Assembly: GCA_017608295.1 (NCBI GenBank)
Contig: JAFCGF010000001.1
Coordinates: forward strand, 248,001 to 312,000
Direction of reading: 5' to 3'
Length of the DNA stretch: 64,000 nt
DNA from: Candidatus Woesearchaeota archaeon
Lineage (GTDB): Archaea > Nanoarchaeota > Nanoarchaeia > Woesearchaeales > JAGVZT01
The notes under the pieces are model-generated. The model was not told the DNA's origin and made no database searches. It saw only the letters and a program-made list of their open reading frames with translations. Below are positions 1 through 64,000 of this stretch, piece after piece. The number at the start of each line of letters is the position of its first letter. Positions within the stretch are counted from its first letter, which is position 1. Made by a program: the position numbers and the translations under genes.

Positions 1-2
1 AC

Positions 3-668
3 ATATTCTACAATGAGGTGCTGAAGAGCAAATCAACTGCGGTTTATCTTAGCCTTGAGCAGTCGTCCTCATCGCTCATAAAGCACGTTGTCAACATGGG
101 CTATGACCTCACTAAAATCCCTGTTGAAATCATGGAGGATATCTCTAAGCTCCCAGCAACCCTGAAGAAAGTCAAGGCTTCGAAAGACGGGATGCTGGTC
201 TTCATTGATGTTGGTGCGGTGCGGAAGCAGCTCAAGGCCGTAACAGATGCCCCAAGTGGAGACTGGGTGAATGTGCTGAAGAATGTCCTCAAAAAGTTCC
301 GCGCACAGGCGAAGATAGACCTCTTCTGCCTTGACTCACTCTCAGCCCTCTATGTCCTGTCGGACATGAAGAATCCGAGAGCAGAGCTTTTCCATGTCTT
401 TGAGTTCCTCAGAGACTCTGATGTGACCTCATACCTTATCTCCGAGATGCCGCTGGACAAGACCAAGTTCAGCGACTATGAAATTGAGGATTTCCTTGCT
501 GACGGTGTTATCATGCTTGAGCTGAAAGCGCGCCAGAGGCGTGTGATGCGCGAGATTTCAATAGTGAAGATGCGTTCCACGAACGTCAATACAGATATCT
601 TCACACTGGAATTCTCCGAAAAGAACAAGTTCAAGGCCCTGCACGGCGGACAGACACCACTCGTCTAA
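3..668 (+). CDS. KaiC-like RecA-superfamily ATPase, 5'-truncated by the window edge
   Basis: The frame is already open at base 3 and reads IFYNEVLKSKS before the first GTG (18), so the true start and the Walker A loop lie upstream of the window. What remains is a typical C-terminal part of a KaiC/RAD55-type RecA fold: the strand VYLSLEQSS after the missing P-loop helix, a Walker B strand LFCLDSLSAL, the block FLADGVIMLE and the C-terminal KaiC signature ISIVKMRST. Proteins of this family are cytosolic ATPases used in signalling or assembly; the role of this one is unknown. It converges on the operon at 665-4140, which encodes related proteins, with a 4-nt overlap of the two 3' ends. The family call is firm; the function is not known. 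Confidence 0.8.
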   Translation: MFYNEVLKSKSTAVYLSLEQSSSSLIKHVVNMGYDLTKIPVEIMEDISKLPATLKKVKASKDGMLVFIDVGAVRKQLKAVTDAPSGDWVNVLKNVLKKFRAQAKIDLFCLDSLSALYVLSDMKNPRAELFHVFEFLRDSDVTSYLISEMPLDKTKFSDYEIEDFLADGVIMLELKARQRRVMREISIVKMRSTNVNTDIFTLEFSEKNKFKALHGGQTPLV

Positions 669-1189
669 TTTTGCGTGCGGTCATCTTCAGGAGTCATGTC
701 AATAGTCTTATCGATGATATAATTCAGGCGAGTGCGGTAATTCTTGTTCATGTTCTCTTCGAGGGCAGTGAACAGGACCTCGCACCCGAACATATCTGCA
801 GTGTCTCCAATTTTTTTGAGATAGCTCAGGCTTTCCTCTTCCTTGAGGAAGATGAGCAAAGTAGTGATGGAGTCGAACACTACAAGTGAAAATTTCTCCT
901 TTGCCAGGGCTTCTGCGAGAGTTTGCTGGATTTCGTCGAGGGCAGATGGCGATGAGACATAAATGCAGTTGTCTTGAGCGGGGGCGTTTGGCACCACTGA
1001 ATGCGTCACAGCGTCGACAATCCTGAATCTGGAGAAATCCATGTGGCTTTCCATGATGACTGGTTTCAGCGCCAGCAGGGGCTTGTTCAGGGAGACGTAG
1101 CAGACATTCCCTTTATCATAGACCTCTGAGATAGTTGCGAGCATTTTTGATGTGTATTCCCAGAAAGGGAGCAAAACGAGGAATCTCAT
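665..1189 (-). CDS. RecA/KaiC-fold protein without Walker A (pseudo-ATPase)
   Basis: A 174-residue protein, last of a four-gene operon, 9 nt after the preceding gene. The ATG at 1189 follows a good ribosome site (GAGGTGG). It has the strand order of a KaiC domain: an opening strand MRFLVLLPF, then VCYVSLNKP, a middle segment YVSSPSALDEI and a Walker-B-like strand LVVFDSITTLL. Where the P-loop should lie there is PFWEYTSK, with no GxxxxGKT, so ATP binding by the usual mode is unlikely. It is clearly a paralogue of the gene at 3460-4140 (shared VCYVSLNKP/ICYVSLNKP and SSPSALxEI). I infer a regulatory or scaffolding subunit for the two-domain KaiC encoded in the same operon. No function can be assigned. 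Confidence 0.65.
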   Translation of the reverse strand: MRFLVLLPFWEYTSKMLATISEVYDKGNVCYVSLNKPLLALKPVIMESHMDFSRFRIVDAVTHSVVPNAPAQDNCIYVSSPSALDEIQQTLAEALAKEKFSLVVFDSITTLLIFLKEEESLSYLKKIGDTADMFGCEVLFTALEENMNKNYRTRLNYIIDKTIDMTPEDDRTQN

Positions 1190-1198
1190 CTTGCCACC

Positions 1199-1804
1199 TC
1201 ACTCGGGTACATTAATGAATTCATCTATCATGGGCTTTATCTGATTGATGAGCCTATCATTTGTCGATCCCTTCGCTGTTGTCATCATCACAAGGATGGC
1301 ATTCACATGCTCCGCCTTCAGGTGCTCAGCTATCGCAGTCGTGAATTGCACAATACGTGGAAGTGAGTTATAAAGGAGGATTGTCGTGAGTGAGTCGAAG
1401 ATGACAAACCTGTCCTTGCCCTTTATTTTATCCAGATAATTCTTGATGGCGTTGCTGATGGACTGGATATTTATTGGTGAAGAGACGAACTCACAATAGG
1501 GAGTACTCTGCGGCTCAAGCCCGTACATCTTGGAGATGACATCGACAAAATATACCTTGGACACGTCGACTCCGTTATTCTCGAAAATTTTCGTCATTTC
1601 AGGATAGCCTTTCAGCGTACTCATATACACCCCTGAGCAGCCCCTTTCCTTGGTCAGTACCTTCAGAATCTCAAGGGTCACCTGGAGGTGGAAATTCTGG
1701 GGAGTGTCAATAAGAGTAATCCTCCCCCAATTGCTTTTGGGATGGTGAAACTGAGTCTTGAGGAATTTACTGAAGTCCGGGGGGGGAATAGTATGTTCTG
1801 CCAT
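1199..1804 (-). CDS. RecA/KaiC-fold protein with degenerate P-loop
   Basis: About 201 residues. I place the start at the ATG at 1804, which has AAGGTGA just upstream; a GTG at 1813 in the same frame overlaps the stop of the previous gene. The fold again looks like a KaiC domain: a strand ITLIDTP, then SGVYMSTLKG, VSSPINIQSI and a Walker B strand FVIFDSLTTILL. The expected P-loop reads DTPQNFHLQ, lacking the glycines and the GKT triad. It lies between the two-domain KaiC (1806-3431) and another Walker A-less paralogue (665-1189) in the same operon, so the three probably act together. It may be a non-hydrolysing partner of the active ATPase. This is inference from context and sequence. Confidence 0.6.
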   Translation of the reverse strand: MAEHTIPPPDFSKFLKTQFHHPKSNWGRITLIDTPQNFHLQVTLEILKVLTKERGCSGVYMSTLKGYPEMTKIFENNGVDVSKVYFVDVISKMYGLEPQSTPYCEFVSSPINIQSISNAIKNYLDKIKGKDRFVIFDSLTTILLYNSLPRIVQFTTAIAEHLKAEHVNAILVMMTTAKGSTNDRLINQIKPMIDEFINVPE

Positions 1805-1805
1805 A

Positions 1806-3431
1806 TCACTCACCTTCCTTCGCGAGGTCCTTGAACGCCTTCAGCATCTTGTCCTTCGCCACCTCGTGTTGTATGTTTCCGGTCAGCACACCCTGCACGC
1901 CCTTGAATGCGGCCATCACGTGGATACCGTCTTTCTTGATGACGTATTCTCTCAGGCGCTTGTCATGGTCGCTTCCACGCACCTTGATAACAGTGATGAA
2001 CCTTTTCATCACTGACTTGATTTCGACATACTTCAACATGACAATGTTGTCTGGAATAGTCGAAATGTGGCCTTGCGTCAATCCAGTGGTCTGGAAGAGC
2101 CCCTCGCTCGCGTTGATGATGATATTCGTTGAGCCATGGCTCTTGAGGAAGACATTCACTTTGTGGGCGTACCCCAGGAGATTATCTCGTGTGAAGCCCT
2201 TCTCCAGGCTTGAGAGTGAGTCAATCACTACCCTATCAGGCTTAAACTTTTCAACTTCTTCTTTCACCAGCTGGAGATGCTCTTCATAGGTGAGGCTCTC
2301 TGGGAACCTGCACACAACCCTGAATAGGCCCTCTTTCTCAAGTTTCTCTAAATCAATTCCCGGGCAGGCCTTCGCATTCTTGTATATCTGTGCCTTTGAT
2401 TCCTCAAAATTTAAGAGCAGGCACCTTTGCTTTTCCTTTACCCCTTCTGCGAGAAATTTCAACCCAAACACAGTCTTTCCAGTGCCGGATGAGCCCGTGA
2501 GAAGCGTTGTCGAATTCTGGTAGACGCCGCCTTCAATCATCTTGTCCAGCCCCAGGATACCTGTTTTGAGGCGCTTGTCTGGTATATCTCCCACTTCTTC
2601 CAGCTTTACCTGTGAGAAGTAATTGTGGCCGTTCTTGTTAATGACATAATATTGTGGCGAAGGGTCAAAATTGGTGCCCCGCATCTTCACAATCTGCAGT
2701 GCTCGGGTCACGTCCTCGCCACGCTGGATGTAGTTCAGCTTGAGAATGCCGTCGGCGATAAACTCTTCGATACCAAAGGGCGAGTACATCTTATCGGCAG
2801 ATGCCACCTCGCTGGTGAGGATGGTGGTGCAGTCCAGGTTGGAGAGCATTGTCCCGAGCCGAAAGATGAATGTGCGAATGAGGTTCTCTTCCTTGAGGCG
2901 ATAGCATACAGCAGTGACCGAATCAAGCACAAGCCTCTTGGCACCCATTCCTTCCACGAGGTTTTTGATGACAGAAAGTACGTTTTCGACATCCTGCCAT
3001 TTCATCATATCCTTAGTGTAATCTATGTTGAGATCCTGCATGATGCTCCGTAAGTCAGTCATGTGGAGCTGCATGGGATTGATAGCTGTTTGGTCAAAGA
3101 ACGCGAACTTGTTCAGGTTCCTGAGAGCCTTGAACACCGGCTCAGTCGTGGTGATGTAAATGCCTGGCTCATCATATTTCTTGAAGCCGTTGAACAGCCA
3201 CTGCATCGCGAGTATTGTTTTTCCGACACCACTCCCTCCTGCGAGGAGGACGCACGCCCCAGCAGGAAGACCCCCATTGAGAGCCTCGTCGAGCGCGGGG
3301 ATTCCTGTCTGGCTCAGTAAAGGCTTTTCTATAAGGGGTGCCTCTGTTTTCTTTACTTGCGCCATTTTTGCTTTCTTTGGAGTGGTTTTCTTGACAGCTT
3401 TCTTCGCCGTTTTTTTCTTTTGAGTTGCCAT
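1806..3431 (-). CDS. Two-domain KaiC-family ATPase
   Basis: 541 residues with two complete RecA-like KaiC domains. Domain 1 has Walker A GGSGVGKT (65-72) and Walker B LVLDSVTAV (about 167-175). Domain 2 has Walker A GSSGTGKT (313-320), the EE pair in LLLNFEES and Walker B RVVIDSLSSL. Domain 1 shows only one acidic residue at the corresponding place (TTTEP), so the two ATP sites may differ in activity. The first 30 residues are very Lys-rich, like those of several glycosyltransferases in this window. The ATG at 3431 follows AGAGGT. It is the second gene of an operon whose other members are RecA-like proteins without Walker A. KaiC-family ATPases form hexamers and serve in clocks, motility or signalling; the pathway here is unknown. 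Confidence 0.9.
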   Translation of the reverse strand: MATQKKKTAKKAVKKTTPKKAKMAQVKKTEAPLIEKPLLSQTGIPALDEALNGGLPAGACVLLAGGSGVGKTILAMQWLFNGFKKYDEPGIYITTTEPVFKALRNLNKFAFFDQTAINPMQLHMTDLRSIMQDLNIDYTKDMMKWQDVENVLSVIKNLVEGMGAKRLVLDSVTAVCYRLKEENLIRTFIFRLGTMLSNLDCTTILTSEVASADKMYSPFGIEEFIADGILKLNYIQRGEDVTRALQIVKMRGTNFDPSPQYYVINKNGHNYFSQVKLEEVGDIPDKRLKTGILGLDKMIEGGVYQNSTTLLTGSSGTGKTVFGLKFLAEGVKEKQRCLLLNFEESKAQIYKNAKACPGIDLEKLEKEGLFRVVCRFPESLTYEEHLQLVKEEVEKFKPDRVVIDSLSSLEKGFTRDNLLGYAHKVNVFLKSHGSTNIIINASEGLFQTTGLTQGHISTIPDNIVMLKYVEIKSVMKRFITVIKVRGSDHDKRLREYVIKKDGIHVMAAFKGVQGVLTGNIQHEVAKDKMLKAFKDLAKEGE

Positions 3432-3459
3432 AGTGTTACCTCTTTAGTCTAATATGATT

Positions 3460-4140
3460 TTAATTTTTTGGAGGAGGGGGAGGGGCATCGTGCTGGGGCT
3501 TTTTCTTCCCGAACAGCTTCTTCATGAGCCCTCCCTTTTTTTCTTTTTCCACGTGATGCGCTGCTGCCACTGGTTTCTGCTGTTGGCTTTTCTGTGCCTG
3601 CTCATGCTCTCCTGGCTGGAGCTGGATGTCCTTCGCATAGTCCCGCACGACATCGACGAGCATATTCAGCTCGCGGAGGAGCTGCTGGCTCATGTCCTCT
3701 TTGAGGCAGATGAAGGCTCCATGGCATCCTTTGACAGATGCCTTGGTGATGAGCATATGAAGGAACTTCAGCACCACCTGTGGCTGTTCGTACACCAATA
3801 CTGTTGAGATGGAATCAAGAATCAATGCCCCAAAATCCTCATGTTCGAGGAGCTGGCTGAACATTGTGTATATTTCTCCAAGAGCAGAGGGAGATGAGAC
3901 AAAGCTGCAGCCCTCAATGGGCTTTGGGTTTGGGATTGCCATCCGTGTCACTGCGTCGATGATGTGGAAGCGTTCAGGGTCGAGCCCCTCCCCCTGGAAT
4001 GTTGCAATCATCGCCTTGCAGGGCTTGTTCAGCGAGACATAGCATATTTTCTTATCCCCTGTGTCGCGGTACACTCCCTTGACTATTTGGGTCATGATGG
4101 GCACAAAGCCCTCGAACGGCACAAGGGTGAGGATATTCAT
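3460..4140 (-). CDS. RecA/KaiC-fold pseudo-ATPase with charged C-terminal tail
   Basis: 226 residues, first gene of the minus-strand operon, 28 nt before the two-domain KaiC. The N-terminal 165 residues match the 665-1189 paralogue: strand MNILTLVPF, then ICYVSLNKP, SSPSALGEI and a Walker-B-like ALILDSISTVL. There is no GxxxxGKT loop (VPFEGFVPIM stands in its place). The last 60 residues are Gln/Lys/Pro-rich and include GGLMKKLFGKKKP, a short basic amphipathic stretch that could touch the membrane, followed by a run of prolines. A TATA-like element at about 4174-4180 lies 35 nt upstream of the ATG. Its role is unknown; a regulatory partner of the neighbouring KaiC is the simplest guess. Confidence 0.65.
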   Translation of the reverse strand: MNILTLVPFEGFVPIMTQIVKGVYRDTGDKKICYVSLNKPCKAMIATFQGEGLDPERFHIIDAVTRMAIPNPKPIEGCSFVSSPSALGEIYTMFSQLLEHEDFGALILDSISTVLVYEQPQVVLKFLHMLITKASVKGCHGAFICLKEDMSQQLLRELNMLVDVVRDYAKDIQLQPGEHEQAQKSQQQKPVAAAHHVEKEKKGGLMKKLFGKKKPQHDAPPPPPKN

Positions 4141-4173
4141 ATAACTACCAGTGATATCCCCCCAAAGGGGATA

Positions 4174-4188
4174 CTTAAATGTTTTGCT
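4174..4188 (-). promoter_or_regulatory. Promoter element for the KaiC operon
   Basis: The minus strand reads AGCAAAACATTTAAG, a BRE-like A-rich stretch followed by TATA-like TTTAAG, placed about 35 nt before the ATG at 4140. The identical 15 bases occur upstream of the YfhO-like gene at 10983-10997. Confidence 0.5.
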
Positions 4189-4220
4189 CGTGAGAGGCGG
4201 CGAGTGGCAGCGGATAAAGA

Positions 4221-4228
4221 TTTATATA
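4221..4228 (+). promoter_or_regulatory. TATA box for the GT-C membrane protein gene
   Basis: TTTATATA preceded by a purine-rich BRE-like GATAAAGA. A start of transcription near 4247-4252 would leave a short leader carrying GGGGGA just before the ATG at 4265, which rules out the earlier in-frame ATG at 4151. Confidence 0.6.
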
Positions 4229-4264
4229 GGGTCTGGGCTTGTCTTGCCCGCAGGGGGAATGCTC

Positions 4265-5983
4265 ATGTCTGACGACGAATCTTTGGATATATCACTCGAA
4301 AGGGTGCTTCCGTTTCTCAAGAGATGGGGCCCACTCTTTGTGCTATTAGCCATACTGCTCTGGGGCTATAGCCTTAGGGCATATCACATCAACTATCCTG
4401 TGATTGGATATCACAATACCAAAGAGGCGCACACTCTTGGAGAGGCATTCACTTTCTACAAAGGTGAGTCTGTTGTTGCCGGCCATCAGAATTATTATGC
4501 CTTGAGCGATCCTGCTCAGGGTCTCCATGCAGACAATTTCCCCATACTTGGCTGGATTATCGTCCTGTTCTGGAATATTTTCGGTCTTGAGCTCTGGCCT
4601 GCACGGCTCGTGGTTATACTGTTCTCTTTAGGCACAATTGCGCTGACCTATATTGTGGCGAAGCAGCTCTTCAAGAAAGAGGATGTGTCCCTGTTCGCAG
4701 CTCTTGTCACTGCTGCCTGCCCCTTGCTCGTGTTCTTCGGCAGGAACGTGCAGTATGATGTGCCTGCCACATTATTTCTCATGGCAGGTATTGCTGCCTA
4801 TCTGCAGTGGCGAAAAATACCCGAGACGAAATGGTTCTTCCTGATGAGCCTGTCCATCGCATTCGCAGCTGTGAGCAAGTGGCCAACGCTCATCATGGTT
4901 GTCCCTATACTCATTACCTTTCCCTATAGCAGACTCTGGCCTCTCGAGGAACTGAAAAAGAACTATAAGCAATACCTGACCGCGATTCCCCCGTTTATTT
5001 TGATGGTGTGGTGGTGGTTCTTTTCCAAGACGTTCAACCCTAATACTGCAGTCTCTCTCACAAGGGATTCGACAGCCCATATGAGCCAGTTTTTCACATC
5101 GCGATGGTGGCAGATAGTGTACCAATATGCCATCACAGATAATTTCTCGTTATGGGGCCTGCGATGGGCGCTTGCCGGCGTAGTGCTGTCCATCGTCTTC
5201 ATCAAGAAGTTCCGATACCGCTTCATCGCCATATGGTCCCTGAGCTTCCTGCTCTATGGCTTCATGTTCGCCAACTTCCTCAGCCACCATAATTATTACC
5301 AGGTTCCCTTTGCGCCCCTCTGGGGGATTCTTGTGGCTCTAGCCCTGACATTCCTTGCTTCAGTCATCCCAAAAGTGAAAATGGGCTCTGCAATTCCCGG
5401 AAAGGCTGTCAGGTGGGTAGTTCTGCTTGCCTTCTTCTTTTTCGTGCTCCTTCCCCCATTTACCGAGAGTGCGAATAGGCAGTTCGCGACGCAGTTCTAC
5501 GGCCTTGACGTGGCTGGTAATTATATCGTGGAGCGCGCGAACGACAATGATTTGATACTTGATTCAGCCCACCAGGACAGGGGCTTGCTCTGGCATTCCA
5601 AGCATGATCTCGTGGTGAGTGCGAATCTTACTGACATCATGAAGAAAGAGGAAGAGGGCAGTCTCAGATGGGCATTTGCCTACCAATGGGGCATCAATAA
5701 GGTAGGTGTCGGCGTTCCATTGCTTGCCATCCCTGAGATTGCTGACCATATCTATTCAAATTATACGCTGAGGCAGTTTGCCTTTTTTATTGTGCCAGGT
5801 CCAGGGGGCCAGCAGCAGGTGCAGGAGATGTATTATCTCTACAGGTACGGGGGCTCATCTCCCACGCGGGAGGAATTCCTTAACAATCTTAGCACTATAG
5901 TGCAGTCATACCCCATCCAGAAGCGTGTGTACGACGACCCCTATGGCCGGCAGATAGAGCTGTTATACCTGACGTTTGATTGA
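4265..5983 (+). CDS. Polytopic GT-C-type glycosyltransferase (ArnT/PMT_2-like)
   Basis: About 572 residues from the ATG at 4265, chosen because GGGGGA lies 7 nt upstream and a TATA box lies 37 nt upstream. It has a short acidic cytosolic N-terminus, then roughly a dozen membrane segments and an extracytoplasmic C-terminal part. The first outside loop carries NTKEAH where PMT_2 enzymes have an acidic catalytic motif, followed by FPILGWIIVLFWNIFG, the usual PxLG helix. Members move a sugar from a lipid-phosphate donor to a lipid or protein on the outer face. Donor and acceptor cannot be read from sequence. The next gene (6009) is a flippase-like membrane protein in the same operon, which fits lipid-linked glycan handling. 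Confidence 0.75.
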   Translation: MSDDESLDISLERVLPFLKRWGPLFVLLAILLWGYSLRAYHINYPVIGYHNTKEAHTLGEAFTFYKGESVVAGHQNYYALSDPAQGLHADNFPILGWIIVLFWNIFGLELWPARLVVILFSLGTIALTYIVAKQLFKKEDVSLFAALVTAACPLLVFFGRNVQYDVPATLFLMAGIAAYLQWRKIPETKWFFLMSLSIAFAAVSKWPTLIMVVPILITFPYSRLWPLEELKKNYKQYLTAIPPFILMVWWWFFSKTFNPNTAVSLTRDSTAHMSQFFTSRWWQIVYQYAITDNFSLWGLRWALAGVVLSIVFIKKFRYRFIAIWSLSFLLYGFMFANFLSHHNYYQVPFAPLWGILVALALTFLASVIPKVKMGSAIPGKAVRWVVLLAFFFFVLLPPFTESANRQFATQFYGLDVAGNYIVERANDNDLILDSAHQDRGLLWHSKHDLVVSANLTDIMKKEEEGSLRWAFAYQWGINKVGVGVPLLAIPEIADHIYSNYTLRQFAFFIVPGPGGQQQVQEMYYLYRYGGSSPTREEFLNNLSTIVQSYPIQKRVYDDPYGRQIELLYLTFD

Positions 5984-6008
5984 TAAGGAGCTGATTAGGG
6001 AGGAACTT

Positions 6009-6965
6009 ATGGGTGAGCGCACATCATCACGGCTGCTGCTTTTGCTTAAGGCAGCAGTGGGAATTGCACTGCTTGTTGTCGTGCTGAAGCAGGTTGACTT
6101 CTCTGTGATGAAAGGTATCCAGCTGTCTTGGGGATGGCTGCTTCTCGCGTTTATCCTCGGCCTTGTCATTATACTCTTCAAGGCGATGCGGTGGAAATCT
6201 GTGCTTTCGAGTTACTTTGGACATGATTTACATTTGAGCGATGCGATGCCTATACTCTTCATAGGCCAGCTCTTCGGCTTCGCAACCCCTTCGAGAGTGG
6301 GGGATTTCATCAGGGCGAACTATGTGAAGAAGAATCTTGGCCTGAAAAAAGGCGCATTATCGGTTGCGTTCGAGAATCTCATGGACCTCGCAATGATGTT
6401 CGGTTTATCTGCAATCGCCGTCATAGTCTTTTTCGATGAGTTTGTCTCGCTGTTCACGTTCAGCATGCCAGGATGGGGAATAGTAGTGTTCATAGTGTTG
6501 GGTGCAGCGGCAGCAGTAGTCGCGCTTCTCGCCTGGTTTGAGCATCCCCTGCTCGGCGGAGTGAGTAAGCAGGTAAGGGAGCTTAAGGAAGCCCTGAAAA
6601 AGCTATGTGATTCCCTTACTGTGGGGGCGCTGGCGTACCAGCTTTGCTTGACAGCAGTGACATGGCTCCTGACAGCATTGCTCACCTATGCGTGTGTCGT
6701 CTCCCTTGGCGCGCAGGTCAATTTCATCCTCTTCCTGCTGATAGTGATGCTCCAGAGCGTGCTTGTCCTTGTGCCGGTGACTGTTTTCGGCTTGGGGATA
6801 CGTGAAGGCACATCATATGTGCTTTATCCACTTGTGGGAATCTCGGCTGACCTTGCGATTCCGATTGCATGGCTTGCCATACTCTTTGTGTCTGTGGTTC
6901 CTGCACTGGGGGGAGTGGTGGCCTATTTTATGTATAAGGAAAAGGTCACAGAATACCGTGAGTGA
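6009..6965 (+). CDS. LPG-synthase-TM/UPF0104-family membrane protein
   Basis: About 318 residues from the ATG at 6009, which follows AGGGAGG at a good spacing; an upstream in-frame TTG at 5976 is less likely. There are seven to eight membrane helices. Family signatures seen are the amphipathic segment with FKAMRWKSVL, GFATPSRVGDFIRANYV (PxRxGE-like loop) and the late FGLGIREGTSYVLYP block. These match the lysylphosphatidylglycerol-synthase transmembrane family (AglD-type in haloarchaea, linked to surface glycosylation). It follows the GT-C gene by 25 nt. I infer a role in transport or late transfer of a lipid-linked sugar; the exact activity is open. Confidence 0.8.
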   Translation: MGERTSSRLLLLLKAAVGIALLVVVLKQVDFSVMKGIQLSWGWLLLAFILGLVIILFKAMRWKSVLSSYFGHDLHLSDAMPILFIGQLFGFATPSRVGDFIRANYVKKNLGLKKGALSVAFENLMDLAMMFGLSAIAVIVFFDEFVSLFTFSMPGWGIVVFIVLGAAAAVVALLAWFEHPLLGGVSKQVRELKEALKKLCDSLTVGALAYQLCLTAVTWLLTALLTYACVVSLGAQVNFILFLLIVMLQSVLVLVPVTVFGLGIREGTSYVLYPLVGISADLAIPIAWLAILFVSVVPALGGVVAYFMYKEKVTEYRE

Positions 6966-6970
6966 TGTGA

Positions 6971-8407
6971 TTAGTTCTCGTCAGACGGTTGCATTGGTAC
7001 AGTAACGCCGTCTCCAGTGAAGAAGACCTTGAGCCCCTGCAGCGCCTTCATGATGAACCTGCCGTCTGTGAGCTTGTTGAGATTGTTGAGGATGTAGCTC
7101 GGCCTCATGTAGAATTTCTTGTATGCATCTGCCTGGAACTTGAGCAGCCCTTCTTCAGTCCATCCCTCTGGAATGAAGGGCAGCCTAGGGGCGTGGTCTG
7201 AGTAATATTCCCATTCAGTGCGGACTGTGCCGTGCTTTGGCGCGACTCTGGCAAGCTCAGTCATAGGGTAGGGAGTGAAGACATTGAATGATACCGCGTC
7301 GAGCGGCAGGGAGAGGGCAAAGTCGAGGCTAGATTTCGCTGTTTCTCTAGTCTCTTTTGGCAGCCCGACGATGAATGAGCCATAGACCTTGATGCCGTGG
7401 TCAACAATATTTTTGCTCACCCTGGCAATCTTCTCCTTATCCGCTGTCCTGTTGATGAACTTGAGCATCTCGCTGTCCCCGGATTCAACGCCGAGGTAGA
7501 TAATGTGGCATCCCGCCTTCTTGAGCCAGGTCAAGACCTCGTCATCAAGTGTTTCTACCCTGGTGGAAAGGTTGAACGTGATGTCCAGCCCCTCGTCGAT
7601 GATGCCTTTGCATATCTTGATGGTGCGCTTCTTGTTGACTGTGAAAGTGTCGTCCTCGATTGAGATGTGCTCGGCATTGTATCTTTCCTTGAGATGGCGC
7701 AGCTCCTCAATCACGTAGCGGGCGCTGTGTGCCCTCCATCTCCTGCCGAACATCCACTGGTCGCAGTATGAGCAGTTGTACGGGCAGCCGCGGCTTGTTA
7801 TTACACTTACAGTGAGGCCCCTTCCTCTTGTGGGGGTCTGGCTGTATCTGCTGAGGTCGCCAAAGAGGTCACGGGAGGGCCATGCCACGCTGTCGATATT
7901 TGATATCTTCTCGCTAGGAGCAGTGGCCTTGATACCCTTTCCTTTCCTGTAGAGCAGGCCCTTCACTCCAGAGAGATCCTTGCCGCTTTCAAGTGCCCCC
8001 ATAAGTCTTGGAGCGGTCACCTCCCCCTCTCCCATCACTCCTATGTCGAGGTCAGGGCATTCCTTCATAGTCTGCGTTCCGGTTGCGCTGAGGTGCACTC
8101 CTCCATATACTGTCCTGATGCTGGGGTCGATACTTTTCACAAGTGAAAAGAGCCTTTTTGCCTTGAGATAGGTGATGGTGGTGGAAGTGACACCGACAAC
8201 ATCTGGAGAATACTGTTTGATGATTCTGCCGAGGTCCTGCATAGTTATCTTGTCGGCGACTCCGTCAACGACCTTCACTTCGTGGTCATGGCGTATGCTC
8301 GAAGCGATGTAGCCCAAGCTCAGGGGAGGCATCATCGGCGCTCCGAACGCATGCCTCCCATAAGTCTCTTCGTCGAGAACAGGAGGATACACAAGAAGGA
8401 CTCTCAT
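6971..8407 (-). CDS. B12-binding-domain radical SAM protein (A)
   Basis: 478 residues. The N-terminal third is a cobalamin-binding-type Rossmann domain (VLLVYPPV start, VKVVDGVADK, YGGVHLSATG), lacking the classical DxHxxG His. The middle is a radical SAM barrel with the cluster motif SRGCPYNCSYC (CxxxCxxC). The C-terminal part ends in the FYMRPSYILNNL block also seen in copies at 28462 and 32193. Relatives in the BchE/methyltransferase class alkylate or rearrange unactivated carbons, or modify lipids. Its start overlaps the stop of the YfhO-like gene (ATGA), so both are in one operon. Substrate unknown; a glycan or membrane lipid is plausible from context. Confidence 0.85.
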   Translation of the reverse strand: MRVLLVYPPVLDEETYGRHAFGAPMMPPLSLGYIASSIRHDHEVKVVDGVADKITMQDLGRIIKQYSPDVVGVTSTTITYLKAKRLFSLVKSIDPSIRTVYGGVHLSATGTQTMKECPDLDIGVMGEGEVTAPRLMGALESGKDLSGVKGLLYRKGKGIKATAPSEKISNIDSVAWPSRDLFGDLSRYSQTPTRGRGLTVSVITSRGCPYNCSYCDQWMFGRRWRAHSARYVIEELRHLKERYNAEHISIEDDTFTVNKKRTIKICKGIIDEGLDITFNLSTRVETLDDEVLTWLKKAGCHIIYLGVESGDSEMLKFINRTADKEKIARVSKNIVDHGIKVYGSFIVGLPKETRETAKSSLDFALSLPLDAVSFNVFTPYPMTELARVAPKHGTVRTEWEYYSDHAPRLPFIPEGWTEEGLLKFQADAYKKFYMRPSYILNNLNKLTDGRFIMKALQGLKVFFTGDGVTVPMQPSDEN

Positions 8408-10956
8408 TTTTTCTTTTTCGCCTTTTTGTTTTTCTCCTCAGGCTTTTTTCTCCAGGGTTGCCATATGAGAACAATTCCTATCAAGATGCCGGTCAGAGAG
8501 AGGATACTTCCAATGACGAATGGTGGAGGCAGGTAACGGAACGTCACAGTGTCACTGTAAATCTCGCTGACAGGGATTGCGGTCCCGACAGCATTCGCCC
8601 GGAGCATGTTCACATCGTTGCTTTCAGTAGATGCTTTCCACCATCCTGGGAACATGGAATATTTCTCTGCGAGGATGAGGAAGTTTCCTGTTGTCACAGG
8701 ACCGACTTCTACATTGTTAGGCGTGTAATGTGACACGTCGACTTCCTGGATTGTTGTCACGTTCCCGTTCATTTCCCTTAGGATATCTTCCAGCTCCGCC
8801 GTGTCAATCTGGTTCTCTCCCTCCAGTATGTCGGGAAGGATTCGCACACCAGATTCCTTCATGGAAGCCAGTATGCTGAAGTCAGCGTTGTTGCTCAATG
8901 TGATGGGGATAACTACTTTATATGCGCTAAGGGCACTCTGGGACATCTCAGATAGGCTCCTCGGGTCATGGATGACTGCAGTCGTCCGCGGGTTGAAATC
9001 TGGATGGACAAGGATACCATATACTATGTTTTTTACATTATCCAATTCACCAGTGACGAGAATAGCGTTCTCGATAGTGTATGCCCTTGGAAGGACATTA
9101 TCGTTCACATAGAGATGCGGACCGTCGTAGTGCATCGCGCCCGGCGGGTAGTCGCAGATTCCGCATTCTTCAAAGCTCTGTTCCAGGCTGTAGCCCTCTC
9201 TCTCGATAAGGGCACTGCTTGTGCCGTACTTGACATTAAGTATTCCCAATAATCGCGAGGGGTAGCTGTGCGCTATCATGATGTACTCCATGTAGTCATT
9301 TATCCAGATAAGGCCGTCGAGGCCCTGGTTATATTGGATTTCAAGGGGAATAGTCACTGGATGGATGGCCCAGTCAATCCCCGGAACGTCAAATGAGGCA
9401 ATCCTGAATAGCCCCTCCCGTTCACTGAGGGACTGCATGATGTGATTTCCCTTCAGCATATCATTCCCTGCCTGGAGCTTTGCAGGGGGGTGGCCGAGAA
9501 TGATAAGGTCAACGACTATCAATGCCACTAAGATGATGAATGCCCTGTTTACCCAGTTCTTAGGTATCTTCGTTGAGAGGACAGTCCATCCAATGCCTGC
9601 AAGTCCTGCTCCGGCAAAGACGAAAAGCATGAGAATCCTGCCCTGCACATGGAATCGGCTAAGCATGGGTAAAGTGGAACGGACGAGATTGTAAAATGGG
9701 ATGTTGAGCATCAACACTGCAGTGAGTGCAGTGGCACCAAGTGCCAGGACATAACGTTTTCGGAACTTTAGGAGTGCGAGCAGTGCCAGAAGAAACCCAC
9801 TAAGGCCAATCTCGCACACTTCTTCATTCATATAAATGACTGCGTTATCTACATAAGTCTTTCCTCCCAGCCCATAGTTTGCGAGCTTTGTCCAACTTGA
9901 TCGTGCAAGGAACCGGAAGATGTTAAGGGGGGTTCCCCAACGAAGAGTTGTAGGATGTTCAGCGCCACTCCATTCTCCACCTCTGTTTGTCATTTTCATA
10001 AACTGATTTGCGGGCAGTAATTTCACAGCAGAAATTGATAAGCATAAGCCGACAATGACGAGTCCTGCGGCTATCAGGAATGGAAGTCTTTTCCTGAGGC
10101 GCTGGCTGGTGAGGACGGAAACCGCAAGATAGATTCCCATGACGAAATATGAGGTGTAGAGAAAGTACTCGGGAGTGCCACTGATGACCTGTAATCCTAA
10201 GAGGATACCGGCTGCCGCCCCCTTCTTAAGGAAACCGCTTAACGTCTTTTGTCTGGTTAATAGGACTAGGCAAAGGAATATTGCTGGTACAAGTGACATA
10301 GGAAAGGTGTGCCAGAAAAACATACACTGGCCCTTTGACATGAACCACGCGCTGAATGCAAAAACAAGTGCAGACACAAGTCCTGCCTTCTTTGATTTAG
10401 TGAGGTGAAAAATGAGCCCATACATCAGCAATCCGGCAAGTGCGATGTTTCCCATCACTAGCATATTCATGGCCAGCACTAGGGGAAGCAAAAAAAAGGG
10501 GAAGACAAAGGGGTAAAAGAGCCACTTGTCACCAATGGCATGGGAGGGGGAGCCCGACCAGACGTAGGTGTTCCACAGTGGGAGCTGTTGATATCTTGTG
10601 ATAGAATATTTCATGAACATGTAGTCATTGATGCTGAAGCTCTCAATCCACATGAAGAAATGGTTGCTGACAATCCCATGCAGCCTCCACAGGAGGAGCA
10701 GGAAAAAGATCATGATGTAGGTGCCGTGTGTCTTGGTCAGGCTCTTGACACACTCTGACCGTCGGATTAGCACTCGCATAAGGCCGTATATCCCTCCGCA
10801 AAGAATAAGTGTCACGGCCACTGAAAGTATGTGCTGGCTGGGAGTGATATAGGCCCTGTCATTGAGATTCAGCAGGAGTGCGAAGAGTACGATAGGCGGG
10901 AGAGGCAGAAATGGTAGATGCCACTCTTCATTCTTCTTATTCTTCGTCTCCCTCAT
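8404..10956 (-). CDS. Large YfhO-like polytopic membrane protein
   Basis: About 850 residues with some 13 membrane helices in the first 520 residues, then a large extracytoplasmic region and a last helix before a Lys-rich cytosolic tail (KKPEEKNKKAKKKK). The architecture, the early outside loop (SFSINDYMFMKYSIT) and the extracellular domain with MHYDGPHLYVNDNVLPRAY resemble the YfhO family of GT-C-like proteins that decorate surface glycans. The ATG at 10956 is preferred over a GTG at 10971 because a TATA-like element at 10983-10990 would put transcription start near 10960, giving a nearly leaderless message. It is co-transcribed with radical SAM protein A. Confidence 0.75.
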   Translation of the reverse strand: MRETKNKKNEEWHLPFLPLPPIVLFALLLNLNDRAYITPSQHILSVAVTLILCGGIYGLMRVLIRRSECVKSLTKTHGTYIMIFFLLLLWRLHGIVSNHFFMWIESFSINDYMFMKYSITRYQQLPLWNTYVWSGSPSHAIGDKWLFYPFVFPFFLLPLVLAMNMLVMGNIALAGLLMYGLIFHLTKSKKAGLVSALVFAFSAWFMSKGQCMFFWHTFPMSLVPAIFLCLVLLTRQKTLSGFLKKGAAAGILLGLQVISGTPEYFLYTSYFVMGIYLAVSVLTSQRLRKRLPFLIAAGLVIVGLCLSISAVKLLPANQFMKMTNRGGEWSGAEHPTTLRWGTPLNIFRFLARSSWTKLANYGLGGKTYVDNAVIYMNEEVCEIGLSGFLLALLALLKFRKRYVLALGATALTAVLMLNIPFYNLVRSTLPMLSRFHVQGRILMLFVFAGAGLAGIGWTVLSTKIPKNWVNRAFIILVALIVVDLIILGHPPAKLQAGNDMLKGNHIMQSLSEREGLFRIASFDVPGIDWAIHPVTIPLEIQYNQGLDGLIWINDYMEYIMIAHSYPSRLLGILNVKYGTSSALIEREGYSLEQSFEECGICDYPPGAMHYDGPHLYVNDNVLPRAYTIENAILVTGELDNVKNIVYGILVHPDFNPRTTAVIHDPRSLSEMSQSALSAYKVVIPITLSNNADFSILASMKESGVRILPDILEGENQIDTAELEDILREMNGNVTTIQEVDVSHYTPNNVEVGPVTTGNFLILAEKYSMFPGWWKASTESNDVNMLRANAVGTAIPVSEIYSDTVTFRYLPPPFVIGSILSLTGILIGIVLIWQPWRKKPEEKNKKAKKKK

Positions 10957-10982
10957 GGTGCTGTGAGACACTGAGAATGATT

Positions 10983-10997
10983 CTTAAATGTTTTGCT
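10983..10997 (-). promoter_or_regulatory. Promoter element for the YfhO-like/radical SAM operon
   Basis: Same 15 bases as at 4174-4188 (AGCAAAACATTTAAG on the minus strand), again BRE-like plus TATA-like, about 30 nt upstream of the chosen ATG at 10956. Confidence 0.5.
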
Positions 10998-11009
10998 GGC
11001 AGAATCTAG

Positions 11010-11843
11010 CTAGTGATTCTCGAAATATTTCTTCCAGAGATGGAGCAGCCGCCTGTCCTCATCGCGGAGGAGACTATCTGAGCCGCTACCTCTACACACA
11101 GATTCGAGAAGCTGATATTCATAGAGGTCAGTGGGCGTTCCCCAACACACAAAGAGATCCACATCAAAGATGACTGAGCGCTTTCCCAGTTTATTGAGAA
11201 AGATCGGCACGGCATCGGCGTAAAACTCGTTGTTTATCCTGTAATCTTCCTGTATCATAAGATTAGTCGCATCGATGAAATATTTTGCTTTTCTGAACCA
11301 GAAGCTTGCAGCGATGGCGTGGTCTTTATAGGGGTTTTCTGAGATCGGCACCTTCACTGACATGTCCGTGATTGTCGACTGGTCATCTGCAAGCACGCAC
11401 CAGCCTAATGAATGCGGATTCCGCTTCATCATCTCTCTCTTGGTGAATGTCCATATGACTGAATCGACTGCTGGGTCGTTACGTAGCCGTTCGTATTCTT
11501 CAGTATCATAAACATAGCCAGTGTCGCAGGCCGCGATGAATAGCGGTTCATTAGGTTCGAGATAATCCTGTCCAAGCATGCAGGTGCAGGCTTGTCCCTC
11601 AGTAGTCTTATCCACCGGGATGATAATTGCCTCAGGTATCTCAGACAGCAGAACCTGGTCAATATGAAAATCATCTATATGCTCCTTCCGAACGACAAAT
11701 ATCCATTTGTCACTTGGTGGCATATCCCTGATGGCGCGGATAATCATAGGGATTCCGGAAACAGGAACCAATGCCTTTGGTAATTTATAGCCTTCCTTTG
11801 TGAATCTGCTCCCTAGTCCTGCCATGGGTATAAGATTTGCCAT
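11010..11843 (-). CDS. Sugar-phosphate nucleotidyltransferase
   Basis: About 277 residues from the ATG at 11843, which begins right at the catalytic fold; an upstream in-frame start at 11927 would add 28 unrelated residues over the neighbour's coding sequence. The nucleotide-binding signature is intact: LIPMAGLGSRF followed by KALVPVSGIPMI, and the metal-binding region PLFIAACDTGYVYD. Enzymes of this family couple sugar phosphates to NTPs. It lies 10 nt after radical SAM protein B and shares the TEGxACTC block with the second half of the tandem nucleotidyltransferase at 18966-20558, so both may use similar sugars. The base and sugar used cannot be determined. Confidence 0.85.
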   Translation of the reverse strand: MANLIPMAGLGSRFTKEGYKLPKALVPVSGIPMIIRAIRDMPPSDKWIFVVRKEHIDDFHIDQVLLSEIPEAIIIPVDKTTEGQACTCMLGQDYLEPNEPLFIAACDTGYVYDTEEYERLRNDPAVDSVIWTFTKREMMKRNPHSLGWCVLADDQSTITDMSVKVPISENPYKDHAIAASFWFRKAKYFIDATNLMIQEDYRINNEFYADAVPIFLNKLGKRSVIFDVDLFVCWGTPTDLYEYQLLESVCRGSGSDSLLRDEDRRLLHLWKKYFENH

Positions 11844-11853
11844 TTTGTTATCC

Positions 11854-13374
11854 TTATTCTTTATCGAGCTGCTTCTTTTGAGCGCGGTTGAACAGGTTAA
11901 ATCTCCCCTGCAATGCCGCAAGGCCATCTGCCATTCGTTTCTCTATCATAAAACCATAAAAATTATGGTCCTCTCTCAGCTTTCCTATAGGCAGGTACAG
12001 CTTGAAGAGAACTTTTAATAACGGGTTTGTATATTTGTAACCCATCCTCTCATCAGCAAAATAGGAGAGGAAGGCGGCATTCTCAAGAAGGCTTATCATG
12101 TTTTTTGTGAGCCAGGAAGGGGATATTTTGTACCAGTTGTTGTAGTGGAAATCCGCCCAGTCCAGAAGCTTATCTGATGCGACAAAACCCTCTGAGACCG
12201 CTAGATCATAGAGAGGGGTGCCTGGAAATGGAGTATAGATGATGACCGGACCCACTGTATTTTCATTCTCTTTCATAAGCTCTCTTCTAAATTGAAGAGT
12301 CTGGAGGAACTCCTCCTCTGTTTCAGTGGGGAACCCTCCCATGAAAGTGTACTTGATCAGGAATGGATAGCCCTTAAGTTTCTTGTTGGCCAGTCTGACC
12401 ATGTCCGGAGTGATATCCTTTTTGACAAGTTGGAGTATGCGCTCGCTGCCGGATTCAACCCCTATATCTAGGTTCTTGCAGCCACTTTTTTCAAGATTTT
12501 TTAGATCATTATCATTAAGTTTGGTGATTGCATTCGCCCGGATTCCAGCAGTCCCCCAGTTATAGTCATTATCTATCTTTGCCATTGCTGCTATGAGTTC
12601 TTTGAACCATTTGATGTTGTCACCCATGGAATCATCCGAGAAGAAAAAGTCCCTGATACCATATTTAGACTCAAAGAATTGGAGATCTTCAATGACACGC
12701 TTCACAGAAAAACTCCTCCAAGTGCGCCCATACAACTGAGAGACTGAGCAGAACTTGCAACGGAATAAGCATCCGCGGCTGACTTGCAGTGTTGTGGAAG
12801 GCATATTGGGCCTGTATCCTACTGCAGAATACTGCTTGAGGTTTATGAGGTGGTAGGGGATTCGGGGAAGTGCATCGAGATTCTTAATCAGGGGACGAGG
12901 TGGTGTTTTGCGCAGAGCTCCTTCTGGGGTTCGGTACATGATGCCGCGGATGCTCTCAATCTTCCTTTTCCCCTCACAGTAATCCACCATCTCAGGGAGT
13001 AGGTAATCTCCTTCTCCCGTGCAGATAGCGTCAACGTTCTGTTCCTGCATGCACATCCCAGGCACTGTCTGGGCCCAAGAGCCCCCAAGAAATACGAGGA
13101 CATCTGGATTCAATGATTTAATGTAAGTAGCTGCTTGTGACATGTATCGTATGTTCTCTCCAGCAGTAGTAGTTAGGCCGACGACTTTCGCACCTGAGGA
13201 TAAGTGTTTCTTAATAGTTTTCTTCCAATTGAAATCTATTCTTTGGTCCACAAGGGAAACAGTATAGCCCTGATTATGGGGGACTGCAGCAATGCTCAGC
13301 AAGCCTGTTGGAGCGCGGACACCCATTATGTCTGCAAGCCCGTATGAGGGTTGAACAAGGATTATGTCAGTCAT
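11854..13374 (-). CDS. B12-binding-domain radical SAM protein (B)
   Basis: About 506 residues from the ATG at 13374. The earlier in-frame ATG at 13467 is unlikely because a TATA box at about 13402-13410 would start transcription near 13380. Domains: cobalamin-binding-type Rossmann domain (MTDIILVQPSYG, VSLVDQRID, FLGGSWAQTVPG), radical SAM barrel with SRGCLFRCKFC, and a C-terminal extension of about 170 residues. DDSMGDN and GVESGSERIL are typical barrel motifs. The downstream gene, 10 nt away, is a sugar nucleotidyltransferase, which suggests a sugar or sugar-nucleotide substrate. The exact reaction is unknown. Confidence 0.85.
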   Translation of the reverse strand: MTDIILVQPSYGLADIMGVRAPTGLLSIAAVPHNQGYTVSLVDQRIDFNWKKTIKKHLSSGAKVVGLTTTAGENIRYMSQAATYIKSLNPDVLVFLGGSWAQTVPGMCMQEQNVDAICTGEGDYLLPEMVDYCEGKRKIESIRGIMYRTPEGALRKTPPRPLIKNLDALPRIPYHLINLKQYSAVGYRPNMPSTTLQVSRGCLFRCKFCSVSQLYGRTWRSFSVKRVIEDLQFFESKYGIRDFFFSDDSMGDNIKWFKELIAAMAKIDNDYNWGTAGIRANAITKLNDNDLKNLEKSGCKNLDIGVESGSERILQLVKKDITPDMVRLANKKLKGYPFLIKYTFMGGFPTETEEEFLQTLQFRRELMKENENTVGPVIIYTPFPGTPLYDLAVSEGFVASDKLLDWADFHYNNWYKISPSWLTKNMISLLENAAFLSYFADERMGYKYTNPLLKVLFKLYLPIGKLREDHNFYGFMIEKRMADGLAALQGRFNLFNRAQKKQLDKE

Positions 13375-13401
13375 CGCTTCTCGGGCAAGAAGATTGTCGG
13401 G

Positions 13402-13410
13402 AGATATAAA
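13402..13410 (-). promoter_or_regulatory. TATA box, near-leaderless, for radical SAM B operon
   Basis: The minus strand reads ATAAATTTATATCTC. The predicted start of transcription near 13380 lies about six nucleotides before the ATG at 13374. Confidence 0.55.
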
Positions 13411-13558
13411 TTTATTGTGTTTTGAGTGGGGGGTGCCAATAACCTCTGTTAGGGTGAAACTGAGCAAATCTTTATAAGTGCCTCACACCCCTTTCCCACC
13501 TCAAGACTGCGAGAGTATTGAGATTATCACGTGAATGTATTCAGGAGGATAGAATTCA

Positions 13559-14755
13559 ATGGGAGAAAAATGTATTGTGTGTGGCGCATCTGATTTTCAG
13601 CAGGTATATTTTCAGGGCAAAGTGCCTGCCTGTAATAATTCCCCCCTGAAAAAAAACGGCTTCGAAAGTGAGATTGTCGGTGAATTGGATATTGTGATGT
13701 GTAAGAAGTGCTCCCACGTCTTTAATAGGCTTGCAGACCCAGAAATAATTTCCCGGATTTATGACAAGACTGATTTTTCTTCGGGCATCCCAAGTACTCC
13801 GGTAATGCTTGAAAGATATCAGCATATCATCACCAATGCCCTTGGCGAGGAACATTGTAAAGATAAAGTCATCCTTGAAGTGGGAGCCAGCAATTTTGTT
13901 TTCTCAGAACTGCTTCTGGAGACGGGGGCGGCAAAAATCATCGCCTTCGAACCGGCGAACTTCCATACAGAGAATCCAGCTATCATACACGTGCAGGACT
14001 ATTATTCCTTAAACCTTATCCCCGAGGAGTATACAGGTAAGGTCGACCTCATTATCCTGAGGCATGTCCTGGAACATATCACCGACCCCATACCATTTAT
14101 CAGGGATTCCCTTTCCAATGCACTCAATGTCGGCTCCAAAATATATATTGAACTGCCCGACATCAACGACTCACTGAAGCACAGGAGAATCTACGATTTC
14201 TTCTATGACCATGTTAGCTATTTCTCTCCCGAGCTTCTCGAGGGGCTTCTCTCCTTGTTTGGATTTAAGGTATTAAAGCGTACTTGGATGATAAATGGCC
14301 AGCACTTCGGCCTGCTCTGTGAGAAAATAAGGCCTGCTGGTGAACCAGATGTCCCTGGGCTGCAGGTTGGGGTGCCAAGCAGGGACGCTGACATCGATGC
14401 ATTCAAATCTTATGTTTCTACATTCAAAGAGGAGCTGGCAGAGATTTTCAAAGCCCACAAGAGCATTGCCATTTATGGTGCGGGAGCTCAGGGTATTGCT
14501 GTCGCCAATCTCCTGGGCCTCACAGGCAGTGATGTCCGTTTTATGCTGGACATAAGTGAACTCAAGGAAAATAAATATGCTCCCCTGAGCCATATCCTTA
14601 TCCAGAGACCCTCTGAACAGATAGTGAATGAGGTGGATGCGATTGTGATTGTCGCATCCCTGCATCAGGGAGCCATCCATAAGGCCCTCAGACAAAATTA
14701 TAAGTTTAGGGGGAAAATATATGGCACATACCCAACAATATTTGAACTCAAATAA
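13559..14755 (+). CDS. NDP-sugar C-methyltransferase-like protein
   Basis: 398 residues with the three-part layout of deoxysugar C-methyltransferases (TylC3/NovU type). An N-terminal zinc-binding-like region has CIVCGA and CKKCSHVF; a SAM-binding Rossmann domain has VILEVGASNFVFSELL with LRHVLEHI; and a C-terminal second Rossmann-like domain has IAIYGAGAQGIAVANLL. Family members put a methyl on C3 or C5 of a keto-deoxy NDP-sugar. AGGAGGA sits 12 nt before the ATG. It is followed 8 nt later by radical SAM protein C. The CDP-glucose dehydratase at 51175 could supply a 4-keto sugar; that link is inference. Confidence 0.85.
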   Translation: MGEKCIVCGASDFQQVYFQGKVPACNNSPLKKNGFESEIVGELDIVMCKKCSHVFNRLADPEIISRIYDKTDFSSGIPSTPVMLERYQHIITNALGEEHCKDKVILEVGASNFVFSELLLETGAAKIIAFEPANFHTENPAIIHVQDYYSLNLIPEEYTGKVDLIILRHVLEHITDPIPFIRDSLSNALNVGSKIYIELPDINDSLKHRRIYDFFYDHVSYFSPELLEGLLSLFGFKVLKRTWMINGQHFGLLCEKIRPAGEPDVPGLQVGVPSRDADIDAFKSYVSTFKEELAEIFKAHKSIAIYGAGAQGIAVANLLGLTGSDVRFMLDISELKENKYAPLSHILIQRPSEQIVNEVDAIVIVASLHQGAIHKALRQNYKFRGKIYGTYPTIFELK

Positions 14756-14763
14756 TCCTAAAA

Positions 14764-16251
14764 ATGAGAACCATGAAAAAACCACTTTCCAAGACAATTC
14801 ATCTGGTATGGCCTAACGACAAGAACCTTGGCTCTGCTGTGCTTCCTCCCTTAGGGATAGGCTATCTGGCCTCATACCTTGTGGATAAGGGCTTTGATGT
14901 GAAAATTCATGATTCTACATTCTCAAAACGATTCTTTTTTGATAAGGAACGCGCTATTTATGGGATTGCGATAGATACACCCATCTTGAATGTCGCAGAG
15001 GTAGCCATCAAACGCATTAAGAAGGCGAACAAGGATAATCTCATTGTCGCGGGAGGCCCCCATGCGACCACACTTCCCCACTCTTTGATGGAGAACAAGC
15101 TTGTAGACTACCTTACTGTTGGGGAAGCAGAGGAGACATTCCACAGCCTTTGCGACGCCTTGCTTAAAGGAAAACCTGTCAAGGACATCAAGGGGGTCTA
15201 TTACCGAAAGGGTAAGAAGGTGGTCTTCACAGGTCCGGCACCAATGGTCAAGGATCTTGACGCGTTGCCTTTCCCTCGGTATGACCTCTTTCCGATTGAC
15301 GATTATCTGGGTTATAAGCCTATCAAGGAGCTAAATATGATTACCTCCCGTGGCTGTCCGTTCGACTGCATTTATTGCCAGCCTTACCTTCATAACACTT
15401 TTGGGAGAAACATCCGTTTCCGGAGCCCAAAAAATGTCGTTGATGAGATGATGGAAGTCAAGAAGAAGTATAAGCCCCACATCATCTTCTTCTGCGATGA
15501 CTTTGTCAACGCGAAGTATACTCGGGAGCTGTGTGAAGAGATTATCCGGAGGAAAGTCAACATATTTTGGAGGTGTCAAGCGAGGGCGTGCCTGAGCAAA
15601 GATGTGTTGAAGCTCATGAAAAAGGCTGGCTGCATGAACATCGCCTTTGGTGTGGAAAGCGGCAGTCAGAAAGTTCTTAACGCGATTAATAAGAAAATCA
15701 AATTGGACCAGGTGAAAAAGCAGTTCGAAGACTGCCGTAAAATAGGTATGTTCGCGCATGCCTTCTTGATGGTGGGAAGCCCTACTGAGAATTGGGAAGA
15801 TGTCAGGAAGACTATCTCGTTTGTTGATGAGATTAAGCCATTCTCTATCTATGTGTGCATTACGACGCCTTATCCTGGCACCCACTTATTCAATAAGCTA
15901 TTGCGAGAAAATAAATTACCTAAGGACATTGACTGGCTCGCCATGCACCATTTTAGGGATGACGCCTTTCATGGTGATATCTCCGAGATGTCTGAAGAGG
16001 ATGTGGTAAAAGCGAAGTACCTTATCCTTAGTAAGTTTAAGAAGTCGAGTAAGTTAGCTCGGGCAGCGTACCTCACATCTTACCTCGGCGATGGCGTGGG
16101 GGCGCTTAAAGTAGCATCTTTTGTGCTTGGCAACCCTAAAGTGACATTCGAAATTAGTAAGGCGTTACTCTTCATATCCAAAACAGGTTCGGGGCTTCAC
16201 GGCACGAATCCAGAGAGCGATTTTTTTGATATTGAGAAGTCATTTGGTTAA
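14764..16251 (+). CDS. B12-binding-domain radical SAM protein (C)
   Basis: 495 residues. It starts with a cobalamin-binding-type domain (IHLVWPNDKNLG, VKIHDSTFSK, VAGGPHATTLPHSL), then a radical SAM barrel with SRGCPFDCIYC, FFCDDFVNAKY and GVESGSQKVL. The C-terminal 120 residues are helical and of unknown role. It is the second gene of an operon with the sugar C-methyltransferase at 13559, so both may act on one sugar: one adding a methyl by ordinary SAM chemistry, this one acting by a radical route. The neighbourhood supports a glycan substrate, but none can be named. Confidence 0.85.
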   Translation: MRTMKKPLSKTIHLVWPNDKNLGSAVLPPLGIGYLASYLVDKGFDVKIHDSTFSKRFFFDKERAIYGIAIDTPILNVAEVAIKRIKKANKDNLIVAGGPHATTLPHSLMENKLVDYLTVGEAEETFHSLCDALLKGKPVKDIKGVYYRKGKKVVFTGPAPMVKDLDALPFPRYDLFPIDDYLGYKPIKELNMITSRGCPFDCIYCQPYLHNTFGRNIRFRSPKNVVDEMMEVKKKYKPHIIFFCDDFVNAKYTRELCEEIIRRKVNIFWRCQARACLSKDVLKLMKKAGCMNIAFGVESGSQKVLNAINKKIKLDQVKKQFEDCRKIGMFAHAFLMVGSPTENWEDVRKTISFVDEIKPFSIYVCITTPYPGTHLFNKLLRENKLPKDIDWLAMHHFRDDAFHGDISEMSEEDVVKAKYLILSKFKKSSKLARAAYLTSYLGDGVGALKVASFVLGNPKVTFEISKALLFISKTGSGLHGTNPESDFFDIEKSFG

Positions 16252-16295
16252 GTTCCCCCTAAAATGAGATTTTCTAACGTAACCGACGTGATAAT

Positions 16296-16304
16296 CTTTA
16301 TATA
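16296..16304 (+). promoter_or_regulatory. TATA box for the four-gene sugar cassette
   Basis: CTTTATATA, with predicted start of transcription near 16328. The leader then carries a strong GGAGGGAGGG ribosome site before the ATG at 16362. Confidence 0.6.
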
Positions 16305-16361
16305 GCCTACCTCGTTTTCCTCTCTAACAAATATACCTTTGTCTGGAGGGAGGGATAACAA

Positions 16362-17375
16362 ATGAAAGCGCTGGTGTTACATGGTCCTGGAGACCTCACA
16401 TATGAGGAGGATTGGGCAGAACCGGAACTAAAGGAAGGCTGGGCACTCATGCGCATCACCTACTGCGGTATCTGCGGCTCTGACTTGCCGCGCACGATGC
16501 AGACAGGTGCCCACAAGCACCCTCTGATTTGCGGTCACGAATTCAGCGGCGTCATCGAGAAGCCTGCTCCCAGCTCAAATCGCTTCAAGGGAGGAGAGCG
16601 CGTAGCTGTTTTCCCCCTGATTCCCTGCGGAGAATGCCCTGCTTGTGAAAATGAGGAGTATTTCCACTGCAAATCCTATGACTTCCTCGGCTCCCGCTCC
16701 CATGGGGCCTTCGCAGAATACTGCATTGCTCCTGAGGAAAACCTATTTATTCTGCCTGACAACGCTGATGACCGTGCTGGCGCCTTTGTCGAGCCCCTTG
16801 GGGTAACGAGGCACATGATACGGCAGTCTGGATTTAAGGAAGGAGAAAACGCCCTCATCATGGGTGCCGGCTCATTGGGAATACTCGCTGCGCTCTGGCT
16901 ACAGTCAATGGGGGCATCGAGAGTGGTGCTTGCCGGCAGGAGCGAGGAATCGCAGGAGACAGCGAGAAAAGCTGGTGTCAAGAATGTTGTTTCCATCAAG
17001 AGCAAGGAATTCGCTGAAGTGGAGGGCTTTGACCATGGCTATGAGTGTGCCGGTGCGAACCAGGCGCTACTTGAACTATTGCGTAAGGTCCGCAAGAAGG
17101 GCTCTGTCACTGTTGTTGGCAGGGACACCAAAGACCTGAAACTTCCACTGAAAGACTTTGAGGGATTCATGCGGAAAGAGATGGTGCTTAGGGGTTGCTG
17201 GGGCTATGACGCCAGAGGAGACGGAGAGGAAATCCGCAAGGCGCTGGAAGAAGGAAAGATTGATGTCCTTCCCCTCATCACAAGGGAGATTGACCTGAGC
17301 GAGGGAATCAAGACTCTCCAGAACCTGTACAATAAGACAGAGTACAATTGCAAGGTTCTGTTCAAGATTGATTGA
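16362..17375 (+). CDS. Zinc-dependent MDR dehydrogenase (polyol/sugar type)
   Basis: 337 residues, normal length for medium-chain zinc dehydrogenases. The catalytic zinc site is present (CGICGSD and GHEFSGVIE). The structural zinc loop has its cysteines (PCGECPACENEEYFHC), and the NAD(P) fold carries MGAGSLGILAA. It resembles sorbitol, threonine and galactitol-1-phosphate dehydrogenases, and the TarJ type that makes polyol phosphates. First gene of a cassette with a TIM-barrel isomerase, a SIS isomerase and a tandem nucleotidyltransferase. I infer it interconverts a keto-sugar (phosphate) and a polyol or secondary alcohol on the way to an activated sugar. The substrate is not readable from the sequence. 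Confidence 0.85.
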   Translation: MKALVLHGPGDLTYEEDWAEPELKEGWALMRITYCGICGSDLPRTMQTGAHKHPLICGHEFSGVIEKPAPSSNRFKGGERVAVFPLIPCGECPACENEEYFHCKSYDFLGSRSHGAFAEYCIAPEENLFILPDNADDRAGAFVEPLGVTRHMIRQSGFKEGENALIMGAGSLGILAALWLQSMGASRVVLAGRSEESQETARKAGVKNVVSIKSKEFAEVEGFDHGYECAGANQALLELLRKVRKKGSVTVVGRDTKDLKLPLKDFEGFMRKEMVLRGCWGYDARGDGEEIRKALEEGKIDVLPLITREIDLSEGIKTLQNLYNKTEYNCKVLFKID

Positions 17376-17389
17376 CTCATGTGAGAACA

Positions 17390-18298
17390 ATGGCGCGCAT
17401 CATGCTGGGAATTGACCTCAACTGCTTTACAAACCGCTTTATGGAGCCTGAGGACTGGACTGCCCGTGCAGCAGAGTTGGGCATAAAGCATGTGCAATTC
17501 AATGCAGATCTCCTTGACCCGTTTCTTCCCTGGGAGATTCAGGAGCGAGTTATTGAAAAAACTAAGCAGGAGTGCAAGCGCCACGGCATCACCATCCATA
17601 GTAGCTTTGGGGGGCATTTCCACCATCAGAACTATCTGGGCCATCCTGATGAGGAGATTGCGCGCTGGTATGAGGAATGGTACAGGCGGCTCATCAGGCA
17701 GACTGCTCTCTTGGGAGGCGCAGGTGTCGGCACCTGTTACGCAATCATGACAGTGAGGGACGCCGATAACCCTAAGCGAAAACAGGTAATCCTGGCACGG
17801 GCTGCCGAGGCCTACAAGAGGCTAGCACCCTATGCAAAAGAGACTGGGCTTAAGTACCTTCTTTTTGAGACAACCTCAGTACCGAGGGAGACCTGCGCTA
17901 CTTTTGAGGAGACTGACCACGTGCTCAAACTTATGAAAGGGATGGATGTGCCGATGCGCCTCTGCCTGGACGTAGGCCATAGGAACATAGCATCTGAAAA
18001 CGAGAAAGAGGGCTGTGCGTACGAGTGGATACGAAGATACGGTAAGATAGCCCCTGTCATTCACATCCAGCAGAGCAACAAGGCAGCAAGTCATCACTGG
18101 CCATTCACAAGACACTACAACGAACAGGGTGACATCGTGCCTGAGAAAATAGTGGAAGCAATCGAAGATTCAGGGGCAAAAGAGATCCTGCTCGCACTTG
18201 AAACCAAGCATAAGGCGTTCCACCCCACAGAATACAACGTGCTCTCAGATATCAAGGAATCTTTAGACTACTGGAAGAAGGTGGTACCTGATGAATGA
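17390..18298 (+). CDS. TIM-barrel sugar isomerase/epimerase (AP-endonuclease-2 fold)
   Basis: About 302 residues. Possible starts are GTG 17381, ATG 17390 and ATG 17402; I favour 17390, with GTGAG five bases upstream. The protein has the xylose-isomerase-like TIM barrel of sugar (phosphate) epimerases. Likely metal ligands are the Glu in LLFETTSVP, the Asp and His in LCLDVGHRN, the His of VIHIQQSN and the Glu in LALETKH. It overlaps the next gene (SIS isomerase) by 8 nt and follows the dehydrogenase closely, so the three act in one pathway. Relatives handle tetrulose phosphates, ketohexoses or inososes; the substrate here is unknown. Confidence 0.8.
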   Translation: MARIMLGIDLNCFTNRFMEPEDWTARAAELGIKHVQFNADLLDPFLPWEIQERVIEKTKQECKRHGITIHSSFGGHFHHQNYLGHPDEEIARWYEEWYRRLIRQTALLGGAGVGTCYAIMTVRDADNPKRKQVILARAAEAYKRLAPYAKETGLKYLLFETTSVPRETCATFEETDHVLKLMKGMDVPMRLCLDVGHRNIASENEKEGCAYEWIRRYGKIAPVIHIQQSNKAASHHWPFTRHYNEQGDIVPEKIVEAIEDSGAKEILLALETKHKAFHPTEYNVLSDIKESLDYWKKVVPDE

Positions 18299-18956
18299 AT
18301 CAAAATCCATTGATGCGACAGGACTCTATGAAGAGATGGCTGGCTCTGTCGAGAAAAAAGTCGTGAAAAAAGCAGGGAAAGAATCACGGCTCTCTGTGGA
18401 TGACTATCGCAAGCTGGCGAGTATGGTCAATTCAGAAATTGGGCAGGTCCTTGAGTTAGTGAAGCCAGAAGAGATAGAGCAGCTCATGGCAGAGATTGTG
18501 TCAGCAGAGAAAATCTTCTGCATCGGCGTCGGCCGTGTCTTTCTCTCGCTCCAGTGCCTGGCTAAGCGGCTCGCGCACTTTGGATTTGACGTGAACCTTG
18601 TAGGTTCTGTCGTTGAGAAAGCCATCACAGAGAAGGATCTGCTGATTGTGGCAAGCGGCTCGGGAGAGAGCAAGTTGCCCATCATCATCACAAAAATAGC
18701 GAAGGATCACGGAGCGCGCATCGCACACATTACATCCGCTCAGAAGTCTACAATTAAATCCCTGGCAGATGTAGCGCTGCACCTGCCTTCACCAACAAAG
18801 GTGGACCTGGGCAGCGGAGTGGAGACTATCCAGCCGATGAGCACCCTGTTTGACCAGACGCTGCACATATTCGGCGATATCATCTGCCTGATGCTACAAG
18901 AACGAACAGGACAGACACATGAAGAGCTCAAGGAAAGACATGCTAACCTTGAGTGA
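18291..18956 (+). CDS. SIS-domain sugar-phosphate isomerase (6-phospho-3-hexuloisomerase-like)
   Basis: 221 residues. The SIS core carries IFCIGVGRVFLSLQCLAKRL and the phosphate-binding loop VASGSGES, and the helix with TKIAKDHGARIAHITS follows. This is closest in pattern to HxlB/PHI and to KpsF-type arabinose-5-phosphate isomerases. It has about 35 extra charged residues at the N-terminus. It overlaps the TIM-barrel gene by 8 nt and precedes the tandem nucleotidyltransferase by 9 nt. PHI normally pairs with hexulose-phosphate synthase in the ribulose monophosphate route, which is not in this window. Here it more likely isomerises a ketose phosphate before activation by the nucleotidyltransferase (inference). 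Confidence 0.8.
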   Translation: MNESKSIDATGLYEEMAGSVEKKVVKKAGKESRLSVDDYRKLASMVNSEIGQVLELVKPEEIEQLMAEIVSAEKIFCIGVGRVFLSLQCLAKRLAHFGFDVNLVGSVVEKAITEKDLLIVASGSGESKLPIIITKIAKDHGARIAHITSAQKSTIKSLADVALHLPSPTKVDLGSGVETIQPMSTLFDQTLHIFGDIICLMLQERTGQTHEELKERHANLE

Positions 18957-18965
18957 GGAGGAAAA

Positions 18966-20558
18966 ATGAAAATTATCATACCACTTGCAGGGGAAGGGTA
19001 CAGGTTCATTAAGGCAGGATTCAAAGACATCAAGCCGCTCATTGATATCGATGGGAAACCTATGATCCAACGCGTCGTGGAGATGTTCCCAAAAAGGAGC
19101 GAGTTCATCTTCATCTGCAACAAGAACCATCTCAAGGACACTCCGCTGAAAAAAAACCTGAAGGACATCGCGCCGAAGGGGAAGATAGTAGGTATTGACC
19201 CCCATAAACTGGGACCAGTGCACAGTCTCATGGAAGCGTTCGAACATATCGATGATACCAAAGAGGTGTTCGTCAATTATGTTGACCTCATCAACAGATG
19301 GGATTTCGAACATTTCATGAAGATAGTGAGGCAAGGCAAGTATGATGGTGCGCTGCCCGCGTTCAGGAACTTCCACCCAGCCTCGCTGGGAGACACTTTT
19401 TACGCATACATGCGCATCAATGACAGGAACGAGTTGCTGGAGATACGGGAGAAGGCTTCATTCACAGATAATAGGATGGATGAGTTCGCCTCTGCGGGGG
19501 GATATTACTTCTCCAGAGGAGAATACCTTAAGAAGTACTGCACTGAGCTTGTTGAACATAACCTCAATACATCAGGAGAATTCTACATGAGCATCCCCTA
19601 TAATCTTTGTGTGAGGGACGGCCACAGAGTTCTTGTGTATGAATTGCCCCAGCACATTGTCCTGGGCACTCCTACTGATTATCACGCCTATATGTTCTGG
19701 GCAGATTATTTCAGGGGGCTTTCCAATGGAGACCAGGAAGGGCTGGATCTTGGTAAGATGGGCGCTACAATCATTCCCATCGCAGGGCCTACTAAGAGCC
19801 TTTTCTTGGATGGGTCTCTGGTTCCCAAGCCGCTAATCCCCATAAGGAATAAGCCACTCATCATCCGCACACTCAATGCCCTGCCAAAAACCGATAAGTT
19901 CTTGCTCCTATTCCTCAAGGAAGCTACTGAACAGTTCAATTTCGGCTATTATATCAAGAAAGAATTTCCCAAGGCAGAAATCGTGTCCCTCCAGAACCAG
20001 ACTGAGGGAATGGCGTGTACATGCCTCAAGGTTGAGGGCATGATAAACCAAAAGGAGCCACTCTTTATCTCAGGTTATGATTTTCTGCTCAAGTATGATA
20101 TAATGAAGCTGAAAGCCCTCATTGATGACAAATCAAACGATGTCATCATATTTGTCCACCGCGATCATCATTATACTAGACTCGACCCATTCACCTACAG
20201 CTACCTCCAAATAGATGATCAAGATAATGTGAGCTTTGTCTCGGAAAGGGCGCCAATTAGCGTCACGCCATACAAGGATGCGGCGTTTGCAGGTGCGCTA
20301 TTCTTCAGGACTGCCAAGCTGTTTTCTGAGGGAGCGAATGAGATGATTAGGAAGGGAAAACGAATCCAGGGGATGTTCAACGTCGCGACGAGCGTGAACG
20401 AGCTCATAGAGAAGGGACTGAAGGTAGTGCCTTTTGAAGTGAACAGGTACATCCGCTTGGGAACCTCCACGAATATTAAGGAATACAAATATTGGGAGAA
20501 TTACTTCTCCTCATGCAAGGACCATCCCTATAATAAGGAAGAAGGTACTGTGATTTAA
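18966..20558 (+). CDS. Tandem (two-domain) sugar nucleotidyltransferase
   Basis: 530 residues made of two nucleotidyltransferase domains of about 260 residues each. Domain 1 keeps the signature PLAGEGYRF with KPLIDIDGKPMI and an acidic YVDLINRWDF. Domain 2 begins PIAGPTKSLF with KPLIPIRNKPLI; the Gly-x-Arg of the normal GxGxRF is missing, so nucleotide binding may be altered. Domain 2 is closer to the single-domain enzyme at 11010 (shared TEGMACTC and PLFISGYD versus PLFIAACD). GAGGAG lies just before the ATG. Last gene of the four-gene cassette; it likely activates the sugar or polyol phosphate made by the three upstream enzymes. Whether both halves are active is unknown. Confidence 0.8.
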   Translation: MKIIIPLAGEGYRFIKAGFKDIKPLIDIDGKPMIQRVVEMFPKRSEFIFICNKNHLKDTPLKKNLKDIAPKGKIVGIDPHKLGPVHSLMEAFEHIDDTKEVFVNYVDLINRWDFEHFMKIVRQGKYDGALPAFRNFHPASLGDTFYAYMRINDRNELLEIREKASFTDNRMDEFASAGGYYFSRGEYLKKYCTELVEHNLNTSGEFYMSIPYNLCVRDGHRVLVYELPQHIVLGTPTDYHAYMFWADYFRGLSNGDQEGLDLGKMGATIIPIAGPTKSLFLDGSLVPKPLIPIRNKPLIIRTLNALPKTDKFLLLFLKEATEQFNFGYYIKKEFPKAEIVSLQNQTEGMACTCLKVEGMINQKEPLFISGYDFLLKYDIMKLKALIDDKSNDVIIFVHRDHHYTRLDPFTYSYLQIDDQDNVSFVSERAPISVTPYKDAAFAGALFFRTAKLFSEGANEMIRKGKRIQGMFNVATSVNELIEKGLKVVPFEVNRYIRLGTSTNIKEYKYWENYFSSCKDHPYNKEEGTVI

Positions 20559-20560
20559 TC

Positions 20561-21382
20561 TTACTTGTCCTTTTTCGAGACATCAAGAAAAGGGGATGCG
20601 AACTTCATCGCAATATCAATGCCAGAGGGGCACAAGCGATGTGCGTTGGCAGCAAACCTTATGGGTAGTGCTGGAAAAACATGTGCTCGAGGGGAACGGA
20701 TACAGCGTACGATGGCACGGGCTACTGCCTCGACACTCTGGTAGAGCAGTCTTGACTGCTTCCGGACTGGCTGATCATATACATTTACCCAGTTCTCGTA
20801 AAACTCTGTCTCTACAGAGCCGGGATAGATTACGCTTACATCAATCTTTGAAGGGGAAAGTTCCCTCCTCATTGCATCAGAAAAGCCGTTCATCGCGAAC
20901 TTTGTCGCGTTGTAGGCAGAAGTCATGGGCAAAGCTATGATGCCGGCGATTGAGGATATATTGATAATATGCCCTTTGCCTTGTTTTTTCATCACAGGAA
21001 TCGTTTCCCTGCAGCAATAGAACATCCCGAAGAAATTGACATTGAATATGCGCCGCATTTCCTTAGGGGGAATCTCATCTACAGGTCCGAAGACCCCATA
21101 TGCAGCATTGTTCACCAGAACGTCGATATGCTTGAAGCGCTTCATGGTAACTGTGACCATGCGCCTCACATCCTCTTCCTTTGAGATATCGGTCTTGACA
21201 GCGAGCGCTTCTCCCCCAAATTTATTGATATCTTCAGCGAGCTTGTCGAGGCGCTGCTTTCTGCGCGCTGCTAGGACTACTGAGGCGCCGTACCTTGCGC
21301 ATTCCCTGGCCAGCGCCTCTCCAATCCCTGATGAAGCGCCAGTGATGAGGATGACTTTTCCTTGTAGTGACTTGGATGCCAT
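20561..21382 (-). CDS. Short-chain dehydrogenase/reductase (SDR)
   Basis: 273 residues. Classical SDR motifs are all visible: cofactor loop LITGASSGIGEA, an Arg-rich following strand LAARRKQR (suggesting NADPH), NNAAYG, catalytic Ser in INISSIAG and the YNATK active site. It converges on the tandem nucleotidyltransferase with a 2-nt gap and is divergent from the GT2 gene at 21470. A TATA box at about 21409-21417 places the start of transcription about five bases before the ATG. Substrate unknown; SDRs of this type reduce ketones on lipids or sugars. Confidence 0.85.
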   Translation of the reverse strand: MASKSLQGKVILITGASSGIGEALARECARYGASVVLAARRKQRLDKLAEDINKFGGEALAVKTDISKEEDVRRMVTVTMKRFKHIDVLVNNAAYGVFGPVDEIPPKEMRRIFNVNFFGMFYCCRETIPVMKKQGKGHIINISSIAGIIALPMTSAYNATKFAMNGFSDAMRRELSPSKIDVSVIYPGSVETEFYENWVNVYDQPVRKQSRLLYQSVEAVARAIVRCIRSPRAHVFPALPIRFAANAHRLCPSGIDIAMKFASPFLDVSKKDK

Positions 21383-21408
21383 ATCAGGGCACTTGAACCC
21401 GGTGCGGC

Positions 21409-21417
21409 TTTTAAAAG
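21409..21417 (-). promoter_or_regulatory. TATA box of the SDR gene (near-leaderless)
   Basis: CTTTTAAAA on the minus strand, about 31 nt upstream of the ATG at 21382. Confidence 0.5.
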
Positions 21418-21437
21418 TTATGCAGTCAATCGATAAA

Positions 21438-21446
21438 GTTTTAAAG
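21438..21446 (+). promoter_or_regulatory. TATA box of the GT2 gene at 21470 (leaderless)
   Basis: GTTTTAAAG with an A-rich GATAAA just upstream. Predicted start of transcription (about 21468) falls on the ATG at 21470. Confidence 0.5.
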
Positions 21447-21469
21447 CGGGGGGCAGTTAGGGCATATTG

Positions 21470-22249
21470 ATGGTTAAAGCTGCGAAGCCCGGGAAGAAGA
21501 TAGCGAAGAAAACGAAGAAATCTGCTCCGGAAGTATCAGTCATCGTGCCGGCGTACAACGCTGCACGTTGCCTCGAGGATTCTGTATTGATGATTGAGCG
21601 AGAAGTGAAGAAGACAGGCATTCCCTTTGAGATTCTAATTGTGGAGAACGCGTCTACAGATGAAACTCCAGCAATCGCGGCGAACCTTGCCAAGAGGAAA
21701 AGTATAAGGCATCTCACGAATAAGGAGAAGGGTCGCGGCCTCGCACTGAATAAAGGCTTCATTGAGGCGAGAGGGGTATCAGTCGTGTACATTGACGCCG
21801 ACCTTGATATCCCGCTTAAATATGTATTTGAGATTGTACGGGAGCTGAGGAGTGGCTACGATATCGCAATAGCGTCAAAGAGGCATCCAAAATCGAAAGT
21901 CGGCTGTCCTAAACAGAGGAAATTCCTCAGCCGCGGCTATAACTATCTTGTTAGGGCAATGCTCCATTCGAAGGTCAAAGGACATCAGGGCGGCCTGAAA
22001 GGCTTTAAGAAATCCGTGATTACCGACATTCTTCCCTATGTGAAGGACAATAAGTGGTTCTGGGACACTGAAGTGCTCGTCATCGCACAGTGGATGGGCT
22101 ACTCTATCAAGGAAGTGCCCATCAGGGCAGACTACGGCTTTGAGGGGACAACTGTTGTGATGGATGACATCAGCGAGATGTTCTCGGGCATCATGAACCT
22201 GCGCTCAAGAAGGAAGGCATTGAAGGGCAGAATCGCCAGGGCGAAGTAG
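21470..22249 (+). CDS. GT2 family glycosyltransferase, DPM/polyprenyl-phosphate type
   Basis: About 259 residues. A Lys-rich tail (KAAKPGKKIAKKTKK) precedes the GT2 fold: VSVIVPAYNAARCLEDSV, the ENASTDET nucleotide-binding loop, the metal-binding YIDADLDIP and the acceptor-side GGLKGFKKSV. No membrane helix is seen, so it is probably a peripheral enzyme on the inner face. Such enzymes move a sugar from a nucleotide onto a polyprenyl phosphate or growing lipid-linked glycan. The first in-frame codon is TTG at 21467; the ATG at 21470 is preferred because the TATA box at 21438-21446 fits a leaderless message. Donor sugar unknown. Confidence 0.85.
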   Translation: MVKAAKPGKKIAKKTKKSAPEVSVIVPAYNAARCLEDSVLMIEREVKKTGIPFEILIVENASTDETPAIAANLAKRKSIRHLTNKEKGRGLALNKGFIEARGVSVVYIDADLDIPLKYVFEIVRELRSGYDIAIASKRHPKSKVGCPKQRKFLSRGYNYLVRAMLHSKVKGHQGGLKGFKKSVITDILPYVKDNKWFWDTEVLVIAQWMGYSIKEVPIRADYGFEGTTVVMDDISEMFSGIMNLRSRRKALKGRIARAK

Positions 22250-22278
22250 GGTCCGCTATTTTAATTACAGGCGAATGC

Positions 22279-23694
22279 CTAGCGAGAAAGGAAATATCTC
22301 CTGAATAGGCTGAGATACTCTTTCACAGATCTTCTGAAAGGTAGCCATTTCGTTCCGACATATGCTTTGTGGATGGTGAATAAGAGAGTATACAGCCAGG
22401 TGAGCCGTAACCTGATAAGCCGCCGCATATGTGGGTAAAGGAAAGGGAAACTGACAGTCAGGGCAAAAAGCTTTTGCAAATTCTCCCTCTCAGTTTTGTT
22501 TTCAATCTTCAAAGGTGATTCCTTATAATAATTCCCGAAAGAATCGAATGTATCCCCATCAAACATGCCCTGTTCTACCGCAATCTTGAATATTTCAGTG
22601 GAGGGGTAAGGATGCATGATGTGGGCGATGCTAAAGAGGGGCTTGCATTCAATGTTCAATTCCAGGGTTTTGAGGTCATCTTCCAGAGTCGATGTCGGGA
22701 TTGCGATAATATTCTCGGTGGTGAATCCAATCCCGTTTTTTCTCAGTAATCTTGCGCAGTTGATTACCTGTCCATTAGTGATGTTCCTCCCGAGGATAAT
22801 CCTTCTGATAGGCTCACTTCCCGATTCGATGCCGAATGATACCCTTATGCAATTAGCTTCTTTCAATAGCCGGGCCACTTCCTCGTCCATGAAATCCACT
22901 CGTATGCCAATAATAATGCATTGCAAGTCAAGCTTCCGGAATTTCTCTGAGAACTCCCTTAACCACTTTTTGTCCAGATTGAAGATGTCATCTTCAAAGA
23001 GGGCTAATGTGATACCATACTTCTCTTTGACGTCCGTAAGTTCCCTTATCACGTGGTCGACGGACCTTCTCCGGACATATCTCTGTCCCTTGTATAATTG
23101 CTTGAACCCGGCATTGAAGCAGTATGAGCAATTAAATGGGCATCCCCTACCAGTTATGAAACTCCTCACCTTGCTATTCTTGACCTCATCATAATCATCA
23201 AATATCGTCCTGTCCAGGAATTCCAGTGTATCCAGGTTCTGGATGAGTTCCCTCACGTCATTCTTGTGGACCTTGTTATTTTCCTTTACCCACAGATTCT
23301 TAATTTTGGTGATGTCTCCTCCGCTCTCTAGCAGATTCAGAAGCTCAAGGAAGGCTTCATCACCTTCTCCCCTGCAGACGCAGTCCACTCCTTCTTCAGT
23401 TATCATCTGCGGGAAAAATGTTGGGTGCGGCCCCCCGAAAATAGACACAAAATCATATTTCTCCTTCAGTTTCCTGTTTATATCTAGAAACCGCTGATGG
23501 AAGCCTGTTCTCAGGGAGTACGCAATGAGGTCTGGTTTTATTTCACTGACCGTCTTATCAATGTCATCTCTTGAGGGATCTGCCACGAACACTTTATGCT
23601 TATGTTTCACAGCCGAAGCCAGGCTCATGATGCCGAGCGGTTCCCTGTAAATGGAGCTTTTGTCGACAATCCCAGCCACAATCAGAACTTTCAT
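22279..23694 (-). CDS. B12-binding-domain radical SAM protein (D)
   Basis: 471 residues. Cobalamin-binding-type domain (VLIVAGIVDKSS, VFVADPSRDD, FGGPHPTFFPQM), then the radical SAM barrel with GRGCPFNCSYC, FEDDIFNLDK and GIESGSEPIR. The C-terminal 80 residues are basic and aromatic. It is the second gene of an operon with radical SAM protein E, 15 nt after it. The gene is visibly richer in A+T and in AT-ending codons than most neighbours, as is E, which may indicate acquisition by transfer. Substrate unknown; no sugar enzyme lies in the same operon. Confidence 0.85.
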   Translation of the reverse strand: MKVLIVAGIVDKSSIYREPLGIMSLASAVKHKHKVFVADPSRDDIDKTVSEIKPDLIAYSLRTGFHQRFLDINRKLKEKYDFVSIFGGPHPTFFPQMITEEGVDCVCRGEGDEAFLELLNLLESGGDITKIKNLWVKENNKVHKNDVRELIQNLDTLEFLDRTIFDDYDEVKNSKVRSFITGRGCPFNCSYCFNAGFKQLYKGQRYVRRRSVDHVIRELTDVKEKYGITLALFEDDIFNLDKKWLREFSEKFRKLDLQCIIIGIRVDFMDEEVARLLKEANCIRVSFGIESGSEPIRRIILGRNITNGQVINCARLLRKNGIGFTTENIIAIPTSTLEDDLKTLELNIECKPLFSIAHIMHPYPSTEIFKIAVEQGMFDGDTFDSFGNYYKESPLKIENKTERENLQKLFALTVSFPFLYPHMRRLIRLRLTWLYTLLFTIHKAYVGTKWLPFRRSVKEYLSLFRRYFLSR

Positions 23695-23709
23695 TTTCTC
23701 ATGCTCCTT

Positions 23710-25209
23710 TCAGCAATTGTCTCTTAACATCATCTTCTTGAATCCTGTTTTAAAAAATGCAAAAATCATGGTTATTGTACGCAGGAGATTATTGTCAAAG
23801 GAAATCAAAATCAACCTGAACCACACCAATGGCTCTAGAATTAAAATCGAGGGAAAAGATATTAGGTCCACTAAGATTTTAGCCCAGCGTTTTTTTCTGT
23901 TATTTACCAGTGATTCAATGACCTTCTTAGGGTATAGTGGGCTGAGTCTTATGACTTTATTGAGGAATGTCGGCTTATATTTTGCGTAATTCTTTTTGAG
24001 GGGGTCTTCAATTGCCAGATTCTCTTTTAACGCCCTGTCATAGATCTCGGTTCCCTGATAGAAGCAGAGGGAGAATAATTGCAGCATGAATGGCCGTGGT
24101 ATTTTCAAGACAACATTAAGTGTCTCAATCACATCTTCTTCTGTCTCATATGGGTTATCAAGGATGACATCATACCAGCCCGCCACATTGTTTTTTTTGA
24201 CTAGTTTGGTGGCTTCTATGAATTTCTCATTTGATACAAACCGCTTATATGTCCCTTGATTGATTCTCGGTGAGCCGGACTGTAGGCCCATGAATATCCA
24301 TGAAAGCCCTGCTTTTTTCAGCAACAAGATTTTTTCCTCGCTGAGATGCGCGGGAGTTGACCTACAAATAATCTTCTTTTTTATGTCTCTTTCAGCGGTC
24401 TCTGCAAAGGCTTTCATCCATGCGATGTCATACGAGAGAAAATTGTCATCATGGATATTCAGGTACACTAGATCGGGAAATAGCTCGATTCCATGCTTTA
24501 TCTCTTTGAGGACATTCTCAACACTGCGCTTTCTGATTTTCTTTGTGCCGTATAACTTTGAAAATGCGGAATTGCAGCAATACGCACAGGAAAAAGGGCA
24601 CCCCCTGCTTGTTATTAGGCTGTAGAATCTCCCGGAGTACCTTGCATATCTCCTGAAAATGGATTTGCTGAACTTGACAATAGTTCCATTATGCAAGATA
24701 AAGCTTTTTTGAGGAAGATATTCTGGGAAGGGCAGCTCGTCCAAGTTTTTAGTCAATCCCCTCAATGGATTTAGATGGCTCCCTTTAGGGGATTTATAGC
24801 CTAGATTCAATATCCCCTGGACCGGCTTATTTTTAGAGATTGCATTCACAAATTCTAGATATGCCTGCTCAGACTCGCCCCTGAAAATATAGTCGGCATG
24901 ATTCAAGCACCCTTTTGGGTCAATGGTGGGGTGTATTCCCCCCCATACAATAATGATTTCTGGAAATTTCTCCTTGATGAGTGTAGACACTTCTTTTGCT
25001 TTATCAAATTCTTCGCTCATCAAGCTGATGCCTATGATTCTCGGCTTGAAGTCCTCTAGGAAACGCATAATGGATGGAGTGTCCTTTTTTTGATACTGGG
25101 GAATAAATAATATGTGTGAATCTATGTGGTTTTCGATGAGGTAAGAATGGATGTATTTCAGGCCGATTGCGTCGATACTCTTTTGAAGTGTGACCAATAA
25201 TGTTCTCAT
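23710..25209 (-). CDS. B12-binding-domain radical SAM protein (E)
   Basis: 499 residues. Cobalamin-binding-type domain (IIGISLMSEEFDKAKEV, VWGGIHPTIDPKG), radical SAM barrel with SRGCPFSCAYC and LQSGSPRIN, and a hydrophobic C-terminal part (LVDLISFPSILILEPLVW) that may lie on the membrane. An AT-rich promoter-like element at 25241-25250 on the minus strand (ACATATAAAC) is placed about 36 nt before the ATG. It is the first gene of the E-D operon, and its A+T content is well above the neighbours. The membrane-prone tail might point to a lipid or lipid-linked substrate, but this is weak evidence. Confidence 0.85.
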   Translation of the reverse strand: MRTLLVTLQKSIDAIGLKYIHSYLIENHIDSHILFIPQYQKKDTPSIMRFLEDFKPRIIGISLMSEEFDKAKEVSTLIKEKFPEIIIVWGGIHPTIDPKGCLNHADYIFRGESEQAYLEFVNAISKNKPVQGILNLGYKSPKGSHLNPLRGLTKNLDELPFPEYLPQKSFILHNGTIVKFSKSIFRRYARYSGRFYSLITSRGCPFSCAYCCNSAFSKLYGTKKIRKRSVENVLKEIKHGIELFPDLVYLNIHDDNFLSYDIAWMKAFAETAERDIKKKIICRSTPAHLSEEKILLLKKAGLSWIFMGLQSGSPRINQGTYKRFVSNEKFIEATKLVKKNNVAGWYDVILDNPYETEEDVIETLNVVLKIPRPFMLQLFSLCFYQGTEIYDRALKENLAIEDPLKKNYAKYKPTFLNKVIRLSPLYPKKVIESLVNNRKKRWAKILVDLISFPSILILEPLVWFRLILISFDNNLLRTITMIFAFFKTGFKKMMLRDNC

Positions 25210-25240
25210 TTTCAGACACTTATATATGGATTTTGATGAC

Positions 25241-25250
25241 GTTTATATGT
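25241..25250 (-). promoter_or_regulatory. TATA box for the radical SAM E-D operon
   Basis: The minus strand reads ACATATAAAC. Predicted start of transcription near 25219 leaves a leader of about ten bases before the ATG at 25209. Confidence 0.45.
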
Positions 25251-25292
25251 TTGTTGATTCAAAGGGAGCTGTAAAAAGCTGCCCACCACAAA

Positions 25293-25301
25293 CTATTTAA
25301 T
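25293..25301 (+). promoter_or_regulatory. TATA-like box for the GT-C/small membrane protein pair
   Basis: CTATTTAAT; predicted start of transcription near 25323. The leader includes GGGGGCAGGG before the ATG at 25342, which argues against the earlier in-frame ATG at 25300. Confidence 0.45.
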
Positions 25302-25341
25302 GCCCTCAGGGCTTTCAGGACTGACATATGGGGGCAGGGTA

Positions 25342-27108
25342 ATGGTTGGTATGAAGCTGAAGAAGGAGCCGATTCTTGTCGCGGCTCTTATAGCCCTTTT
25401 GGTGCTGGGATTCATGCTGAGAAATTTCTCATTCACCGAGGGGAAGCTCCACGAGGACAATCTTCCTTGTAAGAGCACCAACGACGCCTTCTTCCACTTG
25501 GATTTCGGCTCCTGGATTATAGAGTCGCAGGATGCGAGATTCGTTCCGCCGCACTGGGCAGAGGGGAGGATGGGTGTCTGGACAGAATATACCACTGTGC
25601 CATATATCCTCATGGCAGGGATAGCCCAATTCACGAACATTCCCCCCTATCAGGTTGTGTTCCTTACCATCAACCTCCTTGCCGTCTTTCAGGTAGGGGT
25701 GCTTTTTGTCCTCATACGGAGGCTCTTCAGCACGGAAATGGCGCTCCTCGCATCTGCACTTGCCCTCTTTCCAGCGAATGTCGCTTGGCTCTTTCAGCAG
25801 TACATCGGCTTCTTCTTCGATGTATACTCATATCTTTATGTGCTGGTTATCTTATTCTTTCTTATTCTGTTTGTCAAGAAGCCAGATTGGAAGACTGCGG
25901 CACTCATAGGAATGTTTCTGGCAGCACCCTTCTATGCGCATTTTGTGGAGGTGCTTTTTGTGCTTCCTTTTATCCTGGTAGTGTGCGGATTTTTCTTCAT
26001 TAAGAGAAAGTTCGACTGGTCTTTTTTCGCAAAGACCGCAGTAATAGGTCTTGTATTCCTTCTTTTCAGCGCCTATTACGTCCCAGTGCTCATGGGCTAT
26101 TTACTTAATAAAGAAAGCTTCGCAGCGAATGTTGTCAGGGGAGTGAATGATAAGCCGGCCTACTTCCCGGAATTCACAGTACCTATACTCTTCCTAGCAC
26201 TCATCCTCATTGCCCTCGCCCTCTTCTTCGCGGTGAAGCATCCAAAGGAGAAGCGCATTCCAAGGTACATCCTCCTGGCGTTCATCGCCTATTGGTTCAT
26301 CGTCTCAAAGAGCCACCTGCTAGGGGTCATTGCGCAGCGCTCATATAGACAGCTTATGTCTGGCTACGGCATCTTCTTTGTGCTAGCGGCATTCGTTATA
26401 TTCTTCATTGTAGATCTAGCTACGAAACAGCTTAAGATGAAGTCTGTGCGCATGCCCGTCATACTAATCATCACGCTAATCATAGTGGCGGTGTATTTTT
26501 CTCCGCTGAAGCAATCGTTAGCCCAGATAAACCAAGGTTCGTTCATCGACGATGACCGCTGGAATGCCGTCTCATGGGTTCGTGACAATACTCCACAGGA
26601 GGCGAGGATATTTACCCTTAACGGCTATCTCCATAGTGTGGGCGGGAAGTTTTCCCAGAGGGCATCTCTCAAGGGCGACCTGAACATGGAGTACAATGTC
26701 GTGAATATCCAGAATATCTGCAATGCCCTGCAGCAGAATGAGTCACTTCCTGAGACTTATCTTGGCGTCTGCACGACTCTGGTTCCGACGTGGGGAGGTA
26801 AGCTTCCTGTGGAGCGCATAGCGCTCCATGAATACAGGCTGGAGGAGCCTGAGTTCTGCGACCTGCCGCACTATGTGACTCCTGAAGGTGAGGAAGGCAG
26901 ACCCCTGGTTTTCCCGCTTGAGCACGTTGATTATGTGCTTATCCAATACGTTGGCACGGGGATGTTTATTGGGCAGCAGCCCGGGGCATACGATGCATGC
27001 ATGCAGTGGTTTGTACAGAAAGGGCAGGAAGAGGGGAAGTTCAGTGTCGTATATCCTAATAACGAGTATCCCAATTCAAAGATGGCAGTGCTGAAGGTGA
27101 TAAAATGA
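25342..27108 (+). CDS. Polytopic GT-C-like membrane protein with extracytoplasmic C-terminal domain
   Basis: About 588 residues from ATG 25342 (ATG 25351 is also possible). It has about 11 membrane helices and a first outside loop with TNDAFFHLDFGSW, which places acidic residues where GT-C enzymes have catalytic ones. An outside domain of about 190 residues follows, beginning WNAVSWVRDNTPQEARI. The protein at 47961 has the same plan and a matching WDGITWLRDETPPD block, so they are paralogues. It overlaps the next small membrane gene by four bases (ATGA). I infer a lipid-linked-sugar-dependent transferase at the outer face; no substrate can be named. Confidence 0.65.
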   Translation: MVGMKLKKEPILVAALIALLVLGFMLRNFSFTEGKLHEDNLPCKSTNDAFFHLDFGSWIIESQDARFVPPHWAEGRMGVWTEYTTVPYILMAGIAQFTNIPPYQVVFLTINLLAVFQVGVLFVLIRRLFSTEMALLASALALFPANVAWLFQQYIGFFFDVYSYLYVLVILFFLILFVKKPDWKTAALIGMFLAAPFYAHFVEVLFVLPFILVVCGFFFIKRKFDWSFFAKTAVIGLVFLLFSAYYVPVLMGYLLNKESFAANVVRGVNDKPAYFPEFTVPILFLALILIALALFFAVKHPKEKRIPRYILLAFIAYWFIVSKSHLLGVIAQRSYRQLMSGYGIFFVLAAFVIFFIVDLATKQLKMKSVRMPVILIITLIIVAVYFSPLKQSLAQINQGSFIDDDRWNAVSWVRDNTPQEARIFTLNGYLHSVGGKFSQRASLKGDLNMEYNVVNIQNICNALQQNESLPETYLGVCTTLVPTWGGKLPVERIALHEYRLEEPEFCDLPHYVTPEGEEGRPLVFPLEHVDYVLIQYVGTGMFIGQQPGAYDACMQWFVQKGQEEGKFSVVYPNNEYPNSKMAVLKVIK

Positions 27109-27509
27109 GCGACGACAGCATGCCTTCAATTGACCTCAGCGCACTGGAGCCCCTGCTCGGGAATAAAGTGCTTGCTCCGCTTATCTACAGCGCAGGAGCC
27201 CTCATAGTGATAGCTGCTGTGCTCGTCGCAGTCACGCCCCTCATCTCCTCGAGCGGATTCTCCCTCGCCTTTGCGATATTCTTTTACCTGATAGTGCCTG
27301 GCTACTGCATCCTGCTCAACTTCGAGTCACTCGATGGAATTGAGCGAGTGCTTCTGGGCATCCCGGTGAGCGTCGCTCTCCTGCCCATACTGCAGTATTT
27401 TCTTAACCAGATGGGAGTCCTCATCACCCTGGTGTCAACATCAGGTATTATTCTTGTAGTGAGCGGGGCAGCCCTGCTGGCATGGCACTTAACTAAAAAT
27501 AAAGACTGA
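27105..27509 (+). CDS. Small DUF1616-like membrane protein
   Basis: 134 residues with four predicted helices. The segment FYLIVPGYCILLNFESLDGIERVLLG (from about residue 60) carries the PGY...LDGIER pattern known from DUF1616 membrane proteins. It overlaps the preceding GT-C-like gene by ATGA, so the two are translationally coupled. A similar small protein (47549-47998, with LPGSVLMLYWSRRFGFAERA) accompanies the paralogous GT-C-like protein at 47961. I infer that it is a partner subunit of the large protein. Its activity is unknown. Confidence 0.65.
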   Translation: MSDDSMPSIDLSALEPLLGNKVLAPLIYSAGALIVIAAVLVAVTPLISSSGFSLAFAIFFYLIVPGYCILLNFESLDGIERVLLGIPVSVALLPILQYFLNQMGVLITLVSTSGIILVVSGAALLAWHLTKNKD

Positions 27510-27511
27510 GG

Positions 27512-28465
27512 TCAGCTCTTCTGTCTCTGCTCCTTGAGCCACTGGCGCGCATAGCCAAATGACATAAGGCCGTAGCCCAGGGCAGCAAGAGGGAGTATTC
27601 CTGGAAGGTACTTCTTCGGAGGCTTTGTGAAGAGGCTAAAGAAGCTCTTTGCCCTCAGCTTGGCGTACACTTTCCTTTCGCTCCCGTGCTTCTGGGTGAG
27701 GATAAAGGCGTACTTGCCCTTGCCGTTCATGCTTCTGATGTAGCGCTTAACAGAGGGCAGGGCCATGTGTGTTATCGTGAGTTCGGGATGGTAGCGTATC
27801 TTGTAGCCGAGTTTTCGCATACGTATCCCGACATCCTTGTCGTTTGTCTGCCGTAGGCGCTCGTCAAAGGGTCCCTTGAGCTTATCGAGGACAGATTTCC
27901 GCATGATGTTATTGCCTCCTGTCAAAGAGTTGGAGAAATTGTTCTCATCCACGAGGAACATTCTTCGAAAGCCGAGATTGCCCCCTGCAGGATAGCCCAT
28001 GTAGGAGATGCAGTCCGCGACATAGGTATCGTTTGGAATCCTGACGTCTCCTGCGATTGCAGCCACCCATCGCGGCTCGTGCCTGAATGCGTCCACTCCT
28101 CCAGATATCCAGTCTTTAGGTACGATGCAGTCATCATCTGTAAAGAAGATGAATTCTCCTTTTGTTGCAGCGACTCCTGTGTTCCGTGAGCCAGCGAGCC
28201 CCTTATTTGGGTTGTTCTGGATGAGCTTGACATTTTTCCTGCCTTTGGTCTTCCTCTTGACCAGTTCGATAGTCTTGTCTTTGCTGCAGTCGTCAACAAT
28301 CACGAGCTCCCATTTAGTGCTGGGATAATCCTGCTTGAGCATCGCGTCAAGTACAGGCCCTAAGCGTGTTTCTGCGTTGTATACACATAAGACCACTGAG
28401 GCATCGGGTTTCCTCGCGCTGGTTCTCTTCTTCTTCTTCTTCTTCTTCTTCTTCGCTGCCATCAT
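27512..28465 (-). CDS. GT2 family glycosyltransferase with poly-Lys N-terminus
   Basis: 317 residues (316 from the second ATG). After the start comes AA and a run of nine lysines encoded by a pure AAG repeat. The GT2 fold follows: SVVLCVYNAETRL, VIVDDCSKDKT and the metal site FFTDDDCIVP. TGGNNIMRK and RQTNDKDVGIRMRKLGY are typical acceptor-side blocks, and the C-terminus has a hydrophobic helix (LPGILPLAALGYGLMSFGYA). It overlaps the end of the rhodanese-radical SAM gene (ATGATG), so they form one operon. Likely an inner-face enzyme adding a sugar to a lipid-linked glycan; the donor is unknown. Confidence 0.85.
   Translation of the reverse strand: MMAAKKKKKKKKKRTSARKPDASVVLCVYNAETRLGPVLDAMLKQDYPSTKWELVIVDDCSKDKTIELVKRKTKGRKNVKLIQNNPNKGLAGSRNTGVAATKGEFIFFTDDDCIVPKDWISGGVDAFRHEPRWVAAIAGDVRIPNDTYVADCISYMGYPAGGNLGFRRMFLVDENNFSNSLTGGNNIMRKSVLDKLKGPFDERLRQTNDKDVGIRMRKLGYKIRYHPELTITHMALPSVKRYIRSMNGKGKYAFILTQKHGSERKVYAKLRAKSFFSLFTKPPKKYLPGILPLAALGYGLMSFGYARQWLKEQRQKS
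28427..28453 (-). repeat. Nine-unit AAG triplet repeat (poly-Lys codons)
   Basis: On the + strand this is (CTT)9, exactly 27 bases, inside the start of the GT2 gene at 27512-28465. All nine lysines use AAG, so the tract can gain or lose units without breaking the frame. Confidence 0.9.
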
Positions 28466-30282
28466 TTCTTCCTCAGGCTCGGGGCCTTACAGTTACAGAG
28501 CCAGTCATTGAACCGGTTCCTCAGGGCAAAGATAAGCGGCCTGTAGAAATAATAGGATAGATTTCCTCCCAGGACCTGCTTCACATGATACCACAGCACC
28601 TTTGGCTGGGTGTAGAATTCTGTGAGGAAGCGCTTCTGATAGTATTCAAGGTCTTCTTTTGTGAGTTCGTCTGTTGCGACAACGCTGTTTCCCCAGCGCT
28701 TGAAATCTCTCCAGTCCTTGCACAGAAGCTTCAGCCCCTCGTTCTCGACAGCCTGGTGGTACACCTCAGTTCCAGGATAAGGTGTGAGGATATTGCAACT
28801 CGCGCGCATGAGCTCAATCTTCTTCGCGAAGTTGATAGTATCCCTCACTGTCTCGTGGGTCTCATAGGGCAGCCCTACGATGAAGCTGCCACGCGGTTGG
28901 AGCCCCATATCATATATCATCGCGTAGAATTTTTCATAGGCATCATGCGTCGTGCCCTTTTTGATTTGCAGCAGTATCTCGGGATTTCCCGACTCGACGC
29001 CCATTGAGATCTCAGAAAGCCCGGCCTCCTGCATCTTCTCAAGCATCTCCCTGTCAGTTGTGTTTGCCCGGGTGTTGACATAGAGCTTGATGTGTTTATT
29101 CAGGCCCCGCCTGATGATCTCGTTGCACACCCCTAGCACGTGTTTCTTGTTGACCGTAAAGGTGTCGTCGAAGAACATGAAGAACCTGGCCCCGTAGTCA
29201 TTGAACGACCGCTCAATCTCATCGACCACTCTTTCAGGCCTTAGATAGCGCGGCTTCTTTGCGCGGTTGAAGCAGAATGTGCAGAGGAAGGGGCATCCGC
29301 GAGAGGACTCAATCGCGTCCATCCTGATAATTCCTTTTCCAGGTAGCACATAGTTGTAGTGAGTATAATCGACGAGATGCTTGGCGGGCATTGGAAGGTC
29401 GTTCATGTCCTCCACAGGCGGCATGCGCACGATGCGCTCGTCTTTTGGGAGGTTGTTTACTATGTGGAGCGCAGCCAGTTCTCCCTCGTCGCAGATGATG
29501 TAATCTATGCCTGGATTCTCTTCAAGAGTTTGCCTCGGCAGGGCAGAGACATGCGCTCCTCCCACCATAATGATTATTTTTGGATACTCTTTCTTCATCC
29601 TTTTCACAAGCTCCTGGACAAGGGGGAATTCAGGAGTCGTTGCTGTGAAGCCCACAATGTCCGGCTTTGTTGCGAGAATCTCCTTGTACAGTTCGTCAGG
29701 AGGGGCTGCTTTTGGCTCTGCGTCGATGACTTTTACCTCATGACCCTCGCGCTCAAGTACTGCTGCTATGTAGAGCAACCCCAGCGGCGGACGTATCTCG
29801 CGGTTCTTCGGGAGCTTGCCGAACACCTGGTACACATAAGAATAAGCTGGCCTGATAAGGGTGACGCGCCGCTTTGTGAATGTTTTCTGCTCAGGAACTT
29901 CTTTCCTTCCGCTGATAATGTCCCTGGCAAACTCGCGCTCCCATTCCTCAATACCTCCCCTGAGATACTTGAGGTTGGTGAAGCCTTTTTTCCTGAGAAT
30001 CTTTAGTGCTTCAATGCTCCGCTTGTCTGTCTGAGAGTAGAAGAGGGCTTTGGTGTCTTTCTTCAGGTGGTCTGTCTTCCCCTTCACGATGTCGCTCATG
30101 GGAAGATGCCGTGTGCCTACTATATGTGCGAGTTCCCATTCAGGGCGTGTTCTCACGTCGACAAAGAGGAATCTCTCTCCCTTGTTGCGCAGCCTGCGGA
30201 CTTCTCTCGGAGTGACTGAATCTCCTGTGTCCACCTTAGAATGTCGCCTCTGCCCCATCTCTTGCTGGTATACCTCATGCAT
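28462..30282 (-). CDS. Rhodanese-like / B12-binding / radical SAM fusion protein (F)
   Basis: 606 residues from the first ATG; a TATA-like TTATTTAAAT at 30283-30292 would instead favour the ATG at 30258 as a leaderless start. Residues about 18-118 form a rhodanese domain (FVDVRTRPEWELAHI, YLRGGIEEW). Its catalytic loop reads FYSQTDKRS: the active Cys is Ser (83) and the loop Gly is Asp, so sulfur transfer is unlikely. Then come a cobalamin-binding-type domain (VKVIDAEPKA, MVGGAHVSALPRQ) and a radical SAM barrel with SRGCPFLCTFC, DDTFTVNKK and GVESGNPEIL. The C-terminus resembles radical SAM A and G. It is co-transcribed with a GT2 enzyme. Substrate unknown. Confidence 0.85.
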   Translation of the reverse strand: MHEVYQQEMGQRRHSKVDTGDSVTPREVRRLRNKGERFLFVDVRTRPEWELAHIVGTRHLPMSDIVKGKTDHLKKDTKALFYSQTDKRSIEALKILRKKGFTNLKYLRGGIEEWEREFARDIISGRKEVPEQKTFTKRRVTLIRPAYSYVYQVFGKLPKNREIRPPLGLLYIAAVLEREGHEVKVIDAEPKAAPPDELYKEILATKPDIVGFTATTPEFPLVQELVKRMKKEYPKIIIMVGGAHVSALPRQTLEENPGIDYIICDEGELAALHIVNNLPKDERIVRMPPVEDMNDLPMPAKHLVDYTHYNYVLPGKGIIRMDAIESSRGCPFLCTFCFNRAKKPRYLRPERVVDEIERSFNDYGARFFMFFDDTFTVNKKHVLGVCNEIIRRGLNKHIKLYVNTRANTTDREMLEKMQEAGLSEISMGVESGNPEILLQIKKGTTHDAYEKFYAMIYDMGLQPRGSFIVGLPYETHETVRDTINFAKKIELMRASCNILTPYPGTEVYHQAVENEGLKLLCKDWRDFKRWGNSVVATDELTKEDLEYYQKRFLTEFYTQPKVLWYHVKQVLGGNLSYYFYRPLIFALRNRFNDWLCNCKAPSLRKK

Positions 30283-30294
30283 TTAAATAAATTG

Positions 30295-32187
30295 TCAGAA
30301 GAGGCTGTCGAAGCTGAGCCTCTTAGGGCTGATGATGGCGTCCTCGATGTGTATCTTGTGCCAGAGCGCGAGCGTGAGCAGGCTCCAGAACTGCTTCTTG
30401 TAGATTTTTCGCGAGGTCTGGTGCTGGCTGAGGATGCGTGATATTCTCTGCTTCCTGAAATATTCGGAGTTGAGCAGGGAAGACTGCTTGAACACAAGCT
30501 CTGCCTCATGCTTCAGCCCCGCCTCGAGCCAGTCGTTGATAGGCACTCCGAAGCCCTGCTTCTTTCTTTTGATGATTGAGCGTGGGACAATGCCCTTCAT
30601 CGCCCTCTTGAAGAGATATTTTTCAGTGCTACCCTTCATCTTCATGCTTGCCGGTAGGGAGAGTGCGAGTTCCACGTAACGATGGTCTAAAAAGGGAACC
30701 CTCATCTCAAGGGAGTGTGCCATGCTCACTCTGTCGCTCTTCACGAGGATGTCGTCAGGTAGCCAGTTTTCCAGGTCATAGGCCATCCACTGATGCAGGG
30801 GCGGCAGATTTTCTCCTGCATAGGGCTTCATGATGCCCTTGGGACTCCAGGTGATGTTCTCCTGCGCAGAATCTGTAAGGAGCTTCTCCTGCTCTTCTGG
30901 TGTGAATATGCCCAGTACTGAATACAGGCGCTCTGTGGGGGTGTTGGCCAGGACAAGCTTGCCCATGCGCCTGATGTAAGGGATGTCTGGCAGGAGCTTC
31001 ATTCCCTGTGATCCTGCGCTCTTGAACTGTTCTGGGAGGAAAGAGCCGATAGCATGGCCTGTGTTGAGCAGCCAGTGCCAGAAATACCCTCCGTGAAGCT
31101 CATCGTTTCCGTCTCCTGATAAAACAACAGTGACGTGCTTTCTGGTCTCCTGGCTCATCACATACGTTGGAAGCGCGGCAGGGTCTGCCATCAAGTCATC
31201 GACGTGCCACACGACCTTTGGTAGGATTGCTGTGGAGTCGAGCGCGACCTCAATTTCAGTGTGCTCAGTGCCGATTTCATCTGCGACAAGACGTGAGTTC
31301 TCGACCTCGCTGAAGCTTGCTTCGTCGAATCCGACAGAGAAGGTCTTCACTGGCAGCTCAGAATGCTTGGCCATGAGGGCGACCATCGCTGTTGAATCAA
31401 TTCCGCCTGAGAGAAACGCCCCTAAGGGGACATCAGCGAGCATTCTCATCCTCACAGAGTCTTCCAGGAGTTCGAGGACTTTCTTTGCTGCGTCGCGCTC
31501 TGTGAGCCCGCTCTTGGTCCAGATTGGAGCCCAGAATCGGTTTATGGTGAGCTTTTTTGGGTTCTTGATGTCTATAAGAAGGGTGTGGCCTGTTGGCAGC
31601 TTCCTGATGCCGCTGATAATTGTATCCTGGCCTGGGACGTATCTCAGGGTGAGATAGGCAGCGAGGGAGTTCCAGTCCATTTCTCTTTTGATTTCTGGAT
31701 GGAGAAGCAGTGACTTTATCTCTGATGAGAATGCGAAATTCTTTCCGTCGTGATAGTAGAATAGGGGATTGATGCCTAGTCTATCCCTCGCGAGGAAAAG
31801 CTGCTTCTTTCTCCTGTCGTAGATGCAGAAGGCGAATTGGCCGTTGAGCTTCTCTACGCATTTAGGTCCCCATTGTTTGTATGCCTTGAGGATGACTTCA
31901 GTATCGCTGTCTGACTTGAACCTGTGGCCTTTTTTTGTGAGGTCAGCACGGATGTCCTTGAAATTGTAAATCTCTCCGTTGAACACAATCCACCGCTGCT
32001 GGGTGCCGTCGTGCATGGGCATCCTCCCCTTCTCAGAGAGGTCGAGGATTGCGAGCCGAGTGCTGCCAAGCGTTGCGAAGGTGTCTGCGTACACTCCCTG
32101 TTGGTCAGGCCCTCGATGATGAAGGATGCGGTTCATCCGTGAGACTAATCTCTTGTCGGAGCCGAGGAATCCGTTTATGCCGCACAT
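30295..32187 (-). CDS. asnB: Asparagine synthase, glutamine-hydrolysing (AsnB type)
   Basis: 630 residues, the usual AsnB length. The nucleophilic Cys follows the initiator Met (MCGINGFLG). The glutaminase part has IFNGEIYNF and the DSDTEVIL block. The synthetase part has the ATP-binding PP-loop LSGGIDSTAM and FSEVENSRLVADEIGTEH. It follows radical SAM protein G by 5 nt, so they share an operon. AsnB makes asparagine from aspartate, glutamine and ATP. Members in surface-polysaccharide loci instead amidate uronic-acid carboxylates. The setting here makes sugar amidation plausible, but sequence alone cannot separate the two. Confidence 0.9.
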   Translation of the reverse strand: MCGINGFLGSDKRLVSRMNRILHHRGPDQQGVYADTFATLGSTRLAILDLSEKGRMPMHDGTQQRWIVFNGEIYNFKDIRADLTKKGHRFKSDSDTEVILKAYKQWGPKCVEKLNGQFAFCIYDRRKKQLFLARDRLGINPLFYYHDGKNFAFSSEIKSLLLHPEIKREMDWNSLAAYLTLRYVPGQDTIISGIRKLPTGHTLLIDIKNPKKLTINRFWAPIWTKSGLTERDAAKKVLELLEDSVRMRMLADVPLGAFLSGGIDSTAMVALMAKHSELPVKTFSVGFDEASFSEVENSRLVADEIGTEHTEIEVALDSTAILPKVVWHVDDLMADPAALPTYVMSQETRKHVTVVLSGDGNDELHGGYFWHWLLNTGHAIGSFLPEQFKSAGSQGMKLLPDIPYIRRMGKLVLANTPTERLYSVLGIFTPEEQEKLLTDSAQENITWSPKGIMKPYAGENLPPLHQWMAYDLENWLPDDILVKSDRVSMAHSLEMRVPFLDHRYVELALSLPASMKMKGSTEKYLFKRAMKGIVPRSIIKRKKQGFGVPINDWLEAGLKHEAELVFKQSSLLNSEYFRKQRISRILSQHQTSRKIYKKQFWSLLTLALWHKIHIEDAIISPKRLSFDSLF

Positions 32188-32192
32188 CGTCC

Positions 32193-33650
32193 CTACTCGT
32201 CGTCTTTCTCCAGGCCAAAGCCAAGCACCTGCGTGCCTGCCATCATGAGGCGGCGGAGCTCATCGAGATTCTTGACCTTTGACAGCCTTTCCAGAACGTA
32301 GCTTGGCCTGAAATAGAACTGCCTGTACGCCTTCTTGAGGTAGGACTCGAGTTCCACTGCGGAAAGGTCGGTGAAGTACTGGTTGAAAAATGCCTTCTCG
32401 TGGAGCATGCTCATATTAAGGCTGGAGCCGTCCTTGATTTCTGGATGGTGTTTTGCGACCTCGTCGAACATCTCGCTTCCTGCATAGGGAGTGCAGATGC
32501 CGAAGGTGACTGTAGATGGCCTTATCTTGAGGATGAACTTGATGGTCTGCTCAATGGTCTTTTTGGTCTCTCCAGGCATCCCGAGCATCATGTGGGCGTG
32601 GGTTTCTATGCTCTCTTCTCGGCAGAGCTTGAAGGTCTTTTCTGCCTGTGCGATTGTGGTGCCCTTGTTGACATTGTCGAGAATCTCCTGTACGCCAGAC
32701 TCGACACCGAACTTAATCATGTGGCAGCCAGCTTTTTTCATGTCTTTCAGGACATTTCTTGTTATGGTGTTGACCTTTCCGTTGGCAATCCAGGTGAGGT
32801 CTAAATCCTCCTCGTGCATCATCTTGTAGAGCTCACGGTTGCGCTTGCCGTAGATGGTGAATGTCTCGTCACGGAACCAGATCTCCTTGAATCCGAGGTC
32901 AACGAGGTATTTCATCTCAAGGAAGACATTTCCTGCTGAGCGGTAGGCGATGCGCTGCCCGTAGAACATCGGGACAGTGCAGAATGTGCACTTGCTTGGG
33001 CATGCCCTGCTGGTGACTGCGGTTGTATAGGGAATGCGCTTCGCTATAGGGTTAAAATAATCCACTCCTTCTGGAAGAAGGCTCCTGTCCGGGATGGGCA
33101 GGTCATCGAGGTTTGTTATCCAGGGATAGTCAGGGTTTGTCCTGACTGCTCCCCCCTCCCTGTAGGAGATGCCCCTGACGCGCTTCCAGCTGTCGTTGCC
33201 CTCATCGAGCGCATTGACAATGTCCCTGATGATAAAATCAGGCTCTTTTCGTACTGCGATGTCCAGGCTTTTCGCATGGGTGAGCGATGCCTGCGGGTAG
33301 AAGGTGACGTGTGAGCCGAACATGATTGTCTTGAGGTTGGGCTTGATGCGCTTCAACTCATCGACAAAGAGCGAGTCTTCTCGAAAGCTCATCGTGGAAG
33401 TGGAGAAAATGACTGTATCGTAGTCCTTGATGATACCTTTCACGTATTCCGCTGTTTTGAACTCCGCGCTTGCGTCTAACAGCCGGACGTCATGGCCGTG
33501 CTGTTTGAGAATAGTAGCTATATAAAGGAGGTTAGTGGGCGGTGCTTTCGCACCTGCTATGCGCTTTCCTTTGCACCAGCATCCGTAGATGAGGTCCCGC
33601 ACGACGTTTGAGGTTGATTCTGAAGGCGGGCTCAAGACGAGTACTCTCAT
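32193..33650 (-). CDS. B12-binding-domain radical SAM protein (G)
   Basis: About 485 residues from the ATG at 33650 (an in-frame GTG at 33659 adds three). Cobalamin-binding-type domain (VRLLDASAEFKT, FGSHVTFYPQA), radical SAM barrel with SRACPSKCTFC (the usual Gly is Ala, but all three cysteines are present), RDETFTIYGKRN and GVESGVQEIL. The C-terminus FYFRPSYVLERL matches proteins A and F. It is the first gene of an operon with asnB. The cysteine pattern predicts a 4Fe-4S cluster that cleaves SAM. Its role in the glycan pathway is inferred from position only. Confidence 0.85.
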   Translation of the reverse strand: MRVLVLSPPSESTSNVVRDLIYGCWCKGKRIAGAKAPPTNLLYIATILKQHGHDVRLLDASAEFKTAEYVKGIIKDYDTVIFSTSTMSFREDSLFVDELKRIKPNLKTIMFGSHVTFYPQASLTHAKSLDIAVRKEPDFIIRDIVNALDEGNDSWKRVRGISYREGGAVRTNPDYPWITNLDDLPIPDRSLLPEGVDYFNPIAKRIPYTTAVTSRACPSKCTFCTVPMFYGQRIAYRSAGNVFLEMKYLVDLGFKEIWFRDETFTIYGKRNRELYKMMHEEDLDLTWIANGKVNTITRNVLKDMKKAGCHMIKFGVESGVQEILDNVNKGTTIAQAEKTFKLCREESIETHAHMMLGMPGETKKTIEQTIKFILKIRPSTVTFGICTPYAGSEMFDEVAKHHPEIKDGSSLNMSMLHEKAFFNQYFTDLSAVELESYLKKAYRQFYFRPSYVLERLSKVKNLDELRRLMMAGTQVLGFGLEKDDE

Positions 33651-33690
33651 GGCTATCACACATTATTAGGGTGCTGTGAGGCGCCCCTCC

Positions 33691-33730
33691 TTTAAAAACT
33701 TTGGGCTTTTACCGCAGGAAAGAATAAATA
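33691..33730. promoter_or_regulatory. Divergent promoter region between radical SAM G and the FkbM gene
   Basis: A near-palindromic TTTAAAAA (33691-33698) can serve either strand. AATAAATA (33723-33730) has an A-rich BRE-like stretch upstream and sits about 27 nt before the ATG at 33754, so the FkbM message may be leaderless. Confidence 0.4.
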
Positions 33731-33753
33731 GCCCAGCAAGTCATCTGCAGTCG

Positions 33754-34560
33754 ATGTTTAAGCGTGCAAGGTATCTGGTGTCGCAGTTTGGGATGGTGAA
33801 ACTGTGGAAGTATCGTATTGCGCCGTTCCGGAGGTTCGGCCAGTTCCAGCAGGAATGGGGATTCATGCAGGCATTGTCGTTCTGCTCTTCGCTTCTCACG
33901 AAGAAAGGGGTGTTTGCTGTGAATCTGTCTGGATTGCAGGGCTCAGTGCGCATGCGCGTGGGCACGTCTGATGTCACGACGTTCATCAAGATATTCTTCA
34001 AGAAAGAATACGACTTCAAGCTTGATTTCGAGCCGAAGCTCATCATAGATGCAGGCGCCAATGTGGGCTACTCCTCTGTTTTTTTCGCGAGCAAATATCC
34101 TGACGCTGAGATAATCGCCATCGAGCCTGAGGACACGAATTTCGAGCTGCTTGAGCATAACTGCTCAGCATACCCTAATGTCAAGCTTCTCAAGGGAGGA
34201 TTATGGTCAAAGAGTGCCACATTGAGAATCCTAAACCTCGAGAAGGCAGACAAAGCAGGCTACATGGTTGAGGAAGCCAAGGAAGGGGAAGAGGGCGCGT
34301 TCCGTTCCTATACTGTGGGAGAATTGCTGAAGCAGTCAGAATACGATTTCATCGACATTCTCAAGATGGACATTGAGGGCGCTGAGAAGGAAGTGTTCTC
34401 TGTCAACGCGAAGGATTGGATTGGCAAAGTGAAAGCAATCTTCGTCGAGCTGCACGATTACATGATTCCAGGCTGTGAAGAGGCGCTGAATAGCGCTACA
34501 CGGGATATTGCATTTGAGCAAACACGCAAGGGCGAGAATGTCGCTCTTATCAAGGGTTGA
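33754..34560 (+). CDS. FkbM-family methyltransferase
   Basis: About 268 residues from the ATG at 33754; an in-frame GTG at 33676 lies upstream of the likely promoter elements. The SAM-binding fold has LIIDAGANVGYSSVFFA, IIAIEPEDTNFELLEHN and the FkbM signature DILKMDIEGAEKEVF followed by AIFVELHDYM. FkbM-type enzymes usually O-methylate sugars or polyketides and are common in surface-glycan loci. The gene converges with the GtrB-like GT2 gene, with an 11-nt overlap of their 3' ends. The acceptor is unknown. Confidence 0.85.
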   Translation: MFKRARYLVSQFGMVKLWKYRIAPFRRFGQFQQEWGFMQALSFCSSLLTKKGVFAVNLSGLQGSVRMRVGTSDVTTFIKIFFKKEYDFKLDFEPKLIIDAGANVGYSSVFFASKYPDAEIIAIEPEDTNFELLEHNCSAYPNVKLLKGGLWSKSATLRILNLEKADKAGYMVEEAKEGEEGAFRSYTVGELLKQSEYDFIDILKMDIEGAEKEVFSVNAKDWIGKVKAIFVELHDYMIPGCEEALNSATRDIAFEQTRKGENVALIKG

Positions 34561-35467
34561 CTTCTTCTTTGACGATATAATGCTGCTTAGAGCGTGTAGA
34601 GGTCATCATCTCAGTCAGAAGCCCGAGCGAGAAGAACTGCACCCCAACGACAAGCAGCAGGACTGCGAGGATTAGTATGGGTCGGTTGCCGATGCTCTGC
34701 CCTAGGAACTTGAGGTAAGCGACATACAGGCTCGCAAGCCCGCCGAAGAACATGCATCCAAGGCCAGGCCACACAAAGATGTGGAAGGGCTTACCTGAAT
34801 ATTTCATCCGGGCGCTCACCGTGATGAGATCCATGAAGCCGCTGAATAGCCGTGAGATGCCGTACTTGGTCTTTCCAAACTCCCGCGCGTGGTGTTCTAC
34901 AACAATCTCTCCGACGGAGAATCCGTGCCAGTGCGCGAGCGCGGGGATGTACCTGTGGAGCTCTCCATAGAGGTTTATGTGCTCAACCACCCTGCGCCGG
35001 TAGGCCTTGAAGCCGCAGTTGAAATCATGGATGCGCAGCCCAGTCAGCTTCCCGGTCAGCCAGTTGAAGAATTTTGACGGCACTCTTTTCCCAAGGGGGT
35101 CATGGCGTTTTTTCTTCCAGCCCGAGACCATATCATAGCCCTTGCTCAGCTCGTTGAGGAAACGAGGAATCTCTTTCGGGTCGTCCTGCAAGTCCCCGTC
35201 CATGGTGAATACTATATCTCCCTTGACCATAGAGAATGCTGCTGAGAGCGCTGCTGCCTTGCCAAAGTTCCTCTGGAAACTGATGAGCCGCACTGATCTG
35301 TCTCGCTCGATGAGCTCCTTCACTCTCTCTGCAGTGGCGTCTGTGCTCCCATCATCAATGAAGATAATTTCATGCTCTTCCTTGCCCAGAGCATCCTTGA
35401 GCCGCTTGTGGAGAGGGACAATAGTCTCTTCCTCGTTAAGCACCGGAACGACAATTGATATCAGCAT
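34550..35467 (-). CDS. GT2 polyprenyl-phosphate glycosyltransferase, GtrB/DPM1-like, with two TM helices
   Basis: About 305 residues from the ATG at 35467, with AAGGTG upstream; an in-frame GTG at 35476 is possible. GT2 fold: ISIVVPVLNEEETI, FIDDGSTDATAE, the metal site TMDGDLQDDP and DFNCGFKAYRRRV. Two C-terminal membrane helices (around VWPGLGCMFFGGLASLYVAY and ILAVLLLVVGVQFFSLGLL) are typical of GtrB and polyprenyl-phosphate sugar synthases. It charges a polyprenyl phosphate with one sugar on the inner face, which outer-face GT-C enzymes then use. It lies just downstream of the three STT3 genes but has its own TATA box. Confidence 0.9.
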   Translation of the reverse strand: MLISIVVPVLNEEETIVPLHKRLKDALGKEEHEIIFIDDGSTDATAERVKELIERDRSVRLISFQRNFGKAAALSAAFSMVKGDIVFTMDGDLQDDPKEIPRFLNELSKGYDMVSGWKKKRHDPLGKRVPSKFFNWLTGKLTGLRIHDFNCGFKAYRRRVVEHINLYGELHRYIPALAHWHGFSVGEIVVEHHAREFGKTKYGISRLFSGFMDLITVSARMKYSGKPFHIFVWPGLGCMFFGGLASLYVAYLKFLGQSIGNRPILILAVLLLVVGVQFFSLGLLTEMMTSTRSKQHYIVKEEVNP

Positions 35468-35504
35468 TCTATACACCTTGGTTTGTATTGGAATTCAAAT
35501 TCCC

Positions 35505-35511
35505 TTTATAT
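35505..35511 (-). promoter_or_regulatory. TATA box for the GtrB-like gene
   Basis: The minus strand reads GAGATATAAAGG. Predicted start of transcription near 35482 gives a 15-base leader that contains AAGGTG before the ATG at 35467. Confidence 0.5.
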
Positions 35512-35520
35512 CTCCTTCCC

Positions 35521-38500
35521 TTATGCTATCTTTACCACTTCAATCCTAAAATAAAGGGTTTGATTTGCCAAGGGATGTAATGCAAGGTCTGTACCATATG
35601 CCTGTTCTGGCAGAATAACTACATCCTTCACTTCACCTTCCTTCATCCCTTCGAGTGTTTCCTCGAGGTCACTGAGGAGCGTCCCGCTGCCTTGGATGTA
35701 GGGGATAGGCTCAGCCTCAAATTCTTCGAAATCAGCCATATCTCGGGGAATCGTGAGATTAATCCAGCCCACAATCGTGCTGTCAAATACAGTCTCGTCC
35801 TCAAGCCAGCCGATATAATTCATCCAGAGTATGTTTCCCATTCTCACATTCGATTTCAGGCCGCCATCCCAATCTACTTTCCAGGTGAGGATGGGGGCAT
35901 TAGTTGTTCTTGAGTCGAACAGATCGAAGTGCTCAAGGTCATGGCCTTGGAAAAAATAGAGTCTGCTAAACATGCTGCCAGGAAGCAGTTCATTCCCTTG
36001 TTGTGCTCCCTCCGTGCTTGCGGCAGTGATGATGAATTTATTTGGCTCAGGGAATCCATACACCGCGACTCCGAATTTTAGCCCTTCGTTCTCTAAGAGA
36101 TTATCATCTGCCTTCACAATCCTGAAATCATGGTTTGAATCAATGAATGCCACTGAGTAGAATTTTTGGATTCCAAATGGTGTCTGGATTGCGCTCTCCC
36201 CAGTGGTGCGGTCAATGAGGAAATTGAGTTCTGGGGATTGGCACACAGTGATATCTCCCTTGGTTGAACAAGAACCAGTAATCCAATACTGTTGCCAGGG
36301 AGAAATCCAGTCATCTGCGCTCTCATCTTGAATCTCGTAATGGTATCGCGCCGCCTCTTTTTCAGAAAGGCCGAATTCTTCAACAAGGATGGTTGTCCCC
36401 TGCCTGGAGCTTTTTCCTTTCACTTTTGCGTACATCTCTGCGCGCTCCAGGTCCCAGCTTCCGAAATGAGACCATGCCTCTGCCTTTTTAATCATATCTT
36501 CGCTTGTGATAACATAAGCCTCAGGGGGCTCACAAAAAATGTACTGGAGCATATTCTCAGCTTCTTCAGGAGTCACAAGCACTTCAAGGCGGATGCGGGC
36601 ATCCTCTTGGTCGAGAAGAAGGATGTCATTGAGAGCATTGGCGGATTCAATAGAGTCATAAAGAGAGTTCTTGAGGAGGATGTGTACCCAGTGCAGCCCG
36701 CAGTCTAGCTTACGGAGAATCTCCACTGCCTCTTGCTCATTCTCAGTGAGGAGCATGCGCCCAACCCAGGGAGCAACTGGAGTATTCTGTGATGAGCCGT
36801 CGAACGTCACTCCCCTGTCTGCAATTGCCTTGAATGGATGTCCAAAATCCCACCATGAGGTGATGATTGCATCCTGTTCAGATTCCATCCTGATTCTCGT
36901 CAGGGCACTGTTCCAATCATCATTTATGTAAGGGATACCTGTCTTAGCAACTTCTCGACCTGAATTGATAGGGATCACGAGCAGGAGGAGAAGGAGGATA
37001 GCGAATATGCATTGTGTAATTCTTCTGTCAAAGGGAATGCGCTTGACAATCATTGGAGTGACCAACTGATACGTTCTCCCAGCAAAGACGCCAAGCGCGA
37101 TACTGAACGCCGGTACGACAATCATGATGAACCGCACTCCCTTCAGGCTGGCAAAGCTTGTGCCCGTAAACCAGATGATGAGGAAAAGAGCATATTTCAC
37201 GTCAATCCGCTCATTTTTCAGCCGGGTCAGGGTGAGGAGTATGCCTATGATGCTGAGGTAGAAAAATAGTGAGTGGTTGAGGCTAACCTTGCTGATGACT
37301 TCACTCAAAGAATTGGTGGACAGCTCTTTCACTGAAGAATAGATATTTGGCCAGATTGTGGCAGTTCTGATACCCGTCCCAAGCGCAAACTCCAGGGGAG
37401 CGACATAGAATTTTTGAACCTCGGCTGTTCCTGAGAACAGGCTGATGAACAGGAGACTGCTCATGAGGAACACCGCTGTAAGGCAGGCCGGCAATTTGAG
37501 TCGCTGAACGATTTCGTTTGGTTTTAGCTTAGTTTTTGAGAGCACGGCTCGTCCGATTTCGAAGAGTATGAACAGGCCGACTGTGGCGAACAGGAAGTTA
37601 AAGATATACCACCAGAGGGTCCAGGTGAAACTCGTTACTCCCATGAGGAATCCTGCTGATGTGGCAAGGATAATAGTACTCTTCAGGCTCTCTGTTTCGA
37701 ATGCTTCGAGAAAAAGCCAGGCTATGAAGAGCGGCAATGTCATCACATAGGCATCAGTATCAAAAACTCCTGCCAGAGTGCGGCTGAGGAAATAAGGGTG
37801 CACTGCAACGATGACGGCGGCAATGAAGCCCCCTAGGTTTCCTGCTATCTTTCGTGTGATGAAGAATGCGGGAATGACGGCGAGTGCTGCAATCAGGGCG
37901 GGAAGCACGAATAACGCTGTCTCAAGTGAGATGTTCCGAAAAAACAGAGAGGCAATCTTGAAGAAATAATAACCAACATACAAGTGAAGATCAATCCACA
38001 TTTTATATCCTATAGGGGCGAATATGTGACTATCCCATGAGATGTATTCCCTTGTATCTGCAGGCTCTTCGTAAAACCGTATCTGATTCCAGGGCTCTCC
38101 CTGTTTGGTCTCATCATGGAATTGCCCGGTCTCGACCTTGTTCCTGACCTTTCTAAAGTGCGTCCAGGAATCAAAGTGGAGAAAATATGTAGTGCCTGTA
38201 CTATCCTTGAAAAAGTTTTTGAACGTTTGTGATTCAACATCTGTCAATTCCTCAATGTCAAATGCCTGTCCTCGGAACTCTCCGGTCATGAAGGTGTATG
38301 TCTGCTGTCCAAGCACCTCCTCCAGCAGTTGATTGAGAACCATTTCATGCTCGGCCGAAGTGAGCTCAGGCTTTTCAGCGTAGAGCACTGTTGCCATATC
38401 ATTCCTGATGATATTGATGACACCGTCTCTTGCCATGCTGTCAGTGACGGGCAATGATGCAGTCTGCATGCGCAGCCACACGCCCAGGAATAGGGCGATG

Positions 38501-38640
38501 AGAATGAGTGCGGCAGGAATGAGCTTGTTCTGGTGTTTACTGAATAAAGTTACAACTCTCTTGAAATCAATAGAGAACTCATCCTCATCCTTTTCAGAGG
38601 CCTTTACTTGCTTTTTCCTCTTTGACTCTTTCTTGCTCAT
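35521..38640 (-). CDS. stt3: STT3/AglB oligosaccharyltransferase with C-terminal FKBP prolyl-isomerase domain (copy 1)
   Basis: 1039 residues. A charged cytosolic N-terminus is followed by TM1 (41-56), an unusually long first outside region (about 57-215) with FDSWTHFR at the DPYYHxR position, then many helices. The second acidic motif is FDTDAYVMTLPL (293-304) and the catalytic-site signature is SWWDFGHPFKAI (595-606), followed by ITSEDMIKKAEAW. The last 120 residues form an FKBP-type domain: NYIGW, VFDSTIVGW, LEGMKEGE, AYGTD and LYFRIEV, so the aromatic pocket residues are largely kept. OSTs move lipid-linked glycan onto Asn in NxS/T on the outer face. The fused isomerase would act on the same nascent chain. 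Last of three tandem copies. Confidence 0.9.
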   Translation of the reverse strand: MSKKESKRKKQVKASEKDEDEFSIDFKRVVTLFSKHQNKLIPAALILIALFLGVWLRMQTASLPVTDSMARDGVINIIRNDMATVLYAEKPELTSAEHEMVLNQLLEEVLGQQTYTFMTGEFRGQAFDIEELTDVESQTFKNFFKDSTGTTYFLHFDSWTHFRKVRNKVETGQFHDETKQGEPWNQIRFYEEPADTREYISWDSHIFAPIGYKMWIDLHLYVGYYFFKIASLFFRNISLETALFVLPALIAALAVIPAFFITRKIAGNLGGFIAAVIVAVHPYFLSRTLAGVFDTDAYVMTLPLFIAWLFLEAFETESLKSTIILATSAGFLMGVTSFTWTLWWYIFNFLFATVGLFILFEIGRAVLSKTKLKPNEIVQRLKLPACLTAVFLMSSLLFISLFSGTAEVQKFYVAPLEFALGTGIRTATIWPNIYSSVKELSTNSLSEVISKVSLNHSLFFYLSIIGILLTLTRLKNERIDVKYALFLIIWFTGTSFASLKGVRFIMIVVPAFSIALGVFAGRTYQLVTPMIVKRIPFDRRITQCIFAILLLLLLVIPINSGREVAKTGIPYINDDWNSALTRIRMESEQDAIITSWWDFGHPFKAIADRGVTFDGSSQNTPVAPWVGRMLLTENEQEAVEILRKLDCGLHWVHILLKNSLYDSIESANALNDILLLDQEDARIRLEVLVTPEEAENMLQYIFCEPPEAYVITSEDMIKKAEAWSHFGSWDLERAEMYAKVKGKSSRQGTTILVEEFGLSEKEAARYHYEIQDESADDWISPWQQYWITGSCSTKGDITVCQSPELNFLIDRTTGESAIQTPFGIQKFYSVAFIDSNHDFRIVKADDNLLENEGLKFGVAVYGFPEPNKFIITAASTEGAQQGNELLPGSMFSRLYFFQGHDLEHFDLFDSRTTNAPILTWKVDWDGGLKSNVRMGNILWMNYIGWLEDETVFDSTIVGWINLTIPRDMADFEEFEAEPIPYIQGSGTLLSDLEETLEGMKEGEVKDVVILPEQAYGTDLALHPLANQTLYFRIEVVKIA

Positions 38641-38650
38641 GGTGGCAGCC

Positions 38651-41600
38651 TTACGCTATTTTGACTATATGTATCTTGTAATTCAGGGTCTGGTTCCCCA
38701 GCGGGTGGAATGTAGGATTTGTCCCGTATCCATCCTCCGGTAAAACCGTGATAATTTTCTCCTCTCCCTCATTCATCCCTTCTAGGGCACTGTAGACGCC
38801 GGGAATAAGGCTGTCTGGACTATAAGTAAAGCCCACAGGTACAGTTTCATAATCCTCGAAGTCAAGGCCTGCGCTCCCTGTGAGATTCTCCCACGCAATA
38901 ATAGTTCCATCAAAAGTGGTTCCGTTATCCAGCCAGCCGATGTAATTCATCCAGACCCTGTTGCCGTCCGCAACACTGGATTTTAAGCCGCCGTCCCAGT
39001 CCAGTTTCCATGTGGATATGTCCACCATACCTGTTTTCAAGTCGAACAGCTCGAAATGCTCGAGGTCGTGGCCCTTGAAAAAATGGAGCCGGGTGAACAT
39101 GCTGCCAGGAAGCAGTTCGTTTCCTTCCTGCGGTCCGCTTGTCCCTATGATAGTGAGTATGAACTTATCTGGTTCTGGAAACCCATACACCACAGCGCCG
39201 AATTTGGCACCCCTTCTCTCAAAAAGAGTATTAGTTTCCTTCACGACCCTGAAATCATTGTTCGAATCGATGAATGCCACTGAGTAAAACGTTTTCTCCC
39301 CTTTAGAAGTAGGGATGGTAGTCTCACCTGTGGTGCGGTCGAGGAGGAAGTTGAGTTCAGGGGATTCACACACTAAGATGTCCTCTTCTACAGGAATGCA
39401 TGAGCCCGACATCGAGTATTGCTGCCAGGGGGCTATCCAGTCATCAGCGCGTTGAGTCTGTATGTCATAATATGTGCGCGCTGCTTCATTGTCGGGGATG
39501 CCGAATTCTTTAGCCAGCATCGTTTTTCCTTCCTCAAACTCAGTTCCCCTTACTTTACTGTACATCGAAGCACGGTTCAGGTCCCAAGTGCCGATATGCG
39601 CCCATGATTGCGCTTTCTCAATCATGTCATCGCTTGTGATGACATAGGCTTCAGGCGGTTCGCAGAAGATGTATTGGAGCATTTCCTCTGCCTCTTCAGG
39701 AGTCACGACTTGTTCGAGTCGTGTACGGGCTTCCTCGCGGTCTGTGAGAAGGAGCACATCATTGAGCATCAAGGAGTATTCAGTGTTGTCGTAGTCGGAG
39801 TTGAATAGCATGACGTACACCCAGTGGTAGCCGCAGTCCAGCTTGTTGAGGATGGTGATAGCTTCAGTCTCGTCCTCTGTCAGCAGCATCCGTGCCACCC
39901 AATGGGCATCAGGATTGTTTTGTGATGCACCGTCAAATGTCACTCCCCTATCCGAAATCGCCTTGAACGCATGCCCGTAGTCCCACCATGAAGTTATGAT
40001 GGCATCTCGCGAGGAATCCATCTTGATATGTGTCAGCGAATCATACCAGTTGTCGTTCATCAGAGGTAATGCACTTCTGCTAGTATCCATCCCTGCTTTG
40101 ATTGGAATGATGAGAGGCACGAGGAGCACAATGATAAGCGTAATCTGTGCAATCCTTTTTTTGAATTGGAAATGGTCAATGAGTACTGGGACAAGGAACT
40201 GGAATGCCTTCCCTGCGAAGAGCCCGAGTGCGATGCTGAATACCGGGACAATGACCATGATGAACCGCAGGCCTTTCGTGCTGGCATACACTGAGCCAAG
40301 CAGCCATATGATGAGGAAGAGGGCATATTTGATGTTGACGGGTATTTTCTGTTCTTTTTCTTTTCCGTTTCTCAGCAATGTGAGCAGGATACCCAGAAGG
40401 CAAAAGCAGAATATAAGAGGAGTGTCAAAGCTGAGGTTTTCCAGGATTTCAAGTAAGGGTAGTGTCCTCAGTTTTCCAACTGCACTATACACATTTGGCC
40501 AGATAGACGTGACAGCGACAGAAGTCTTGAGGACGAACTCGAAAGGCGCGATGATGAAATTCTTGAATTCGGAGATGCCTGAGAAAATAGAAGTAGACAC
40601 CAGGCTGGCAATGAAGAATGTTATCAGGAGGACTGCCGGAGCTGCAAGGCGCGATGATAGTTCTTTGATATCAACACGCTGTTTTGAGATTATGCTTCTT
40701 GCGAGCTCTATCACCATGAATAGCCCAATTGTGGCGAGGATGAAGTCAAGGATATACCACCAGGCAATCCACGCGAAACTTGTAATGCCCATGAGGAAGC
40801 CGGCGCCAGCGGCCAGACCAATTTTTTTCTTGAGAGCATCAGTTTCGAATGCCTCGAGGAAGAGCCAGGCTACAAAAAGCGGTAGAACGACAACATAAGC
40901 ATCGGTATCTGCGAACCCACCTACTGTGCGGGCCAAGAAGTAAGGATGGACTGCTATGATTACTGCAGCGACAAAACCCCCAAGATTCCCTGCAACACGT
41001 TTTGTAATCAAGAATGCGGGAATGACTGCGAGTGAAGCCAGGATGATAGGGAGGATGAACAATGCCCCCTCCAGCGTTGTCCCTGGTACGAAGATGGACA
41101 CGGCTTTGTAGAAATAATATCCTACATGCAAGTGAAGGTCTATCCACATGAGGTAGCCCGCAGGGGCGAGAGTGTGGGTTTCCCAAGGGATATCTTTCCC
41201 TTCTGGATCCCAGGGTGCTCCCTTCCTGATCTCATCATAGAACTGCCCTGTCTCGACTTTGTTCCGTATCTTCCTGAGATGAGTCCATGAATCCATACTG
41301 AGCAGATACGTGACCCCTTCCTCATTTCTGAAAAATGCCTTTAGCTCTTCTGAGTCATCAATCAGGGTTTGTTCTATGCTGAATGATGCCCCCTGCTTTG
41401 ACCCTGTTTTAACTGTATAAGTTGGTTCCTTCAGCGCGTCCCTTAACTGTTTCTCGACAATCTCCTCCTGGCGCGGCGTGGGAAGGTTAGGATTTTTTTG
41501 ATATTGGGCCAGCGCAAGGTCAGTCCTGATGAGTGATTCCAGCTGTTCCGCTGCCCAATCATCAATGGCAGGGAGTGACGCGGTCTGCATGCGCAGCGAT

Positions 41601-41779
41601 ACTGCGAGGAACAGGGCGACGAAAATGAGGGCGCAGGGGATGAGCCAGTTTTTTTGTGTGGTGAAAAAATCCCTGACGCGCTTCAGGCTGAATTCTTTAT
41701 CGTGCTCAGGCTGAGTCTTTTTAGCTGGCTGCCTCTTCTTCTTCCTGCATACAGCCTTCTTCGAGGCCTTATCTGCCAT
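38651..41779 (-). CDS. stt3: STT3/AglB oligosaccharyltransferase with C-terminal FKBP domain (copy 2)
   Basis: 1042 residues with the same plan as its two neighbours: Lys-rich N-terminus, long first outside region with MDSWTHLRKIRNKVETG, second acidic motif ADTDAYVVVLPL, signature SWWDYGHAFKAI and ITSDDMIEKAQSW. The C-terminal FKBP domain has NYIGW, TFDGTIIAW, LEGMNEGE, GYGTN and LNYKIHIV. The pocket Phe of the last strand is Tyr here, and the Asp of FDG is kept. It lies 27 nt downstream of copy 3 and 10 nt upstream of copy 1. The three copies differ along their whole length, so they are old paralogues and may serve different glycans or protein sets. Confidence 0.9.
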   Translation of the reverse strand: MADKASKKAVCRKKKRQPAKKTQPEHDKEFSLKRVRDFFTTQKNWLIPCALIFVALFLAVSLRMQTASLPAIDDWAAEQLESLIRTDLALAQYQKNPNLPTPRQEEIVEKQLRDALKEPTYTVKTGSKQGASFSIEQTLIDDSEELKAFFRNEEGVTYLLSMDSWTHLRKIRNKVETGQFYDEIRKGAPWDPEGKDIPWETHTLAPAGYLMWIDLHLHVGYYFYKAVSIFVPGTTLEGALFILPIILASLAVIPAFLITKRVAGNLGGFVAAVIIAVHPYFLARTVGGFADTDAYVVVLPLFVAWLFLEAFETDALKKKIGLAAGAGFLMGITSFAWIAWWYILDFILATIGLFMVIELARSIISKQRVDIKELSSRLAAPAVLLITFFIASLVSTSIFSGISEFKNFIIAPFEFVLKTSVAVTSIWPNVYSAVGKLRTLPLLEILENLSFDTPLIFCFCLLGILLTLLRNGKEKEQKIPVNIKYALFLIIWLLGSVYASTKGLRFIMVIVPVFSIALGLFAGKAFQFLVPVLIDHFQFKKRIAQITLIIVLLVPLIIPIKAGMDTSRSALPLMNDNWYDSLTHIKMDSSRDAIITSWWDYGHAFKAISDRGVTFDGASQNNPDAHWVARMLLTEDETEAITILNKLDCGYHWVYVMLFNSDYDNTEYSLMLNDVLLLTDREEARTRLEQVVTPEEAEEMLQYIFCEPPEAYVITSDDMIEKAQSWAHIGTWDLNRASMYSKVRGTEFEEGKTMLAKEFGIPDNEAARTYYDIQTQRADDWIAPWQQYSMSGSCIPVEEDILVCESPELNFLLDRTTGETTIPTSKGEKTFYSVAFIDSNNDFRVVKETNTLFERRGAKFGAVVYGFPEPDKFILTIIGTSGPQEGNELLPGSMFTRLHFFKGHDLEHFELFDLKTGMVDISTWKLDWDGGLKSSVADGNRVWMNYIGWLDNGTTFDGTIIAWENLTGSAGLDFEDYETVPVGFTYSPDSLIPGVYSALEGMNEGEEKIITVLPEDGYGTNPTFHPLGNQTLNYKIHIVKIA

Positions 41780-41806
41780 CGTGTGACCTTTTTCCCCCTA
41801 GCATCC

Positions 41807-44800
41807 TCACGCAATCTTCACTACTTGTATCTTGAAGTTCAGTGTCTTGTTTCCAAGTGGATGCGCAGTGGGGTCAGTGCCGTAAGCCATCTCAGGCGGG
41901 ATGGAGATAGTCTTTGATTCTCCTTTAACCATGCCTGCAAGCCCCTCGTCAAAGCCGGGGATGAGTCCTCCTGCACCGTAGGTATGCGGTAGTGGCAGGG
42001 TCTCATAATCATCGAAACTCATACCTGTATTGAGATTAAGGCTTTCCCAACCTATGATGGAGCTGTCGAACATCGCCCCTTCATCAGTCCATCCCATATA
42101 ATTGACGAGCACCTTGTTGCCCGGTTTCACTGAGTCTTTCAGTCCCCCGTCCCACGCCACTTTCCAGGTGATGATGTCTCCCATACTGCTTCCTCTCCTG
42201 TCAAACTGCTCGAAATGATTGAGGCCATAGCCATGGAAGAAGTACAGCCTGGAGAACATGCTGCCAGGTAGCCATTCTGAGGCGAGCTGCGGCCCATCGC
42301 TCTTTGCTGTGGTAACCACAAAGCTGGTGGGGTTTGGGAATCCATGCACCACTACGCCGAATTTGACACCGCCATTGTTCAGCACGCGGTTCGGGTCATC
42401 CTCCTTCACTAGCTGGAAATCCCCCTTGCTGTCAATGAATGCGACTGAATAGAATTTTTTGTCGCCATCCGCAGTAGGTATTGACACCTCTCCAGTTGTC
42501 CTGTTGAGCAGGAAACTTATCTGGCTGGTCTGGCACAATACCATCTCACCGTCATTCTGGCAGCTTCCGCTGGCCCAGTAGCTTGGCCATTGGGCAATCC
42601 AGTCATTCGCTTCCTCTGTCTGGATTTCATAGTAATACATTCTTGCCTCATTGTCTTCCAGGCCGAACTGCTCAGTGAGGATGTTTATGCCCGCAGTGCT
42701 TTCTTTTCCCTTCACCAGATTATACATGGCTGCCCTGCGCATGTCCCAGCTCCCAAAATGTGCCCAGACACCTGATTTTGAGACCATGTCGCCGCTGGTG
42801 ATGAAGTAGTTTTCCGGCGGGTCGCAGTGACTGTATTGTAAGACAATTTCTGCCTCATCTGGGCTGATAATCTCCTCCAGCCTTGCGCGGGCAGTTTCTT
42901 TGTCCATGAGGATGATTTCATAAATAATCTTGATAGAGGTGACTTCATCATCAAGGTAGCGATTGAGCGCATTGAATGCAGCATTCCCTCCACAATCTAG
43001 CATACGGAGGATTCCGACTGCCTCATTTTCATTCTCTGTCAAGAGCGTTCTGCCAATCCAGTGGGCCTGTGGTGTATTTTGAGATGCCCCATCAAACGTG
43101 ACTCTCCTGTTCGCGATGGCCTTGAACCAGTGGCCGAAGTCCCACCATGAATTGATGATGGCATCAGGAGCAGCTTGTGCATCTATACGTGACAGCGCAC
43201 CGTACCAGTCATCGTTCATGCTGGGTATCTCTTGCATGGCGGTACCCTGAGCCGTCCTGAAGGGATGTACTAAAAGGAGAAGCACCATTGCGCTGAGGAT
43301 TATCCAGGCAAGGGTCTTGTTGAATTTGAATTGCCCCATGAGCCATTTCGTACCGAACCTTACTGTAAGCCCTGCAAATACCCCCAGGGCGATGCTGAAC
43401 GCAGGCACCAGGACAATAATGAACCTTACACCTTTGAGGCTGGCGTATATTGAGCCCACGAACCAGATGGTGAGGAATATGGCGTATTTGACATCAATCT
43501 TTTTCCCCTTCATTGGCCTGATGAGTGTGAGTAGGATCCCTATGATGCTTAGATAAAAATACGAAAGCTTGTTGAAACTGATGTTCGCCTTCACGCTCGC
43601 GAAGTTCGCGGGATTCATCTCAGCGACAGTCGTGTACACGTTTGGCCATATCTTCGTCTTGGCAACCTCTTTGATGACGGCGAAGCTGAAAGGCTGTGTG
43701 TAAAAGCTCTGGAATGCGGTTGAGCCGGAGAACAGCGTGACAAAGAGCGCACTTGTGATAAAGAACACGAGCAGCAGTATTGCCGGCAGCTTGAGGCGGG
43801 AGATGATGTCAGGTATGTCGAGCTCTCTCTTCCAGAGCACGCTCCGCACAACTTCAGTCACCATGTAGATTCCGACCATCGCAATGATGAAATCAAAGAT
43901 GTACCACCAGCCAATCCAGGCATACGCGGTCACTCCTGTGAGGAATCCCGCCAGGATTCCAAGGCTAATCTTCTTCCTGAGATTCTTTCCCTCAAATGCC
44001 TCAAGGAATGCCCACGCGATAAACAGTGGGAGTGTCACTGCATAGGCATCGGTGTCGGCGAAGCCTCCGGCAGTGCGCCCGAGGAACACGGGATGTATTG
44101 CCACGATAACCGCGGCGAAGAAACCGCCCAGGTCGCCTCCAACCCTCTTTGTGATGAAGAACGCAGGAATGATGGCAAGGGCAGCCACAAGCACGGGCAC
44201 AAGGAAGAATGCTCCCATTGGAGTCGTGTCCGGCTTGAATGCATGCATAATCTTGTAGAGCCAGTACCCAATGTCATGGTGGAGGTATACCTCCATGGGC
44301 TTTCCCTGGGGAGCGAACATATAGTTGTTCCAAGGTTCATTGACCCATCCATCTTCTATTTTGCGTATAAAATCATAATACTGCTCATTTTTTAACTCAT
44401 CATAGAAGTGCCCAGTTTCAATCTTGTTCCTGACTTTCCTGAATTGCTGCCAGGAATCAATAGCAAGGAGATACGTGACGTCGTTATCGTCTTTCAGCTG
44501 CCCCTTCAGAGACTCCGAGGTGAGGCCTATCTGCTGGTCGATGTTGAAGCTCTGTCCTGCATACTGCCCTGTCTGGAATGTGTAGATGTCATTTTGTATT
44601 GCTTCCTTGAAGAGGTTATCTGTGAGTTTTTCCCTGTGCTCGGCGGGAAGGGTGGGGTTCTCGCCGTACACTGTAGAGGCGATGTCATTCCTTATCATGT
44701 TGTGGATGTTACTCGTTGCCCAGTTATCAGTGATTGGCAATGTCGCGGATTGCATACGCAGCGATACGCTGAGGAACAGCGCAATGATGATGAAAACAGC

Positions 44801-45196
44801 GGGAAGCACGAAATGCTTGTATGATTTTAAGAAATCGAAAGCGCCGCCGAAGTTGATGGATAGTTCATCTTCATCCCCCTCGTCGTCGCTGCTCTTTTGC
44901 TCTCTCTCTTTTCCGTCGGACTTGAACAGCCCCTTCAGCTTTGAGCCGATTGCACCGAGGTCAATGGCAATCTCGTCGTCTGACGAGTCTTTTTCTTCTT
45001 CAGGCTCTTCTCTCTCACGGGCTTTTTTTTCGCTTCCTGCATGCTTTCTTTTTTTCCTCGGCTTCTTCTGCTTTGTTTCCTTTCCCTTTTTCGGCTGCTC
45101 CTCGTCGTCGTCGCTTCCGAGCTTTTTGAAGAATGAGCCTATTTTACCCAAATCGATGTGTATGTCATCCTCTTCTTCACGTAATGAGTCAGTCAT
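41807..45196 (-). CDS. stt3: STT3/AglB oligosaccharyltransferase with C-terminal FKBP domain (copy 3, long charged N-terminus)
   Basis: 1129 residues, first of the operon. The first 125 residues are strongly charged (blocks such as KKGKETKQKKPRKKRK and acidic EEPEEEKDSSDDE) and repeat the IDLGxIGSxxK motif twice. The STT3 part has IDSWQQFRKVRNKIETG, ADTDAYAVTLPLF, SWWDFGHWFKAI and ITSGDMVSKSGVW. The C-terminal FKBP domain has NYMGW, MFDSSIIGW, LAGMVKGE, AYGTD and LNFKIQVV, the best-preserved pocket of the three. A TATA box lies at 45235-45244 and GGGGGG sits before the ATG. The N-terminal tail may anchor cytosolic partners, perhaps ribosomes or lipid-linked sugar enzymes (inference). Confidence 0.9.
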   Translation of the reverse strand: MTDSLREEEDDIHIDLGKIGSFFKKLGSDDDEEQPKKGKETKQKKPRKKRKHAGSEKKAREREEPEEEKDSSDDEIAIDLGAIGSKLKGLFKSDGKEREQKSSDDEGDEDELSINFGGAFDFLKSYKHFVLPAVFIIIALFLSVSLRMQSATLPITDNWATSNIHNMIRNDIASTVYGENPTLPAEHREKLTDNLFKEAIQNDIYTFQTGQYAGQSFNIDQQIGLTSESLKGQLKDDNDVTYLLAIDSWQQFRKVRNKIETGHFYDELKNEQYYDFIRKIEDGWVNEPWNNYMFAPQGKPMEVYLHHDIGYWLYKIMHAFKPDTTPMGAFFLVPVLVAALAIIPAFFITKRVGGDLGGFFAAVIVAIHPVFLGRTAGGFADTDAYAVTLPLFIAWAFLEAFEGKNLRKKISLGILAGFLTGVTAYAWIGWWYIFDFIIAMVGIYMVTEVVRSVLWKRELDIPDIISRLKLPAILLLVFFITSALFVTLFSGSTAFQSFYTQPFSFAVIKEVAKTKIWPNVYTTVAEMNPANFASVKANISFNKLSYFYLSIIGILLTLIRPMKGKKIDVKYAIFLTIWFVGSIYASLKGVRFIIVLVPAFSIALGVFAGLTVRFGTKWLMGQFKFNKTLAWIILSAMVLLLLVHPFRTAQGTAMQEIPSMNDDWYGALSRIDAQAAPDAIINSWWDFGHWFKAIANRRVTFDGASQNTPQAHWIGRTLLTENENEAVGILRMLDCGGNAAFNALNRYLDDEVTSIKIIYEIILMDKETARARLEEIISPDEAEIVLQYSHCDPPENYFITSGDMVSKSGVWAHFGSWDMRRAAMYNLVKGKESTAGINILTEQFGLEDNEARMYYYEIQTEEANDWIAQWPSYWASGSCQNDGEMVLCQTSQISFLLNRTTGEVSIPTADGDKKFYSVAFIDSKGDFQLVKEDDPNRVLNNGGVKFGVVVHGFPNPTSFVVTTAKSDGPQLASEWLPGSMFSRLYFFHGYGLNHFEQFDRRGSSMGDIITWKVAWDGGLKDSVKPGNKVLVNYMGWTDEGAMFDSSIIGWESLNLNTGMSFDDYETLPLPHTYGAGGLIPGFDEGLAGMVKGESKTISIPPEMAYGTDPTAHPLGNKTLNFKIQVVKIA

Positions 45197-45234
45197 AAGT
45201 ATCCCCCCGGAATCGTAAGGGTAAAACTCAGGAG

Positions 45235-45244
45235 GTTTATAAAG
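45235..45244 (-). promoter_or_regulatory. TATA box of the STT3-FKBP operon
   Basis: The minus strand reads CTTTATAAAC. Predicted start of transcription near 45214, 18 bases before the ATG at 45196, with GGGGGG in the leader. Confidence 0.6.
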
Positions 45245-45283
45245 TTTGTTAAGACATTCTATGGAGAGATTCTCGCTGCGGGA

Positions 45284-45292
45284 ATATTTAAA
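45284..45292 (+). promoter_or_regulatory. TATA box of the SGNH hydrolase gene
   Basis: ATATTTAAA; predicted start of transcription near 45314. This makes the ATG at 45336, rather than the earlier in-frame ATG at 45246, the start codon. Confidence 0.5.
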
Positions 45293-45335
45293 AAAGAGTC
45301 AGAGTTATTCGTTTCCCTGGTTGAAGGGCTGTGAC

Positions 45336-46406
45336 ATGGAACGAAGACTAGTGTGCAGATGGTTACTTAACGTGGGGGTGAGCGTGCTTTCCCTGCTCCT
45401 TGTGATTATGTTGTTCGAGCTTGTGCTCTCATTCATCATTCCCCCAAGCTTTGTTCACTGGATACCCCATGATGAGCTCGTGACAGATCATATCTCTGGT
45501 AAACAAGTGAAACATATGACTTCAGAGTTCGACCTTAATTACATCATCAACAGTGAAGGAAATCGCGGGACACTTGCAGGTGATTCTGCATCTGAGCAGA
45601 TTGTGCTCGTAGGGGATTCATTCACCTTTGGCTACGGCGTGCAGGAGGAAGATTCTTTTGGCTACCTCCTTGAGGGGATGTCAGAGCTGCCAGTCATTAA
45701 CCTGGGGCAGGCAGGCACAGAGCCTGAGCAGATATACAAGAGGTTCATGCTGAAATTAGAAAATCTGTCGCTGAAACCAGTAGTTGTTGTCTACACTGTG
45801 TATTTCGATGACCTCGGTAATGTGGGTAGGTGGAATCTCCTGGAGTATGATTATGAGCTAAAAAGTGTTGAATGGAAGGCTTTTGAGAAGCCGCCCCTCT
45901 TCGGTTTGAGGGCGTGGTTGTCGAGGAATAGTGAGATATACAACCTTGTTTCTAGGGTGCTGACACAATCAAAGGTGGCGGATGTCAGGCAGGCGGATAG
46001 TATTTTGCCAGAGATTCTCAATGCGCGGGTCGATGGGGAGTTTGCTGGCAAAGTGGAGAAAATGGATGTGATTCTGCACCTAATGAAAGAGGCTGCTGAA
46101 TCCCAGTCAAGCGAGCTGCTGCTCGTGTATGCGCCTGCGATGCATGAAGTTAATGGTGAGGCGCTTTCTAGGGCTATGGAAATGTATGCTGTCTCGGAGG
46201 AGCAGTTAGGTGTAAGAATTATACGCGAGACCCTCAGTGAACTCGCGATGGAGAATGATGTCCAGTACCTTGACCTAACTGAGCCGCTGAGGGAGGGGAA
46301 CGAGGATTCAGTCTTGTATTGGGAAATCGATATCCACTGGACTCCCGAGGGGAATAAAGTAGCCGCAGCAGAGATTTACAAAGTAATTGAGCCGATGCTG
46401 GGCTGA
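45336..46406 (+). CDS. Membrane-anchored SGNH-hydrolase-like protein
   Basis: About 356 residues from the ATG at 45336. One N-terminal membrane helix (VGVSVLSLLLVIMLFELVLSF) is followed by an outside domain with the SGNH block I VLVGDSFTFGYGV (nucleophile Ser) and block V EIDIHWTPEGNK (Asp-x-x-His variant). The pattern is that of AlgJ/AlgX-like and related acyl-transfer or deacylating SGNH proteins of surface polysaccharides. It probably adds or removes acetyl groups on an exported glycan. It diverges from the STT3-FKBP operon and is followed 39 nt later by a small DUF4346-like gene. The specific substrate is unknown. Confidence 0.75.
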   Translation: MERRLVCRWLLNVGVSVLSLLLVIMLFELVLSFIIPPSFVHWIPHDELVTDHISGKQVKHMTSEFDLNYIINSEGNRGTLAGDSASEQIVLVGDSFTFGYGVQEEDSFGYLLEGMSELPVINLGQAGTEPEQIYKRFMLKLENLSLKPVVVVYTVYFDDLGNVGRWNLLEYDYELKSVEWKAFEKPPLFGLRAWLSRNSEIYNLVSRVLTQSKVADVRQADSILPEILNARVDGEFAGKVEKMDVILHLMKEAAESQSSELLLVYAPAMHEVNGEALSRAMEMYAVSEEQLGVRIIRETLSELAMENDVQYLDLTEPLREGNEDSVLYWEIDIHWTPEGNKVAAAEIYKVIEPMLG

Positions 46407-46445
46407 GGCAAAAGAGATTTATGTTGCATATGGAGGGATGAAACC

Positions 46446-46781
46446 ATGCCAGTTAAAATAGCGAATGATTGTGAAAATATTTCAGCGACTGAGGATGCGA
46501 TGAACGAGTTTGTCGCAGACCCTCTTGGCTACTTTCTCATCAGGCTCAAGCGCGAGAGCGGGGAGATCGAGCTGGGATTCTGCAGTACGCCTAATGTCGT
46601 GTCTGCTGTGATTGTCGGAAAGATGCCAAAGGAACTCTATGATACGATTATCAGGAAGAAGCTTGTGTCACGGCTCGAGCATGCCGCTTATCTCGGGCGG
46701 GAGCTTCATAGGGCGTATGTGGCGCTGAAGCTCGGTATTGAGTATGTCCAGGACGCAGGCCTAGAACTTGAGAAATCCTGA
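46446..46781 (+). CDS. DUF4346-like small protein
   Basis: 111 residues, soluble. The sequence follows the DUF4346 pattern found beside or fused to pterin and thymidylate enzymes in archaea: DPLGYFLIRLKRESGEIEL, then SRLEHAAYLGRELHRAYVA and GIEYVQD at the end. The domain's activity is not established. GGAGG lies about 7 nt before the ATG. The gene converges with the deacetylase gene, with a 21-nt overlap of the 3' ends. Its link to the surface-glycan genes around it is not clear. Confidence 0.65.
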   Translation: MPVKIANDCENISATEDAMNEFVADPLGYFLIRLKRESGEIELGFCSTPNVVSAVIVGKMPKELYDTIIRKKLVSRLEHAAYLGRELHRAYVALKLGIEYVQDAGLELEKS

Positions 46782-47552
46782 AAGTGTGCTTGGGGCGAGT
46801 CCCCGTTTCTTTGTCCACGTGATGAACTTCTCAAGGCGCTCCACGTTAGTTATTCCTGTTCCGCCGAAGTTCAGCTTGTGCCAGATGCCTTTTGCTTTAA
46901 CCGGGGGCTCGACGAATTCCCAAGGGTGGAAATAGAGATGGATAAAGCTGGAGTCGAGCAGCGTCAGCCGGGAGCATGCCTTGGTGTACAGGGAACCCAT
47001 GATGCGGAACCATGCCCAGCTGAAGGGCAGCCGCACGAGAGGGACAGCAGAGACTGGGATGACGATGATATCTTCCCTCTCCTGCACACATCTGGGCGAG
47101 AAGAAATTGTTATAATGGCCGGGAAGGAATACCGGATGGAGTGAGCTGTCATACGTGAAGCCGCACTTCTTTAGGATTTCATAGCTTGGCCTGCTCATCC
47201 TCGGGCCGCGGAAGCCTTTGATTTTTGTCTTGAAGCGCTTCTCCATCTCTCCCTTTGCCTTAGATATGATGTCTTTTGCTTTCTTTTCTTCCATTGTGTG
47301 GTACACATGGTCATGGGATGCGCCGTGCATGGCTAATTCATGACCAGATGTGAGGATGCGCTTTGTGTCCTTTGGAAACCTCTCTGCGAACTCTGCTGTA
47401 ACGAAGAAAGTGCTGGACGTGATGTCGAGAATGTCCAGCAGGATATTGAGGCCGTCCTTTCCAAGGGAGAATGCCTTGTCCTCGCTGAGAGGGATGCCCA
47501 GTTCCTTTGAAGGGAATTGCTCGACATCGAACGTGAGAAGGAGTGTCTTCAT
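46761..47552 (-). CDS. Polysaccharide deacetylase (NodB-like, CE4)
   Basis: 263 residues, a NodB-type barrel. Motif 1 is LLTFDVEQFPS (catalytic-base Asp, with the second Asp changed to Val/Glu context as in the PuuE/Cda-like branch). Motif 2 is MHGASHDH (metal-binding histidines), motif 3 FRGPRMSRP, and motif 5 HLYFHPWEF. No signal peptide is seen, so it should act inside on lipid-linked or nucleotide-linked precursors. It overlaps the upstream small membrane gene by ATGA and forms one operon with the GT-C-like protein at 47961. It likely removes N-acetyl groups from a glycan precursor. Confidence 0.85.
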   Translation of the reverse strand: MKTLLLTFDVEQFPSKELGIPLSEDKAFSLGKDGLNILLDILDITSSTFFVTAEFAERFPKDTKRILTSGHELAMHGASHDHVYHTMEEKKAKDIISKAKGEMEKRFKTKIKGFRGPRMSRPSYEILKKCGFTYDSSLHPVFLPGHYNNFFSPRCVQEREDIIVIPVSAVPLVRLPFSWAWFRIMGSLYTKACSRLTLLDSSFIHLYFHPWEFVEPPVKAKGIWHKLNFGGTGITNVERLEKFITWTKKRGLAPSTLSGFLKF

Positions 47553-47998
47553 TTTTCTTTCTTCTTTTTCTTTATCTCTTTCGGTTCTTTCTTGTCTTCC
47601 TTCTCAGGGCATCTCATCCAGAATGCAGCGATGCCAATAGCTATCAGCACTGGGGGGAAAAGGATGTAGTGGTACTTGACATGAAGGCCGGCAATCGCAA
47701 TATAATAGCTCACTGTCCCAATTATTGAGAGGGCAACTGCAGTCCCTACTGCTGCCCGTTCTGCAAAGCCGAATCTGCGGCTCCAGTAGAGCATGAGAAC
47801 TGAGCCGGGAAGGATAAAGAGCCAGTAGGTGCTTGCCACAAAGCTCAATACAGTGCTCATTGCATCCTTGTAGAACACAATTCTGAATATGATGAGCAGG
47901 ATGATGAATAGCAGTGCATGTGCTATGCCTTCATCTTTCAGTACAGCAAGCTTCGCTACACTATCCCTGTTGGAGGTCGTGGTCTTCAATGCATGCAT
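47549..47998 (-). CDS. Small DUF1616-like membrane protein
   Basis: 149 residues with four predicted helices and a Lys-rich C-terminus (KEDKKEPKEIKKKKKEK). The central block FILPGSVLMLYW...FGFAERAAVG resembles the PGY...ER pattern of the small protein at 27105. Its start overlaps the end of the GT-C-like gene at 47961 by 38 nt, which implies coupled translation; no better internal start is visible. It ends with an ATGA overlap into the deacetylase gene. Same gene order (large GT-C-like protein, then small membrane protein) as at 25342-27509. Probably a partner of the large protein. Confidence 0.65.
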   Translation of the reverse strand: MHALKTTTSNRDSVAKLAVLKDEGIAHALLFIILLIIFRIVFYKDAMSTVLSFVASTYWLFILPGSVLMLYWSRRFGFAERAAVGTAVALSIIGTVSYYIAIAGLHVKYHYILFPPVLIAIGIAAFWMRCPEKEDKKEPKEIKKKKKEK

Positions 47999-49652
47999 CT
48001 CCTTTTTGTGTATTGTGTAGTATAACTACTAGGTCATTCTGGTAGGCTATATTTATCCACTCGTTCTCTGTCATGATGTTCGCGATGTATAACCCATACT
48101 GCACCAGGATAGGCTGGTATGACTGCTTGGTGAAGAGGACGTAATCCCAGTCACAGATGTCCCGGTCTTTCCAAAGGTTTCCTTCAATGAGATTGAAGTC
48201 ATACTCCCAGTTCCAGATTATGGGGTTCTCTTTGCTGAGGTCTTCCGGAACCACTGCCCAAGGATACCAGTTCGTGCCGATTGTTGAATACATGTGTCTC
48301 CTGACGCTGTTGTTTTGTATCAGCTCATAGTATTCATCCTTTTCGATGAGAAAGTGGTGCCTCTGGAGGTTCAGGAATATATCACCGACAAAGACATCGC
48401 CGTACATGATGGCGAAGGTAGTATCTGGAGGGGTTTCGTCGCGCAGCCAGGTGATGCCGTCCCAGAGCTGCTGGTTCAGGGAGCCCTGCCCTGCATCTGG
48501 CTTTTCAATGGTGAGTGTGATGGTGAGGATGAGTATGAGCGTGACTGCTGTGGCTATTGTAGTGTTCCATTTCATGCCTGACTGCTGAAGGAGCATCTTT
48601 CCTCCGTAATAGAGTATGAGCCCGAGGAAGAGTGAGAGGTAGATGGGCCAATACAGGCGGACAAAGAACGCCCTCTTATGGAAGCCGATGGCGTTTGCAT
48701 ATCCTAATCCCAGCATGAGGAGGCCGAAGAGGATGACAAGGGGCTGTGTTATTTTTTTCTTGAGGAATTGCTGGCCGAGGATGACTATGGATAAGATGAC
48801 GCCGAGTATGATGAGGTAACGGATGGCACCAAGCTCCGCGAATTGCGGCGCGCCTCCCCCTCCTGGCCAATCTGTCAGGACGGTCTGCTGCTCCATGAGA
48901 GGAGACCAGACATTGACGAATATGAGGGCGAATCGTGAGACTATGATAAGGAAGACTATGGCTGCTATGGCGAGCTTGAGTATGCGCTTCAGCTTGAGCT
49001 CTCCTTTCCATAATAATAGGGCAAGGAGCGCGATGATGAGGATTGCAGTGGGGATGACATATGATGTATAAGCCATGAACGCCCCAGTCAGGGCGATAAT
49101 GATGAAGAGTATCCAGCCGGGCATGTCTCGTTCGAGGACGACCCAGGCGAGCATGATGATAAAGAGCTGGCCGAAGATGCCGGGCCAGTGTCCCCAGGTG
49201 AAATAGCGCATCGCGACTGGGGTTGAGAACATATAGAGGAAGAGGGGCAGCGAGAGGAGCGCCACTATCTTGTTGAATCTGCGGATGATGAAGTAGATGA
49301 GTGCGGCAGAGATGATGGTGGAAAGGAAGATGAGGGCTGGGGTGGTGAGGTACGTGTCCAGTCTGGGAAACGCTGCCCATAATGCTCCTAATTGGGACAC
49401 TGTCGGCGGATAGTATCCTGGGAATTCAGCGAAAAATCCGCTGACGCGTTCCATGGGCTCGTATTGGTAGTCGCCTACATGGAGGATGCCTGCTGCGCGC
49501 CCTTGATGCTGGAATGTATCTGCCGCGTTGTACGCATAAGGGTAGCCGTGGTCTATCTGGTGTGCCCAGATTTGCCCCGGCCCGAGCCAGAGCAGAAGTG
49601 CCAGAGTCAGGAGAAGCATGCCATATTCAAGCCATTCCCTCTTGATTTTCAT
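47961..49652 (-). CDS. Polytopic GT-C-like membrane protein with extracytoplasmic C-terminal domain
   Basis: 563 residues. After a short cytosolic stretch and TM1 comes an outside loop with HQIDHGYPYAYNAADTFQHQ, where acidic residues may form the active site. About ten more helices follow, then an outside domain of about 150 residues beginning WDGITWLRDETPPDTT. Plan and motifs match the 25342 protein. The ATG at 49652 follows GGGAGCAGGT. It starts an operon with a small membrane protein and a deacetylase. I infer an outer-face sugar transferase or similar enzyme; the family is known only in broad terms. Confidence 0.65.
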   Translation of the reverse strand: MKIKREWLEYGMLLLTLALLLWLGPGQIWAHQIDHGYPYAYNAADTFQHQGRAAGILHVGDYQYEPMERVSGFFAEFPGYYPPTVSQLGALWAAFPRLDTYLTTPALIFLSTIISAALIYFIIRRFNKIVALLSLPLFLYMFSTPVAMRYFTWGHWPGIFGQLFIIMLAWVVLERDMPGWILFIIIALTGAFMAYTSYVIPTAILIIALLALLLWKGELKLKRILKLAIAAIVFLIIVSRFALIFVNVWSPLMEQQTVLTDWPGGGGAPQFAELGAIRYLIILGVILSIVILGQQFLKKKITQPLVILFGLLMLGLGYANAIGFHKRAFFVRLYWPIYLSLFLGLILYYGGKMLLQQSGMKWNTTIATAVTLILILTITLTIEKPDAGQGSLNQQLWDGITWLRDETPPDTTFAIMYGDVFVGDIFLNLQRHHFLIEKDEYYELIQNNSVRRHMYSTIGTNWYPWAVVPEDLSKENPIIWNWEYDFNLIEGNLWKDRDICDWDYVLFTKQSYQPILVQYGLYIANIMTENEWINIAYQNDLVVILHNTQKGDACIEDHDLQQG

Positions 49653-49695
49653 GATTTACCTGCTCCCAATCCCTTCTTTGCGCTGATGGCACTAC

Positions 49696-49705
49696 ATTTA
49701 AAAAT
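49696..49705. promoter_or_regulatory. Bidirectional TATA box between GT-C operon and GT2 gene
   Basis: ATTTAAAAAT is nearly symmetric. On the + strand it predicts transcription from about 49726, right at the ATG at 49728 (leaderless). On the minus strand it predicts a 22-base leader with AGGT before the ATG at 49652. Confidence 0.5.
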
Positions 49706-49727
49706 TTATGGTAACCTTTGTGCGCTG

Positions 49728-50450
49728 ATGGGATACGAGACTCTCTCTGTTGTCATTCCTGTGTATAACGAGATTGAGACTATACAGGAGATTATCAAAA
49801 AGGTGCAGGATGTCGATGTCTCTCCGCTGAAGAAGGAGATTGTCATAGTGGACAATGTCTCGACAGACGGGACAAGGGAATTTCTTCATAAGTTGGATGC
49901 GAAGTCAAAAGAGACGAACATCAGGGTGTTTTTCCATGAGAAGAATATCGGCAAGGGCGGGTCCTTGCGCACTGCTTTCTCGCATATTGTTGGTGACATA
50001 GTGATTATCCAGGACGCTGACCTTGAGTATGACCCTGCTGATTATCCTGTGCTGCTGAAGCCAATCCTTAGTGGTGAGAGTGAAGTAGTGTATGGTTCTC
50101 GATTTAGGGGAACTGGAGCATTTGATGAGATGCGCTGGCTCATCCCCACGCATTACTTCGGAAACAAATTCATTTCCCTTATGGCTTCGCTGCTCTACTT
50201 CACCTGGCTCACTGATGTCGAGACCTGCTACAAGATGTTCACTCGAAAGGCGCTCAAGAGTATCACTCTCAAAGGCTCGCATTTTGATTTGGATCCCGAG
50301 ATTACCGCGAAGCTGCGCAGGGCGGGCTATAAAATACAAGAAGTTCCTATCCACTTCTATCCCCGGACTTTTGAGCAGGGTAAGAAGATAAATTGGAAGG
50401 ACGGCTTCAAGGCCCTCTGGATTCTCATTAAGTATCGTTTCTTCAGATAA
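49728..50450 (+). CDS. GT2 polyprenyl-phosphate glycosyltransferase (DPM1-like)
   Basis: About 240 residues from the ATG at 49728. The frame is open much further upstream (to 49392), but that part runs antisense over the GT-C gene and the promoter, so I exclude it. GT2 motifs: LSVVIPVYNEIETI, IVDNVSTDGT, the metal site IIQDADLEYDP and YGSRFRGTG. The late block CYKMFTRKALKSI is typical of dolichyl-phosphate glucose/mannose synthases. No membrane helix is present. It charges a polyprenyl phosphate carrier with a sugar, probably glucose or mannose, for outer-face transferases. Confidence 0.9.
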   Translation: MGYETLSVVIPVYNEIETIQEIIKKVQDVDVSPLKKEIVIVDNVSTDGTREFLHKLDAKSKETNIRVFFHEKNIGKGGSLRTAFSHIVGDIVIIQDADLEYDPADYPVLLKPILSGESEVVYGSRFRGTGAFDEMRWLIPTHYFGNKFISLMASLLYFTWLTDVETCYKMFTRKALKSITLKGSHFDLDPEITAKLRRAGYKIQEVPIHFYPRTFEQGKKINWKDGFKALWILIKYRFFR

Positions 50451-50519
50451 ACTCAAGTAAATTCAAGTAAGCAAACACCTAACAAACGCCCCCTCTTTCT
50501 TTGAAGTGCGATTCCCAAC

Positions 50520-50552
50520 TAAACCCCCGTGACACGAACAAACAGGGGTTTA
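50520..50552. repeat. Inverted repeat (8-bp arms)
   Basis: TAAACCCC at 50520-50527 and GGGGTTTA at 50545-50552 are perfect inverted arms with a 17-base loop. They sit between the GT2 gene and the TATA box of the next gene, so this could be a terminator-like hairpin or a regulator site. Confidence 0.5.
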
Positions 50553-50562
50553 TTCATAACAC

Positions 50563-50570
50563 ATAAATAA
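50563..50570 (+). promoter_or_regulatory. TATA box before the small surface protein gene
   Basis: ATAAATAA; predicted start of transcription (about 50592) coincides with the GTG start at 50591, so the message would be leaderless. Confidence 0.45.
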
Positions 50571-50590
50571 GTGCAACACAATGTCATAGT

Positions 50591-51112
50591 GTGGTTGATG
50601 TTTCAGTAGAGCCTAAGGTTCCTAAAGCGCCCAGCGCCAATAAGAGGAAGAATTACAGAAAAATAATCTTCGTTGTTTTAGGCGCCATCCTATTTGGCTT
50701 GTCCATCTACGGAATGAACTGGGTACGATGCAATCTCATGGTTCCAGGCTGCCCGTCTAAGACCTTCGAATTGGAACAGGTGATGTGGCATTTTGATAAC
50801 GAAGCAAATCCAGACAATCTCTATTACTGATCGGAGAGGATATGGAAGCATAGACTGCCGAGTTTCGTCACCATGATGTGTCTCAACAGTACAGGGCAGA
50901 TTAGGTTCGAGGGTAAGAGGATGGACTCTCAGATATTCCCTTCAGAATACATATGGGTGAATCAATCTCTATCTCATTTGCTGTGCGTTGAACCAGTTAA
51001 TCATAGTGTGTCATTCACCCTCAAGGGAACCAATCGTGGGCTGGATCGTGTGACCAAAGTCACCTGGCAGGCAGGAGAGAACATAGGTAAACGAGTACTT
51101 TATCCTGAATAG
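50591..51112 (+). pseudogene. Small single-pass membrane protein gene interrupted by an in-frame TGA
   Basis: The frame from the GTG at 50591 runs 79 codons to a TGA at 50828-50830, then continues without another stop to 51112. The first part is a basic N-terminus, one membrane helix (IIFVVLGAILFGLSIYG) and a short outside stretch with two cysteines. The second part, SERIWKHRLP... through FEGKRMDSQIFPSEYIW to the end, looks like the rest of a small extracellular domain with beta-strand character and an NxS site (NQS). No homologue is recognised. A nonsense mutation, a sequencing error or readthrough could explain it. If only the first part is made, it is a 79-residue membrane peptide. Confidence 0.5.
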
Positions 51113-51174
51113 AATCCACCAACAGATCAGTAAGCAATAGCAGTTTCTATCCGCAAACCTCCGTTTGCTGAGGA

Positions 51175-52152
51175 TCAGCTCTTCAAGAACTTCTCGTACC
51201 AGTCAAGGGTCTCTGAGAGGCCGGTGTCCATGGTGAAGGAGGGTTTCCAGCCAAGGATTTCGTTTGCTTTTTCCGAGGAGACGTATTGGTCCTTGATTTC
51301 TGCCTTCACTTCGTTCAGGATTCTGAGGTCGACGTCCTTCTTCTTCGAGACATCGATAATCTTGTTGACAATGTCAATCATCTTGATGGGAGTGCCGTTC
51401 CCAAAGTTGAAAGCCTGCCCTCTAACCTTCTTGTCGGAGAGCTTGTCCGCAAGAGTGAGGTAGGCATCGACAGCATCACGCAGGTAGAGGAAGTCGCGCA
51501 TGAACTCGCCGTCGCTCCTGACAATGACCGGCTTCTTCTCGATGACAGATTTCATTGTGCCGGGCACAATCCTGCTCCAGTTCAAATCCCCACCGCCGTA
51601 GAGGTTCGCGCATCTCGTTATTCCCACCGGAAGGCCATAGCTCAGGGCGTATGACTGCGCAATGAGGTCGGCGCAGGACTTGGATGTGCCGTAAGGCAGC
51701 CCAGCTCTCAGAGCGAAATCTTCAGTATAGGGCAGCTGCTCGTGGGTGCCGTAGGCCTTGTCGCTTGACGCGACCACCACTCTCTTGATGGTCTCGACTT
51801 GGCGGCAGGACTCGAGGATGTTCCATGTGCCGCGGATATTGGTCTCGAATGTAGAAATTGGCGATCGCACCGCAGTGCCTACTATTGCCTGGGCTGCGAT
51901 ATGGAAGACAGTATCAATCTCATACTCGTTGATACTCCGCTGGATGAGTTGATAATCCTCCAAACCCCCGCGCACGATATTGACTTCCTTCATGAGAGGC
52001 GAGGTGAAGAATCTGGACTTGTGCACATCATCACGAATAAGGCACGTGACCGCTGCGCCTTTCTCGATGAGCCCTTCCACTATCCAGAAGCCGAGCAGGC
52101 CGCTCCCTCCAGTCAAAAAAACGTTCCGTCCATCCCATGAATCCATAATCAA
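51175..52152 (-). CDS. rfbG: CDP-glucose 4,6-dehydratase-like NAD-dependent epimerase/dehydratase
   Basis: 325 residues, extended SDR. NAD-binding loop FLTGGSGLLGFWI, catalytic Ser/Asp region VVASSDKAYG (the SDKAYG form is typical of CDP-glucose 4,6-dehydratase) and YGTSKSCADL with the YxxxK pair. RCANLYGGGDLNWSRIVPG also fits RfbG. The enzyme makes CDP-4-keto-6-deoxyglucose from CDP-glucose. Its gene directly follows the RfbF-like cytidylyltransferase with no gap, giving the first two steps of the CDP-deoxyhexose route. Later-step genes (for example RfbH) are not in the window; the C-methyltransferase at 13559 may use the product. Confidence 0.85.
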   Translation of the reverse strand: MIMDSWDGRNVFLTGGSGLLGFWIVEGLIEKGAAVTCLIRDDVHKSRFFTSPLMKEVNIVRGGLEDYQLIQRSINEYEIDTVFHIAAQAIVGTAVRSPISTFETNIRGTWNILESCRQVETIKRVVVASSDKAYGTHEQLPYTEDFALRAGLPYGTSKSCADLIAQSYALSYGLPVGITRCANLYGGGDLNWSRIVPGTMKSVIEKKPVIVRSDGEFMRDFLYLRDAVDAYLTLADKLSDKKVRGQAFNFGNGTPIKMIDIVNKIIDVSKKKDVDLRILNEVKAEIKDQYVSSEKANEILGWKPSFTMDTGLSETLDWYEKFLKS

Positions 52153-52857
52153 TCACTTCCACATATGCCAGGGCGCCTCCTTCGATGCCCACATCTTGTT
52201 CAGCACTTCCATGTCCTTGTAGGTGTCCATGCACTTCCAGAATTTGTCCAGCTTGTAAGCATAGACCTCTCCTTCATTTGCGAGCCGCTCGAAAGGCTCC
52301 CGCTCAAGCATCAAATTATCCTCAAGGTAATCGAAAATCTTCTTGTGAAACACGAAAAAGCCACCGTTCACCCAGTCCTTCAGTGGCGGCTTCTCAATGA
52401 ATGATGTTATCCTGTTGTCGTCCATCTTCAGGATGCCAAACTGGCACAGGGGCTTCACTGTTGTTATTGTCGCGACCTTATTGTGCGACTTGTGGAACTC
52501 GAGGAGCTTGTTGAGGTCGATGTCGGCGAGGCCGTCTCCGTAGTTAGCGAAGAAAACATCGTCTTCAATGTATTTCTTGATTTTCAGTATCCTGCCGCCT
52601 GTCGGTGTCTTCGCGCCTGTATCTGCGAAGGTGATGTTCCAGCCCATCTCTTCCTGAAGCGGCTCGAAGTGCTCGGTAATCTTTTCTCCCTTGTAGCCAA
52701 GGCAGAGGATGAAGTTATTGAAGCCGAAGTGGCTGTACATCTTCATGATGTGCCAGAGAATAGGCTTGCCCCCTATCTCGACCATGGGCTTTGGGATGCT
52801 CTCGGTAAGCTCCTTGAGCCGTGTCCCCTCCCCTCCGCATAAAAGGACTGTTTTCAT
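52153..52857 (-). CDS. rfbF: Glucose-1-phosphate cytidylyltransferase-like enzyme
   Basis: 234 residues, slightly shorter than typical RfbF (about 257). The signature VLLCGGEGTRLKE and KPMVEIGGKPILWHIMKMYS are the hallmark of glucose-1-phosphate cytidylyltransferases. The second metal-binding part is FFANYGDGLADIDL. It makes CDP-glucose, used by the RfbG-like enzyme encoded immediately downstream. CAGGAGAG precedes the ATG and a TATA box lies at about 52879-52888. The pair is a self-contained CDP-sugar module. Confidence 0.88.
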   Translation of the reverse strand: MKTVLLCGGEGTRLKELTESIPKPMVEIGGKPILWHIMKMYSHFGFNNFILCLGYKGEKITEHFEPLQEEMGWNITFADTGAKTPTGGRILKIKKYIEDDVFFANYGDGLADIDLNKLLEFHKSHNKVATITTVKPLCQFGILKMDDNRITSFIEKPPLKDWVNGGFFVFHKKIFDYLEDNLMLEREPFERLANEGEVYAYKLDKFWKCMDTYKDMEVLNKMWASKEAPWHMWK

Positions 52858-52878
52858 CTCTCCTGCAGAACCTCGTTT

Positions 52879-52888
52879 TGATTATATA
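52879..52888 (-). promoter_or_regulatory. TATA box of the rfbF-rfbG pair
   Basis: The minus strand reads AAATTATATAATC; predicted start of transcription lies very close to the ATG at 52857. Confidence 0.5.
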
Positions 52889-52896
52889 ATTTGCGA

Positions 52897-53625
52897 TTAT
52901 TTTCCGGGGCGCACCATGCGGTACATGATTTTCAGGAAGCCGGACACAAGCTTCTGCTTCGACTCCCCGTGCCGCTCCCTGTAGTCGGCGGGCAGCACAG
53001 CATATCTCAGGTTGTGTGACACTGTCCTCCTTGAGAGTGCGCTGATGAACCCCATTCCATCAGGAAGGCTTTCCGCATCGATACGCTTGAGTGACTCTGT
53101 GCTGAAGATCCGCTGCCCGCTCGTGCAGTCCTTGATGTTGTGCCCTGTCATGAGCCTGAATGTGGAGACAATTATTTTGTTCCCGACCTTGCGTATCGCG
53201 GGCATCTCATTCACACTGCCGCCGAAGCGGTTTGTCCATGCGCAGTCCAGCCCCCTGGATTTCACTTCTGCGAGAAGGATAGGAAACTGCTTGGGGTCAT
53301 AGGTGAGGTCAGCGTCGAGGAAGGCCACATAAGGTGTTGTCACATGCAGGAAGGCGTGCTTCAGGGCTGCGCCGTACCCCTCGTTCCACGCATGGTGGAG
53401 GATACTGAGGTAGGGCTTGCCTTTCATCTTGGAGAGCATGTGCCCGGTGAGGTCAGTGGAGCCGTCATCGACAGCGAGAATCAGGGCGTCTGGATTGGCC
53501 TTATGCACACGCTCGATGGCCTCTGAGATGGAGCTTTCCTCATTGTAGGCAGGGATTATTATGGTGAGCTCAGGTGCCTTATTTTTCTTTGTCTTTTTTC
53601 TTCCCTTCGCAGTTTTTTTTGCCAT
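52897..53625 (-). CDS. GT2 family glycosyltransferase with Lys-rich N-terminus
   Basis: 242 residues. The first 17 residues are mostly Lys (MAKKTAKGRKKTKKNK). Then comes the GT2 fold: LTIIIPAYNEESSI, LAVDDGSTDLTGH, the metal site FLDADLTYDP, and acceptor-side blocks DCTSGQRIFSTESL and RHGESKQKLV of the polyprenyl-phosphate (DPM/Alg5) class. There is no membrane helix. An A+T-rich TATA-like AATATAAAAATG lies at about 53653-53663. It diverges from the epimerase gene at 53751. The donor sugar is unknown. Confidence 0.87.
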   Translation of the reverse strand: MAKKTAKGRKKTKKNKAPELTIIIPAYNEESSISEAIERVHKANPDALILAVDDGSTDLTGHMLSKMKGKPYLSILHHAWNEGYGAALKHAFLHVTTPYVAFLDADLTYDPKQFPILLAEVKSRGLDCAWTNRFGGSVNEMPAIRKVGNKIIVSTFRLMTGHNIKDCTSGQRIFSTESLKRIDAESLPDGMGFISALSRRTVSHNLRYAVLPADYRERHGESKQKLVSGFLKIMYRMVRPGK

Positions 53626-53710
53626 GTGGTCGCTGTGATAACTCCCTTGGCATTTTTATATTCTTGCCTGCCAAGTTCTGGAAAGAAGAGATTGATATTG
53701 GAAAGAGGAT

Positions 53711-53719
53711 ATTTATATA
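53711..53719 (+). promoter_or_regulatory. TATA box of the epimerase gene
   Basis: ATTTATATA; predicted start of transcription near 53741, leaving about ten bases before the ATG at 53751. It rules out the long upstream in-frame extension that begins at 53574. Confidence 0.55.
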
Positions 53720-53750
53720 CCTGCGGTTATTCATGGAGTGCAGATACGCG

Positions 53751-54683
53751 ATGGATGGAGCGATAAAAAAGGTTCTTGTCGTCGGAAGCAGCGGCACGAT
53801 AGGCACGCATCTCTCAGAGGTCCTGCTCGAGAAGGGCTATAGTGTGGTGGGGGCAGATATAAAGAAAAATGCTTGGAATGCTGATGTGGATAACGTCACC
53901 GTCATCGCAGATGCCCGGGATATGAAGGCGTTTGACTCACTTGATACTGACTTCGACCTTGTTGTCCATCTTGCTGCCTATCCCCGCGTGTACGAGCTGG
54001 TCAAGAAGCCGGAGCTTGCTCTTGACAATTTCAGGATGCTGTTCAATAGCCTCGAGTTCTGCCGTAAGGCAGGGGTGAAGCGGTTTATCTTCGCCTCAAG
54101 CAGAGAGGTGTATGGCAACTCTGGAAAGAAAGTCTATAGTGAGGATGAGGCATCCCTTGAGGGCTGCGAGTGCCCCTATACTGCCACAAAATTCGCTGGC
54201 GAGGCCCTGGTCCATTCCTATCAAATCTGCTACGGCATGGATTTCATCATCTTTCGCTTCTCAAATGTGTACGGAATGTACGACGCTACCGACCGGGTGG
54301 TGCCGCTCTTCATAGAAAATGCCCTTGCCAATGAGCCGCTGCGCGTTTTTGGAAGAGAAAAGCTCCTTGACTTCACATTTATCACCGATGCGATTTCCGG
54401 CACAGTGAAGGCCATCGAGCGCTTTGATGTGGTGAAGAACAACACTCTCAACCTCGCGACAGGAAATGGCTCGACAATCCTTGAGCTTGCCCAGCTGGTC
54501 AAGAAGGCGCTGGATTCAGAGAGCGAGATTGTGGTGGGCGAGAGCAGAACCGGCGAAGTGGTGAAGTACATCGCCGACATATCAAAGGCGAAGAAGATGC
54601 TCGGCTATAATCCCCAGGTGGAACTTCCTGAGGGAGTAGAGCGCTCTATAGAGTGGTACAAGAATTCTGTCCTGCAGTCATAG
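53751..54683 (+). CDS. NAD-dependent sugar epimerase (UDP-glucose 4-epimerase-like)
   Basis: About 310 residues from the ATG at 53751. Extended SDR motifs: VLVVGSSGTIGTHLSE (GxxGxxG), VVHLAAYP, IFASSREVYG, the YTATKFAGE active site and RFSNVYGMYD. The late block DFTFITDAISG is typical of GalE-like epimerases. It probably inverts a hydroxyl of an NDP-sugar for the glycan pathway, though dehydratase or reductase activity is also possible. It is monocistronic and converges with the PAP2 gene, with a 6-nt overlap. Confidence 0.85.
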   Translation: MDGAIKKVLVVGSSGTIGTHLSEVLLEKGYSVVGADIKKNAWNADVDNVTVIADARDMKAFDSLDTDFDLVVHLAAYPRVYELVKKPELALDNFRMLFNSLEFCRKAGVKRFIFASSREVYGNSGKKVYSEDEASLEGCECPYTATKFAGEALVHSYQICYGMDFIIFRFSNVYGMYDATDRVVPLFIENALANEPLRVFGREKLLDFTFITDAISGTVKAIERFDVVKNNTLNLATGNGSTILELAQLVKKALDSESEIVVGESRTGEVVKYIADISKAKKMLGYNPQVELPEGVERSIEWYKNSVLQS

Positions 54684-55133
54684 GTTGAGAAGCAGGATTC
54701 CGAGGACAATTCCTATTGCAGCACCTGCGAACACATCGAGCCAATAGTGCATCTTCAGCTTGGTGCGGCTCCACGCGACAGCTGCCGCGAGGCAGAGGAA
54801 GGTGGTGAGGGCTGCGCTGTTCCCTATCCAGCTGCCGAATACTATTGCGAACATGAAGGCGCGCATCGAGTGCAGGCTGGGAAAGGAGCTGGCATAGAGC
54901 TTGCCTATGTAAGTGGTGAATTCTATAGGACAGGGCCTGTCCTTGAAGTAGAAGGTCTTCACTGCAACGACGACGAGGATTGAGAGGCTGTATCCGATGA
55001 TGATGAGAAGCAGGCGGTCGTAGCGCTGGATGAGCACGTGGTAGGCGGCGACAATCGCGTAGATAATCGTCCCGCCGAGCGCGGTTATCTCTGTGGTGAC
55101 ATCGAGCCGCGCGTTGTCCACAATGTCTTTCAT
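54678..55133 (-). CDS. PAP2-family membrane phosphatase
   Basis: 151 residues with about five membrane helices. The three phosphatase motifs are present: KTFYFKDRP (K-x6-RP), SFPSLHSMRAF (PSxH form) and SRTKLKMHYWLD (SR-x5-H-x3-D). The third Gly of the usual PSGH is Leu. Members remove phosphate from undecaprenyl or dolichyl pyrophosphate or other lipid phosphates on the outer face, which would recycle the carrier after the STT3 reaction. It overlaps the NFACT-R gene by ATGA and ends the operon that begins with the pilin-like gene. Confidence 0.88.
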   Translation of the reverse strand: MKDIVDNARLDVTTEITALGGTIIYAIVAAYHVLIQRYDRLLLIIIGYSLSILVVVAVKTFYFKDRPCPIEFTTYIGKLYASSFPSLHSMRAFMFAIVFGSWIGNSAALTTFLCLAAAVAWSRTKLKMHYWLDVFAGAAIGIVLGILLLNL

Positions 55134-55912
55134 CGTTTGTTACCGTCCAGCTTGCATCCTCCTGCGGGAAGCATGCGTATGATGCCGTCGAGGTCTCCCC
55201 CGCCGAGAATCTTTCGGATTCTCTTTGCCACTGCGCTGCTCTTCTCAGTTCCAGGGATGACTTCTATAATCTTTTTTGAGCGTGCTGTTATCGCCGCCTT
55301 AGGCCCCCCAATAACCCTATCTTCATCATCAATGCCTATCGCGATGCGAGGGATGGCTGACATGAGGTTTCTTTTTCCCCTGACCATGAATGAGCCCTTG
55401 CCCATGAACTCTCCGCTTGGGGCTTCCTTTGAGAGCTGGCTTCCTTTCACTGAATAGACCTCTACGTTCCCAAGACCTAGGCGCCATGCCCTGGAGTATG
55501 ATGCTGTTGCTATTGCCGCCTCCTCGAGTGTCACGTCAGTGGGCTCAGCGTCATCTGCCTTTACTACGAAGAATGGAGAGCCTGGGATGTCGCAGTGCAG
55601 GACTATGTCAGTATCAGATGCGTATTTCTTGATGACCTGCTCATTGGTCGTGGCGTCCCTGCCTCCGATGCACAGGATGCCCTCGCTCGAGAAGAACCAG
55701 CGGAAGCGCTCATACCAGTGCTTCTTTCTCGCCTTCTGCTTTTTTTCTGCCTGCTTTTTCTCTGCTTCCTTCGCGGCCTTCTTGAGCCGGCTTCTGCTCT
55801 TGTCCAGGGCCTCCTGGGCTCCTTCGAGCTTCCGCTTTGCCTTTTTTGACTTGTCGAAATAGCCTGATGCGTTTTCCTCAATTGACTTGTTCAGAGAAAG
55901 GGTGACTTTCAT
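55130..55912 (-). CDS. NFACT-R protein, RqcH/NEMF C-terminal half only
   Basis: 260 residues. A Lys/Glu-rich coiled coil (about residues 15-65) leads to the NFACT-R (DUF814) domain: HWYERFRWFFSSEGILCIGG, RDATTNEQVIKKY, DIVLHCDIPGSPFFVVK and the late GKGSFMVRGKRN. Full RqcH proteins are about 550-700 residues, with an NFACT-N domain and two HhH domains before the coiled coil. Those are absent here and the upstream gene is unrelated, so this is a short form. Full-length relatives add C-terminal tails to stalled chains on the large ribosomal subunit. This form may bind tRNA or ribosome through the coiled coil and NFACT-R alone. Confidence 0.9.
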   Translation of the reverse strand: MKVTLSLNKSIEENASGYFDKSKKAKRKLEGAQEALDKSRSRLKKAAKEAEKKQAEKKQKARKKHWYERFRWFFSSEGILCIGGRDATTNEQVIKKYASDTDIVLHCDIPGSPFFVVKADDAEPTDVTLEEAAIATASYSRAWRLGLGNVEVYSVKGSQLSKEAPSGEFMGKGSFMVRGKRNLMSAIPRIAIGIDDEDRVIGGPKAAITARSKKIIEVIPGTEKSSAVAKRIRKILGGGDLDGIIRMLPAGGCKLDGNKR

Positions 55913-56118
55913 TGTGGGGGCGTTTCGCCAGGCAGGGCATCAACTGGCAGCTCCTCAGTTGGTGTCTCCCCGTTAGAATCCTCAGCAGCGTCACTGCTCA
56001 GCATGCCTGTGTTACTAGCATCTCCACCATTAATCATAAGGTTGAGGGCAGCCAGGCTCATGAGAAGTAGGACTAGGACTGCAAGCACTGCCGCGTGCAC
56101 TGGTGTGAGTTCAGCCAT
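55909..56118 (-). CDS. Small single-pass membrane protein
   Basis: About 69 residues from the ATG at 56118 (a GTG at 56127 directly after the preceding stop is also possible). One membrane helix (HAAVLAVLVLLLMSLAALNL) is followed by an acidic, Pro/Thr-rich outside tail with NxT/NxE sequences. It sits between the pilin-like gene and the NFACT-R gene and overlaps the latter by ATGA. No family is recognised. It could be a partner of the pilin-like protein. Confidence 0.5.
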   Translation of the reverse strand: MAELTPVHAAVLAVLVLLLMSLAALNLMINGGDASNTGMLSSDAAEDSNGETPTEELPVDALPGETPPQ

Positions 56119-56127
56119 GGTATTCAC

Positions 56128-56574
56128 TTATTTGCACTCAGTTATATCTGCCATATTGAGAGGGACAGTCGAATCCTCGCATACCATCTCTCCGTCTTTG
56201 CCCAGAGGGATAAGAGTTATCTCTGTTAACCGTCCAAGCTCTTTTGGAAGGCCGACCGTGTATTCAGCGTCGCTCTCTTTTTCGAGGGGCGTCATGACAT
56301 CTTCCTCTGTAGAGCCTGTGCTTCCGGTGAAAATGAATCGTATGCCGCCAATGTCAGTTTTGCCTGTGTTGCGTGCCACGAGTTTCAGGTTGACTGTGTC
56401 CCTGCATACTGTGGGGAGATCGTTCAAGTCTCTTATCTCTATCTCGACCCGCTCGCACGCGTCGCCACCAGTCATGGTAATGATGGCACTGACTATGAGT
56501 GCAAGAAATGCGACGACAAAGGCGATGAAGACCACTGTGGCTATGAGTGGCGACAGTCCTTTCGTATCACCCAT
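56128..56574 (-). CDS. Archaeal type IV pilin-like protein
   Basis: About 148 residues from the ATG at 56574; the long in-frame stretch upstream precedes the promoter. The N-terminus GDTKGLSPLIATVVFIAFVV (from residue 2) has the class III signal: a charged leader ending in KG, a cut site before LSP, and a hydrophobic helix. The rest is an extracellular beta-rich domain with cysteine pairs (DACER, TVCRD). A TATA palindrome CTTTATAAAG at 56596-56605 predicts transcription from the ATG itself. First gene of an operon with a small TM protein, NFACT-R and PAP2. Likely exported and assembled or anchored after prepilin peptidase cleavage. Confidence 0.8.
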   Translation of the reverse strand: MGDTKGLSPLIATVVFIAFVVAFLALIVSAIITMTGGDACERVEIEIRDLNDLPTVCRDTVNLKLVARNTGKTDIGGIRFIFTGSTGSTEEDVMTPLEKESDAEYTVGLPKELGRLTEITLIPLGKDGEMVCEDSTVPLNMADITECK

Positions 56575-56595
56575 AAGGAGATGGGGGGTTCTGCA

Positions 56596-56605
56596 CTTTA
56601 TAAAG
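56596..56605 (-). promoter_or_regulatory. TATA box of the pilin-like operon (leaderless)
   Basis: CTTTATAAAG centred about 26 nt upstream of the ATG at 56574. Confidence 0.6.
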
Positions 56606-56806
56606 CTTATGAATGAGGAAAAAGAAGGCGTATCTGTGAATAGAAAGCGCGCTCTTAAGTTACTACCGTTCATCATCCTTGCGTCAGTGGGTGTTCACTC
56701 AGTCATTGCGCGCATCCAAGGAGTGCTGTTGAAGTATATAAGTCATATCCCTTCTGCCTTTTCCCTTGAGTGCGCTTTCACCTCTGTATGCGCTGTTCGC
56801 GTAATC

Positions 56807-56815
56807 CTTTTATAC
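56807..56815 (+). promoter_or_regulatory. TATA box of the transglutaminase-like operon
   Basis: CTTTTATAC; predicted start of transcription near 56837. The leader carries AGGGGAAGGA before the GTG at 56867. Confidence 0.55.
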
Positions 56816-56866
56816 GGTTATTGAACCCCCTCTTTCTGAGGTGAGTATCATGTTAGGGGAAGGACT

Positions 56867-58102
56867 GTGCGTGACAACACTCTCACCTTATTTATTGCGT
56901 TCGAGATAGTGATGGTTATCTTTGTTCTTGTCATCGGCGGCATTACTGTGGGTGTCACGGGCATGAGTGTCGCCGGGGCTGAAACTTCCGATGCAGAGTC
57001 TGCGTCCCTTTCCGGCGCGGTCTGCTTTGAGAACTGGCGCTGCTCATCGTGGTCTTCATGTGCTGATGGATTGCAGTTCCGCGAGTGTTCAGATGTGAAT
57101 GCCTGTGGGACTGAGCGCGATATGCCTGCTCTTCAGCAGGAGTGCGTGAAGAGGAAAGTTATCGACACATATGAGTTTTCTACCCTGGGAAATAATCCTA
57201 CTCCAAGAGATGTTCCTCCTTCTCCTCCTCCTCCCCCACCCACTCCTCCCAATCCCGAATCCACGAGTGGCGCGGTTCTGCTTGAAGACTCACCATGTGA
57301 GCGCGGATGGCCCTGGCATGAGGGAGAGGTTGTTGTGATCAACGAGCAGAACTATGCCTGCGATTTGTTTGAAGTCACTCATCCCTCTTTGCATGAGATT
57401 GCGCGTGAAGCCCTTGAATGCTGTAGTTCTGGATGCGGGCCTGAATGCCATGACTATTGCGTTCCTGCCTATACGCATGCCGGCTTTGGCGGAAGTAGTG
57501 AGCATCTGAAGCGGTGCTCTGCGTTGTACCTTGTGTATGGACTCGGCCCTGCCCGGGAATGGATGCAGGATTATTTCGCAGCTGAGTTCGCTTGTTCTGG
57601 TTCTCTTGAATATGGATGTGCTGCTGGGGATGAATACACGTGCGGCTGTTCAGAAATGGAGTTCAGCCCTGCTGCTGAAGCCATGTCCTGCAATCCTGTT
57701 CCAGTAGATATCACGCCTCGCTCATGGCTTTCTGATGTGAACTTTGAGAGGAACAACTGTTATCTGTCTGACGTGCCCGCCCATGCGAGCATCATTTTGG
57801 GAACCGGAACCTGCGTTGATTATTCCGTCATGCTGACGTCGCTGCTCCGCATTGTTGGTTATGGTCCGGACGAGATATATAGTGTTATGGGCGACGGCCA
57901 TGAGTACAATCTGGTGAAGCTTCCTGGAGAAAAGCGATGGAACGTCGTGGACACGAATGAGAACAATCCGATTCCCTATGTCGCATCTGGGCTTCCAAGC
58001 ACACAGTATGATTATTGTGATTATCATGACACGAGCTGCGCGAATGATAACGGCCAGACCTATTGCCCTCCCAGAGACAGCGTGAAGGGGTGTGACACAT
58101 GA
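56867..58102 (+). CDS. Secreted/membrane-anchored protein with transglutaminase-like domain
   Basis: 411 residues starting with GTG (SD AGGGGAAGGA). A membrane helix at residues 7-30 is followed by a Cys/Trp segment (FENWRCSSWSSCADG, thrombospondin-repeat-like), a Pro-rich linker (PPSPPPPPPTPP) and many cysteines. Near the C-terminus is a transglutaminase-like core: GTCVDYSVMLTSLLR (Cys), GDGHEYNLVKL (His) and NVVDTNENN (Asp), a full Cys-His-Asp triad. Such domains act as cysteine proteases or acyl transferases. It is coupled by ATGA to the next secreted protein gene. Role at the cell surface is inferred. Confidence 0.75.
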   Translation: MRDNTLTLFIAFEIVMVIFVLVIGGITVGVTGMSVAGAETSDAESASLSGAVCFENWRCSSWSSCADGLQFRECSDVNACGTERDMPALQQECVKRKVIDTYEFSTLGNNPTPRDVPPSPPPPPPTPPNPESTSGAVLLEDSPCERGWPWHEGEVVVINEQNYACDLFEVTHPSLHEIAREALECCSSGCGPECHDYCVPAYTHAGFGGSSEHLKRCSALYLVYGLGPAREWMQDYFAAEFACSGSLEYGCAAGDEYTCGCSEMEFSPAAEAMSCNPVPVDITPRSWLSDVNFERNNCYLSDVPAHASIILGTGTCVDYSVMLTSLLRIVGYGPDEIYSVMGDGHEYNLVKLPGEKRWNVVDTNENNPIPYVASGLPSTQYDYCDYHDTSCANDNGQTYCPPRDSVKGCDT

Positions 58103-58848
58103 GATTGCGCGAATCACGTTTTGCCATCTTGCTTATCCTCCTTGCGCTTATCGCGCTGAGCACAGTGTCAGCGCAAAACATCGCCATCGAAAAGAGTGTG
58201 GAGAGCGATGTCCTTCCTGCTGGCGCGATACTCGTGGTGCGGATTGGCATCACGAACCTCGCAGATAGTGACGTAGAGCTCACTGTGCAGGAAGTGGTTG
58301 TTGGGGCTGAGCCCGTGCATCCCCATTCGCTTGTTGTGCATGAGCCTGTTCCTGGCATGATTGGAGTGAGATTGCCATATTATAAATGGCAGCTCACCCT
58401 TGCTGCCGGGGAGTCGCAGGACATACTGTATAGTGTCAGGCCCTCGGCTCCAGGGGAGTATGTAATCGCTCCGACTCGCGTGTTTTCTTCTGCCGGGCAG
58501 TTCAAATCGAACAGCGTATCGCTGTGGATTGCGTGTGATGGTGATGGAGTCTGTGCTGCTGGCGAGAATTATATGAACTGCGCTGCAGATTGTGCGTCTG
58601 GAAGCGCGGACGGGATGTGCGATTTCATCGCTGATGCGAGGTGCGACCCTGACTGCACTGTGGAAGCGGACAGCGACTGCGCAGTTTCTGCCCCGCTCTC
58701 TGAAGCCACTGCATTCGCAGCTGCTGAGCCTGATGGTAGGGAGTTCTGGCACTTTCCTCTCGGCTGGCCCCTGCTCCTGCTGCTGATATTGATTCTTGTG
58801 CCTGTGAGCGGCGTTCTCACCATGGGCGGAGTCCTGGGGAAGCGCTAG
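58099..58848 (+). CDS. Secreted, C-terminally anchored Cys-rich protein
   Basis: 249 residues. Signal peptide (about residues 8-25, ending VSAQ), then a beta-rich domain resembling an immunoglobulin-like fold (VESDVLPAGAILVVRIGITN onward). A Cys/Asp-rich stretch (CDGDGVCAAGENYMNCAADC) follows, of a type common in secreted proteins of DPANN archaea. A C-terminal membrane helix (LLLLLILILVPVSGVL) comes last. It overlaps the transglutaminase-like gene by ATGA, so the two proteins probably work together outside the cell. No enzymatic motif is seen. Confidence 0.7.
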   Translation: MRLRESRFAILLILLALIALSTVSAQNIAIEKSVESDVLPAGAILVVRIGITNLADSDVELTVQEVVVGAEPVHPHSLVVHEPVPGMIGVRLPYYKWQLTLAAGESQDILYSVRPSAPGEYVIAPTRVFSSAGQFKSNSVSLWIACDGDGVCAAGENYMNCAADCASGSADGMCDFIADARCDPDCTVEADSDCAVSAPLSEATAFAAAEPDGREFWHFPLGWPLLLLLILILVPVSGVLTMGGVLGKR

Positions 58849-58924
58849 TGCACATTCTTAAATAGTTTTAAACCCCCAAGCCAGATTATGGCATCTGTGA
58901 AATCATTGGTGAAGAAGCACTGGC

Positions 58925-59191
58925 CCCTGCCTTGGGGTGAACTGTCCGGACACCTGCGATGGCATCACAAGAAAATACAACGGCGCGTGTGATGCTGGTG
59001 CGTGTGTATATGGTACTGAGGACTGTCAGCAAGGTTGCGACAGCGGAGTGTGTATACTTCCTGCACCTCAGAAAGGCCGTACTGTAACAAAGACACTGGG
59101 TCTGATGGAAGGTCCCAGTGCTGTGAATACACTGAAGGGCTTGGTTACTTCAACTCCGTGGGTGTTTTATTTCGGCGTGATTGATTGCTGA
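58925..59191 (+). pseudogene. Decayed partial copy of the Cys-repeat lipoprotein gene
   Basis: The frame from about 58925 reads PCLGVNCPDTCDG... and matches the last Cys-rich unit of the gene at 60206-61756 (RKYNGAC, ACVYGT, CQQGCDSGVC). Right after the bases GGAGTGTG it jumps to the DNA of that gene's 3' end (compare 61634 on), but read in another frame, and it ends soon after. The join falls on an 8-base GGAGTGTG that occurs at both places in the intact gene, so an internal deletion of about 545 bp by short-repeat recombination explains it. The 5' end is also lost; a TGA lies 15 codons-equivalent or fewer upstream in frame. Probably not a working gene. Confidence 0.75.
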
Positions 59192-59197
59192 GGATCA

Positions 59198-59629
59198 TCA
59201 GTCAAATTCCACGAGTTTTGATTCGATGAGAGTTCTCAGATTATCGATTATCTTCTTCGCCACAGGAGATTTCCTCTTGAAATAAGCCATCTTGACTTTG
59301 AATCCCTCATAAGCGATGCGGTTGCGGATTTTTCTCATGTTATCCATATCTTTGATTTCTGAGGTGTCAAATTCAGGATAATGCTCTTCTAAATATGAGA
59401 ACAAGCATGTATGTGTCTCACACCTGTAGCCGTCAAGAAGGAGAAGCGCTGTTACCAGTTCCTTTATGGCCTCATAATATGCCTCGATGATGAAGGTCAC
59501 GTGCTCTGGTACCTTCATCATGGGAACGAGTTCCAGTCGTGTGTTTACCTGGCTCAGGATGTTTCTTGCCCTTTCTTCGTTTATCCTTGTGCGGATAGGC
59601 CTTGACATAACCATATAACGCAATGCCAT
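59198..59629 (-). CDS. HEPN-domain protein of an MNT/HEPN module
   Basis: Up to 143 residues (ATGs at 59629, 59614 and 59608). The helical HEPN fold shows NILSQVNTRLELV, FIIEAYYEAIKELVTALLLL and the catalytic-type segment MRKIRNRIAYEG, where the usual RNxxxH His is Tyr. HEPN proteins act as RNases or as partners of MNT nucleotidyltransferases. Its 5' part overlaps the 3' part of the MNT gene by about 157 nt in the +1 frame. In many archaea the two domains are one protein, so this may be a split form of a fused gene. Confidence 0.7.
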   Translation of the reverse strand: MALRYMVMSRPIRTRINEERARNILSQVNTRLELVPMMKVPEHVTFIIEAYYEAIKELVTALLLLDGYRCETHTCLFSYLEEHYPEFDTSEIKDMDNMRKIRNRIAYEGFKVKMAYFKRKSPVAKKIIDNLRTLIESKLVEFD

Positions 59630-60110
59630 TCAGGATATTGTTCTTAAGTTCTTTGCTCAAAGTTTCGAAAGAATCGAAGAACATCACGGAAATCTCACGG
59701 TTGAATCGCTTCTCGTATTTGTTTACGTCTATTTTCACTTCGTCTGTCAAGACTGCTAAGTCTATATCGCTGTCTTCTATGTCGTAGCCGTCTCTCGCCG
59801 AGCCGAATAGCACTATCGCGTCCGGAAGGCAAGCATCGCATATCTCGTTGACTATTGGTGAGAGTTGGATGCAGAGGGTGTATGTCCTTAATCTGCGGAA
59901 TTCCTCATTATCTCTGTTTGCTTTGTATGCCTTGTAGATGGTTCCTTTTGTCTTGAGGACCAGTTCCTGTCTCACCAGCTGCCCGATATAGCGCTTCGCG
60001 GCTGTGGTGGACAGCTTAGATTCGCGGGCAATCTGCCTCAGCTGCAGATCTGTCGTTGGAAACCTAAAAAACACTTCCAGCACTCTAAATCTGTTATATT
60101 TTAGTGACAT
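59472..60110 (-). CDS. wHTH-MNT nucleotidyltransferase (HEPN/MNT module)
   Basis: 212 residues. An N-terminal winged helix-turn-helix (LRQIARESKLSTTAAKRYIG) comes first, then a minimal nucleotidyltransferase domain with the active-site motif LFGSARDGYDIEDSDIDLAV. The domain seems to end at about residue 168 (NGIALYGYVKA). The last 45 residues (basic, His-rich) come from DNA that encodes the HEPN N-terminus in the other frame, so they may be non-functional read-on. A TATA-like element at 60131-60139 predicts transcription at the ATG. Tandem 20-bp repeats at the start site may be where the HTH binds to repress its own gene. Confidence 0.75.
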   Translation of the reverse strand: MSLKYNRFRVLEVFFRFPTTDLQLRQIARESKLSTTAAKRYIGQLVRQELVLKTKGTIYKAYKANRDNEEFRRLRTYTLCIQLSPIVNEICDACLPDAIVLFGSARDGYDIEDSDIDLAVLTDEVKIDVNKYEKRFNREISVMFFDSFETLSKELKNNILNGIALYGYVKAYPHKDKRRKGKKHPEPGKHTTGTRSHDEGTRARDLHHRGIL

Positions 60111-60130
60111 CTGTCATATTAAAGTAACAT
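60091..60130. repeat. Tandem 20-bp direct repeat at the MNT gene start (likely operator)
   Basis: CTGTTATATTTTAGTGACAT (60091-60110) is followed directly by CTGTCATATTAAAGTAACAT (60111-60130); 16 of 20 positions match. It covers the ATG and the stretch just upstream of the MNT gene, next to a TATA-like element, as expected for an autoregulatory site of its winged-helix domain. Confidence 0.65.
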
Positions 60131-60160
60131 TACTATAAGAATCTGCCTGCCTGTAACAAG

Positions 60161-60170
60161 CTTTTTATAC
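60161..60170 (+). promoter_or_regulatory. TATA box of the Cys-repeat lipoprotein gene
   Basis: CTTTTTATAC; predicted start of transcription near 60192, followed by GAGGTG (60194-60199) and a GTG at 60206 at good spacing. Confidence 0.5.
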
Positions 60171-60205
60171 TTTCTTTTCCAAAAAGCCTCATTGAGGTGA
60201 TGTAT

Positions 60206-61756
60206 GTGAGGATTAAATATCTCGCGCTACTATTGACTGTGATTCTGTTGCTGGCTGGTTGTGACCAGATTGACCGGATTGACTTTGGCGGCCTGATTGG
60301 CAGCGACTCTGGTGATGACTTCGTGTGCGAGCGCCCGTATAGGCGCCACATGGACAGCTGCTGCCTGGACCAGGACTGGAATAAGATATGTGACAGCGAT
60401 GAGGCCGGACCTACAGAACCTGTGGACACACCTGATGAACCAGATACTCCAGACGTTCCAGATACTCCTGATGAGCCAGATACTCCGGACGTTCCAGATA
60501 CTCCTGATGAGCCAGATACTCCAGATGTTCCAGATACTCCTGATAACCCCTGTGCGGGAGTCAGTTGCCTGAGTACCTGTGATGCGAATACAAGGAAATA
60601 CGACGGCGCATGCGTGGACGGCGTGTGCCAGTACCAGACTGAAGTGTGTGAGTTTGGCTGTGTGGGTGGCTTATGCACTGCTGACAGCTGTGATGACATC
60701 ACCTGTGATCCCATCTGTGACGGCGATACCAGGAAATACGACGGCGCCTGCACAGATGGTGCTTGCATATACCAGTCAGAACTCTGTGTTTTTGGCTGTA
60801 CTGGTGGAGTGTGTGACCCTGACCCCTGCATTGGAATCTCCTGCTCAGATACGTGCGACGCTGACACAAGAAAGTATGGCGGTGCATGCGCAGACGGCGC
60901 CTGTGTGTATGATACTGAGGTGTGCGTTTTTGGCTGTACTGGTGGGGTGTGTGATGCAGACCCTTGTGAAGGCGTGACCTGCTCGAATATTTGTGACGGC
61001 ACAACAAGAAAATACAACGGCGCATGTGCAGACGGTGCCTGTGTGTATGGTACTGAAGTGTGCCAGCAGGGCTGCGACAGCGGAGTGTGCAATGAAGGCT
61101 TTACTATCTTCACAGGCAGTCAATATAAAAATGGTGATTTTGGCGGCATTGCAGTTGCCAACACGGACTGCCAAAACATGGCAAGTGCCGCTGGCCTGAC
61201 TGGACAGTTCAAAGCATGGCTTTCAGACAGCACAGTGAATGCCAAGGACCGCATTACTGTCACGAACAAACCCTATTACCTTCTAAATGGGGTGAAGGTT
61301 GCAAACAATCTTGCAGATATGTTGGATGGCAGCCTATTAAGCAAGATCTACATAAGAGAGACAGGGGAGGATGCTTTTGGGGCAAGAGTCTGGACAGGCA
61401 CCACCTCGGCTGGGCTCAAAGCCAGCACTAACCCTCTTGATTTTTGTGATGACTGGACTGACCAGACTAAGTCTTCGATTACTGGAAAGGCTTCTTACTC
61501 TTCAAGTGAATGGACTGATTATACTGACCTATGGGGTGTTAATTGGGGCACTTTCTATTGTTTCCAGGATGAGTGGACTGAGTACTACTGCCAGTGGACT
61601 TGGCCCCAGAAAGTGACGTACAAGGCAAGTGGGAGTGTGTATACTTCCTGCACCTCTGCTAGACCGTACTGTAACAAAGACACTGGTCCTGATGGAAGGC
61701 CCCAGTGCTGTGAATACACTGAAGAGATTGGTTACTTCAACTGCGTTGGTGTGTGA
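60206..61756 (+). CDS. Cys-rich repeat lipoprotein with DUF1554-like C-terminal domain
   Basis: About 516 residues from the GTG at 60206 (GTG 60197 and ATG 60200 are alternatives). The signal peptide ends in a lipobox LLLAGC, so it is probably a lipid-anchored surface protein. Next comes a linker with three copies of a 12-residue DEPDTPDV-type repeat, then four Cys-rich units of 46 residues (CxGVxC, TRKYxGAC, ExCxxGCxxGVC). The C-terminal 230 residues match DUF1554 in pattern: ANTDCQNMASAAGLTGQFKA, WLSDSTVNAKDRI, YLLNGVKVANNLADM. Domains of this type occur in secreted lectin-like proteins. A broken copy lies at 58925-59191. Confidence 0.75.
   Translation: MRIKYLALLLTVILLLAGCDQIDRIDFGGLIGSDSGDDFVCERPYRRHMDSCCLDQDWNKICDSDEAGPTEPVDTPDEPDTPDVPDTPDEPDTPDVPDTPDEPDTPDVPDTPDNPCAGVSCLSTCDANTRKYDGACVDGVCQYQTEVCEFGCVGGLCTADSCDDITCDPICDGDTRKYDGACTDGACIYQSELCVFGCTGGVCDPDPCIGISCSDTCDADTRKYGGACADGACVYDTEVCVFGCTGGVCDADPCEGVTCSNICDGTTRKYNGACADGACVYGTEVCQQGCDSGVCNEGFTIFTGSQYKNGDFGGIAVANTDCQNMASAAGLTGQFKAWLSDSTVNAKDRITVTNKPYYLLNGVKVANNLADMLDGSLLSKIYIRETGEDAFGARVWTGTTSAGLKASTNPLDFCDDWTDQTKSSITGKASYSSSEWTDYTDLWGVNWGTFYCFQDEWTEYYCQWTWPQKVTYKASGSVYTSCTSARPYCNKDTGPDGRPQCCEYTEEIGYFNCVGV
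60431..60538 (+). repeat. Three tandem 36-bp repeats (Pro/Asp/Thr linker)
   Basis: Units 60431-60466, 60467-60502 and 60503-60538 each read CCTGATGA(A/G)CCAGATACTCC and 16 more bases, with only a few changes. They encode a 12-residue PDEPDTPDVPDT unit, so copy number can change without a frameshift. Confidence 0.9.
60551..61090 (+). repeat. Four tandem Cys-rich units (138 bp, the last 126 bp)
   Basis: Units begin at 60551, 60689, 60827 and 60965. Each encodes about 46 residues with ten regularly spaced cysteines, presumably disulfide-paired outside the cell. Confidence 0.85.
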
Positions 61757-61762
61757 TTTCAC

Positions 61763-62587
61763 CTATTTTAGTGTGAAGTCAACGCAGACCCTGAACTTCC
61801 TGCAGCCAATCTGGCCGCAGAGGTGGTGGCCTACGATGTTTGGCTTGAGATTGAACTCTGCGCAGGCGTCTTTTACCTTTGCATAGGCGGCGTCTGGAAT
61901 TTCTGACTCATGCAGAAAATCATAGAAGTGGATGATGCCGTTCTTCTTGACAGCAGCAAGCGCGATATCGAGGAAATCTTCGCCTCCCTCAGGCAGAGGC
62001 ATCAGCACCCGGTCAAACAAGCCAAGGTCAGGTACACGGTCGCGCACATCACCCTCAAAGCAGGACACGCGCGAATCAAGCTTGTTCTTTTTGATATTCT
62101 TCAGGGCGAGCTGATGGCCTTTAGGATTCAATTCAACGCCGATAATTTCCCCAGCGTCTGAGTTCTTTGCGATGACTAAACAGTAAGGAGCGCAGCCGGA
62201 GAACATCACCAGCACGCGCTCATCGGGTTTCACGAGACCAGCAATGCGCAACCGCTCGTGGCTCAGTCTGGGAGAGAAGTAGACTTGCTCGATGTCCACT
62301 TCCATAATGGCTTTCGATTCCTTGTGAATAGTGCTTGTCTTCTTTTCGCCTGCGAGATGCCGCACTGTCCGCGTCCGAAGCTCGCCTTCGTGAGGGGAAT
62401 CTTTAGCCACAACAGTAAGAATGTGCTTGTGCATGTTCAAAACGATTTCCGCGATTTCTTTCTCCTTTTTCGTCAATTCCTCAGGCATCTCCAATATAGC
62501 TATATCACCCACTACATCAAAGCCCTGGGGAACAAGCGCTAATTCGTCAGGGGGAAGAATGCCGGCGAGCGCTTCCTTCAATCGCAT
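61763..62587 (-). CDS. Trm5-like tRNA (guanine37-N1) methyltransferase family protein
   Basis: About 274 residues from the ATG at 62587, which overlaps the FEN-1 stop (TGATG). An N-terminal substrate domain (FDVVGDIAILEMP, TRTVRHLAGEKKT) leads to the Trm5 hallmark VYFSPRLSHER. The SAM-binding domain has VLVMFSGCAPYCLVIA (a variant of the usual MFAGVGPF), VELNPKGHQLALKNI and the catalytic-region motif RVLMPLPEGGEDFLDIA. The family methylates G37 next to the tRNA anticodon or takes part in wybutosine synthesis. The altered FSGCAPY loop suggests a specialised branch (TYW2-like or DPANN form). Co-transcribed with FEN-1. Confidence 0.85.
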   Translation of the reverse strand: MRLKEALAGILPPDELALVPQGFDVVGDIAILEMPEELTKKEKEIAEIVLNMHKHILTVVAKDSPHEGELRTRTVRHLAGEKKTSTIHKESKAIMEVDIEQVYFSPRLSHERLRIAGLVKPDERVLVMFSGCAPYCLVIAKNSDAGEIIGVELNPKGHQLALKNIKKNKLDSRVSCFEGDVRDRVPDLGLFDRVLMPLPEGGEDFLDIALAAVKKNGIIHFYDFLHESEIPDAAYAKVKDACAEFNLKPNIVGHHLCGQIGCRKFRVCVDFTLK

Positions 62588-63618
62588 CAGAACCACTCAC
62601 CCAAACCTTTCTGGCTCTTATCAGTCTTCGCATTGAGCTTCTCCAGTGTAGAATCAACCCGTGCAGTGCTGAAGTCATGCTCCTCAACAAGCACCTTGTA
62701 CACAGCGTCAACATCCACGGGTGAAAACGCTAAATTATACTCCTCAGTCACCGGCATGTCAGTGAACAGCGAATACACCTGTTTCCAGGGATGTGAGCAG
62801 TGCGAGTCCCAATCCACAGAAGCGAACATCTTCTCGAAATCAGTCCCGAACTTCTGAACAAGCTTCAGCCCTTTCTTCGGCCCTATTCCTTTCACGCCGC
62901 CGGGATTGTAGTCAGTCCCGACCAGCAGACCAAGAGCGATCAATTGCTCGCGGGTCAAGCCAAGCGATGAAAGCATGCTGTCAAGTGTCACAAGCTCAGG
63001 CATAACTGCCTTGGTAGACAGAGTATTGGCAATCCTCCTGCGACCTGTAACGTTCAGTCGGCGGAGCATCCGCGGAGCGCCAAACAGCAGAGAATCAAAA
63101 TCCTCGCTTGCAACAGCATACGCATCCCCCTTCGAAACCATGGCAGAAGCCTGCGCTTCCCCTTCAGAAGGAGCCTGTACGATAGGCAGCCCTAAAGCCG
63201 TAATCAGCTGCTTTGCCTCATCTACCATCTCAGGAGTCAAGCGGGAAGTCCTTGAAGCGAACTTCCGCATTCCATCAACATCTCCCTTCTCCTTTGCTGT
63301 CTCGTACTTATCAACAGCTTCTTCCTTCAGCAAACGACGCCTCTTCTGTTCCTCAAGCTTTAAATCCGGAGTCTTGCCGTCAAACACGAATATGGGCTTC
63401 ACACCATGCTGAAGCAATCGAGATGTCCTGGAGAACAGCCCGGTCAGATGAGACGTTACCCTGCCCTTGGAATCCAATAATAACGTCCCGTCACGCTGCC
63501 TAATGGAAGCCAAAAACTGATACAATATGTTGAAGCTGTCAATAACAATGACTCGTCCATTAAGGTCCTTCAGTTCAATCTCAGTCCCAGCCACCAAGTC
63601 CGCTAGCTTGACACCCAT
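62587..63618 (-). CDS. fen: Flap endonuclease 1 (FEN-1)
   Basis: About 343 residues, normal for archaeal FEN-1, from the ATG at 63618 (GVKLADLV). A TATA box 25 nt upstream makes this start leaderless, so the longer in-frame version from 63651 is discarded. N domain: VIVIDSFNILYQFL and FVFDGKTPDLK. I domain: APSEGEAQASAM with conserved acids and ASEDFDSLLFG. Helix-hairpin-helix: GTDYNPGGVKGIGPKKGLKL. The last residues QKGLGEWF are a PCNA-binding PIP box. It removes 5' flaps during Okazaki-fragment maturation and base-excision repair. The Trm5-like gene overlaps its stop codon. Confidence 0.95.
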   Translation of the reverse strand: MGVKLADLVAGTEIELKDLNGRVIVIDSFNILYQFLASIRQRDGTLLLDSKGRVTSHLTGLFSRTSRLLQHGVKPIFVFDGKTPDLKLEEQKRRRLLKEEAVDKYETAKEKGDVDGMRKFASRTSRLTPEMVDEAKQLITALGLPIVQAPSEGEAQASAMVSKGDAYAVASEDFDSLLFGAPRMLRRLNVTGRRRIANTLSTKAVMPELVTLDSMLSSLGLTREQLIALGLLVGTDYNPGGVKGIGPKKGLKLVQKFGTDFEKMFASVDWDSHCSHPWKQVYSLFTDMPVTEEYNLAFSPVDVDAVYKVLVEEHDFSTARVDSTLEKLNAKTDKSQKGLGEWF

Positions 63619-63638
63619 GCAGCCAAGGACTGGTTGGA

Positions 63639-63647
63639 AATATATAA
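63639..63647 (-). promoter_or_regulatory. TATA box of the FEN-1 operon (leaderless)
   Basis: The minus strand reads GCTTATATATTTCC; centre about 25 nt before the ATG at 63618. Confidence 0.6.
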
Positions 63648-63666
63648 GCATTCGCGTGGGATAACC

Positions 63667-63674
63667 CTTTTAAA
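63667..63674 (+). promoter_or_regulatory. TATA box of the gene at 63717
   Basis: TTTTAAAT; predicted start of transcription near 63697, with GAAGGT (63703-63708) before the ATG at 63717. Confidence 0.45.
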
Positions 63675-63716
63675 TCATCTCAGGTTCACCACTACTGAAC
63701 TGTGAAGGTTCACACC

Positions 63717-64000
63717 ATGGGCCGCGACATATTCCAATCTTTAGAGGGCTATCTTGAACACCTTGAGAGAGAGCACTATGAACCAGGAAAGGAGAGCTAT
63801 TCAGCAATACTTGGCCAGCAATACGCCCAGAGCTATATAGATGGAGAATTCGATACATTGCTGAGCTTTGCCTGGGCAGGCCAGTCTTTCTGGAACAAGT
63901 GCGTCGATACCCTCAAGAACTGGATGGAGCGCTGGGATGAGGACGGCTTCGAGCACCAGGAATTCCTTGACAGTATGGTGTACCATCTCAGCACCAATCC
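63717..64000 (+). CDS. Unknown protein, 3'-truncated by the window edge
   Basis: The frame from the ATG at 63717 stays open to the last base (about 94 residues), so the gene continues beyond the window. It starts MGRDIFQSLEGYLEHLEREH and is rich in acidic and aromatic residues (SFAWAGQSFWNKC, NWMERWDEDGFEHQEF). It looks soluble and helical. A TATA-like box at 63667-63674 and GAAGGT before the ATG support it as a real gene, divergent from FEN-1. No family is recognised. Confidence 0.6.
   Translation, partial: MGRDIFQSLEGYLEHLEREHYEPGKESYSAILGQQYAQSYIDGEFDTLLSFAWAGQSFWNKCVDTLKNWMERWDEDGFEHQEFLDSMVYHLSTN

Follow-up and report, generated by a model that had tools for sequence, protein, structure and literature searches.

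Three adjacent genes on the minus strand of the 64 kb window (the whole stretch of DNA analysed here) encode STT3 oligosaccharyltransferases (OSTs), each with a C-terminal FKBP domain of approximately 108 residues. The count of three copies in the source organism applies to this window. The first gene of the tandem, copy 3 (41807..45196), encodes a protein of 1129 aa in which the OST and FKBP signature residues tested are intact; its STT3 N-terminal transmembrane domain (PF02516, 122.5 bits) covers residues 236–634 (43295..44491) and its FKBP_C domain residues 1022–1125 (41822..42133). Copy 2 (38651..41779, 1042 aa) has Lys for the Glu of the TIXE motif (SAVGK), the region reading VYSAVGK (40472..40492) compared to VYTTVAE in copy 3, and retains most of the FKBP pocket. 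Its FKBP_C domain (PF00254, 43.1 bits) spans residues 935–1038 (38666..38977). Copy 1 (35521..38640, 1039 aa) retains the OST catalytic acids and is altered in the EL5 region (SSVKE) and in the FKBP pocket, where LLSDLEE (35659..35679) replaces the LIPGFDE of copy 3; its FKBP_C domain (PF00254, 42.5 bits) spans residues 932–1036 (35533..35847). Downstream of copy 1, after a gap of 44 bp, comes a GT2 glycosyltransferase gene in the same orientation (34550..35476; PF00535, 117 bits). Scans for tRNAs and Rfam families gave no additional features of use, and terminator-like sites were not in excess (9 versus 9.3 expected). Promoter-like sites numbered 18 versus 10.8 expected, a scan that was left unused because the model is bacterial.

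The initial annotation had read each gene as an STT3 protein joined in one chain to an FKBP, and profiles, structure prediction and a survey of genomes all confirmed this. The tails of all three copies scored over the Pfam FKBP_C cutoff. In the predicted structure of copy 3, an OST fold (residues 120–1019) is followed by an FKBP fold (residues 1022–1129). The OST structures compared, A. fulgidus AglB (7e9s), PglB (5ogl) and human STT3A (8pn9), align only as far as residues ~1014–1029, and FKBP structures align from ~1014–1022; in the proteins described here, an FKBP or a parvulin follows at this point. Dozens of separate contigs carry the fusion, and of 279 genomes sampled from a single phylum around a DPANN genome, 22 or more have it. 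Though the external domain of STT3 does have beta structure, nothing was found to favour the view that a known STT3/AglB beta domain has been mistaken for an FKBP, or that the fusion is an assembly or gene-calling error, and given the profile scores, the abutting alignments in the copy 3 model and the many independent contigs we consider it exceedingly improbable.

In all three copies, hydropathy stays at or below 1.0 in every 19-residue window of the final 440 residues. The FKBP domain is in one chain with STT3, and beyond the STT3 helices there is no further hydrophobic segment. Counting the transmembrane helices by hydropathy merged or split neighbouring ones; the fold match is consistent with the 13 helices of an OST. 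The outside location that had been proposed for the FKBP part fits, as it follows the external C-terminal domain. External loop 1, ahead of the first DXD, is at least ~60 residues longer than is possible in A. fulgidus AglB, where the first DXD Asp is residue 47. Among FKBP folds, the highest Z scores against the copy 3 model belonged to those of the SlyD type (M. jannaschii FKBP26 and Thermus SlyD), whose HPL strand, preceding the C-terminal beta strand, resembles that of the fused form. However, the fused form lacks the SlyD insert-in-flap domain, the flap AYGTDP of copy 3 running straight into HPLGNKTL, and the aligned fused rows are alike. Most of 20 free FKBPs from the same genomes, judged by eye, appear to carry this insert.

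Residues needed for both activities are strongly conserved. In 58 aligned OST rows, the DXD acids, both Trp and the Asp of WWD, and the D, M and K of DMxxK are identical throughout, and the TIXE Glu is found in 57; both DXD metal sites and the WWDXG and DK motifs are present in all three copies. For the FKBP pocket, which we take, in numbering and role, to comprise the equivalents of Tyr26, Phe36, Asp37, Val55-Ile56, Trp59, Tyr82 and Phe99, 90 fused rows were compared. Tyr26 and Asp37 are retained in all, Phe36 in 86, Tyr82 in 89 and Phe99 in 87, while at the Trp59 position no row has Trp and 80 have Phe. The pocket of copy 3 conforms, with Leu-Ile at 55–56 and Phe for Trp59. Over 53 proteins, the FKBP tail and the STT3 core are about equally conserved (mean pairwise identity 47 % and 42 %, respectively) and have diverged together (Spearman 0.49; none of 1000 permutations was as high).

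The three copies differ in how far they keep these residues. At 93 core columns conserved in at least 95 % of the 55 other rows (copies 1–3 were not used in choosing them), copy 3 deviates at none, copy 1 at 12 and copy 2 at 14, the highest value for any other row being 6. In copies 1 and 2, these deviations are concentrated in the TIXE loop and close to the DK motif. In the TIXE/SVSE motif, copy 3 has TVAE, copy 1 keeps the Glu with Ser in place of Thr, and copy 2 has Lys for Glu. In the pocket of copy 1, positions 56 and 59 are Leu and Gly58 is replaced by Asp, the sole loss of the Gly58 equivalent in the 90 rows; in that of copy 2, position 59 is Val and position 99 Tyr. Copy 3 looks fully intact and would be the standard enzyme, with copies 1 and 2 as putative sister duplicates with altered acceptor-site regions. 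The suggestion in the initial annotation that the copies serve different glycans or targets holds only in part: the near-invariant TIXE glutamate is missing from copy 2, which may be catalytically impaired and may carry out little or no glycan transfer.

A separate question is whether copies 1 and 2 are inactive OSTs, retained as chaperone-like or regulatory paralogues that present the FKBP or bind sequons without transfer, which we regard as conceivable though somewhat doubtful. The number and clustering of their core changes relative to copy 3 and the Lys in copy 2 are in line with this, as is an alanine scan of A. fulgidus AglB, reported to show a sharp drop in activity across the segment with the TIXE motif (PMC8342417). 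Their FKBP parts, which pass the Pfam cutoff, each show changes in just 2 of 18 conserved columns (other rows in up to 4). However, both retain the DXD acids, WWD and DMxxK, copy 1 also retains the TIXE Glu, and altered acceptor specificity could account for the same changes. When tested, a clean split of the two functions between copies 1 and 2 found no support in the data: copy 1, besides its lost pocket residues, is altered in the OST core (12/93), and neither copy stands out across the whole FKBP part.

The tail is not a fixed part of the family. Parvulin, an unrelated prolyl isomerase otherwise known from PrsA, SurA and PpiC, is found at the same place as the FKBP in 15 of 202 STT3 rows, and 132 of the 202 have neither, so the tail domain is dispensable. 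Among 38 parvulin rows from a pool enlarged by targeted search, one active-site His is present in all 38 and the other in 36, and the parvulin tail of P0016 shares 58 % identity with Bacillus PrsA over 93 columns. Two proteins, P0093 and P0067, include a thioredoxin-like stretch between STT3 and parvulin (by a PDB sequence match for P0093 and by eye for P0067); Pfam at E 0.1 reported no thioredoxin family in either.

On the STT3 tree, a single clade of FKBP forms (p-AU 4e-47) and a single clade of parvulin forms (p-AU 7e-45) were both rejected. This speaks against the FKBP form having arisen only once along that tree, and indicates that two types of isomerase were gained, lost or exchanged repeatedly. 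When the FKBP domains were compared to the 20 free FKBPs, a single origin of the domain was compatible with the data (p-AU 0.81), the constrained tree outscoring the free one, over 108 columns only; because the tree rests on so few columns, an old fusion followed by losses and an exchange of tails are both compatible with it. The sole near-complete STT3 match of the family is the fused protein in 14 of the 16 draft genomes from which selected loci with an FKBP or parvulin form came. Record titles naming other hosts (L012 Aenigmatarchaeota, L010 Methanosarcinales, L023 Aminicenantes, P0079 Dojkabacteria and P0128 Firmicutes) were disregarded as host evidence, the L012 genome (G017) having been sampled within the phylum of G001. 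As an unrelated parvulin occupies the same place and neither form makes up one clade, these comparisons suggest that isomerase activity itself is under selection beside the OST, and the coupling to glycosylation put forward in the initial annotation gains support.

The fusion itself, the two folds predicted in copy 3 and the conserved catalytic residues are evident from sequence and predicted structure, and we infer that the FKBP part is an active isomerase, lies outside, shares substrates with the OST and benefits glycosylation or folding. Each gene would then encode a single-subunit archaeal OST with a built-in extracytoplasmic foldase, and it is probable that both parts act on the same secreted chains. 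The STT3 part would transfer a lipid-linked glycan to the Asn-X-Ser/Thr sites of secreted chains as they emerge at the outer face, and the FKBP part, tethered at the end of the external domain, would bind these chains and isomerise their Xaa-Pro bonds cis-trans, coupling glycan transfer and the folding of the glycosylated segment in place. The tail might hold acceptor segments in an extended state for glycosylation, or the chain might be folded directly after transfer. In relatives, parvulin would perform the equivalent job. The altered pockets of copies 1 and 2, the complete lack of Trp at the Trp59 equivalent and the absence of either tail from 132 of the 202 STT3 rows count against such a foldase.

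The nearest parallel is human FKBP11 (9n9j), an FKBP located on the acceptor side of the membrane next to an STT3-type OST (PMC12804085), and its chain 9n9j_A was among the FKBP-type structure matches of the copy 3 model. FKBP11 is a separate, membrane-anchored protein termed metazoan-specific (PMC12804085, PMC13261788), whereas the archaeal domain is covalent and has no anchor of its own. It is reported to be a ribosome-binding adaptor with a buried pocket, and the authors of that study argue against an isomerase role at the OST-A translocon (PMC12804085). Hence, an FKBP beside an OST need not isomerise, and the tail could instead be a binding or docking module that retains the acceptor chain or anchors the OST at the translocon or on some other partner. 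The altered pockets of copies 1 and 2 would suit such a role, as would the description of the need for isomerisation in FKBP11 function as open (PMC13261788). We nevertheless consider it rather unlikely, as the pocket of the fused archaeal FKBP is near-invariant across the 90 rows, and a parvulin with its own active-site residues in the same place is predicted by shared activity, not by shared docking. Still less likely is a tail that serves STT3 itself, helping the external domain to fold or capping and stabilising it, and that does not act on acceptor proteins. The tail does directly follow that domain, often after a short linker, but the many tail-less homologues indicate that the core does not need it, and a cap would not require conserved catalytic residues.

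Literature searches listed no paper on OSTs fused to a prolyl isomerase. Eukaryotes rely on separate proteins around the translocon to connect the glycosylation of secreted proteins with their folding. Yeast Ost3/Ost6 (human TUSC3/MAGT1), with their thioredoxin fold, also attach a folding catalyst to the OST, though as separate subunits and as oxidoreductases rather than prolyl isomerases. Here, both enzymes are in one polypeptide and two unrelated isomerase families fill the same post, so that a single purified protein and its point mutants would suffice to test for an isomerase role, a question described as open for the eukaryotic translocon (PMC13261788). Such natural one-gene fusions are also possible tools for glycoprotein production. 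More tentatively, and at close to even confidence, we propose that in this DPANN lineage the OST became a one-chain glycosylation-and-folding machine with an exchangeable tail (FKBP, parvulin, or thioredoxin-like plus parvulin). It is probably the sole OST in many cells, which would obligatorily couple N-glycosylation and proline isomerisation of secreted proteins, and in the source organism it may have been tripled, with the activities starting to diverge.

An N-X-S/T in a turn of the FKBP domain is kept in 85 of the 90 fused rows. It was considered as a self-glycosylation site and dropped, because ordinary FKBPs commonly have a similar Asn-X-Thr.

The three STT3-FKBP genes form a tandem array on the minus strand, in which copy 3 (1129 aa, 41807–45196) precedes copy 2 (1042 aa, 38651–41779) and copy 1 (1039 aa, 35521–38640) with intergenic gaps of 27 and 10 bp, and a GT2 glycosyltransferase gene on the same strand lies 44 bp after copy 1. 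The initial annotation had read each product as an STT3 oligosaccharyltransferase (OST) with a C-terminal FKBP, and in all three Pfam recovers both an STT3 domain and, at the extreme C-terminus, an FKBP_C match above cutoff; no NCBIfam model reached its own cutoff for any of the three. The copies share 49–56 % identity in the core (the STT3 part) and 46–55 % in the FKBP part. A Pfam scan of 20 other ORFs in the window, two of which had no match, identified two GT2 enzymes, an FkbM-type methyltransferase, an AlgX-like SGNH protein, a polysaccharide deacetylase, a GDP-mannose-dehydratase/epimerase-type enzyme, two nucleotidyltransferase-type proteins and an asparagine synthase, and to judge from these domains the ORFs make up what resembles a region for glycan building. 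Between 14764 and 33659 this region also encodes, together with the asparagine synthase, five radical SAM proteins of the B12-binding type; one of the five (28462–30282) carries a rhodanese domain.

Fusions of this kind recur well outside the window. Because the query was built from FKBP forms, the shares of tails in two surveys are not population frequencies: among the best 120 of 619 proteins matched by copy 3 (from 7993 scored candidates), together with copy 2, 35 have an FKBP tail, 9 a tail of the unrelated parvulin type and 77 neither, and among 81 STT3 frames from 80 loci of 304 confirmed relatives (one genome per species, record titles mostly Woesearchaeota or Nanoarchaeota) the corresponding numbers are 20, 6 and 55. 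A search using the junction and FKBP of a further fusion protein, P0010, returned 46 proteins, all with STT3 plus FKBP, though free FKBPs were impossible here because only proteins 0.55–1.75 times the query length were searched. In the phylum of the DPANN genome G001, the match extends through the FKBP part (model position at least 1050 of 1055) in at least 22 of 279 genomes among the matches listed, a lower bound as scoring took no more than two candidates from each genome; six of the 22 were already in the one-genome-per-species scan and one (G025) has one stop within the matched span. The genomes behind the chosen loci are 17 possibly incomplete drafts (10 FKBP, 6 parvulin, 1 neither), and in these a single near-complete STT3 match of this family was found in 8/10 FKBP and 6/6 parvulin genomes, with two in G002 and three in G017. 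Database records of such fusions exist, e.g. 'FKBP-type peptidyl-prolyl cis-trans isomerase [Candidatus Woesearchaeota archaeon]'. Among the titles and abstract starts listed in searches of the open full-text literature, none describes an STT3 that ends in an FKBP or a parvulin. Hence, as far as these literature searches show, the architecture has been deposited but not described. Judged from its sequences, it is a genuine new architecture within a known enzyme family, recurrent and conserved.

The pocket of the fused FKBPs (FKBP12 residue numbering) is well conserved in 90 rows, some of which are identical pairs; 86 rows are distinct sequences of 90 residues or more. The Tyr26 and Asp37 equivalents are each present in 90/90, Phe36 in 86, Tyr82 in 89, Phe99 in 87 and Gly58 in 89, copy 1 being the exception; Trp is never found at the Trp59 equivalent, which is Phe in 80 rows. 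Of the 18 FKBP columns conserved to 90 % or more, two are changed in copy 1 and two in copy 2, against as many as four in other rows. At the turn represented by HPLGNKTL in copy 3 (41840–41863), 85/90 fused FKBPs have an N-X-S/T sequon, which may play a structural part or serve for self-glycosylation, whereas free SlyD-like FKBPs mostly have HPLAGK.

Parvulin tails occupy the same position as FKBP, after the STT3 external domain. Rotamase and Rotamase_3 were above cutoff in eight scanned parvulin-tailed proteins, the predicted structure of one such protein, P0016 (pLDDT 86.3), combines the OST fold with a PrsA-like parvulin (58 % identity over 93 columns), and a targeted search found at least 25 STT3-parvulin proteins among the best 120 of 1725 matches. 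The first active-site His is present in 38/38 fused parvulins collected and the second in 36. Between core and parvulin, two of the parvulin-tailed proteins, P0067 and P0093, carry a stretch that looks like thioredoxin and contains CSWC or CTWC. The P0093 stretch matches a VKORC1/thioredoxin protein (3kp8, E 6e-11) in its thioredoxin domain; Pfam reported no thioredoxin family in either, and if the call is right these would be single OST-thioredoxin-parvulin chains. The parvulin search list also includes SecD/SecF-type export proteins with a parvulin domain (P0166, P0170, P0173 and others), assigned by their precomputed Pfam annotation and, in one case, the source name; on that assignment, a prolyl isomerase is attached to a further type of secretion machine.

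In a FastTree phylogeny of 202 STT3 cores (193 different) built with tails removed, the FKBP label changes 10 times (at least seven under strong branches) and the parvulin label nine times (at least eight). Confining either type to one clade was rejected in an IQ-TREE analysis of 67 rows (27 FKBP, 15 parvulin, 25 neither), with p-AU of 4e-47 for FKBP and 7e-45 for parvulin. Labels were assigned from tails alone, though this second test was designed with the FastTree result already in view, and it includes five hand-added tail-less rows, mostly neighbours of fused forms, which inflate the number of changes counted in that set. Compared with 20 free FKBPs, taken from 25 free FKBP-like matches in the genomes behind the chosen loci, the fused FKBP domains may be one family (p-AU 0.81 for holding together, weak at 108 columns). 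Across 53 proteins, FKBP and core identities are correlated (Spearman 0.49; 0/1000 permutations as high), and tail and core are about equally conserved (mean identity 47 and 42 %). These data fit an old partnership with FKBP that was repeatedly lost and replaced by parvulin, but tails may also have been transferred, as the comparison of copy 1 below suggests.

Several times, an isomerase of another family, with catalytic residues of its own, has come to occupy the same place. On the simplest reading, selection would therefore have favoured the activity that the two share, prolyl isomerisation of OST-handled chains, rather than a surface property of FKBP; this makes a good evolutionary argument for coupled activities. 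Unlike SlyD-type FKBPs, the fused FKBP is without the insert-in-flap domain, which serves in client holding, and its absence would be understandable were clients presented to the FKBP by the OST. Human FKBP11 is a separate membrane-anchored FKBP at the ribosome-translocon, beside OST-A, and its pocket is buried by CCDC134; the authors argue that it does not work as an isomerase on the nascent chain (PMC12804085). Whether FKBP11 function needs isomerisation is still unknown according to a 2026 review (PMC13261788).

On the OST side (motif names as in PMC8342417), the DXD acids, WWD and DMxxK are invariant in 58/58 aligned proteins and the TIXE Glu is present in 57, the sole exception being copy 2 (Lys). 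In the 55 rows from outside the window, which alone were used to choose them, 93 core columns are conserved to 95 % or more; of these, copy 1 deviates at 12, copy 2 at 14 and copy 3 at none, the highest in any other row being six. The TIXE loop holds five of the copy 2 changes and four of those in copy 1. In A. fulgidus AglB this loop pairs with the sequon and belongs to a segment where alanine scanning caused sharp losses (PMC8342417). Copies 1 and 2 are sisters in the tree, and the copy 1 core shares 57 % identity with copy 2 and 55 % with P0002, another protein found in the searches, whereas its tail (35533–35847) shares 67 % with P0002 and 48 % with copy 2; tail exchange or gene conversion is possible. 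Extensions N-terminal of TM1 (e.g. copy 3 residues 1–120, 44837–45196, minus strand) contain a short acidic motif like DDEIxIDFxKI, present 0–5 times per protein, and this pattern, composed after inspection of the sequences, matched 353 times across 237 proteins, 58 of which lack it; the mean after shuffling was 0.21.
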